Positions 1 through 41,329 of a stretch of 41,329 nucleotides of DNA are shown here, in pieces. The translations under genes and the position numbers were made by a program. Position 1 is the first letter of the stretch. Each line of letters opens with the position of its first letter. The notes below the pieces were generated by a model. It ran no database searches and was not told where the DNA came from. It saw only the letters and a list, made by a program, of their open reading frames with translations. The DNA comes from Chrysochromulina tobinii (taxonomy: Eukaryota > Haptophyta > Prymnesiales > Chrysochromulinaceae). The stretch lies in contig JWZX01001780.1 of NCBI GenBank assembly GCA_001275005.1, positions 1 to 41,329 on the forward strand, in the 5' to 3' direction.

Positions 1-96
1 GGCCTCAGTGCGCGGACAGCGTGCGTCGCCAGGGCGTCGCCAGGGCGACCCTGTGGGATCCACCACGCCCAAAACGCCGCCTCCCCCAGAAGATCC

Positions 97-1877
97 ATGG
101 ATTTGCTACGGCCTTCCGCGAAGCGCAGTCGGTGGCTCTTCCTTCCGGCGGCGATGCTTGTCTGCTGCATGCTTGGCCACGTCACTGCCGAGCTGTCGTC
201 GCCGCAATGGAACGAGGGCTGCCTCTGCGAGCTCAAGCCGACGCCCGCGGCTTCATCCTCGAGCCTCGCAATGCACACGATCTTTGGCCAGCGCTACTTC
301 CGCAAGAATGGGCGCGTCTCGCGGTTCTGCCCGTGCTCTGTCGAGACTGTGCAGCAGCTCAACCAAGAGCTTATCGCGCCGCTCCTCTTCCCGCTGCTGA
401 ACAGCACGTACTTCCGCTACGTCAAGCTCTCGCTCGAGCGGACATGCCCATTCTGGGACGACGGGCACGGCATGTGCGCGCTGCGCGACTGCGCCGTCGA
501 AGCGTGCAGCGCGGACGAGGAGCGGCGGCTGGACCAGTGCGGTGAGGAGCTCGGCGACGACCAGCTCGGGGATGTGCAGCGCACGGACGCCGCGACGCTC
601 GGCGAGCAAGCTCCGTCCTGGGACCTTGCTGCTTCCCGGTGGACAGACCAGCTCGAAGTGGACAACGACGGCGGCGCCGAGTACGTGGATCTCGTGGACA
701 ACCCGGAGCAGTACACGGGGTACAGCGCCGCCGCGGGCGCCTCGCGCATCTGGGACGAGCTCCACACGCACAACTCGTTCGCTGAGCACGGCGCCGACGA
801 TGCGCGCCACGCGGCGCCGATGGCGGTGGAGCAGCGGCTATTCGCGCGGCTGCTCTCGGGTCTGCATGCATCGGTCTCGTCGCACATTGCGATCCACTAC
901 CTGCTCGACCGGCGCAACGGCACCTGGGGGCTCGAGCTCGACGAGTACGCTAGACGGTTAGGTGAGCACTTAATAGACGGTTACGCTAGTCGAGTACCGG
1001 TCGCCGGAGAGGCTGCATCCCTCGATGATGCTCGATTGCCTTTGATTGCCGCTGATGATGAGTGATCATGCTTGGTTAGGTAACCACCCGGAGAGGCTGC
1101 ACCATCTGCACCTGACGTACCTGACGGTCCTGCGGGCGCTCGAGCTGGCGGCGTCGCACCTGAGCGAGCGCTTTGCGTTCTCGACAGGCATGCCCCGAGA
1201 GGACGCGCGAGTCGCGCGCGAGGTGCGCGCCCTCCTCGCCTCCCGCCCCGAGTGGCCTCTCACGTTTGAGGAGCAACGCGCCTTCGTGGGCGTACGATGC
1301 GCCTCGACGCTGGTCGCCTCGGCCGAGCAGATGTCCAAATTAGGCAGCTCGGACGACACAAATACTGGATGCCATCACGGCGCCGAGGAGGAGCTGCTCG
1401 CTGCGCGCACGCAACTGCTCGGCGAGTACCGCTCGCGACTGCAGAACATCTCGAAGCTCATGGACTGTGTGGGGTGCGGCCGCTGCCGGCTGTGGGGAAA
1501 GCTGCAGGTGCACGGTCTCGCGACGGCGCTCTCGCCCAGCATACCAGTGCTCACCACGGCGCGTGCTCCCTGCTCCACAGGTGCACGGTCTCGCGACGGC
1601 GCTCCGTATCCTATACGCTCCCCACCGTCAGCTTGTGCTTCACTCGCTGCAGAGGCCCGACGTCGTCGCGCTGTTCAACCTCCTCGGCCGTCTTGCCCAC
1701 TCGGTCGAGGTGGCGCGCGTCGTCGTGCCGCTGCTCGGCGGGTCTCCGCATTCGAAGTGCTCGCCGCGCGGGTGCAAGGCGTCCGAGTGGATCTCGGGCG
1801 ATGGCGACGATGAGACCAGCACGGTCCACCCCGATGGGCTTTTTGGCGCCGCCATGGGCGCCTCTCTCTTTAGTTGA
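97..1877 (+). CDS. ERO1: ERO1-type endoplasmic reticulum oxidoreductin (3 exons)
   Basis: Exons 97-961, 1080-1507 and 1581-1877 join to a 529-residue protein. ERO1 is an FAD enzyme that reoxidises protein disulfide isomerase in the ER lumen and passes electrons to oxygen. Residues 1-31 look like a signal peptide or anchor (basic start, then a hydrophobic run). C127 and C132 in the stretch CALRDC match the shuttle cysteine pair. The exon 1/2 junction restores the family block around RLGNHPERL. C418, C421 and C424 in CVGCGRC form the active CxxCxxC, followed by RLWGKLQ, and the last exon carries the conserved LQRPDVVALFNLLGRL block. Length and motif order fit the family. The first intron is phase 1, the second phase 0. 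Both introns contain copied exon sequence. The stop codon lies in a 38-bp tandem repeat. Identification is firm; the exact 5' end is the first in-frame ATG. Confidence 0.93.
962..1079 (+). mobile_element. Introner-like intron, family A, in ERO1 (118 bp)
   Basis: The intron starts GTGAGCAC and ends TTGGTTAG, and splicing restores an ERO1 motif. Its first part resembles the downstream exon in two blocks: GGTTAGGT at the junction, and CGGAGAGGCTGCA at about 1007-1019 against 1090-1102. The blocks are separated by an extra ~33-bp segment. The rest is rich in TGATGATG and TGATTGCC words as in the other family-A introns. It reads as an older, rearranged copy. Confidence 0.6.
1508..1580 (+). mobile_element. 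Introner-like intron, family B, in ERO1 (73 bp, perfect 27-bp duplication)
   Basis: Phase 0 intron. The 27 bases at 1505-1531 are repeated without mismatch at 1578-1604, offset by exactly the intron length. The first copy provides the 5' splice site (CAG|GTGCAC) and the second is the downstream exon. Between them lies a core holding CCAGTGCTCACCACGGCGCG, shared with introns elsewhere in this window, and a CCACAG acceptor. Confidence 0.9.
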
Positions 1878-1950
1878 GGGGTGGCGCCGTCATGGGCGCC
1901 TCTCTCTTTAGTTGAGGGGTGGCTCCGTCATGGGCGCTTTAGTTGAGGGG
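1854..1950. repeat. 38-bp tandem repeat at the end of ERO1
   Basis: About two and a half copies of a 38-bp unit containing ATGGGCGCC, CTCTCTCTTTAGTTGAGGGG and GGCGCCGTC. The first copy supplies the last codons and the stop of ERO1; the others lie in the 3' UTR. The last copy lacks the CTCTCTCTT part. Confidence 0.85.
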
Positions 1951-2531
1951 CAGTTGCTGAGAGATGCGAGTGGCTCATCATTCCACAGAACCTCGGGGCT
2001 CGAGCATAACGAACCATTGGTACCGTAGTATGGCGCAGAGTTCAGAGCCCGTGAGCCCCACACAGCCGCGGGGACATCTTCCCCATAGAGATACCGTAGT
2101 AGAGACGGAGATAACGAGTCGTGGGCCAACGTCATTCATCCCACATAATCCTTGGACAGCGGCCGCAGAACACACCCTACGTTGAATTGGCCAACGCGGT
2201 TCTCGAGTTCGATGCCGCGTCAACCGCACTGACTGGACGGACTTAGGACGGACTGCTCCATGGACTGCCCTCACGCCTCACGTCGCTTTAAGTCAACAGG
2301 CTGCCCACTCGTCTCGCTTCTTGCAAGACGGCGCGCAAAATAGTATCTGCATGCGAACCGCAGTTGTGTTGGGTGTTGAATCAGAAACATTGACTGTGAA
2401 GTGTGAATGCATGCACACTTGTCTTTGGATTAGGATTGTGTGCGATACAAAATTGAGAGCTACATCTGAACAGGTCTCCCATCCGCCCCGGCTGAACCCT
2501 GTGTTTCCAGAGAGCAGAGCCCACAAGCAAT
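1878..2531. other. Intergenic region without a supported gene
   Basis: Apart from the tandem repeat at its start, I see no coding signal. It should contain the ERO1 3' end and the promoter of the next gene. Base composition falls towards AT before the ATG at 2532, as expected of a 5' flank. Confidence 0.5.
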
Positions 2532-5348
<2,817 letters not shown>

Positions 5349-6333
5349 GCTCAAGGAGCACGTGGAGCAGGCATCGAGCATACGAACCATTTGTAAACGA
5401 GGAGCAAAAATTGCTGCTGCAAATAAGGGTGGCGCGCGCCCTATTCAGAGAGGCGGTCGGAGCGGTGCGTGTGCTGCTCCCCCCCCTCAAGCTCGGGGCG
5501 GTTCTATGAATAAGTCATCGTAGGAATGATGAATAAGCCATCCTACCAGTACTGTTTCCCCTCTGCAATCACTCAGTTTGTAATCAGGGTATGTGAGGAA
5601 GGGGTGCAAATCCATATCCCTCCCCTACCCCCTCGTGGGTAAATCACTCAGTTTGTAATCAGGGTATGTGAGGAAGGGGTGCAAATCCAGATATTAATCC
5701 CTCCCCTTACCCCTACCCCCTCGTGGGTAAATCACTCAGTTTGTAATCAGGGTATGAGGAAGGGGTGCAAATCCAGATATTAATCCCTCCCCTACCCCCT
5801 CGTGGGTAAATCACTCAGTTTGTAATCAGGGTATGAGGAAGGGGTGCAAATCCAGATATTAATCGATATTATTAATCCCTCCCCTTACCGCCTACCCCCT
5901 TGGGTAAAACAGTCTCCGACGCGTGGGTCGCGGGCTTGCTTTTGCCCGCGTGAGAGAGCGTGGCCTGCGGTGTTGACCGACCCGCAAGCAATGTTACCGG
6001 TAGCTGATTGACAGACCAATCTGTCTCGAACGAAACGCTATTCACGCGAGCTCTTTCTATTTCCTCCCCTGTACCCATTCTCGATTCTGCAGAGCTTGGC
6101 GGTGGGATGCGCGACCCGTGGCCAATAACGGATGAAATACGCATGTTCTCATGAACCTCATCGGTCCATAGCTTGTGGCGAGATGCCTCCGAGAGGAGCC
6201 GTAAGTGCCGGTTTGATGATCATTGTGCCGTGAGGCTTGGGATCTGCTGAATTCATGTAAATCTCGCCTTGCCTCGCTGTTGAAGGCTGTTGTTCGGAGA
6301 GCTACCCTTGCTTTGCTTTTCAGGTAGGGATTC
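5349..6333. other. Intergenic region between convergent genes
   Basis: Convergent gap between the GT61-GMD fusion and the minus-strand gene at 6334. The middle is a tandem repeat (5567-5907). I see no gene or structured RNA in the rest. Confidence 0.5.
5567..5907. repeat. Tandem repeat, four units of 75-87 bp
   Basis: Units begin at about 5567, 5642, 5729 and 5809 with AATCACTCAGTTTGTAATCA, followed by GGGTATG, AGGAAGGGGTGCAAATCC and a C-rich CCCTCCCCTACCCCCTCG. Units differ by a TGTG insertion and an AGATATTAAT insertion. The last ends in a degenerate copy. This is intergenic minisatellite-like DNA. Confidence 0.92.
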
Positions 6334-7422
6334 CTACTCAACGCAAGTCTCTCCGTCCTCTGCACGGTGCCATGGATGCTCACGATTCACGAGCCCGGCC
6401 GCGTGCGACCGACACACGGCGAAGCCCTTTGATGTGATGGGCAGCGCAGCAATGAACACCCCGTGGTCTAGAGCCCACTCGACGAGCATACGCTCGTTTC
6501 GCATGCAGCCCATGGCAACGTGGTCTTGCACGTACCTCCTAGAGAGGCAGCGCTGCCAGTTGCACGGCGCCTCGTCCATGCGCGCCAGGATAGCGGCTGC
6601 AGGTCGCGTGGCCACCCAGAACCAATCAAGTTGTCCATAGCAGCGTCCGGCGTACCACGGTTGCACGAAGGCCATGTTCGTCACAGCACGCCCCTGGGGA
6701 TGTAGCGCCCTGAAAGCCAGGAGCGTCGCCTCAGACGAGCCCCCAAAGATGGGCGACGCCACCGGCTGGTAGTCGTCGCGGAGCTTGATGACAAAGTCGT
6801 ACGGTCGTCCGACGAATGTGTTTTCGTGGCGCACCAGCTGTTCGAAGGCTCTTGCCCATTTGTGCACTTGCTCCCACCACGAGGGGTACGAGGCTGAGCA
6901 TGAGCAGTTCCGCGCCAGGCAAAAGCAGCGCGTCTCGTTAGCGATGGTAAAGGATGTGGGTCTGAGCATCTGAAGCATAGGCTCCAACTGTCTTTCTAAC
7001 ACCGGAAGAGAGCTCGCCTTAGGACAATTGCCGTCCCAAACGAGTTGTGCCCTTGTGATTCTCAGATCCAGGTGAAGAAAGAGGTCGCTCCGTGCTCCAC
7101 TGGAAGTCAGCTCCGCCAGGTATTTGCTGATAGCCATGTAAGTACGAGCATCTGTAATTGGAAAGCGGTGCTTGAAGTCCCCGTGGGATGCGCTGCCTGT
7201 GACCATCACCCCAACGAGCCACGTCGAAGATGTCTCCGTTATGGCCACCGAGCGTGCCGAAGTTGCCCGTTCGATCAACTTTGTGGGAGAGCAGGTGGCA
7301 TTACCGAGGAGAGCGATGCCCATGCGCCATGGCGAGTCCGTCCATGGGGAATTTAGGGAGGTCCTCTCTCTCGGTCCGGCAGCGAGGCCTGCAGTAACGT
7401 CCATGCATGCAAAGATTGACAT
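6334..7422 (-). CDS. Hypothetical protein, possibly glycosyltransferase-like
   Basis: Intronless frame of 362 residues from an ATG at 7422. The start has a short hydrophobic segment that could be a weak signal sequence. The middle holds YDFVIKLRDDYQPVASPIFGG and later LDWFWVATRPAAAILARM, a spacing seen in some poorly characterised algal and plant glycosyltransferase-like proteins, where a strand ending in an acidic pair precedes a D-F-hydrophobic block. There are many cysteines and no clear DxD. I do not recognise a named family, and the glycosyltransferase label is a guess. It is divergent with the small membrane protein at 7556, about 130 bp away. Confidence 0.5.
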   Translation of the reverse strand: MSIFACMDVTAGLAAGPRERTSLNSPWTDSPWRMGIALLGNATCSPTKLIERATSARSVAITETSSTWLVGVMVTGSASHGDFKHRFPITDARTYMAISKYLAELTSSGARSDLFLHLDLRITRAQLVWDGNCPKASSLPVLERQLEPMLQMLRPTSFTIANETRCFCLARNCSCSASYPSWWEQVHKWARAFEQLVRHENTFVGRPYDFVIKLRDDYQPVASPIFGGSSEATLLAFRALHPQGRAVTNMAFVQPWYAGRCYGQLDWFWVATRPAAAILARMDEAPCNWQRCLSRRYVQDHVAMGCMRNERMLVEWALDHGVFIAALPITSKGFAVCRSHAAGLVNREHPWHRAEDGETCVE

Positions 7423-7555
7423 GCCGATGCAACCCCAAAATCGCGCTTTTCGATTCCTTCACTTTCCACAGGCCGACTCGCCGAAACATTGGGCTTTCTT
7501 GTTAACAGTGATTCGTTCGTGTGAATAAAACAGCCCCCACGAAACCCGAATCTTC

Positions 7556-7876
7556 ATGCAGTTTCTCCACTTGGGCTTGGGCGGTTGGTCAATGACGTCC
7601 AAAAATGCAAGATCGGGCGGTGGATCCGCAGCCAAAGGGGGAGCAAGGGGCGGCAAGGCGTCCGGTATTGGCAAGGCGGCTGGGTCTGCAGAGCGCGGAG
7701 GCGGAAGCTGGAATGCTCATGGGTCTGCCGCAATGAAGGCAAAGGGAGCCAAGACGCTGTGCCTCTACGTGCTGCTGCCACTTATGCTTTTAGCTTTTGG
7801 CATCGCTGTCATCACCGCCTACACGATGCCCCCGTTGCCAATGATGAAGAAGCGCCCGAAAATCCCAACCTATTGA
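7556..7876 (+). CDS. Small one-pass membrane protein, possibly the first exon of a longer gene
   Basis: 106 residues from an ATG at 7556. The first ~60 residues are Gly/Ala/Ser/Lys-rich, followed by a strong membrane segment (ALCLYVLLPLMLLAFGIAVITAY region) and a short basic Pro-rich tail ending at 7876. Downstream a second open stretch to 8240, in another frame, contains VIGMRCGHGSVGQGM and CRRWC and could be a later exon, but I cannot place a convincing donor. No family is recognised. Confidence 0.4.
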   Translation: MQFLHLGLGGWSMTSKNARSGGGSAAKGGARGGKASGIGKAAGSAERGGGSWNAHGSAAMKAKGAKTLCLYVLLPLMLLAFGIAVITAYTMPPLPMMKKRPKIPTY

Positions 7877-8240
7877 AAGGTCGGCTTGTCGTCATCTCGG
7901 CAGAGTCGGGCACAGCCGGGCGCCACTCTTCACACGATGTTCTCCGCTGCGTCGGCAGTGTTGCTCCGCCGCGCCACAATCTTGCGTCGAAAGCGCGGCA
8001 CGCTACGAGCCGGCAGCCTCATCGTGTGTGCCAGACACCACTGGCGGCATCGTCATCGGCATGAGATGTGGCCACGGGAGCGTTGGGCAGGGCATGCAGA
8101 GCGCCGACTGCCGCCGATGGTGCCTCCAATTGATGCTGACGGAGCGCAAGCGCGGCTTTTCGGCCATGTATCCCGACGCCAAGGCCGCACTCGGCGGCGA
8201 CGCGACGAAGATGGTCGATCTGTGCCTCACGATGGGCTGA

Positions 8241-8634
8241 GGGCTGTTCGGCCACGCCTTGTGCGATGTGCGTTAGTGAGGTGGCGCTGCCACACGACAA
8301 GGCGAAGCCGCTACCCTTATCCCTTTAGAGAACGGCGCTGTAGAAAGGCGAGATGACCGACGCGAAGGGACGTTGCGCGCTCGGCTATGCTCGGGGCCGA
8401 CGTGGTAGCCCGGCGTGCGCGGGTTGCGGTATCTCGCCGCCGCCGCGGGCGCCGCCCTAATGCTAATCCGACCGTACAACCTAGGCGGCGACCGGCGTCG
8501 TTTAATTACGACGTTATCCGATCGAGGTCGGCGTAAATGTCGGTCGGCGTAAACAACGTCTCTAAGAAAAAGTATGCACCGCTCGCGTCGATAAGTCTTT
8601 CAGGATTTGTCCACGCGTGGGGCCTCGGATCTCG
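8241..8634. other. Gap with no supported feature
   Basis: GC-rich sequence between the small plus-strand gene and the 3' end of the minus-strand cyclic-nucleotide-binding gene. Short AT-rich words occur near 8500-8580. No gene, repeat or tRNA is evident. Confidence 0.4.
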
Positions 8635-11600
8635 TCATCCGCGGGGACTGCCGCTCGGCGGCCTCGGGATCGCATAATGACCATCACCGGTAGCCGCCGC
8701 CCGCACCAGCGACGCCGGCGGCCCACCGGCCACGCCGCTAGGCGGCGTCCAAACGCGCTCCATCTTATGTGGAATGAGCCCAGTGGCTACTTGGCCAGAG
8801 GGGCGCGCGGGCATGAGTGAGCCCGTGGAGCGCCGTCCCGGCGTGGGGGGACGACCGAGCGCGAGCGGCGTGTTGAGCGCATTCTCGAGCGGGGTACGCG
8901 GGCGTGCCGAGGAGGCGGGCGGCGCGAGCGGCGAGGTCGCGAGCGCGGACCTCGGCGCGAGGGGCGTCGTGGTGAGGGCGGCGATCTTGGAGTTTGGCAG
9001 AGGCGCAGGGTCTGCAAGCGTGTAGATCAGGCTGTTGAGCGCCGAGGGCGTCAGCGCGGCCGACCTTGCCGTCGAGCCCACGACGGCGCCACCTGCACCA
9101 CTTGCTGGCGACGTAAGAGGCAGCGGCAGCCTTCCCGAGGCATGGAGCTTCGACATGGGGTCGGTGAGCGTTGTGACCGTCGCGGCGCGAGGCGGTACGC
9201 GCGGCACGGAGGCGGAGGGGCGCAGCCCTCGTCGAGGTGTATCGCTTTCGGCCGCTCGCATGTGCCGCTCGAGCATCCCTGCATCGGGCAGCGAGGGCCT
9301 CGCGCTCCGCTCGCGCCTCCGCCGCCTCGCGCAGGCTCTTGTGGGACAACTCAATCGCAGCCTGCGTCGCGGCAGCCGCCTCGGCGGCCGCGGTCTTGGC
9401 GCGGAGACGCAGCTCGTCAGGGTCGATCCCGGCATGCCCACGCGCCGTCTCGAGCGCCTCGTCGGCGTTCTTGGCGCGCGCCTGCTCGAGATAGAGCTGC
9501 TCGCGAAGCTTGGCCTCGGTCTCTGCGGCCTGCGCGATCTCCCACCGAGCTCGCTGCAGCTCGGCACGGAGCTTGTCGGCCACGTCCTTGGACTGCTGTG
9601 CTTCGGCCACCTCTCGCTGCACGTACGCGTCGAGCTCGTTCATCTTGAGGTACGCTTCGCGCGCCGTCATCACGAGACTCCCCTCTTGCTTGCGCAGCGC
9701 AGCGACCGACTCGCTCGCCTGCGAGAGCGCCGTGCTGAGCAGTTGCGTCTTCTCCATCTCGTCGTCGAGCTTGTTCGAGATCGCATCGCGCTCCTCGAGC
9801 GCCTTGTCGACGGCCTTGCGGCTCGCCTGCTCGGTCGCGACGCCCAAGACGACGCGTCAGCTCGCCATCAGTTTCCATCAGGGCCACTCATAGGCAATCA
9901 GAGGTCATCAGCTCACCTGCTCGGTAGCGACGCTCTCGCAGCGCACGTCCTCGGCATCGGCCTCCGCGTCACGCAGAGCCTTTCTCCGCAGGCCGAGCGT
10001 AACCGTCAGGCGCGAACACTGCCAGCGCAGCCGCGCGCGTGGTACCGAGCGTTGCAAGCGGGCCGCCATATCCTCCGCCGAGTCTTGCAGCAGCGCGAGC
10101 GCGCGTACGGTGTCTGCATGCACGGCACGCGTCTCATCGAGCGCGGCGCTCTTCTCTGCCATGAGCCGCTGCAGCCTCAAGACTTCCTGCATCACATCCG
10201 TCAGCGTGGGCGCGCGCTCGGTGGTGAGCACTTGCATGCAAGGCAGGCCATCAGCATGCAATCAACGTACCTGCATCACATCCGTCAGCGTGAGCGCGCG
10301 CTCGAGCTCGTCGGCCCTCGCCTGAAGCGCCTTCAGCTCGGCTTGCAGTTTGGCCGTCGCCTTCTCGAGCTTCGCCTTCTCGAGCTTCATGAAGACATTC
10401 TCACTGGTGAGAGCGGTGTTCTTCACGAGAAGGTCCGCCTTCTCCTTGAGCGCCCGCTTGAGCAGCATGTCCAGATTCGTCTTCTTGTGCAGCTGGTCCT
10501 CGAGATCCAGCTGCACCTGCATCGCCTTCTCCTTCTCGCGCCGCACTCGCTCCCTGTAGATGATCTCGACGTGCTTCGCAGAGTATTCCGAGTCGGTTTC
10601 ACGCAGCATCGAACCCGCGGCCTCGTCGATGGCTTTGTTGTCCGCCGACGTGGCCGCGATCCCGAGCAGCTTGTACAGCCTCATCGCGAGCAGCCCTTGG
10701 CTGCTGCTGCTGCTCCCGCCACCGCCACCGCTATCCTTGTCCTTGCTGCCGCTGCTGCCGCTGCTGTCCTTGCCACCCTTGCCGCCACCCTTGCCGCCGC
10801 CCTTGAATGAGCCGCCCTTGAATGAGCCGTCCTTGGCGCCGCTAGGCTCATTCAGCTCGCTCAAGTCGAGGTTGAGCATGCCGATGACGCCCCCCGAAGG
10901 ACCACCCACGACGTTGGCGGGCAGCGGGTGCCCCGAGAGCACCTCGTACTCACCCACAAAGTCTCCTGGCTGCGCGGTCTTCTTGTGTGCAAAGCCCTGC
11001 TCGACCGAGCCGTGAAGCACGATGCCAAAGTGCCCAAGCGTATGCTCACGCAGCATGATGGTCTGCCCGGCATGGAACTGGAGGATACGCATCCCGTCGA
11101 AGAGCATGCTCACCTCTTCCGCCGACAGCCCACGCTTCTCGAGCGCTGCCCGCGCCTTGTCGAAACGCGACTGCTTAGCGTCGGTGGCGCCGGCCCCGGC
11201 GCCGGCGCCTCCTCGGAAGCTCCCGACTGCCATGGCGAGGCGCAGCACCGCCTCAGAGGTTCGCGGGATGATCTCCTGGATCTGCTCCATCTTGCGCACG
11301 GCGGCGCGTCCCATGGCGCGCACCAGCGTCGTCGCGGTCGTCGCCGACTTTTCGAACAGTCGAGGCATGCTCCCAAACTGCACAGCCGCAACGGTGCCGG
11401 CTGAGATGCCGATCATCGAGGCGCCGCGCTTGCCGCCGCGGAAGAAGGCCATTTCGCCGACTATTCGTCCAGGCGTCAGCGTGGCGAGCACGTGCGACCC
11501 GTGCCGCACCTCGAGCTGGCCGCCGAGCAGCAACCCAAACCACGAGGCGTCCTCGCCTTGCGTGACAATCTCCTGGCCCTCGGAGAAGTCGATAAAGTCC

Positions 11601-11713
11601 AGAAAGGGCAGCAGCTCGTCGAGCTGCGACTCCGTGAACCCACGGAAGTCCTGCGACACGCACTGGATGGCCGAGAGCGCCGCACGGTGCTCTTCGTGCA
11701 TTTCTCCTGGCAT
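8635..11713 (-). CDS. Double cyclic-nucleotide-binding domain protein with long coiled coil (3 exons, apparent frameshift)
   Basis: Exons 11713-10271, 10186-9917 and 9826-8635, both introns phase 0, about 967 residues. Residues ~20-130 form a cyclic-nucleotide-binding fold with GEMAFFRGGKRGAS, resembling the phosphate-binding cassette. A second, more divergent fold follows at ~200-290 (FHAGQTIML, GDFVGEYEVLSGHPLP). A Gly/Ser/Lys linker leads to several hundred residues of heptad coiled coil, then a Ser/Pro/Ala-rich tail. Such proteins act as cAMP/cGMP-responsive scaffolds, but no output enzyme is present. In exon 3 the coiled-coil frame must shift near 9287 to enter the tail frame, where GAGREALAA is followed by GMLERHMRAAE; without the shift the tail reads as Arg-rich noise. 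The start ATG is the first in frame, 212 bp from the divergent transporter ATG. Confidence 0.8.
9827..9916 (-). mobile_element. Introner-like intron, family A, in the cyclic-nucleotide-binding gene (90 bp)
   Basis: Read on the minus strand it starts GTGAGCTGATGACC and ends ACCGAGCAG. Here the copied exon is the upstream one: 17 bases at 9917-9933 recur with one mismatch at 9827-9843, offset by exactly 90. The inserted core contains TGATGACCTCTGATTGCC, as in other family-A introns. Confidence 0.82.
10187..10270 (-). mobile_element. Introner-like intron, family B, in the cyclic-nucleotide-binding gene (84 bp)
   Basis: Minus-strand intron GTACGTTGAT to GATGTGATGCAG, phase 0. The last 34 bases of the upstream exon (10271-10304) recur with one mismatch as the last 34 bases of the intron (10187-10220). 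The core holds GCATGCAAGTGCTCACCAC, the family-B signature. The element supplied the 5' splice site and the duplication supplied the acceptor. Confidence 0.9.
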
Positions 11714-11925
11714 TGTGCGGCCGACTGAAACGAAGTATTTTTGTGCAATATTTCTGACGACTCTTTGGTTTTTACGGCGGTTGATGTGATCGCTGTCACC
11801 TTACGACGGTACTGTTACATGAAGTCCTGAGGTCTTCAGCTCGCGTGATCTCCGTTTCCAAAAGAATCCGGCGTCAATCCGGCAATGAATCCGGCAAAGA
11901 ACCTTTTCGCGTGAGAGGGTTGCCT
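11714..11925. promoter_or_regulatory. Divergent 5' region of the cyclic-nucleotide-binding and transporter genes
   Basis: 212 bp separate the two ATGs. The interval is AT-richer than either gene (for example AAGTATTTTTGTGCAATA at 11735) and should hold both promoters. No recognised core element can be named. Confidence 0.4.
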
Positions 11926-14289
11926 ATGCCCTCGCAGTCCTCGCAGCCCGACCCGCCGCCGGCGGCGGCGCCCATGCGGCTCAACTTTGGTACGGGCAAC
12001 GCCTCGCCTCGCGCCGCCGCCCTGCTTCGCGTGCCGATGCTCTCGGGCTCCAACCAGCACGGCGCAGTCCGTGTCCACGAGACGAGCTCAAAGAAGAAGA
12101 AGCACCTCTCCGCGTGGGCTGTCTTCAAGATGCTGCCAAAGGAAGTGTACATCGTCCTGCTCATCGACCTGCTCAACTCGTACCGCTCTTTCGGCTTCCG
12201 CTCCGTCCAGTACATCTACCTCGTCAACGAGTTTGGCGTCTCCGATCTGGACGCAGGCAAATTGCTCGGCGTGCAGGCGTGGCTCATGGTGGTCTTCGGC
12301 ATGCTCGGTGCGATGCTCGTGGACTCGTGGGGCGTGCGCAACACCGCCATCACCGCCCTATCGGTCGCCGCCGTCAGCCGCGGCCTGCTCGCCTTTGGAC
12401 AGGAGCGTAACACCATGGTCTTCGCACTGATCGCGCTCGCGCCTTTCGGCGAGGCGGTTCTCTCGACCGGCATCTACACGGTGGCGCTTAAGAAGCTGAC
12501 GACGCCCACGACGCGCGGCCTCGCCTTCGGCGTCCAGTATGGCGTCTTCAACCTCGCGGGCGCCCTCGCCGATGTGGCCGCCGACACGTTGCGTAAGTCG
12601 GACATTATGCTGCCGCGCTGGCTGCCTTGGCTCGGCGGTACGTACTGGTCGGGCCTGCGCGTGCACGTGTTCTTCACGTGGCTGGCGGTGCTCGCCGCGC
12701 TCGCCGTCTCCGTCGCGTGCCTGTACGATACCGTCCTCGTCCCTCTCGATGAGGACGAGCGCGAGGCTGCCAAGGGCTCAGCCTCGCCCGGCCCTGTCAC
12801 TTCCCCACTGCTCGCTGAGCTTCGTCATTCCGCCAACGCGGCGGAGCGTGCTCGCGGGTACGCGGTGCGCATCGCGCCCAAGACGGCGGCCGCGCAGCCG
12901 CCGCCGCTGCCAACGGCCAGCGAAAGTGAGGACGAGGACGAGGACGATCAGGATGAGGCCTCCAACTACGAGGCTTTCGAAGAGCGCAGCAGCGCCGCCG
13001 CCAGCGGCGGCAGCAAGGGCGGCGGCGGCGGTGCCGGCGCCGCGCCTCAGCGACAGCGGCGGCGGCGGCGAGCGACGGCGCTCACGGCGGCGCGTCGGCT
13101 CGTCGCGTCATGGCTGCGCCTCGCCCAGGAGCACGCGAGCAGCGCGGGCAAGTCGTTGCTCGAGCTACTCGGGATGCGAGCCTTCTGGCGCGCGCTCTGG
13201 CTCTCGTGCTGCCTGCTCTTTGTGTCCAAGCAGGTGCTTGCCTGTGCTTGCCTGTGCTTGCCTGCGAGTACCTGTGATTACCTGTGGTTACCTATGGTTG
13301 CCTGTGATTGCCTGTGCTTCTTTGTGCCCACTGAGTGCCACTGATCGCCACTGATCGCCACCGATTGCACCCGAGCAGTGGGGAGATATGGACCAGCTGC
13401 TGCCGCCCTTTTTGGAGCGTAACTACGGTGAGGACGTGCCCATCTTCTTAATCCACTCGTTGAACATGTGGATTGGCATGTTCGGCCCGTCGCTCGCGGC
13501 CGCGCTCACCATGCACCTCGAGGCGTTCGAGGTGATGCTGCCTGGATTGTGGGTGATGGCGCTCTCGCCTGCGTGGCTCGCCTTCGACCCGAGCGTAGAA
13601 GCAGTCGTGTGCTGGATTGTCTTCCTCTCGCTCGGCGAAGTGCTCTGGTCGCCGCGCCTCTCCGCGTGGATCGCGTCGGTGCGTCTCTGATGGCCGATGC
13701 TGAGCTCTGATTGCGTCCCTCATCTGATTGTCGCTCTGAGTGCGCCTGATGACCTTCGATTGCCTCCCTCATCAGGTGGCGCCCGAAGGACGGGAGGGTG
13801 CCTTCCTCGCGCTGCTCTCAATGAAGAGCCTCATCACCACCATCCCGTCGACCGCGCTTAACGGCTGGATGAACGCGGTATTCATCGCCCAACTGCCCTA
13901 CCTGCCGTCTGATCGCTGCTGATGACCTCTGATTAACATTGATGACCTCTGATGGTCCCCCTCATCAGGTGCTCAACCCCAACTGCCCTAGCTGCCGCGA
14001 CGAGCGTACCGGCCACTTCTGCTCTGAGCTTGTGCGGCTCAACGGCACCTTTGACGGGTGCAGTCCTCCCGGGCTCGGGATCCATCACGCGTGCGTGGGC
14101 GACGAGCATAGCGGCTCGATGGTGGCTCGTCGGTACGCGGACGGGAGCGGTCTCGAATGCCCCTCGACTTGCCAGCAGTGCCCGGGATGGGAGGGCGACG
14201 CGAAGCTGATGTGGACGATCGTGCTGCTCTCTTCCATCTCAAGCCCTGTGATGGTCCAGCTCTCGCTCAAGTACCTGCGCGACAGCTGA
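11926..14289 (+). CDS. Major facilitator-like multipass transporter (4 exons)
   Basis: Exons 11926-13233, 13379-13678, 13776-13877 and 13969-14289, all introns phase 0, 676 residues. After a disordered N-terminus with a KKKK patch there are about six membrane segments (from VYIVLLIDLLNSYRSFGF to HVFFTWLAVLAALAVSVACL). A long acidic, Gly- and Arg-rich central loop follows, then further membrane segments in the later exons (SLGEVLWSPRLSAWIASV, EGREGAFLALLSMKSLI). The two-bundle layout with a long central loop suggests MFS, and the GEVLWSPR/EGREGAF blocks are typical of an uncharacterised protist group. The last exon has a Cys-rich loop (NPNCPSCRDERTGHFC to CPSTCQQCPGW) before the final membrane segment. 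Substrate is unknown. The ATG at 11926 is the first in frame. Confidence 0.75.
13234..13378 (+). mobile_element. Family-A-like intron 1 of the transporter (145 bp)
   Basis: GTGCTTGCCTG to CCCGAGCAG, phase 0. The 5' half is a tandem of CCTGTGCTTG and CCTGTGATTA words, the 3' half a tandem of GCCACTGATC, close to the GTGCCACCGA words of the GMD intron. No clear exon copy is left, so membership in the family rests on the internal words only. Confidence 0.55.
13679..13775 (+). mobile_element. Family-A intron 2 of the transporter (97 bp)
   Basis: GTGCGTCTCTGATGG to CCTCCCTCATCAG, phase 0. It contains TGATGACCTTCGATTGCCTC, shared with the TTLL and CHD introns. The first ~15 bases are only weakly like the downstream exon (GTGGCGCCCGAAGG), so any duplication is eroded. 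Confidence 0.65.
13878..13968 (+). mobile_element. Introner-like family-A intron 3 of the transporter (91 bp)
   Basis: Phase 0. The intron opens with a diverged copy (13878-13906) of the downstream exon (13969-13996): the words CAACTGCCCTA and CTGCC are shared in register. It continues TGATGACCTCTGAT twice and ends CCCCCTCATCAG. Ignoring the intron gives a false stop soon after the copied segment. Confidence 0.85.
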
Positions 14290-15642
14290 TCCTCATCTTG
14301 GAGATGTCATCTGGAAACTGAGCCGCCGACATGGGCACCCCGTCACCCGCCGCAGCGAGCGAGCGTGCACTTAAGCGTGCACACAAAAATATACTTGATC
14401 TACTGTATGGATCCATGACTAAAGTTCGTAGTTCGGTCTACGATCTTACTGAGCTGTGGTGAGTGCAGCCACCATGGCAGGAGCCACGTTTCGGCGCACT
14501 GCGGTCACGCCGCCGGTCCGCCCGGGCGGCCGGGGCGGCGCTGGAGGCCCGGACAACGACACCCCGCGGTTAGAGACGCACCGAGACGCCGACCCGCGGG
14601 AGAGCGAGAGCGAGCCCGAGCCGCGACCGCGAGAGAGAGCGCAGTAGAGCGAGCAGCCAGTGCTGAGAGGCTGAGAGCACGCAGCAGTCTCGCGCCTAAC
14701 TCGTTCTACGATTCGCCGCCACCCGACCTCCGACCGTCGCGCACGCGTCGGACGTTTTGAAACTCAGTGCCGAGAGCGGAGAGGCCTTGGAGTTGCACTT
14801 TTGCGCAGTCGTGTGGGGGATCTCTCGAAGACTACCGGCACGGCTCACAGGAACCGAGTCGAAGCCCTGCCGAACACACACAGGTCTGAGGTCACACAGG
14901 TCGTCTTTTACGTCAGCACGGCACCAACCCAGCATGTGCGGCTCAGCGGCAATTTAAATGAAGTGCGGTCCTTCACCGCGTCTCGCACGGCTGATTCCCA
15001 TGCACCTCCCAGGTTGTGGCGCTGGAGGCTGAGGTTGCTTCTTGGCCAGCACACCGTGCTGAAGTTGACCAGTCCAGAGAGGACGAGCACGCCGGAGACC
15101 CCAACTTCCATTGCCGACCAGATACAGCTCAGTCAACAGTCTGCGCGTCTGTGTGAATTCGAAGGCTGGCCAGCGCACTCTGGTGCTGCTGTGCGCTTGC
15201 GCGCTATCTTGACGAGTTTGACCTGGTGGACGGGCTTATACGCGCGCAGGCGATGTGCCGGCGCCAGCGGGCCGTGGTCGTGCCGTGGTAGGGCGCCAGC
15301 CGTAACAACTCGATCGCAGGTCCCGATTCGGCGGCGGCTCGGACGGCGCCCTTGATGCCGACGTTGAAATTATTCTTGTGGCATGAGCTGCGGAGAGCAT
15401 GAGAGACCCTCGTGAGAGCAGATGTGTCAGGACGAGGCTCTCACATCAAGAAAGACGAGCTACCGGTATCTTATTCTGTTCGTCACACACTTCTCCCTGT
15501 GGAACGCGTGCGCTCGCTTTCAGTAAATTTTTCAGCACACTATTGAAGACGCCTTTTTAAGGCAGCTTCCAAATTAGTAAATAACTTCACAGAACACAAA
15601 ACAGCGATCCACACATGTTCACAGTGCTCGCACAATCATTTT
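14290..15642. other. Long gap with no supported gene
   Basis: About 1.35 kb between the convergent transporter and RING/IBR-LRR genes. Open frames here (for example across 14801-15355) lack domain or composition support. AT-rich patches at ~14380-14450 and ~15480-15620 fit UTR or terminator sequence. I see no repeat, tRNA or structured RNA. A short multi-exon gene cannot be excluded. Confidence 0.4.
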
Positions 15643-18210
15643 CTACAGCTCCAACTTCACAAATCCACTCCGGCCCTTCACCGCATCTAGCACCGCTTTT
15701 TCCCCTGCGTCTCCCATCATGTCATTGGCCGAGATGTCCAGTTCGGTCAGGACCGCATTGACCTTGAGCACCTCCGCGATCGCCTTGGCACCGTCAACGC
15801 CGATGTTGTTGTCTTTGAGCGACAGCGTGGTCAAGACCGCGTTGACCTTCAGCGCCTCCGCGATCGCGATGGCACCCTCATCCCCGATGGTCGAGTTGAA
15901 AAAGGAGTTGTACCCGAGGTTGAGGGTGGTCAAGACCGCGTTGACCTTCAGCGCCTCCGCGATCGCCTTGGCACCCTCGTCCCCGATGCTGTTGGCTCCG
16001 AGGTTGAGGGTGGTCATCACCACGTTGACCTTCAGCGCCTCCGCGATCGCGATGGCACCCTGTGGACCGATTTGGTTGTCCCAGAGGCTCAGCTCGGTCA
16101 GGACGGCGCTGAACTTAATCAGCTCGGCAAGCACGATGCCCTCGGTCGACCCTAGGCTTGACCCTAGGCAGTTCAAGCTCAGGTTGAGCTCTGTCAGCTT
16201 GTCCTCGCGCAGCTCCTTGATCGGCACCCCAGAGAGCACCTTGAGCGACAAGCTGCCCAATGCTGCCGCCGCAAGCTGCTGCGCCGCCTCTCCGACAATG
16301 TTGCGGTTGTTGGCGACAGATAGATTTTTCATCACCGCGTTGACCTTCAGCGCCTCCGCGATTGCGATGGCTCCCGCACCCCCGATCCTGTTGCCGTACA
16401 ACTCCAGCTTGGTCAGGACCGCGTTGACCTTCAGCGCCTCCGCGATCGCCTTGGCACCGTCGTCGCCGATGGAGTTGGCCCAGAGGTCCACTGAGGTCAA
16501 TACCGCGTTGACCTTCAGCGCCTCCGCGATCGCCTTGGCACCCTCAACCCCGATGGAGTTGTACCCGAGGTTGAGGGTGGTCAAGACCGCGTTGACCTTC
16601 AGCGCCTCCGCGATCGCCTTGGCACCATCGTCACCGATGGAGTTGAACCGGAGGTCCACCGAGGTCAACCCCGCCATCAACTTCAGGTCCGACACGATCA
16701 GGATTGTGTCGGCGTCTTCGAGGCCCTCGTCCAAGAAGTTGGCCTCCGTCTGGTCGCGCGTCATGCCCGAGAGCATGATACCCTTCTCCGCGCCGATCTT
16801 GGCAAGCATCGTGGCTGACTCAATGTTGAGCCCCTTCTTGAGCACATCGACCTTGGCGCCACAGTCCAGGAGCGCCCGCGCCACCTCTTGCTTGTTCTCC
16901 CTGATCGCATAGTCCAGAGCGCTCACCCCATGATCGTCCCGGCAGGTAACGTCCGCCCCGCGCTCGAGGAGCATTGTGACGACTGCAGCATGCCCTCCGT
17001 GCGCCGCGGCCATGAGCGCAGTCATGCCGCGGTCGTTGGCATGGTCGATAACCTCCGGCGTGTTGTCGAGGAGCGCTCGAAGCTCGTCGATCCGCCCAAA
17101 CTGCGCCGCTTGCACGTGCGGTACAGCCTCGAGCATGCCTCCCACTGACGGCTCCGCGGTCGGGAAGGGCCACAGCCGAATCTCGCTGTCGGCGAGATTC
17201 CGCGCACAGAGGCGCAAGGCCTCCTCCCGCAAGGCCTCCTTTCGCTTGGACGCGATCACCACCGCGAGCTTCGGCGCCTCGGCCTCCTCATCCGTCTGCG
17301 CCGCCTCGCTCGCTACCGGCTGCTGCCCGAGCTTGACTAGCCTCGCCTTCTCCTTGCGCTTCAGACGGCGCTTTGCGCTCTTGCTCAGACCCTCCGTCGA
17401 GGGCGTGCCACCGCCGGCGCCACCCGCCGCCGCCGCCGCCGCCGCCGTGCGCTTCCCAAACGCGCGCTGCAACACCCCGGCGACCTGGCGCCATCGGAGC
17501 CGCCGATGCCATTGGTTCACGACGGTTCTCGGCGGAAAGTATCCACCGTGCACCGTGCGGCAGTGAGGGTGCGCATCGCGGCCGCAGGGCTGAAAGCACA
17601 GCCAGCAGAACGCCACGTCGCAGCTGCTGCACTTCATCGCGATGCAACCGTCTGGATCCGGGTCGCAGAACACCTCGCAAGATGGGCAGCCGAGGTTCAG
17701 GGCCTCGTGGAGCTCTGTCTGTATCGACTCGGGGGTGCACGGCACTTTTCCCCCGCCCGGCGTCTCCGTCGTCTCCGGCGTCTCCGACGTCTCCGGCGTC
17801 TCCATCGTCTCGAGGTAGAGCCGCAGCGCATCTCCAAAGAGGAGGGGCTCGACCATGCTGCGGCCAAAGGGGAACGCCTGCTGGTGGGCGCCGAGGCAGT
17901 CGAGGGCGCCATTTGAGCTGCGCAACTTTGCCGAGCCAGCGAGGCTGCAGATGTACCTTTGAAGGCATGCCGAGCAGATTAGGTGGCCCTCGGGGCAGGC
18001 GATTCCGCGGAGCGTGCTGACCTCCTCGAGGCAGATGAGGCACAGTGCTCGCGTGGCGGCCGCTCCATCGTGCGACAGCGTGACCTCCTCTCCGTCTCGC
18101 GCTCGCACGCAGATTTGCTCATCATCACGTGTGACCTTCATCGCCGCGGGCGCCTCTTCCTGCTCCTCGGCCGGCGATCCAGCGACGATCGTCTTGCCCG
18201 AGAGGCTCAT
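15643..18210 (-). CDS. RING/IBR-like zinc domain, ankyrin and leucine-rich repeat protein
   Basis: Intronless, 855 residues from the ATG at 18210. Residues ~55-125 hold a RING-like start (CLICLEE, CPEGHLICSACLQRYI). Residues ~175-225 are an IBR-like Cys/His cluster (CPSCEVFCDPDPDGCIAMKC, CDVAFCWLC), as in RBR-type ubiquitin ligases, though a full RING1-IBR-RING2 order is not evident. A Lys-rich segment leads to ankyrin repeats (~370-470; GMTALMAAAHGGHAAVV, GVSALDYAIRENKQEVA). The C-terminal ~360 residues are about eleven 28-residue ribonuclease-inhibitor-type LRRs with the recurring AIAEALKVNAVLT. The likely role is a ubiquitin ligase whose ankyrin/LRR part selects targets, possibly a sensor. 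There is no NACHT or other NTPase, so it is not an NLR. Confidence 0.83.
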   Translation of the reverse strand: MSLSGKTIVAGSPAEEQEEAPAAMKVTRDDEQICVRARDGEEVTLSHDGAAATRALCLICLEEVSTLRGIACPEGHLICSACLQRYICSLAGSAKLRSSNGALDCLGAHQQAFPFGRSMVEPLLFGDALRLYLETMETPETSETPETTETPGGGKVPCTPESIQTELHEALNLGCPSCEVFCDPDPDGCIAMKCSSCDVAFCWLCFQPCGRDAHPHCRTVHGGYFPPRTVVNQWHRRLRWRQVAGVLQRAFGKRTAAAAAAAGGAGGGTPSTEGLSKSAKRRLKRKEKARLVKLGQQPVASEAAQTDEEAEAPKLAVVIASKRKEALREEALRLCARNLADSEIRLWPFPTAEPSVGGMLEAVPHVQAAQFGRIDELRALLDNTPEVIDHANDRGMTALMAAAHGGHAAVVTMLLERGADVTCRDDHGVSALDYAIRENKQEVARALLDCGAKVDVLKKGLNIESATMLAKIGAEKGIMLSGMTRDQTEANFLDEGLEDADTILIVSDLKLMAGLTSVDLRFNSIGDDGAKAIAEALKVNAVLTTLNLGYNSIGVEGAKAIAEALKVNAVLTSVDLWANSIGDDGAKAIAEALKVNAVLTKLELYGNRIGGAGAIAIAEALKVNAVMKNLSVANNRNIVGEAAQQLAAAALGSLSLKVLSGVPIKELREDKLTELNLSLNCLGSSLGSTEGIVLAELIKFSAVLTELSLWDNQIGPQGAIAIAEALKVNVVMTTLNLGANSIGDEGAKAIAEALKVNAVLTTLNLGYNSFFNSTIGDEGAIAIAEALKVNAVLTTLSLKDNNIGVDGAKAIAEVLKVNAVLTELDISANDMMGDAGEKAVLDAVKGRSGFVKLEL
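15719..16680 (-). repeat. 84-bp repeat units encoding the LRR array
   Basis: Within the coding region, near-identical 84-bp units recur, each containing GCGATCGCGGAGGCGCTGAA and GTCAACGCGG on the minus strand. Units differ mainly at the solvent-exposed positions after the LxxLxLxxN core. Two units in the middle (~16100-16330) are much more diverged. Confidence 0.9.
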
Positions 18211-18297
18211 CGTGCGCACACACTCCTACAGGCCGCGCGCTCTCGCGCTCTTTCGCACGTGGTGAGCGGCCGGCGCTGCAAAGTGTGAACAATTGGC

Positions 18298-18345
18298 TGT
18301 GCATGGTGCAAGCGGAACTGATGTGCATGGTGCAAGCGGAACTGA
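18298..18345. repeat. 24-bp tandem duplication upstream of the RING/IBR-LRR gene
   Basis: Two adjacent copies of a unit beginning TGTGCATGGTGCAAGC and ending GGAACTGA. They lie about 90 bp upstream of the ATG at 18210 (minus strand), in its 5' UTR or promoter. Confidence 0.85.
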
Positions 18346-18633
18346 TGTGCGAGTCGTCTTAATAAGAGTCGTCGGTAGCAGTCGAGTACGAGCACAGTAG
18401 TTGCTAGTTCGCCCCAACCAAGTAACCAACCCCAACCCCCATGCTTGTGGACGCGGTTGTTCCTCGACCGCTCGTGCTTCCACACGCACTCGGCACTGAC
18501 ACTCACTTAGACTCACACGTTACGGACGCGAGGGTCTCGTCTAGAGGCGCTCGTAAGTCGTATCGGGCCCAACGCTTATCATTGTTTTGTCACCGACTAC
18601 CACCCTATGTCAGTATGTCTGTTTCACGCCGTT

Positions 18634-21353
18634 TCAGATCTGTTTCAACCCCTCGAGCCGCGCGTGGCGCGCCGCAGCTACGTGCATAGCGCCGACGAGG
18701 GCGCCGAGCAGTCCAAGGTCTGAAATGGGCCGCGCGTGCGAGAGCAGCAGCGGCACCGAGTTGATCGGGATGCAGCACGGGACGAGCAGCCCAGGCCGCT
18801 GGCGCCCGCCCCATAGAAAGCGGCAGCCGAGCGTGAGCGACGGCACGGAGCATCCCGCGAGAAGCACGCCACGCGCCACCACGTGCATCGGCATCGCCTG
18901 CCAGACGCGCCGAACGATTTCAGCCGCGGCCGCGGCGCCCAAGGCGAGCGTGGCCGCGCTCACGACGGGCGCGTACCGGTTGGCCGCATGCAGGCGCTCA
19001 AAGGGCGGCGAATACGGGTGCAGCAGTAGCATCAGCGGGGCGAGAGGCAGCGCGCCGCGCGCGGTGCCGTCGAAGACGACGACGTGGAGCGCGAGGAGGA
19101 GCACAAAGGCGGCGAGCGTGCACAGGTTGCCAACACTCGCCAGCCAGTCGAGCCCGGCACGGCGCGCGAGCTGCTGCCGCGCGAAGGCCTCGGCGCGTAG
19201 TCCCACGCCCGTGCTCGCCGCAGCGCTCGCTACAGCGCTCCCCAGCCACCTGTGCCGAGGGGAGCGTCCGCCCTCGACGACGCCGCCCGCGACGACGCCG
19301 TCGATGCCCGCGACGGTGCTGACGTGCGACTGCGCGCCGATGACGGAGGCGCTGAGGAGCCGAGCGAGCAGCGCGCCCACGCCGCAGACACCCGCGTAAA
19401 GCGCCAGCCAGGCGGCACGGTAGCGCGGTAGCGCTCCGTAGGCACGCGCGGCGGCCGAGTGCTCGAGCAATGCATGCTGAGCGGCGAGACTGATCGGCAA
19501 CAGGGCGAGGAAGAGGGCGAGGAGGGCGGGCGGCGCGCGCGCGGAGCGTACGAGCGCGCGAGGCCATACGAGCATCGCGAGGAAAGCGGCCCCCAGAGCA
19601 CATGCGGCCGCAGCGAGTAAGAAGAGGGCGCGCTCGAGCGGCAGTACGGCACCGAAGCCGGTCAGCCCGGCGGCCGCGCCGAGGAGGCCGATGGCGCCGA
19701 GTTGGGCGGCAGGTGGCAGCACGCCGATCGGCACGAGGCGGAGCGCTGCGGCGAGCGCCCCGAGGCACAGGAGGTAGAGCGCCCACGGCGGCCAGAGCAG
19801 CAGCCGCGGCGTACCTCCGAAACTCAGGGAGGCCGTCGGGTGGACGAGCGTCCATATTAGGGACTCGAGGAGGAGCGCCATGTCGGGCACCGGCTGCAGC
19901 GCACCGAAGAGCACGCCGGCCGCGAGCAGCCATGCGCACACCCGTACCGCGGGCGCGCGCGCGGGCGCGGGCAGCTGCATTGCGAGCAGATGCATGCCGC
20001 TCGCGAGCACCGCTAGGCTGCCACCCACGACAAGGGGCCCTGGCGGCGCACCGACGCACAGAGGAGCGAGCAGACGAGGGAGAAGGGACACGTGCGCGCG
20101 TGCGGCGCCTATGATGACAAGGCCGACGCGCATGCTCCCCTCGATGGGCCCGCCGATGTGCCCGTGGGTGGCGGTGGCCTTCGGCACGCCGGCTAGGCAC
20201 TGCCGGCGCTCGTGGAGCCGCATCGGGAGCACCTGGGTGAGAGCGCCCACGAGGAGAGCGCCGTCGAGCCACAAGCGCACGGCATCCACGCCAGCCACGT
20301 CGCTGTTGCCGCCGTTGCCGCCGTTGCCGTTGCCGTTGCCGTTGCCGCCGCCGCCGCTGCCGCCGCCGCCGCCCGCGCCGCCGCCGTCGACCCCCGTGTT
20401 GAGGAGAAGTGCCGCCCGACCGCCGTGCGCGGCGAGGAGCAGCCACCAAAGAGTGGGCGGGGTGGGGGCATGCGCTCCGCCTGTGGTGTACCGGTCGCAC
20501 GCATTGTACCGGTCGCACGCGGCAAGTCGCTCGCAGAGCAGCAGCCCCGCTCCGATGGAAGCGAGGAGCACCAACGGAGGGTACACGGGCGGTTCGGAGG
20601 GCGTGGCGGGCGGCTCGTTCGTGAGAACTGCCTCAACGAGCGCGAGGAGCACTGCGTGGCCTAGCAGGCAGAGCGCGCGCACGCCCGGCAGGACCTGCAG
20701 GTGCGTCAGGCCCGCCGCACAGAATGCGAGCGCCCCCATAACGACCAGAGCGCTGCAGATGGTGCTGAGCGAGACGCCGAGTACGAAGAAGGTGTGAATG
20801 ACGAACCCCGTCGCTTGCTCGAGCACCCCGCGCAAGAGGACGCTGAGTCCGATGACGCACGCAATCGTCGAGACCACTGTCAGCGCCGACCGTCGCCGCG
20901 GCGCGCTCGCCCGAGCTGCTGCCGCGTGTGCACCGGCGAGCGCCGCGAGAGCCCCCGAGGCGCGGTACGTCGGCGGCAGGGAGAGGAGGAGCGACCCCCA
21001 CTCGAGAAGTGGTGCACGCGCGCCGAGCACCAGTCCAGCGCCGCCCAGGAGCAGGAGGAGCGGGCGCACCCTCCCGAGCGAGCGCGTGAGCGGCGAGGGT
21101 CGCACGTGCTCGCCATGACGCTCGGCGGAAGGCATCGCCACGACCAGCAGACCCGCACTCACCAGTGTGCGTGCCTCGAGCCACAGCTGACGCGACGTAT
21201 CGGGCACACCGCTCCGTAAGAGCACGCTCGGCAGGTGCAGCATCGGCCGGTGCAGCACCAGGTGCACGAGTGCCGGCAGCAGCAGCACGCATGCCGCGAG
21301 CGCCGCCGCCGCCTCGCCATCACCCGCAGTCGGGCGGCCAGTAGCCACCCCAT

Positions 21354-21398
<45 letters not shown>

Positions 21399-22062
21399 CG
21401 TCGCCGCCGCCGCCGCCGCCGTCGCCGTTGTCACCCCCGGCGGCGCCGAACTCGCGACGGCGGCGCCGCGGCGCGCAGCGGCTCGACTCATCGGATGCGG
21501 ACTCACTGAACGAAGCGGGGTGCTCGAGGCCCAGCAGCAGGTACGACGCGCCGAGCGCGGCGAGGAGCACGGCGGGTGTGTCCTCGGCACCCCATGCGAC
21601 GCTCGCCGCCCACGTGACGATGCTTGCCGCAGGCAGTGGCGCGACGTTGAACAGTAGCCGCTCGAAGAGCAGCGCGAGCTCCGGCTGGTCGAGTGGCAGC
21701 CACGGGAACTGCAGCGAGAACCACGCACCGACAAGGACTGCTTGCAGCGCGACGAGCACGATGAGGCCGAGGCCACGCGCGCCGAAGCCAAAGGTGTAGA
21801 AGGCGGAGCCGGCATGGCCGATGGCCTCGAGCAGCACGGTGGCCCACAGCACTGTGAAGCATGACTGGTCGAGGCGTGCCGCGTGCAAGAGGTAGACAAG
21901 CATGACGCCGAGCGCAGCGAGCCCTTGCAGCGTGCCACCCCCAAAGTCTAGAAGGATCACACTCGGCAAGAATAGCACGGCGAGGGTGCGCACGGAGTAT
22001 TTGAAGCTCGGCGGTCGGCGTCCCAGCATGGAGCTCCATGCGGCTCCATGCGAGAGCTCCAT
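18634..22062 (-). CDS. Large multipass membrane protein of unknown function
   Basis: Intronless, 1142 residues from the ATG at 22062. The sequence has well over fifteen hydrophobic segments spread along its length, starting at ~25-70 (TLAVLFLPSVILLDFGG) and continuing to the C-terminus. Three low-complexity stretches interrupt it: an Asp/Gly run at ~215-240 encoded by (GCC)n, a Gly/Asn run at ~560-590, and Ala-rich regions. I see no transporter, channel or enzyme motif that I recognise. The last ~100 residues contain FERLHAANRYAPVVSAATLALG and a final helix pair. Its 3' end is ~420 bp from the start of the neighbouring RING/IBR-LRR gene on the same strand. Confidence 0.75.
20280..20400. repeat. 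(GCC)n/(TTGCCG)n low-complexity tract in the membrane protein gene
   Basis: TTGCCGTTGCCG and GCCGCCGCC runs encode, on the minus strand, a Gly/Asn-rich loop between predicted membrane segments. Such runs are prone to length variation. Confidence 0.8.
21351..21436. repeat. (GCC)n/(GTC)n tract in the membrane protein gene
   Basis: A run of GTCGTC and GCCGCC triplets encodes an Asp/Gly block on the minus strand within a hydrophilic loop. Confidence 0.85.
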
Positions 22063-22517
22063 GTGTCGTCTTGCCGATTGTGCGGCCGTCGCGCGAGTCT
22101 CGGGCCTGCAAACTTACTGCACAAACTTACCAAAAAAGCATTGACAGAGGAGAAAACATTATCCGACCGTCAGTCAGTTTCGCAGCGCCGGCCTAGTCTC
22201 AAGCCTACCGGTTGGGTAGTGTGTGGCATTCGGTCCGTCCCACAGGGTCTTAACAGGGTCTCACGGACGGCTCCGCACCCCGCTCGGTCAACTCAAGTAC
22301 TGAGTACTCGCTATCTCGGGCTGCTCAAACTAACCCTATACACCTAAATCCTAAACTACCTTGCCTACCATCCTGACACGCTAGCCCTTTATTATGTTGT
22401 TATCGTGTTATATACGCCGTTTACCTTCTTTTTATTCGCGATTCGACGACGATTCGACAGAGATCCGATTCGAATCTATCTGACAATCTAACTGAGTAGG
22501 AACCTAAAGAGAGCTAA
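22063..22517. other. Intergenic region without a supported gene
   Basis: Gap between the methyltransferase 3' end and the membrane protein 5' end, both on the minus strand. It is more AT-rich than its surroundings, particularly 22290-22500, which is likely 3' UTR plus promoter. No repeat or RNA gene is seen. Confidence 0.45.
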
Positions 22518-23465
22518 CTATAGTTTTGTCATCTTCTGATCGGCATCCTTTGTTCTCTTTCTGGATAAAACGAGGCCGCGTTGCTCTCGCACGAGGTCCG
22601 CCTTCGACTTGTTCTGCGTGTACGGAGAGGCCTGGACGTCGTTGGCGTACACCGCGAAGGCGACGCCCTCTTGGAAGAAGTCAATGTGGCGCACGCCCGG
22701 GAACGGCACATAGCCCTGCAGCATGTCTCGCTGCCAGTCGATGACCTTCGCAAAGAAGGTGGCGTTGCCGTTACGGTCAAGCAGGCAGCTCGAACCGCGC
22801 CCTGACAGACATGAGCCCCCAGTGTCCTCCACTATGTACACGCCGCCGGGCGCCACCCATCGCTGCCCCAAGGCGTGCTGCAACGACACGAGCTGATCCT
22901 GAGGTCTGTGAGAGCCGTCGTCAGCCAACACGTCGAATGGCAACGCGCCCGACGCCGTGTACAGCTGGTCGAGGTCAGCCAGTGACGATTGGCTGCCCAC
23001 GTGGACTATGGCACGCGAGCTGTGTGCTGCTGCCCAATCGTCAGAACACTGCCTGTCGAGCTCGAGGATGTGCAACTCTAATTTGAGCGGCGGTCGAAAC
23101 AGGGCATGCCACATCTCGACGCTTGCGCCCGGGCCCCATGACATGCCGCATCCCAGTCCAATCTCAAAGAACCGGATGGGCTTGCACTCCGATGTCGTCG
23201 TGCGTGCAGCGTCCTTGTTTGTAAGGCAGTCGCACGCGCGGAGTGCAATTGGCGCCAGATAGCGATGGTAGAGGTACTCGTACGAGTGAGCGCGAGCTTT
23301 GTCAGTCTTGCTGCTGCTGCGCATGATGAATGCAAGGTTCTCCACGCTCTCGGTCCATCGCAGCGCCTGAGTGGAGCACCCGTCGCTGACCAGCATGTTT
23401 TTGATTTGACACAGAGCTCTGGCACCAGCGGCACCGACCGGTTCTGCAAGCACCTCGGGGTACAA
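22518..23465 (-). CDS. SAM-dependent methyltransferase (5' end unresolved)
   Basis: Open frame of ~315 residues. RFFEIGLGCGMSWGPG (~100-115) is a Rossmann motif I; LELHILELDRQC is the strand ending in an acidic residue; HVGSQSSLADLDQL and PFDVLADDGSHRPQDQLVSL follow, then WVAPGGVYIVEDTGGSC. This order matches class I sugar O-methyltransferases of the mycinamicin/CmcI-like type, in which DDGSH and the following ED bind metal. Substrate is unknown. The frame opens with no ATG (first codon is TTG near 23465, with an in-frame stop further up), so a 5' exon or a downstream start is likely. The first in-frame ATG is about 24 residues in (NMLVSDG). Confidence 0.75.
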   Translation of the reverse strand: MYPEVLAEPVGAAGARALCQIKNMLVSDGCSTQALRWTESVENLAFIMRSSSKTDKARAHSYEYLYHRYLAPIALRACDCLTNKDAARTTTSECKPIRFFEIGLGCGMSWGPGASVEMWHALFRPPLKLELHILELDRQCSDDWAAAHSSRAIVHVGSQSSLADLDQLYTASGALPFDVLADDGSHRPQDQLVSLQHALGQRWVAPGGVYIVEDTGGSCLSGRGSSCLLDRNGNATFFAKVIDWQRDMLQGYVPFPGVRHIDFFQEGVAFAVYANDVQASPYTQNKSKADLVREQRGLVLSRKRTKDADQKMTKL

Positions 23466-23712
23466 TACATGTAGTACAGGACACTGTTTCGTTACTTTAG
23501 CAAACTAACGAAAGCAAACTTTAACCAAAAAAGCAATTAAGGGAGGGGGGAGGGGGGGGGAAGTAGGACCTTTTTCGCATGTTAATGTTTAGAGTGCTAC
23601 CGCCGGCTTCCCCACCCCCGTTTGTCGTTTCTCATTTCGGGGGTGTGTAGCCATGGTGAGTAGCTCTTACCTTAGTTATCTGCTGGTCACACACACCTTG
23701 CTATTGGACCGG
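23466..23712. other. Short gap with a G-rich run
   Basis: Includes a purine/G run (GGGAGGGGGGAGGGGGGGG) near 23541-23560. I see no gene; a 5' exon of the methyltransferase may lie here. Confidence 0.4.
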
Positions 23713-24840
23713 TCACATTCTAATTCTTTGGCGCGGATGCGGGCGCGACACACTAACAGGTGTCCTATAACAGGGACACGGTACTACACGCCTGGAAAAC
23801 TGCGAGCAAGTAGGGTGCCGTGAGTTGCACCGCAGCAGAGCAGTGAGCATCTCATTGTAGCACGTCATGCGCGAGTTGGCGCATAGCAGCAGCCTGAATA
23901 CGTCGAGAATCTTTCGCATCATGTGCTCCTCCTTGCTTGCCACTAACTGGCTCAGATCTGCCTGGTCCAGCGCCTCCAGCTTCTGCTTCACCTCAGCCCA
24001 CTCCGGCCTGTTGAACTCGTCGCGCACCACCTGGTTGCCTCTGACACGTGGCCACTGGACACTGGCTGTGACTCCATCATGAAGTCTCATCTTGCCGTTG
24101 TCAGACACGTCAACACGGAGTTGCGCTCCGTCGTACGCATTGACGGCGATGAAGCCTTGCGCGTCGCGCTCCTCGCGCATCGACATGGGCCCGGCACTGG
24201 AACGCCAGGGTTCTTGCCCGGGACAAGGAACCCTGGCTGACGCCTGACCGGTCACCGCCGTCGAATACCCCCAGCTGCCCGGCGCCGAGTGGGCATGAGA
24301 ACATTGGTGAGCGGAGCCTGGTCCCTGGTGGCCAGGGAGCAGCGAAAACGCGCACGTATGTGGGCACGTTTCGCGCTTTGTGCCCACACATTCCGCCGCC
24401 TCCGGCTGGACAAGTGCAGCGAGCATCGTGCCAGCAGCGAGCATGCGCAGCACAAAGGTGGCTGGCTCCCGATCGGTTGCGCTGACCACAGTCGGTGGAA
24501 ACGCGACGCTCGTGCCAAATGTGCAAGGAGGGCCTCTTGTGCAAGGAGGTCCGGCCCGATGGTGATGCCGCCGTATTCCTTGAAGGAGAGGATAGCGGTG
24601 AGAGCATAGCCAATGCGTGCGGTGATTGGCATGTTTGTCTCGAGTACAAGGGCTCGAGTACAGGTACTCAGGTAGTTGGTAAGGTAGTTGGACTGTGTTC
24701 CTTGCTCTCGTTATGCTCAAGGGTTTCATAGAGCACCATACCTGACTGTTGAAGAAGGTGGCCATTCTGTTCTCCAAGGTCATGACGCCATACGTTTCAG
24801 CGTCCAATCGATCCTCGTGCGTTATTAGGTAGACACGCAC
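23713..24840 (-). CDS. Unresolved multi-exon hypothetical gene
   Basis: Coding potential occurs in separate blocks. At 24840-24742 a frame reads RVYLITHEDRLDAETYGV and MTLENRMATFFNSQ, followed by a likely donor (CAG|GTATGG). At ~24640-24500, in another frame, MPITARIGYALTAIL and SFKEYGGITIGPDLLAQE look like real protein. At ~24190-23826 the first frame resumes with DAQGFIAVNAYDGAQLRVDV, WPRVRGNQVVRDEFNRPEW and a helical EEHMMRKILDVFRLLLC segment. The span between the second and third blocks carries three inverted repeats and reads as poor protein, so it is probably intronic. The 5' end is also open. I cannot assign a function; coordinates are an envelope, not exact exons. Confidence 0.4.
   Translation of the reverse strand: MRVYLITHEDRLDAETYGVMTLENRMATFFNSQVWCSMKPLSITRARNTVQLPYQLPEYLYSSPCTRDKHANHRTHWLCSHRYPLLQGIRRHHHRAGPPCTRGPPCTFGTSVAFPPTVVSATDREPATFVLRMLAAGTMLAALVQPEAAECVGTKRETCPHTCAFSLLPGHQGPGSAHQCSHAHSAPGSWGYSTAVTGQASARVPCPGQEPWRSSAGPMSMREERDAQGFIAVNAYDGAQLRVDVSDNGKMRLHDGVTASVQWPRVRGNQVVRDEFNRPEWAEVKQKLEALDQADLSQLVASKEEHMMRKILDVFRLLLCANSRMTCYNEMLTALLRCNSRHPTCSQFSRRVVPCPCYRTPVSVSRPHPRQRIRM
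24208..24389. repeat. Cluster of three inverted repeats
   Basis: Arms CCAGGGTTCTTG and CAAGGAACCCTGG flank CCCGGGA at 24208-24239. GGTCCCTGG and CCAGGGA lie close together at ~24329-24348. TGTGGGCAC and GTGCCCACA flank a 12-base loop at ~24360-24389. The arms are unrelated to one another, so this is a set of separate hairpins. Confidence 0.75.
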
Positions 24841-25016
24841 AAACGCACAATAACATCAGGTCGCGCCACCTCGAGGCACACAACACGTAAGCAGCACAAC
24901 CGTGAAAACAATACAGGACTTTCCTTCCTTTCACAGATTCCATGAGTGTGAACGACGTTCTTGGAACTTGCCAAAACAAGACTTGACTTTTGACGAGCCT
25001 CTCTTTCTTGGGCAAT

Positions 25017-25964
25017 ATGAGCGCGGGATCAAGGCGAGTGGCGGGAGGCAGCCAGGACGTGGTGGCGGGCGCACGCGTGTACATTTCTGGTTTGGTGCGA
25101 CGTACTGACCTGAATGGCTGCGTGGCCGAGGTTGGCAGCTGGCTCGAGTCCGAAGGGCGTTGGAGCGTCACCTGCGCCGGAGCAGTCATTGCAGTCAAGG
25201 AATCGCATCTGACAGCAGCATCGCATGCCGGCCCGTGCGGAGCCTTAGGTCGATGGTATGAGGTTTATCTCAACCACGCCGCGGCCGAAGCCGCCACCTG
25301 TGCCGCGGATGCTCTTGCCGATTCGAACTCGATCTTGGTACAGGGCAACGTCGCAAGCCCGGCCGAGTGTGAAGTCCTAAAGGCGTTCGCGGCTTCAAAC
25401 TACGACAAGCTTTACGGCAATTCCTCACCTGCATCCTGGGCTGGACCCGGAGGAGCCTCGGGCACGGGGCGTGCGCGCATGGCCCTCGCACGTATGGGTA
25501 GCACCAGTTTCATCGATGCCGAAGGACAGCTGCTGTGCGAAACTCTGCTCGTACGCTCTCTCAAGCTCCTCGATGCGCAGCTACCAACGCTTCACAAACG
25601 TCTCTTTTGCGCGTGCCCACAGACGTGCGTGGCCAACGCGAAGCTCACGTTTTCGCAAGGGGAGCCTGCCATCAACATTTACGATCGAGGCGGGGCATTC
25701 GACGCGCACACGGATAAGCAAGCGCTGACCATCTTGATCGGGCTCTCTGAGGGCGATGAATTTGAAGGCGGGGGCACCGCGTTCTATGCAAATGACCGTG
25801 TGGCGAGCGACCAATCTAACTTGGCCGAGCTCGATCGTACCGAACCCTCCCTTATACTACGTCCACCCGCTGGCTGCGCTCTGTGCTTCGGCGGGCAGGC
25901 GGTTCATCGCGCCATTCGGGTGGAGTCGGGACGGAGAATCATGTTAGTCGCGAGCTTCACATGA
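25017..25964 (+). CDS. 2-oxoglutarate/Fe(II) dioxygenase, prolyl 4-hydroxylase-like
   Basis: Intronless, 315 residues from the ATG at 25017; the frame is open 27 bases further up only from a TTG. The C-terminal half is the double-stranded beta-helix dioxygenase domain: GGAFDAHTDKQALTILIGLS carries the metal ligands His and Asp (HTD), FEGGGTAFY is the typical strand after it, and CALCFGGQAVHRAIRVESG ends with the distal His and the 2-oxoglutarate-binding Arg (RRIMLVASF). This is the P4H-type HxD...H...R set. The first ~100 residues are of unknown fold. Family members hydroxylate proline or other residues of proteins. No signal peptide is evident. It is divergent from the unresolved gene at 24840. 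Confidence 0.82.
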   Translation: MSAGSRRVAGGSQDVVAGARVYISGLVRRTDLNGCVAEVGSWLESEGRWSVTCAGAVIAVKESHLTAASHAGPCGALGRWYEVYLNHAAAEAATCAADALADSNSILVQGNVASPAECEVLKAFAASNYDKLYGNSSPASWAGPGGASGTGRARMALARMGSTSFIDAEGQLLCETLLVRSLKLLDAQLPTLHKRLFCACPQTCVANAKLTFSQGEPAINIYDRGGAFDAHTDKQALTILIGLSEGDEFEGGGTAFYANDRVASDQSNLAELDRTEPSLILRPPAGCALCFGGQAVHRAIRVESGRRIMLVASFT

Positions 25965-26028
25965 CCGCTCATGAATTGAGGCACGATGCTCCCTTTTAAG
26001 TAGACTAACTTGGCGTCACGCGCGCAAA

Positions 26029-26937
26029 CTATAGCCGCGGGTATTCAATGGACAACACCGTGCTCAGTGAAAGCCCGACGCTACCGGCCCCGCCGGATGT
26101 TGTTCCATCGAGGCCAACTAGGCGCATGTGCCATTGCCGTTCGCCGTGGCTCGGCTCGGGTTGGGGTTCAGGACGCGGCGGCGGCGGTGCGGGCGCCAGC
26201 GCTGGCGGGGTGGGGCGCGGCGGGAAAGATGCACTTCGGTAGCTCACGCCGCATGCACGGCTCCCAAACACATCGCTCTGATTCACAGCGATCGTGCCCC
26301 ATCCGCTGTGCACGGGTCGTGCGACGAATGCTCGCCGAGCACTGGATCGCCGACGCGGCGCAGCAAGGCCAGGATTGCCGCCAGCCTTTGCACGGAGGGG
26401 CGTTGTCTGATCCATACGATTGTGCTTCACATAGGCTGCTGGGCTCACACAGTGACGGCCATCTGTACGCTCGGCGTGCCAGTGTGGGTTCGTGTGCGAA
26501 CCACCAGCTTCCCGACCCGTGTCCGCCATCTCAATCTCTTCCATTTCATCAGCATCGGCTGTCGAAGTCACGACAAGGGGCAACTGGTTCACTCCTTTGC
26601 CCGCGGGGTCGAACCGGTACCAAAGTCCCTTGTACTGCAGCCCAATCGCGGGTCTGATAGAGCTTGACGGCATCTGAAGGCGGCGGGCAACTGGTATGCT
26701 TCGAGTTGGTGGTCGGCTGGGCGTTCTCATGACGGTGGCAGGTGCTTTTCGGGGTTCATCGGTCAGGGTAGCTGGTTGCCATGAATGGCGGAGGTCCCTA
26801 TGTAAGCCCCATTGTACGTACGTGCCTTCGACTCGGCCTAGCAGAGGTGGTATTGGGTCTGCAGCACGAATGGGCTTCTTAGCGAGCGTGGCAGACGGAG
26901 CCTCAGCGACTCGGACGATTGGAGGGTCGGACTCCAT
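26029..26937 (-). CDS. Hypothetical protein with Pro-rich C-terminus
   Basis: 302 residues from the ATG at 26937, intronless. Short motifs such as IGLQYKGLWYRFDPAGKGVN and an acidic DADEMEEIEMAD stretch sit in an otherwise basic, Pro/Arg-rich protein; the end is a PAPPPPRPEPQPEP run. I recognise no domain. Antisense frames on the plus strand are less protein-like. The ATG lies about 70 bp from the divergent TTLL gene. It could be a disordered regulatory protein; being a chance frame is possible. Confidence 0.45.
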   Translation of the reverse strand: MESDPPIVRVAEAPSATLAKKPIRAADPIPPLLGRVEGTYVQWGLHRDLRHSWQPATLTDEPRKAPATVMRTPSRPPTRSIPVARRLQMPSSSIRPAIGLQYKGLWYRFDPAGKGVNQLPLVVTSTADADEMEEIEMADTGREAGGSHTNPHWHAERTDGRHCVSPAAYVKHNRMDQTTPLRAKAGGNPGLAAPRRRSSARRAFVARPVHSGWGTIAVNQSDVFGSRACGVSYRSASFPPRPTPPALAPAPPPPRPEPQPEPSHGERQWHMRLVGLDGTTSGGAGSVGLSLSTVLSIEYPRL

Positions 26938-27009
26938 TTACCGGTACATGTTCTCCCGGCGTCTCGTTACCGTTCAGCGGAAAATGGGTGTGATGTGTCC
27001 CGTGTTGTT

Positions 27010-29444
27010 ATGATGTGTCTCGTGTGTGCACCGGCTCCCAACGGTGTTTTTGCACGAGGTCAGTACGGGTTCCGGGAACTTTGTCTCAAGTGCTACGGGT
27101 ACATGGACGACCGGCTGGGTGTGACCCGCTCCCGGCAAACCGCCCGCGCGGTCATCGCTCGCGTCAATCCGGCCAAGGGCATGACGTTCGACGCCTCAAT
27201 GTGCAAGTACCGGGCCGTGCCGGCGGTGGCCGCTGCGCTCGGCTATACGGTGTTGACTGCGGAGGATGAGCGGGATCCCAATGCGCCGCCGGGCTGGAAC
27301 CTCTTCTGGACAGACCTTTCGGTCAGCCACCAGCGCGTTGCTGCGCTGCTCCCGCTGCAGAAAGTCAATCATTTCGCGGACATGACGACCTTGTGCAACA
27401 AGGCAACGTGCGCCAGCGTACTCAAGCGCGTGAGCCGCTCCTTCCCGCTCGAGTACAACTTCTACCCGCGGAGCTGGAAGCTGCCCAAGGAGGCGGCGGC
27501 GCTCCGCAAGCTCATGCTCAGCCCTGAGGCGCCGCGCGTGCTCATTGTCAAGCCCAACCGCGGTTGTCAGGGCGTCGACATCTCCATCTGCTGCACGAAC
27601 GACGAGCTCGACACAGCGCGTCAGGAGATGGGCCAGCAGTGCGTGGCGCAGGAGTACGTGGACAAGCCGCTGCTGCTCGACGGGTACAAGTTCGACCTGC
27701 GCATCTACGTGTGCGTCACGTGCTGCTCGCCCCTGCGCGTGCACTTGTATCGCGAGGGCATCGCGCGCCTGTGCACCGAAAAGTACGAGGCGCCCTCGGC
27801 GGGAGGACCGGCCATGATGGCGCCGCCGGCTGCCGCTGCGAGCCAATCTCCGCGTAGCTCGGCCAGTCGGCCAATGTCGGCGATCTCGGCCGCCAGGGCG
27901 GCGGGCAGGGTGGCTGCCAAGGCGACTGGTAAGGCGGACGCCAAGGGCAGTGCCAGCAGCAGCAGCGGCAGTGGCGCGAGCAACAGCAGAAATGAAAGCG
28001 GCTCGTCAACGGTCGCCCAGGCGGGGATGGAGGGAGTGTCCCCGTCAGGCAGCACCGCCGCGGGTGCCCCGGGAGCCGCAGCGTCGGATGGCGCGAGCTC
28101 GAGCGGCGCAGGCGTGCGCGCGCCCAAGACGGCGTCCAAGGTGACGGCGGCGGCGGCGGCGACTGACTGGCGCTACCGGCATCTGACGAACTATGCGATC
28201 AACAAGACGCATCCCGACTTCGTTGTGGGTGGTGAGGACGGCTCCTCGAAGCGGCTGCTCACCGAGCTGCTCGACACGCTCCGCCGCGACGGCTTCGACG
28301 TGGACATGCTCTGGGGGGAAGTACAGCAGCTGGTGGTCAAGACGCTGATCGCCGTGCAGCCGCACATAGCGCATTCGTATACGAGCTGTCGGCCCGCGAC
28401 GGACACGCACCCGTTCTCGTGCTTCGAGCTCCTGGGCCTCGACCTGCTCATTGATGAGAGTGGGCGCCCGTGGCTGCTCGAGGTGAACCACTCGCCCTCG
28501 CTCGAGCGCTGTGTGCTGATGACCGATGATGACCACTGATGACCAATGATTGCTTCCCTCATCAGGTGAACCACTCGCCCTCGCTCGCGACCGACACGCC
28601 CCTCGACCGCGAGCTCAAATCTCGTCTGCTCTCGGATACGATTCGACTCTGCTCCTTCTCGGCCGCCGAGGCGCGCTTGGTAGCACGCGCGGCGGAGCGG
28701 CGCGACGCGGCGCCCGCCGCGATCCCGAAGCTGCGCCCCATCGCCGAGCCGGGCTCCTCGGAGCGCTCACGGCGGCTCAGTGCTGACGGCGGCATCTCGA
28801 CGCTGCGTGCACGCCTAGAGGTCGCGCGTGAGCGTTCGAGGAGCGCTACGAGCGCTACGAGCGGCTTCAGCTCGGTCGCGGCGTCCTTTGGCTTCGGCGC
28901 GCGCGGGCTGGAAACACGACTCGGGATGCCCGGCGTCAAGCAGCAGCTCGTGCAGCAAGGCCTCGCGGAGCGCCGCCAGCAAGCAGAGCTGACCCAGGCG
29001 GAGCTGCTACGGTTGCGGGAAGAATATGAGGCGGCCAATTCGAGCTCATTCGAGCTCGTCTTCCCGGCGCCACATGAGAAGCTCCAGTCTCTCTATGAGA
29101 TGCTGCTCAACGCGTCGCTGCGCGCGTACATCGAGGAGTCCCCCGTCAACTTCAACGGCGGTGCGCGCGTGCCCATCCCGCCGCTGCTGCCACCCGACGC
29201 TGGTGCCGACTGGTGGTCGATGATCAAGCTCGGGCGCGTGGGCGAGCGCATCCTGCAGATGGGCAGTGACGCACCCAGCGCCATCGCGCGCTCGGCACAG
29301 CGCGACGCGGTCGCTTCGCGTACGGCGCGTCCGGGGGGGGAGCGCGAGCACTGCCGACCGACGGGCGCGCCGCCGGCCGACGAGGAGGACGGCGTCGACG
29401 GCGACGACGCCTCCGCTGGCCACTGTGTGACCTCGGAGATGTGA
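27010..29444 (+). CDS. Tubulin tyrosine ligase-like (TTLL) glutamylase/glycylase (2 exons)
   Basis: Exons 27010-28482 and 28566-29444, phase 0, 783 residues. TTLL enzymes add glutamate or glycine chains to tubulin in cilia and the cytoskeleton, using ATP. Visible blocks in order: GWNLFWTDLSVSHQRV, LQKVNHFADMTTLCNK, FPLEYNFYPRSWKLP, the ATP-grasp VKPNRGCQGVDI (~182), AQEYVDKPLLLDGYKFDLRIYV, LYREGIARLCTEKYEAPS, HLTNYAINKTHPDF, CFELLGLDLLIDESGRPWLLE|VNHSPSLATDTPLD. An Ala/Ser/Gly-rich insert of ~125 residues splits the domain between TEKYEAPS and the HLTNYAINK block. The C-terminal ~280 residues are charged and helical. The ATG at 27010 is the first in frame; one at 27103 (MDDRLGV) may be the real start, because 27021-27055 resembles the promoter-side repeat of the ART gene. 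Confidence 0.9.
28483..28565 (+). mobile_element. Introner-like intron, family A, in TTLL (83 bp, perfect 24-bp duplication)
   Basis: The 24 bases at 28481-28504 recur exactly at 28564-28587, an offset equal to the intron length. Both copies contain AGGTGAACC; splicing uses the AG|GT of each. Between them is a core with four TGATGACC/TGATGACCA words and TGATTGCTTCCCTCATCAG. Without splicing the second copy would be out of frame, and the protein motif LLEVNHSPSLATD appears only after removal. Confidence 0.95.
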
Positions 29445-29983
29445 TCTCGGAGTGATCTCGGCCAGCAGGCGTCGTGCTGGGCGATTCGGAGCTGCCACCG
29501 TCCATGATGGTTGATGTACGGTAGAGGCGGCTGCTCCATGTATTCGTGGACGGAGGGAAATGCAGGATCAACTGGGCGGCATCGAAGATATGGGGCCCGG
29601 CCATTCAAAGCTGAGAGCTGTATTGCATCGTTGGCAATCGTTCGAGACGTTCGATCGGATCGTTGATCGTCGTCACGGGAAGCTCGGTGCGTGCCCGGGT
29701 ACCGACTTATCTTCACCACTTCAGTAACTTTAGTCTGTACATCCGCTAAGTACCGTATCCCACAATCGATCAAGAACCGCCCGTGGCCGTGCCGACTTAC
29801 ACATGCGCGATGCTCGAACCAAATTCGATTGTTCATCCGCGCCCCCCTCGCGGCCGGCCGGACTTTATTCGGTTGGCGTCGACAATGATCGGACTTGCCG
29901 TGGCCCCGTGGCTGCACAGGACGCCGAATGGACCACGTAATTACGTTCTACCGCTCCACCGGCGCACCGCCGACCCAACGGCA
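29445..29983. other. Convergent intergenic region
   Basis: 3' ends of the TTLL and CHD genes face each other here. No gene, repeat or RNA signature is visible; 29700-29880 is comparatively AT-rich. Confidence 0.45.
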
Positions 29984-32900
29984 TTATGGATTCGCCGCCT
30001 GGGCGCTCAGCCACTGGGCCAGTGACTGGGCGCCAAGCCGATACCTCGACCCCGTCTCCGTCCACACGCACGAGGCAGGGTAGTCACGACGCTCGGGCGG
30101 CACAAAGCTCGTAGTCACCCACTTGCCGTCACCCACGCCCGGCTTGCCGTACACGCGCCCTCGGAAGCGACCGTCCGCAGTCAGGCTCCACTCCTCGAGC
30201 AGAGGGGCAGCGCTCGGGGCAGCGCTCGGAGGACGCACCACCTCGGAAGACGATGAGGCAACGGAGGTGGGTCCCGCGCCAGTCGCAGGCACGGCAGCCG
30301 TGACACCAGCCCTCGTGGCAGCGGAGGCCGATGCGCTGGCTGACGCGGCGGCCGGAGCAGCGCGCAGGGCCGCCTTACCCTTGGGTGGTGGTGCGCCGAG
30401 CGGTGGAGGCGCCGTGTCGAGCGGTGGAGGCGCCATGCCGCGCGGTGGAGGCGCCATTGACAGCTGCGGCGCCATTCGTGGCGCCTTGGAGGCAGGAGCC
30501 GCATCCACGGCTCCCGTCACGGCGCCACTCGTAGCACCTCCATCCCTGGCGGCAGCCACGGCAACGCGCTTCTTCCCAGCGCTCGGGGCAGGTGTGCCTT
30601 CGCCCGGCGCGACGCCACCAGGCGGTAGCGACGGTGGTCCGGTTCCAGCACTCGCACCGGAGTCGAGACAGCACCAACGGCCGTACTTGATCGGAACGGG
30701 TACGTGCGGAGCGGGTGGAGGCGCAGAGTCCGCCCTCGGTGCGCTGAGGTGGGCACTCGCGCCGTAGTGAGCACTTGCATGCGAGCCGGCCCTGGGTGCG
30801 CCGGCGGAGGCCTCGTTGCTCGCGTCGGTGTCGGCTATGCGTTTGTCTCGGCGTGAGGGCAGGCGGGCAATGAGCGGGGCGGGTGCGACGAGTGGCGCCG
30901 AACCCGCCGACCCTGCCGAGCGGTCGACACACTGCGGACCATCTCCAAGCTTGCTGACCATTCCCATGCCTGCCGTTACAGCCGCCGATGAAGATGCCAC
31001 ACTCTTCTTGCCCGCGGCCGCCGTCACCGTCGCCGCCGGCGGCGGCGGCCTTGCTGCGCCCACAGCGGCCGCGCCCGCGCCCTTGGGTGCGCCGCGGCCG
31101 GAGGTGGCTGTAGGGGCGGCGGGCGGCTCGACGAAGGTTGGGCTCTCCGGCTGCGGCGGCCGCGGTCGCTTGCTTGAGAGCTCGCCGTCGAAGGAGCCGT
31201 CTAATGAGAGTCCATCGACAGAAGCGTGATCGACCTCGTGACGAGATTGTCGAGATTGACGAGACTGATCGGCCTCGCGACGACGGCGCTCGGACGCACG
31301 GCGCTCCGCCTCGCGCGGCGGCGGCGGCTGCGGCGGCGGCGGCGGCGGCTGCAGCTGCGGCGGCGGCTGCTGTCTCTTCTCCACTCGCTTCGCCTTGCGC
31401 GCCGAGTCCTTCTCGGCCTCGACCTCGCGCTTGAGCCGCTGCGCCTCGGCTCGCTCCTTGTCGCGCGCTTGCTGCTGCCGGCGCTGCTGCATCTGCTGGA
31501 ACTTGGCCCAAAAGTCGGGGTCGTCGAGTGGCAACTCCTCTCCGTCTCCAACGGCCGCCCGAAACGAGGCGCGTGCAAACAGCGACGAGCCGCCGCTGCC
31601 ACCTCCGAGGCCGCCGCCGCCGCTGCCGATCACGCCACCGCCGCCCATACCGGCCGAAGAGCCTTTAGAGGTCGATGTGGCAGCATCGGCCGCTGCTTCC
31701 CTCTCTGCGGCATCGAGCATCTCGTCAAGGTCTTCCTCTCCGTACCCCGGGTCGTCCGCGTCCGAGCGGAGCAATCCATAGGCGCCCCAGCGCAACAGGT
31801 CCTCGATTTCGGCGCGGCTCAGCCCGCTGCGCTCGCTTGCGCCCCGGGAGAGCGGACGCGCCGCGCCGCCGCCGCCTTCAGCGGGCACGGCGACAAGGTC
31901 GGCATCCACCAGGTCGCCGTCCACCAGGTCGGCATCCACCTTCGCATCCGCTACCTCCGCATCGTCGGCCTCGCCGCCCTCGCCGTCGGCGCTCTCGCCC
32001 ATCAAATCGAGCTTCGGGGGCCGACGCGGGTGCGTCTCGGCCTTCGCCGTTGCAGCTGGCCCGACGTCAACAAGCACCTCGTGCGCCGCGCCGAAATCTC
32101 CCCCTTGGAGCAGCGCGTGGTCAAGGGAGAGCTTCTTCATGGCCCGATCGAGCATGCGCTCCTCGTACGTGCCACGCGTCACGAGCCGGTAGACTTGCAC
32201 AGGCCGCTCCTGCCCAATGCGGTGCGCGCGCGCCTGGCCCTGCATATCGCCTTGTGGGTTCCAATCGGAGTCGAAGATGATGACTGTGTCGGCCGCCGTC
32301 AGGTTGATGCCCTGTCCGCCCGCGCGCGTCGTGAGCAAGAAGACGAAGCAGGCCGCGTCGGATTGGAACCGATCGATGGCCCTCTGGCGCGCGTCCCCCT
32401 TGACGGTGCCGTCGACGCGCTCGTAGTCGCCGAGCACCGGTGCACGCAGCTCAAGGTAATCTTCGAGTAAGTCGAGCATGATCGCAAACTGCGAGAAGAG
32501 GAGCACCTTGTGCCCGCGCGCCTTGAGGCGTGGCAACAGCTTGTCGAGCAGAACCATCTTGCCTGAGGAGTCGACGAGGGTCCGTACACCCTGCTCCACC
32601 GTCGCGCTCAGCCTCGATCGACGCTCCTCGAGACCCAAGTTGAGCGCCGAGTTGAGCGCCGGGTTGAGCGCCGAGTTGAGCGCCGAGTTGAGCGCCAAGT
32701 TGAGCGCCGAGTTGAGCGCCGGGTTGAGCGCCGGGTTGAGCGCCTCGCTCGCCGACGCCGCAGTCGAGGCTCGAGCGATGCGGGGTCGGTTGCCTGCCGT
32801 GGCCTTGGCATCAAGCTTGACGCTCGCCGGCAACGCGGGCGCGGGCGTGGGCGCAGGGGCGACAGGTGCCGGCGGGGGTAGCTGGCAGAGCTGCTCGGCG

Positions 32901-34346
32901 GCGAGCTGCGCACTCACGAGGGCAGCCTGCTCGCCCTCCGTGCCTCTCTCTAGGAGCATCGGGTGGTTACAGGCCTTGCGCAGCTGCATGAACACGTTGC
33001 GCAGCGACGAGCGCGGGTTTTGGATGTGCTCCACCGAGCAGTCCATCAGAGCGCGGTACACGCGCATCTGCGAGGGCGTGAGAGACACCTTGAGCAGTGT
33101 CTCTCTCTTCGTAGGAAGTGGCTGAGTGAGCTCGGCCTTGGTGCGACGCAGCACGTACGGGCGTAGCATCTGCTGCAGCTCCACTACCTGCTCCGGTCGC
33201 CGCAGGTCACCGTACCGGCTGAGTAGCTCGGGACGACGCGCCTCCCCGAAAGCCTCCTCGTCCAAAAAGGACATCAGACCGAGGAGCTCTGGTACGTCAT
33301 TTTGCACTGGCGTGCCCGTGAGCAACGTGCAGTGCGGCACCTGCAGCGCGCGCAGCGACGCGGCGAATTTGGTGCGTGGGTTCTTGAGCCGGTGCGCCTC
33401 GTCGACGATCAGATACTGCCATGGGATGGCCGAGATCGCTGCGAGCTCAGCCGTGAGCCCCTCGGGCGCCGTAATGAGCACATGGTACCGCCGGCAGCCG
33501 GTGCGCCGCTGGCGCGCATCCGTGTGGTGCTCCTCGTTCGCAAGCAGCGAGTGGCGCGCCTCGGCGGGGCCGGTGAGCACCACGCCGCTCAGAGAGGTCC
33601 AGGCGCGCACCTGAGGAGGGAGGCAATCATTGGTCATCAGTGGTCATCAGTGGTCATCAGTGGAAGAGGGCCGCATGCAGCGACGTCCAGGCACGCACCT
33701 CACGCTCCCAGTGTGCGAGCGTCGAGACGGGCGCGACGACCAAAAAGGGACCTTGCACGTTCCGATGGCGGCTCAGCCATTCGAGCGTGAGCAGCAGCTG
33801 GCATGTCTTACCCAGCCCCATCTCGTCCGCCAGGATGGCGGAACGGCCCGCGTGCCAGCATGCCAGCAACCAATTAATGCCCTCGAGCTGGTAGCCACGC
33901 AGCGCACGCCCCGGAGGCAGCTGCAGCTCCGGCTCGGTCTGGGGTCGGAAGGGTCGGCTCCTCTCAACAGCCCGCATCTCATCGGAGGGCGCAGGCAGAG
34001 GTGGGCGCACCAGCAGCGCGTGGCAGCGGCGCCATGCCTCAGCGGCGCCACATAGCCGGCGCGCGCGCGCCCACGGTAGCCAGGAGAGCTGCGCATAGTC
34101 AAGGCCACGCCACTTGATCAGCACTAACGAGCGCCGGCGAGGCGGCGTTTGTGCGGCAGCAGCGGCAGCAGCGGCAGCAGCGGCAGCAGCGGCAGCAGCG
34201 GCAGCAGCGGCAGCGGTCGATGGCACTCGCCCGGCCTCTGCCGCTGGACCGGCAGAGCAACCCCCGCTCGGGCGCCCTTCTGGCGCGCCCTCCCGATGAC
34301 GAAAGGGCGTGTCGTTGTCGCCGCCGCCGCCGCCGCCGCCGCCGCT

Positions 34347-34386
<40 letters not shown>

Positions 34387-36857
34387 GAGCCAGAGCCAGC
34401 GCCAGCACAGCGGCCGGGTTGGCTGGCTCGACGGCGGACAGCGCTGCGCCGCCCGTGGCGCGGCTTGACAGAGATGATGCGCTCGATCATGAGGATCTCG
34501 GCCAGCTCAGGCAGCACGAACTCGCACACGCACGCCCCACCACCACCCCCGCATGTACCGTCGCTGCCCTCGCACATGCGGATGCCGCGGCCCGCCGCCC
34601 GCACTGCCTCCTCCTCGATGTCCTCTTCCGCCGCCGCCACGGCATCGCCGCCGTCCTGGGCGCCCCACTCGGCGCGCCATCGGCTCAATTGGCGCTGCGC
34701 ACCAGCCGCGATGAGCTCGTCTTCTCGAACCCATGAGCACAAGCTTGGGCACATGTCGCGCCAGCGCACCAGGAACAGCTCGCCACGGCGCTCGACGGTC
34801 GAGGAGCCTCGACCGTCCACTGATGCGGACGAAGCAATTGACGAAGCAATTGACGAAGCCAAGGCTGCCGAGGCGGCCGCCGCGCAGCTTGCGCCCTTGG
34901 TGCCTTTGCCCAACGTGCCGCTCGGCGCGCCCTCGAAGGCGAGCCGGCGCCAGCCGTAGATGCGCTCGACACGTGCGCCACGCAGGACGCCTTTCCCAAA
35001 GTGCACGCCAAGCCGTCGCTCGAGCGGCGGAGCGGCGGTGGACGACGCAGGCGCTCCTCCTGTCGCTGCTGCCACAGCCTCCTGCACCTCGCTCTCCTCG
35101 TCCTCGTCCTCCGAGGACGACTCAGAAGATGAGGCGGCCGCGGCCGCAGCGGCGGCGGCGGCGGCGGCGCTGCGCGCGTGCACGTGCACGGCGGCGCAGC
35201 GCACCCGCGACAGATCGCCCCGAGACTCTCTGAACGACGTCGCGCCGCGCCCACGCTTAGCACCTGTCGAGGCGGCTGCGGATGCGGAGCGGGACGTCGA
35301 GGGCACGGGCGATGGCGATCGGTCATTGCCGCGCACAAACTTTGCTCCATCGCTCCCCGGCGCTCCGGCCGTTTCAAACTCGCCCTCCTCCTCCTCCTCC
35401 TCGTCGTCGTCGTTGTCGATCCTGTCCGTGTACGAGATACGAGCCACGCCAAGCAGCCGGTCGCTCCGTCGGCCAGCGTCGCCACCTCGTCGACTGCGCG
35501 GCCGCACGGCCCTATCCTCATCGTCGCTGCCGCTGCCGCTGCCGCTGCCGCTGCCGCTGCCGCTGCCACCATCGCTTCCGCTGCCGCTTCCGCTGCCGCT
35601 TCCGCTGCCGCTTCCGCTTCCGCTGCCGCTGCCGCTGCCGCTGCCGCTCGCGCCGCTGTTGCCACGGCCTCGATCGCGACGTCTAACCCCAGCCTTGCTC
35701 GACGACGTGTTCACCGGCACTCGCGCCTTGCCTTTCGACCGAGCGCCGTCCCGAGCGTCGTCTGCGCTGCCCTCGTCGTCGTCATCCGAGTTCGCACCGA
35801 TGGCGTCGTCGTAGGCCACCCGAGAATTCGTACGCGGCCGCAGCGCGCGCGAACCCGCCCGCGACGGCGCCGATGGCCGCGCCTCGGGGCCGCGAGCGCC
35901 TACGAGCACGCCGTCGCCACGCACGAGCCGCCCGCTGCTGTGCTCAGGACGACGCGACGACTCGAGGACGCCACCACCACCACCACCACCACCACCACCA
36001 CGAGATGCGAGGCCGCAGCGACGGCCGCCGCCGCCGTGTTCGGGTTCACCCTCGTCGCCGGCGAGCGGCACGCGACGCAGTTGCCGGGCGAGGGGCGCAA
36101 GCGCACGACGGAGCTGCGTCGCGTCGGTCGCCCGGCGCAAACGGGCGAGCCAACGTGCACGTCCCTCGCGCCATTCGGTACCCAGGGCGAGCGGCGCCAT
36201 CCCCTGCTGCTCCAGATACTCGACCATCTTGGCCAGCGCCTCGACCGTCTCGTGCTGGGCCACGCGAAAGCGCCACGTCTCGCGAAACTGCGCCCAGCTG
36301 CGTTGGTGCGAGGCCATCGGCATCGCCGCCTCCACCTCAAGCAGCTCGCGCTTCAGCGCCTTGAGGTCGGAAGTGCCCGCGCCGCCAGCCGCAGCTTCAT
36401 CGGTATGCGGCTCCTCCGTCTCGGGTGGCATCGGCGGCGCGTCGGCTGCACGGGCTGGGATGGCGGCTTGCGCTGTTCCACTCGCTGCGAGCGCGATGGG
36501 TGGGATGGCCTCGTCATCGCTGTCGTCAGCTGCCGCAGGCGCCACCGCCGCCTCCGCATCGCCGTCCTCGGACAAGTCGGAGACCTCGTCCTCAGACACA
36601 ATCCTGCCCGGCGGGAGGACTTGCGATGGGGCGCCACGGACGAGCCGTCGCAGCGTGGAATGGCTGGCCGGCCGTGGCGGCGCATCTGGGCCTCGCACGA
36701 CCTTGTTGAGTGGTACGGTCCTGCCGCGCACGGGCAGCACCTCATCATCCCAGAGCTCGTCGTCGCTCTCGATCTTCTGGATGGGCGCCTTCCGTAGGAG
36801 CGAGGGTGCAGGCGCCGGCGGTCTTGCAAGCGAAGGCAGGCGACCAGCTGTCGACAT
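29984..36857 (-). CDS. CHD: CHD-type chromodomain helicase chromatin remodeler (2 exons)
   Basis: Exons 36857-33699 and 33610-29984, phase 0, 2261 residues. CHD remodelers slide nucleosomes using ATP. Order: disordered N-terminus with an SG repeat; chromodomain 1 (~620-735; ELFLVRWRDMCPSLCSWV); chromodomain 2 (~785-930; MIERIISVKP, then VLIKWRGLDYAQLSWLP); SNF2 lobe 1 with LRGYQLEGINWLL, Walker A ADEMGLGKT (Lys1017), DEAH at 1123-1126, LLTGTPVQND and a CNHPMLL block; lobe 2 with KVLLFSQFAIMLDLLEDYL, DGTVKGDARQRAID, TTRAGGQGINLTAADTVI, WNPQGDMQGQARAHRIGQ. Then the CHD-type AEIEDLLRWGAYGLL, a long disordered region and a conserved-looking end (YRLGAQSLAQWL). Both chromodomains and the lobe junction are interrupted by low-complexity inserts. 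Identification as CHD is firm; subfamily is not. Confidence 0.92.
30726..30801 (-). mobile_element. Family-B introner-like insertion retained in frame in the CHD exon
   Basis: The 19 bases at 30726-30744 and 30783-30801 match at 16 positions, an offset of 57 bp (19 codons). Between them, on the minus strand, is GCATGCAAGTGCTCACTACG, the family-B core. It is read as coding (SHASAHYGASAHL) in a disordered region. The duplicated site has GGCGCACC where spliced copies have a GT, so no canonical 5' splice site exists. Confidence 0.75.
32641..32744. repeat. 12-bp minisatellite inside the CHD helicase region
   Basis: About nine copies of TGAGCGCC(G/A)(A/G)GT encode repeated ALN(P/S/L) on the minus strand, between helicase lobes 1 and 2 at residues ~1340-1378. 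Substitutions within units are few. Confidence 0.92.
33611..33698 (-). mobile_element. Introner-like intron, family A, in CHD (88 bp)
   Basis: Minus strand GTGCGTGCC to CCTCCCTCCTCAG, phase 0. The first ~21 bases of the intron and the 2 exon bases before it (33700-33678) recur at 33612-33590 with three mismatches, offset by the intron length. The core is three TGATGACCAC words followed by TGATGACCAATGATTGCC. Both copies encode EVRAWTSL, and only one is kept. Confidence 0.9.
34150..34400. repeat. (GCAGCA/GCAGCG)n and (GCC)n tracts interrupting chromodomain 2
   Basis: 34150-34214 is a run of GCAGCAGCG words giving poly-Ala, and 34318-34386 a (GCC)n run giving poly-Gly, on the minus strand. Together they form an insert of about 100 residues inside the second chromodomain of CHD. 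Confidence 0.85.
35527..35650. repeat. (GCCGCTGCCGCT)n tract giving a Gly-Ser repeat in CHD
   Basis: A long run of GCCGCTGCC-type words with a few GCTTCC variants encodes repeated Gly-Ser in the disordered N-terminal part of CHD (minus strand). Confidence 0.88.
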
Positions 36858-36924
36858 GTGGCGGATTCGGAAGACGCGCTTCGCCGTGTGAACGTTAACA
36901 CGACCTCCGCGACAACCTGGTAGT

Positions 36925-36996
36925 TGTGTATCCCGGCTCCCCCGGTGTTTTTGTACCGGTGTGTGTCCCGGCTCCCCCCGGTGTCTTTTTACCGGT
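36925..36996. repeat. ~36-bp tandem element in the CHD/ART divergent promoter
   Basis: Two adjacent units, each with GT(G)T-rich start, CCCGGCTCCCC, CGGTGT, a T-run and ACCGGT. It sits between the CHD ATG (36857) and the ART ATG (37060). A similar sequence, CCGGCTCCCAACGGTGTTTTT, occurs at ~27031-27051 at the 5' end of TTLL. Confidence 0.75.
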
Positions 36997-37059
36997 AAAC
37001 ACTATTATTGCCGTGCGTCTTTTGGGTGTGAGGTCGAGGCGCTCTCTCGAGCGCAAGCC

Positions 37060-39318
37060 ATGCCTGACATGGAGGCTGTCGAGGCAGCCGCCAATGCTGG
37101 CGTGGCATCGCGCTTGCTCGAACTCGAAGAGGAGAACCTGACATTGCAACGGACCTGTCGAATGCAGCAGGATGAGATCGATCAATTGAGTGACGAGATC
37201 TATGATCTGCGCTGCGCCCAGGACAGCAGCGCAGCCAACGAAGAAGATGTTGCTGCCGCGCCAGCGGCACCACCAGCAGAGTCGCTAGCGCTCGCCACCG
37301 TAGAGATTCGCAAGGCCCGACAGCACACCGTCGCTATGCTGCGAGCGATCCGCACGCTCCAGGCCGCGGCCGGACTGCCCGCTGAAACGGACCCCACAAC
37401 CATGGGTGCAGGCCTCCGCAACATGGCTGTCGCCGAGCTTCGCCACCTAATGCGCCTGACCGAGGACGTGGTGCGCCACTCCCAGAGCGCCGTGGAGGCC
37501 CTGTCGATCGGCCGGCCTTTGACCTCGCGCGCACGCTACCTGCAGCCGCTAGCGGAGCTCATCGGTCCACCGCCGGCTACACGCACCTGGGAGGACGAGT
37601 GGATCGCCCTGAACGTGGAGGCCTTCGCGATCGCCGGCCGGATGGAGTGCGCCAACGAATTTCACGTCAAAATGCACGACACACCAGAGAGACTGCGAAC
37701 CAACTTTAGCCCAACCATCGACGACCTGCTCCGCTCACCCTCGTGGACGCGTGAGCGTGCGGAGCTGTACGTGTTGCTCGGAACCGCGGCAGGATCCATC
37801 AGCCGCGCGCTGCGCGGCCGCGATTCGTGCTACGTGGCCAGCACGTACGCGCTTTGCGAAGCTCTGTTTGAATCGCGCCCCGACTCGAGGAGCAAGCTAC
37901 CACCGCGGATGTTCCGCAACATGCTCGGCGAGTGCAGCCTCACCGAGGCGGAGCCGAACTGGAAGCAGCTCGAACAACCGGACGAGACGGGCTTCTGCGG
38001 CCTCACGAGCATGGCACTCACGCTCGTCGACTGCATGCCGCAGAGTTTCACCGAAACCGGCTTCGCTGTGCGCGTGGCAGCCAAGCACCGCGTTGAACAC
38101 AAGCCGGCTCCAGGAGACGTGGTTGCCTTCGACTCAGCGCCCGATGACGAACACGGCGCCCACACCGCCATCATTACTACCTCCAACAGACAGGCGTGCT
38201 TCCCGCCGAACACGCAATTCCGCCTCAAGGAAGTGTTCGGTGCTGGCGAATGGGAGGCGCCTGGAGGCAAGTTCCCACAGCAGCGTCTCCTTGTCGTGAC
38301 CGCCACTTACCATCCGCCTCGCTCGGATGTGGTGGGCAAGTTCTCGCAGCTCTTTGCCGACCAGCAGCCGAAGCTCTGCGGCAGTCGTGAAGCACTCATC
38401 TTCGGGCGGCCCGAGGCGTGCGCGCTAGGCCTCGACGGCCTAGCTGACAACCCAATGCTCTCCATGGCGGATGAGTTTGCGCGCGACCTCGAGTGGACGA
38501 CGTGGGAGGGCGCCAAATACACGCTCCGAAGCGAGTACGAATATGTTACGGGGTCGGCCGTGTCGGCGCCCTGCGGTGCGTCCGGCACACGAGACGAGGC
38601 GAATGACGGTAAGACGCTTGCCGACTTTCAGGCAGCTGCCAACGCGTGGATCGCCGACCGCCGGCGTAAGGGTCTCGGCACAATACCCGGAGAGAGCGCC
38701 CTGTTGACGCGTGACGAAGTGCTCGCCGTGCGACTGATCACGGGGCCCGCCCACCATCCGATCAACGGGTTCCTTCGCCAGACTTCAAAGGTCGTTGGCG
38801 AGCACCGGCGCATTCTAGCGCAGCACCCGAGCCTCACCTTTGCCGCGACCGTCGGCCACGTGTGCCGCGCCCTCCGCAAGCTCGCTGATGTGGCATCGGA
38901 GGAGGAGATCAGCACTCCCCTGTGGAGAGGCATGCGTGGAGCGGTGCCGAGCAGCTTCTGGGAGGAGGACTCGGGATTCATACCCACCTCGGCACGGCAG
39001 GGAGTAGTCGTCGAGCCTGCCTTTATGTCCACGTCGCGTCTAGAGCAGGCATGCATCGATTTCATGCAAGCCGATGGCCCCAATGTGCTGTGGGTGATCC
39101 AGCCACAGCCGGCGACAGGGGGCGTCGATTGCGCCTTCCACAGCGGGGCGAGTGTGAGCATACTTTCGCAGTTTGCCCACGAAGATGAAGTGCTCTTTGC
39201 GCCAGGAACGATGCTGCGTGCCACACCTGAGTCCACCACCGCGAGGGCGAGCGCTCCCTTCGAGGAGGCGGGTAAGAAGAGGTATCGCATGATCAAGGTC
39301 GTGCCCTCGGTGTTTTGA
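37060..39318 (+). CDS. R-S-E-type mono-ADP-ribosyltransferase domain protein with coiled coil
   Basis: Intronless, 752 residues from the ATG at 37060. ARTs of this type move ADP-ribose from NAD+ to a protein side chain, usually arginine. The C-terminal ~200 residues carry the complete triad: Arg623 in LWRGMRG, Ser657-Thr-Ser in AFMSTS, and Glu708-Asp-Glu710 in HEDEVLFAPGT, whose E-x-E spacing suggests arginine-specific transferase activity. Residues ~15-55 form a coiled coil. A middle block has Cys313 in TGFCGLTSMAL, then PGDVVAFDS and a His pair (365/368) in EHGAHTAI; this order recalls NlpC/P60 or CHAP-like cysteine hydrolases, which is only a suggestion. No signal peptide is present, so an intracellular role is likely. 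Composition resembles neighbouring genes. The 203 bp to the divergent CHD ATG hold a tandem element. Confidence 0.82.
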   Translation: MPDMEAVEAAANAGVASRLLELEEENLTLQRTCRMQQDEIDQLSDEIYDLRCAQDSSAANEEDVAAAPAAPPAESLALATVEIRKARQHTVAMLRAIRTLQAAAGLPAETDPTTMGAGLRNMAVAELRHLMRLTEDVVRHSQSAVEALSIGRPLTSRARYLQPLAELIGPPPATRTWEDEWIALNVEAFAIAGRMECANEFHVKMHDTPERLRTNFSPTIDDLLRSPSWTRERAELYVLLGTAAGSISRALRGRDSCYVASTYALCEALFESRPDSRSKLPPRMFRNMLGECSLTEAEPNWKQLEQPDETGFCGLTSMALTLVDCMPQSFTETGFAVRVAAKHRVEHKPAPGDVVAFDSAPDDEHGAHTAIITTSNRQACFPPNTQFRLKEVFGAGEWEAPGGKFPQQRLLVVTATYHPPRSDVVGKFSQLFADQQPKLCGSREALIFGRPEACALGLDGLADNPMLSMADEFARDLEWTTWEGAKYTLRSEYEYVTGSAVSAPCGASGTRDEANDGKTLADFQAAANAWIADRRRKGLGTIPGESALLTRDEVLAVRLITGPAHHPINGFLRQTSKVVGEHRRILAQHPSLTFAATVGHVCRALRKLADVASEEEISTPLWRGMRGAVPSSFWEEDSGFIPTSARQGVVVEPAFMSTSRLEQACIDFMQADGPNVLWVIQPQPATGGVDCAFHSGASVSILSQFAHEDEVLFAPGTMLRATPESTTARASAPFEEAGKKRYRMIKVVPSVF

Positions 39319-40332
39319 AAGTTGACACTAAGTTGACACGGGGGCGGGGTCTCTGACTCTCTGTCGAGTGCCGAGTGCCTCGGCCCCGCGAGCCGTGCAG
39401 CGTGTTCGGTACGGACGTACGGTAGACGGTGTACGGCTAGTACGGGCGCCCCGCGCGCACCGCACACGACAATCAGCACCGGGATACGATACAGCTTACT
39501 AGCAATCACCGGTCCGCGCGTGGCGTGTCGCGGGCGTGAACTGATCGCGGGCGTGATCGCCAGCCGTGTATTCCCCGCCGAGCCGCTGAATCACCGCTCG
39601 CTCGCTACCGCGCGCCGCCAGATGAAGCGAAGTGAAATTGGTACATTAACCATCATGGTTCGACGAGTCCCCGTTATACCGGTCGATCGCGGGACGCCGT
39701 AATCATGGTGATCGGAACGATCGTCCGTCCGGGTATTCGTCGGCGCGGCGAAGCGTGGACGCCAGGACGGTCCGCGGCGTCCACCGGCGAGTTCGCACGG
39801 AGCTGGGCCGGGTAAATCGTTCGATGAGCGCGTCACCGCGTCTATTTTTACGCGCGCCCGACCGCACTACGAGTACTAATTTCCGCGCGCCTCGCCCGGC
39901 CGCACGTGTTACTCGAAAGCGATCGTACACCAACGAGAGACCGCTGCCCATTTAATAGCCCGCCCGCGCCGCACGCGCACGACTGTGTGCGCGGCGAGTT
40001 GGCGTCATGAAGCGCATGCTGCAGCTCCCGTTCGCACGGGGATCCCGCTCCGCGGCTAAAGCGATGCGTGGCCCGTGTGCTCGTGCCCTATCCACCGGTG
40101 CCGTTAGGCCAGGTCATCTGTGAAGGTCATCTGTGAAGGTCATCTGTGAAGGGCATCCGCTTCACAGGCGCAAGGACCTGCGGCGGACCGCTACCTGGAC
40201 CTCTGCTCCATCCCCAGCTCCTCCTGGGACGTCTTCGGGGCGCCGACTTAGGCGCTTACCGGCGCTCGTGGCAGCTCCTGGGCTTCCGCTGCCCCGCCCT
40301 GCTTTGCTCATACGCCGTCGATTCGTCGCACC
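39319..40332. other. Gap without a supported gene
   Basis: Convergent region between the ART and bromodomain genes. 40112-40150 holds three 13-bp copies of GGTCATCTGTGAA. After it, an acceptor-like CTTCACAG at ~40166 precedes a short frame reading DRYLDLCSIPSSSWDVFGAPT that ends near 40250. It could be the last exon of an unrecognised gene, but I cannot join it to anything. Confidence 0.35.
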
Positions 40333-41113
40333 TCATGGCGCACCCCCTGTGAGTGAGATGGTGGCTGCAAGCAGCGAGCGCACGTGCATGTCGAGCCGGA
40401 TGAAGGTCTTGGGCTCGAGCGCGTCCACGTCAATCTTGATTTCGCGCCCGTCGGCGCACGTCTCGACCGCATGCGACGAGAACGCCTCGGCGAGCCGCCC
40501 GATCTGCACTCGCTGGTCGTCGCTCAGCTTGACGACGTTGTCAAGAAGCTGGTGGCGCATCTGCGGCGTGATGAAGAAGGGCGCTCCGCTCTGCACAGGC
40601 ACGTTGCCCACACCACGAATGGACAGAGGCGGCGCGCGCGTCACGCCGGACGGCTTGCGTGCGAGGCCAGGAGGACGAGATTCGGCCTCCGAGAACTTCT
40701 TGGACGCAATCGAGCGCATCTCGTCAATGTACTTTTTGATCCACGAGTTCGGGCCGTTGTAGGTGAGTGCGTTCTGCCAGACGAGGTCGACGTCCGCGCG
40801 CAGCGCCGCCACAGTCTCGTACTCTAGGCTCTCGAGCTTTCGAAGGATGGTGCTCAAATCCATCGGATGCTCGATCACCTGTGGGGAAGGGGGGGGCGCC
40901 GTGGTGAGCACTTGCATGCAGGGCCGGTGGAGCTCAAATCCATCGGATGCTCGATCACCTCGAGGTAGTTCCACAACTGCAATTTCTGCCAGTCGACCGG
41001 GTCCTTGAAGTATTTGGCCGACGGCTGCTGACGCAAGAGCCTGATCACCTTGTGGTACCTGCTCGCTACCTCCTCGCGCCCCTCGAGGTACCTGGCACCG
41101 CCGCCGCCGCCGC

Positions 41114-41154
<41 letters not shown>

Positions 41155-41329
41155 TCGTGGCCGTTCGAGGCGCCGCCCAACACGACGCTCCTGCTGTTCC
41201 CGCCCGCGCCCGGCGCAGCGCTCACTGGCGGAGCGGCCCTGTAGGAGGACGGGGCCGGCGCCGGCGCCGGCGCCGGCGCGGGCGCGGGCTCCAGCTTTGC
41301 GGCCGGTGGTGGCCGCGGCTTGGCGGCTG
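40333..41329 (-). CDS. Bromodomain-NET (BET-like) protein, C-terminal part (cut by the window edge)
   Basis: Exons 41329-40959 (5' partial) and 40878-40333, phase 0. The reading frame stays open to the window end, so the N-terminus is outside. A Pro/Ala/Gly-rich stretch leads to a bromodomain: VIRLLRQQPSAKYFKDPVDW, YLE|VIEHPMDLSTILRKLES, and ALTYNGPNSWIKKYIDEM with the Asn that binds acetyl-lysine. A NET-like domain follows (FITPQMRHQLLDNVVKLSDDQ ... IKIDVDALEPKTFIRLDMHV). BET-family proteins bind acetylated histones through bromodomains and recruit partners through NET. Only one bromodomain is visible; a second may lie beyond the edge. The ATG is not in the window. Confidence 0.85.
40879..40958 (-). 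mobile_element. Introner-like intron, family B, in the bromodomain gene (80 bp, perfect 29-bp duplication)
   Basis: The 29 bases at 40852-40880 recur exactly at 40932-40960, offset by the intron length. Each copy reads AGGTGATCGAGCATCC on the minus strand (IEHPMDL in the bromodomain). The core has CTGCATGCAAGTGCTCACCA, then a C-rich tract (CCCCCCCCTTCCCCACAG). Phase 0. Confidence 0.95.
41099..41152. repeat. (GCC)n tract giving poly-Gly before the bromodomain
   Basis: An almost pure GCCGCC run with one CTGCCG interruption encodes poly-Gly with one Ser on the minus strand, just ahead of the bromodomain. Confidence 0.9.

Follow-up and report, generated by a model that had tools for sequence, protein, structure and literature searches.

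The origin of spliceosomal introns is an old open question because the scar left by the birth of an intron is usually lost. How, then, does an intron come to have the same stretch of its host gene at both of its edges? This question is raised by a contig of Chrysochromulina tobinii (41,329 nt, here called the window; contig C794 of our search set) that includes a gene of the tubulin-tyrosine-ligase-like (TTLL) type, with TTLL6/13 names among its relatives. The 24-nt sequence AGGTGAACCACTCGCCCTCGCTCG occurs twice in this gene, at 28481–28504 and 28564–28587, with 24 of 24 positions identical and no mismatches. The offset between the copies, 83 nt, is the length of the GT..AG interval 28483–28565, and the preliminary description of this DNA, which had reported a perfect exon copy displaced by one intron length, is exact on this point. 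The bases bordering the two copies differ (G and C before, A and C after), and none of 40 sequences simulated for the whole window under a Markov-1 model had an exact repeat of more than 13 nt at offsets of 45–260. We conclude, with a probability of roughly 0.8, that the TTLL intron arose by the recent insertion of a copy of a short, introner-like and non-autonomous element that makes introns and has spread through this haptophyte genome.

The TTLL intron and its core

Excision of the 83-nt interval gives the junction LLE|VNHSPSL (LLE|VNHSPSLATDTPLD) at residue 104 of the joined stretch, within a Pfam TTL match covering residues 2 to 133, and two in-frame stops appear if it is retained. Both splice ends had been attributed to the exon copies. 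This holds for the 5' splice site; the 3' splice site is instead the element's own recurring end, TGATTGCTTCCCTCATCAG, of which only the final AG is common to the 24-nt match. The last four bases of the core, CATC, together with the AG of copy 2 make up this element end, and the CTRAY-like sequence within it is presumably a branch site. The insert of about 59 bp carries repeated words, as had been noted: TGATGACC recurs at 10-nt spacing, and TGATGACCNNTGATGACC has nine matches in the window at up to two mismatches, compared with an average of 0.03 in shuffled sequences. The TTLL core belongs to a subfamily with AGCGCTGTGTGC ahead of the repeats, and its siblings (in L009, L010, L011 and L013) begin at differing points of the AGCGCTGTGTGC stretch, as if truncated at their 5' ends. 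Features of this gene and further cases in the window are listed in Table 1.

Table 1. Positions of the TTLL intron, its parts and other duplication-bearing introns in the window
Feature	Positions	Strand	Basis
Open frame with TTLL exon 1; runs on into the intron and stops there; start codon somewhere inside	26842–28482	+	Reading frame
TTLL intron, 83 nt, phase 0, GT..AG	28483–28565	+	Predicted: frame and Pfam TTL restored on removal, two stops if retained
Target duplication, copy 1; its stretch from 28483 onwards opens the intron and gives the 5' splice site GTGAAC	28481–28504	+	24/24 identical to copy 2
Inserted core outside the 24-nt match: AGCGCTGTGTGC (short 5' part, shared by the subfamily), then TGATGACC words at 10-nt spacing	28505–28563	+	Sequence
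Conserved family A 3' end TGATTGCTTCCCTCATCAG: CTRAY-like branch site (presumed), pyrimidines, 3' splice site	28547–28565	+	Genome-wide recurrence
Target duplication, copy 2; first two bases AG close the intron, remainder is exon	28564–28587	+	Repeat comparison
TTLL exon 2, through stop codon	28566–29444	+	Reading frame
27-nt perfect duplication with CAG|GT (1505–1531, 1578–1604); core with GTGCTCACCACGGCGC	1505–1604	+	Repeat comparison
Older-looking: 23-nt duplication, 2 mismatches, A-type core	9821–9933	-	Repeat comparison
Family B case; core GTACGTTGATTGC..GCTCACCAC; exon copy of 34–35 nt, 1 mismatch, gives the 3' splice site	10186–10304	-	Repeat comparison
Older-looking: 20-nt duplication, 1 mismatch, A-type core ending CCCCCTCATCAG; copy start diverged	13888–13997	+	Repeat comparison
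29-nt perfect duplication starting AGGT; B-type core ending CCCCAC+AG; 5' site borrowed, as in the A arrangement	40852–40960	-	Repeat comparison

A genome-wide family with duplicated flanks

The genome searched comprises 53.15 Mb in 2253 contigs. There are 1624 + 1617 matches to TGATGACCNNTGATGACC (3241, reversed control 1) and 922 to the family A 3' end, TGATTGCYTCCCTCATCAG (reversed control 0). GT follows directly at 617 of these 922 ends (21-mer, 53 Mb; reversed control 0), compared with about 6% expected from exon composition (0.33 x 0.17). A second 5' end, GGTACGTTGATTGC, occurs 88 times genome-wide (control 0). A scan of viral contigs with the 19-mer family A end gave no matches. Near-identical introns are therefore present at many unrelated gene positions, in varied genes and domains, with 617 exact ends against none in the control.

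We examined the flanks in 40 stretches that represent 46 of the first 62 listed places among the 617 and were chosen with the flanks ignored; the remaining 16 places were clustered or already covered. The start of the exon was copied 36–400 nt upstream, with a score of at least 10, at 25 of 46 ends, whereas swapped flanks gave 3/898. Five of these 25 lie in tandem series or whole-intron repeats by eye (L030, L035, one in L048 and two in L080), and 20/46 remain when they are set aside. The other 21 sampled ends have no duplication and may be old copies or have another origin. In a second set of 234,826 bp, made up of the window and 20 loci picked for core matches, 25 of 49 A ends have at least nine exact duplicated bases compared with 5/244 in the control; seven of the 25 are directly behind another CATCAG, and two of the five positive controls are full 60-nt matches. 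Both further copies of the core and duplicated flanks at intron edges had been named in the preliminary description as checks on its proposal of an intron-generating system; the copies number in the hundreds, duplicated flanks accompany about half of those sampled, and together they support the proposal.

Family words are present in 36 of 43 splice-compatible duplications and in 17% of random 60-mers. The count includes both strands and overlapping views, many cores exceed 60 nt, and core matches were the reason for choosing 20 of the 21 sources. One of the seven duplications without family words, at window position 15913, is LRR-like. Coding LRR-like repeats with an 84-nt period (window 15747–16779 and others) surface in a naive repeat scan and were excluded as introns.

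Anatomy of family A insertions

For a larger case set, 115 of 161 ends scored at least 12, and we removed 57 of the 115 in which the copy contained CATCAG or exceeded 50 nt, or the core was shorter than 18 nt, keeping 58. The copy starts within 3 nt of the intron end (offsets −3 to 0) in 45 of the 58. By eye, nine of the 13 others have indels, substitutions or a longer match at the copy start, two look spurious (L025, L094), and two have 4 and 2 unmatched bases (L053 and L108 respectively). Offsets of 3 or 9 bases among the 58 (L046, L082, L024 and window 13968) reflect indels or substitutions in the copy, again by eye.

Agreement between the copies falls away on one side: in the 45 cases they agree at the first base past CATCAG in all 45, at −1 (G) in 39, at −2 in 19, at −3 in 11 and at −4 in two. 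This fixed side is G|GT, mostly GTG or GTA, with A at −2 in only 42% of the 45. The duplications are 12–45 nt long (median 22) and 23 of them are still perfect; the cores are 29–141 nt long (median 64). The lengths of duplication and core are anti-correlated (rho −0.56, p 7e-5, n = 45), as expected if total intron length is constrained near 70–100 nt. On the variable side we saw no sequence preference by eye. Microhomology at this junction was scored in 15 cores that start within the 10-nt repeat, as the overlap of the duplication end with the expected repeat, and averages 1.27 nt compared with 0.38 nt by chance (p = 0.002). One end of the core thus varies from copy to copy, and the ends form no constant pair. 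No A core among the 58, read by eye, starts with GT, and a full-length intron RNA as donor is therefore unsupported.

Family A ends that lack a following GT can also carry duplications abutting CATCAG, and these are clear at four (L097, L099, L106 and L107) of 36 ends examined, many of them in tandem arrays. The fixed end therefore looks like a property of the element and not of splicing alone. AG is located just ahead of the copy at three of the four sites, and the fixed boundary could come partly from selection for exact splicing. At L097 (368–469, plus strand) a 33-nt duplication with one mismatch is followed by its own GT; the intron may start there, after the duplicate, and would then add 11 codons to the protein.

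A mirror-image family

Family B introns have the opposite arrangement: the intron opens with the element (GTACGTTGATTGC..TGCATGCAAGTGCTCACCACGGCGC) and closes in a copy of the upstream exon, such that the borrowed site is the 3' splice site. Duplications are present at 18 of 25 B ends (control 3/470) and, in an enlarged set of loci, at 30 of 51 (control 4/989), the other 21 having none. Eight of the 30 are tandem and were set aside, leaving 22 cases with duplications of 10–34 nt. The preliminary description had given 17 to about 50 bp for such duplications, which is close to the 12–45 nt of family A and the 10–34 nt of family B. B targets have T at +2 in 8/22 (p 0.023) and GT in 5/22 (p 0.007), above base composition; at nearby CAG sites the counts are 38/131 and 18/131, and the B targets are not clearly higher. 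A cutting enzyme specific for AG|GT is thus unsupported.

The two arrangements are not strictly tied to core type. Besides the B-type core at 40852–40960 with a borrowed 5' site, there is an A-type core in the B arrangement in L017. In L024 (7273–7352) a family A core is in antisense orientation, bordered by 15-nt copies that open with AGGT. Possibly the element can go in either way round, and the duplicate would then provide both splice sites.

Predicted splicing

With the introns removed, 49 of 62 cases (45 A and 17 B) have reading frames open for at least 25 aa on both sides, compared with 8/62 unspliced. Twenty joined products were chosen by eye from the 62 for looking conserved, and 12 of these have a Pfam domain across the junction. 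Eleven score above the curated cut-off (TTL, sulfatase, ion channel, beta-galactosidase, P-type ATPase, asparaginase C, exo/endo-phosphatase, PAS, TPR, Omp85 and SbmA/BacA) and one, PDZ, falls below it. The predicted splice sites of duplication-bearing introns are GT/GC..AG.

Intron presence in relatives

We aligned 10 of 120 listed TTLL relatives, seven of which have sequence across the intron site. The site, LLE|V/INH, is uninterrupted in six of the seven proteins, taken from raw frames or gene models (P0002, P0003, P0004, P0005, P0006 and P0011). The seventh, P0008, has 34 extra residues, starting with V and ending with Q, that can be read as a 102-nt GT..CAG intron lacking an exon copy, and this apparent intron seems to sit at exactly the same codon boundary. 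The position is therefore perhaps a repeated target, or the intron is older than it appears. The recent gain put forward in the preliminary description thus agrees with six relatives at the protein level and is qualified by P0008. Three further proteins (P0007, P0012 and P0018) end or diverge ahead of the site. The tail of P0018, ...LLIDQVRSPLMGLDCL, could be a translated A-type core (such as CCTCTGATGGGCCTTGATTGCCTC) at another position, and that of P0007 may be one too; if these tails are read correctly, related haptophytes would have such introns elsewhere in the TTLL gene.

The SAM50/Omp85 gene (L027), as modelled, has a single intron, which is a family A copy with a 25-nt duplication. P0242 (jgi/ena), a SAM50/Omp85 protein of 477 aa with 98% identity, is continuous across the site, which means that its transcript is spliced there or that it comes from an allele lacking the intron. 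An HSP90 gene (L109) has an intron with a related core at 1397–1502 that is missing from full-length proteins such as P0127 (jgi/lgn contigs). Over a 450-aa stretch the HSP90 exon is 96% identical to Calcidiscus, 95% to Emiliania, 94% to Tisochrysis and 92% to Phaeocystis, and proteins 100% identical across it come from jgi and ena sources; HSP90 thus puts this genome among the haptophytes. The L109 intron combines A-type words with a B-type core. P0122, which has no differences over the HSP90 stretch searched, continues into a similar core by way of another 5' part, and this suggests that the intron varies between strains.

Origin of the introns

We propose that the DNA of the alga would be cut on both strands 10–45 nt apart, that a copy of the element with one end complete and the other truncated would be placed in the gap, and that fill-in of the overhangs would duplicate the stretch of exon between the cuts. 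One duplicate would leave with the element by splicing, and the protein would therefore be unchanged. Family A would keep the 3' end of the element (branch site, pyrimidines and CATCAG), with a GT in the duplicate serving as 5' splice site; family B would keep the 5' end (GTACGTTGATTGC) and borrow AG as 3' splice site. The combination of an exact and a ragged end, microhomology at the junction and element-specific cores argues for a copied element and not for random filler. The copy would most likely be made from RNA, with reverse transcription primed at the break, followed in likelihood by DNA-only patching with template switching; we rate RNA-templated copying a little short of an even chance.

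Non-LTR retrotransposons and SINEs, which move by target-primed reverse transcription, have variable-length target duplications and 3'-complete, 5'-truncated copies with microhomology. Family A resembles them in each of these respects, having variable duplications, a fixed 3' end and a ragged 5' end. It differs in that we saw no poly(A) or known tail and found no autonomous partner here, and truncation is not confined to the 5' side, family B being 5'-complete and variable or truncated at its 3' end. Taken by itself, family A would fit target-primed reverse transcription; family B would fit only if copying can start internally or on partly degraded intron RNA. A partner gene, encoding a reverse transcriptase or endonuclease, would be expected to have a transcript ending in TGATTGCCTCCCTCATCAG; the 26 RVT_1 matches in the genome are candidates. 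We also consider, tentatively and as rather unlikely, that excised linear intron RNAs lose part of one side to degradation and are then copied by reverse transcription into staggered breaks, yielding 3'-complete family A and 5'-complete family B copies with the exon duplicate giving the missing splice site. If true, such re-insertion of intron RNA would amount to a self-propagating, RNA-based birth of spliceosomal introns that leaves a readable scar with each new intron.

A DNA-only process is the alternative that we take most seriously, while doubting it on balance. Error-prone repair of a staggered break could switch template by microhomology into an existing intron copy, so that half an intron is pasted in and the target duplicated with no mobile element involved, abundant introns being simply the usual template. 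The symmetry of families A and B, the microhomology at the variable junction and the lack of visible sequence preference at the variable end all agree with this, and break repair with short direct repeats is listed as a route of intron gain in the accessible part of a review (PMC3443670). The duplications of 10–45 nt, however, exceed the short repeats described there, the element end is nearly always exact in the 58 cleaned A cases, and the family words in 36 of 43 duplications, selected and counted as described above, indicate that the templates are not random introns. DNA-only repair explains this element specificity less simply than it does the symmetry.

Cut-and-paste movement of a MITE-like DNA transposon, as proposed for most algal introners, appears improbable here. 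Target duplications, inverted ends or both are given for 59.2% of 130 introner families in the available portion of the aquatic-eukaryote survey (PMC9860276), and a DNA-transposon introner would be expected to have a target duplication of fixed length within 3–9 bp; instead we find 12–45 nt for family A and 10–34 nt for family B, and with one end ragged and cores of 29 to 141 nt, the constant ends that a terminal inverted repeat would need seem to be lacking. Still more improbable is that old introns grew secondarily as minisatellites, the exon-like stretch being a coincidence or a gene-conversion patch. The abundance of 10-nt words (3241 matches), the apparent P0008 intron at the same TTLL position and the tandem amplification of whole introns would fit, but the swapped-flank controls are low, the copy starts at the splice site, repeat growth does not copy exon sequence, and there is a mirror family B. 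Finally, a simple tandem genomic duplication of an AGGT segment, for which AGGT in both TTLL copies and the in vivo support reported in the accessible part of PMC3443670 might speak, can be set aside as scarcely credible, since the 59 nt between the TTLL copies are not exon copy but part of a family that brings its own 3' splice site, and A at −2 is found in only 42% of the G|GT sites.

Relation to known introners

The introns described here behave like introners, but their duplications are longer and more variable than the published 3–9 bp and one of their ends is ragged. In the portion of the aquatic-eukaryote survey available to us (Gozashti et al. 2022, PMC9860276), earlier introners have 3–9 bp repeats and splice sites are recruited in both directions, with the 5'-carried direction and 4-bp duplications in a Chrysochromulina MAG. 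The likeness lies in similar introns in many genes, with one splice site carried and the other taken from the target duplication. The differences are that the duplications here vary over 10–45 nt, that the first (A) or last (B) 10–45 nt of the intron are a unique exon copy, and that the cores, built for the most part of 10-nt words, differ in length. The same portion describes a pipeline that discards families rich in short motifs and asks that similarity start, at each end, no further than five bases into the exon or ten into the intron. Similarity up to both intron ends, which is a survey criterion and not part of the definition of an introner, is absent here because one end is a locus-specific exon copy. 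These introns would therefore probably be missed, judging from the filters, and an intron with a long exon-copy end or a repetitive core would probably fail such filters in general, such that intron birth may be undercounted.

Amoebophrya introner elements, in the part of their description that we cite (Farhat et al. 2021, PMC7789003), are likewise intron families with direct repeats at their boundaries in a marine protist. Their direct repeats are 3–5 nt, their inverted repeats 8–20 nt and their splice sites largely non-canonical, whereas here the sites are GT/GC..AG and there is no constant end pair. Introns attributed to break repair are also flanked by direct repeats, read as filled-in staggered breaks; in the accessible part of the intron-gain review, which treats both tandem duplication and break repair (PMC3443670), these repeats are called short, and here they are long and the inserts belong to one or two families. 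Direct repeats close to splice sites were surveyed in 2025 (PMC11782384), and a genome paper on Diacronema (PMC8379373) also belongs to the background. We found no description of introners with 10–45 nt duplications in our searches of the open-licence literature.

By extrapolation from the 25 of 46 sampled ends to the 617 exact ends, hundreds of introns appear to keep the scar of their birth. Target site, cut spacing, truncation and splice-site recruitment can therefore be read intron by intron, and the divergence between the copies offers a means of dating. Having two mirror-image families in one genome also places limits on the mechanism that no single family could set.

Tandem repeats

Whole introns together with their exon copy seem to be tandemly amplified in L017 (~7870–8120, minus strand), L048, L066 and L105, in units of about 60–83 nt, perhaps via slippage or unequal exchange between direct repeats. 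Similar amplification is apparent in contigs C107, C334 and C337 from the spacing of matches alone. Short tandem repeats have been reported in introns of Emiliania huxleyi. In the window, a tandem repeat present four times (AATCACTCAGTTTGTAATCAGGG..) with spacings of 75, 88 and 79 nt is located at 5567–5898, and the tandem words GTGCTTGCCT (10 nt) and AGGTCATCTGTGA (13 nt), at 13224–13324 and 40111–40157 respectively, may be further intron cores.
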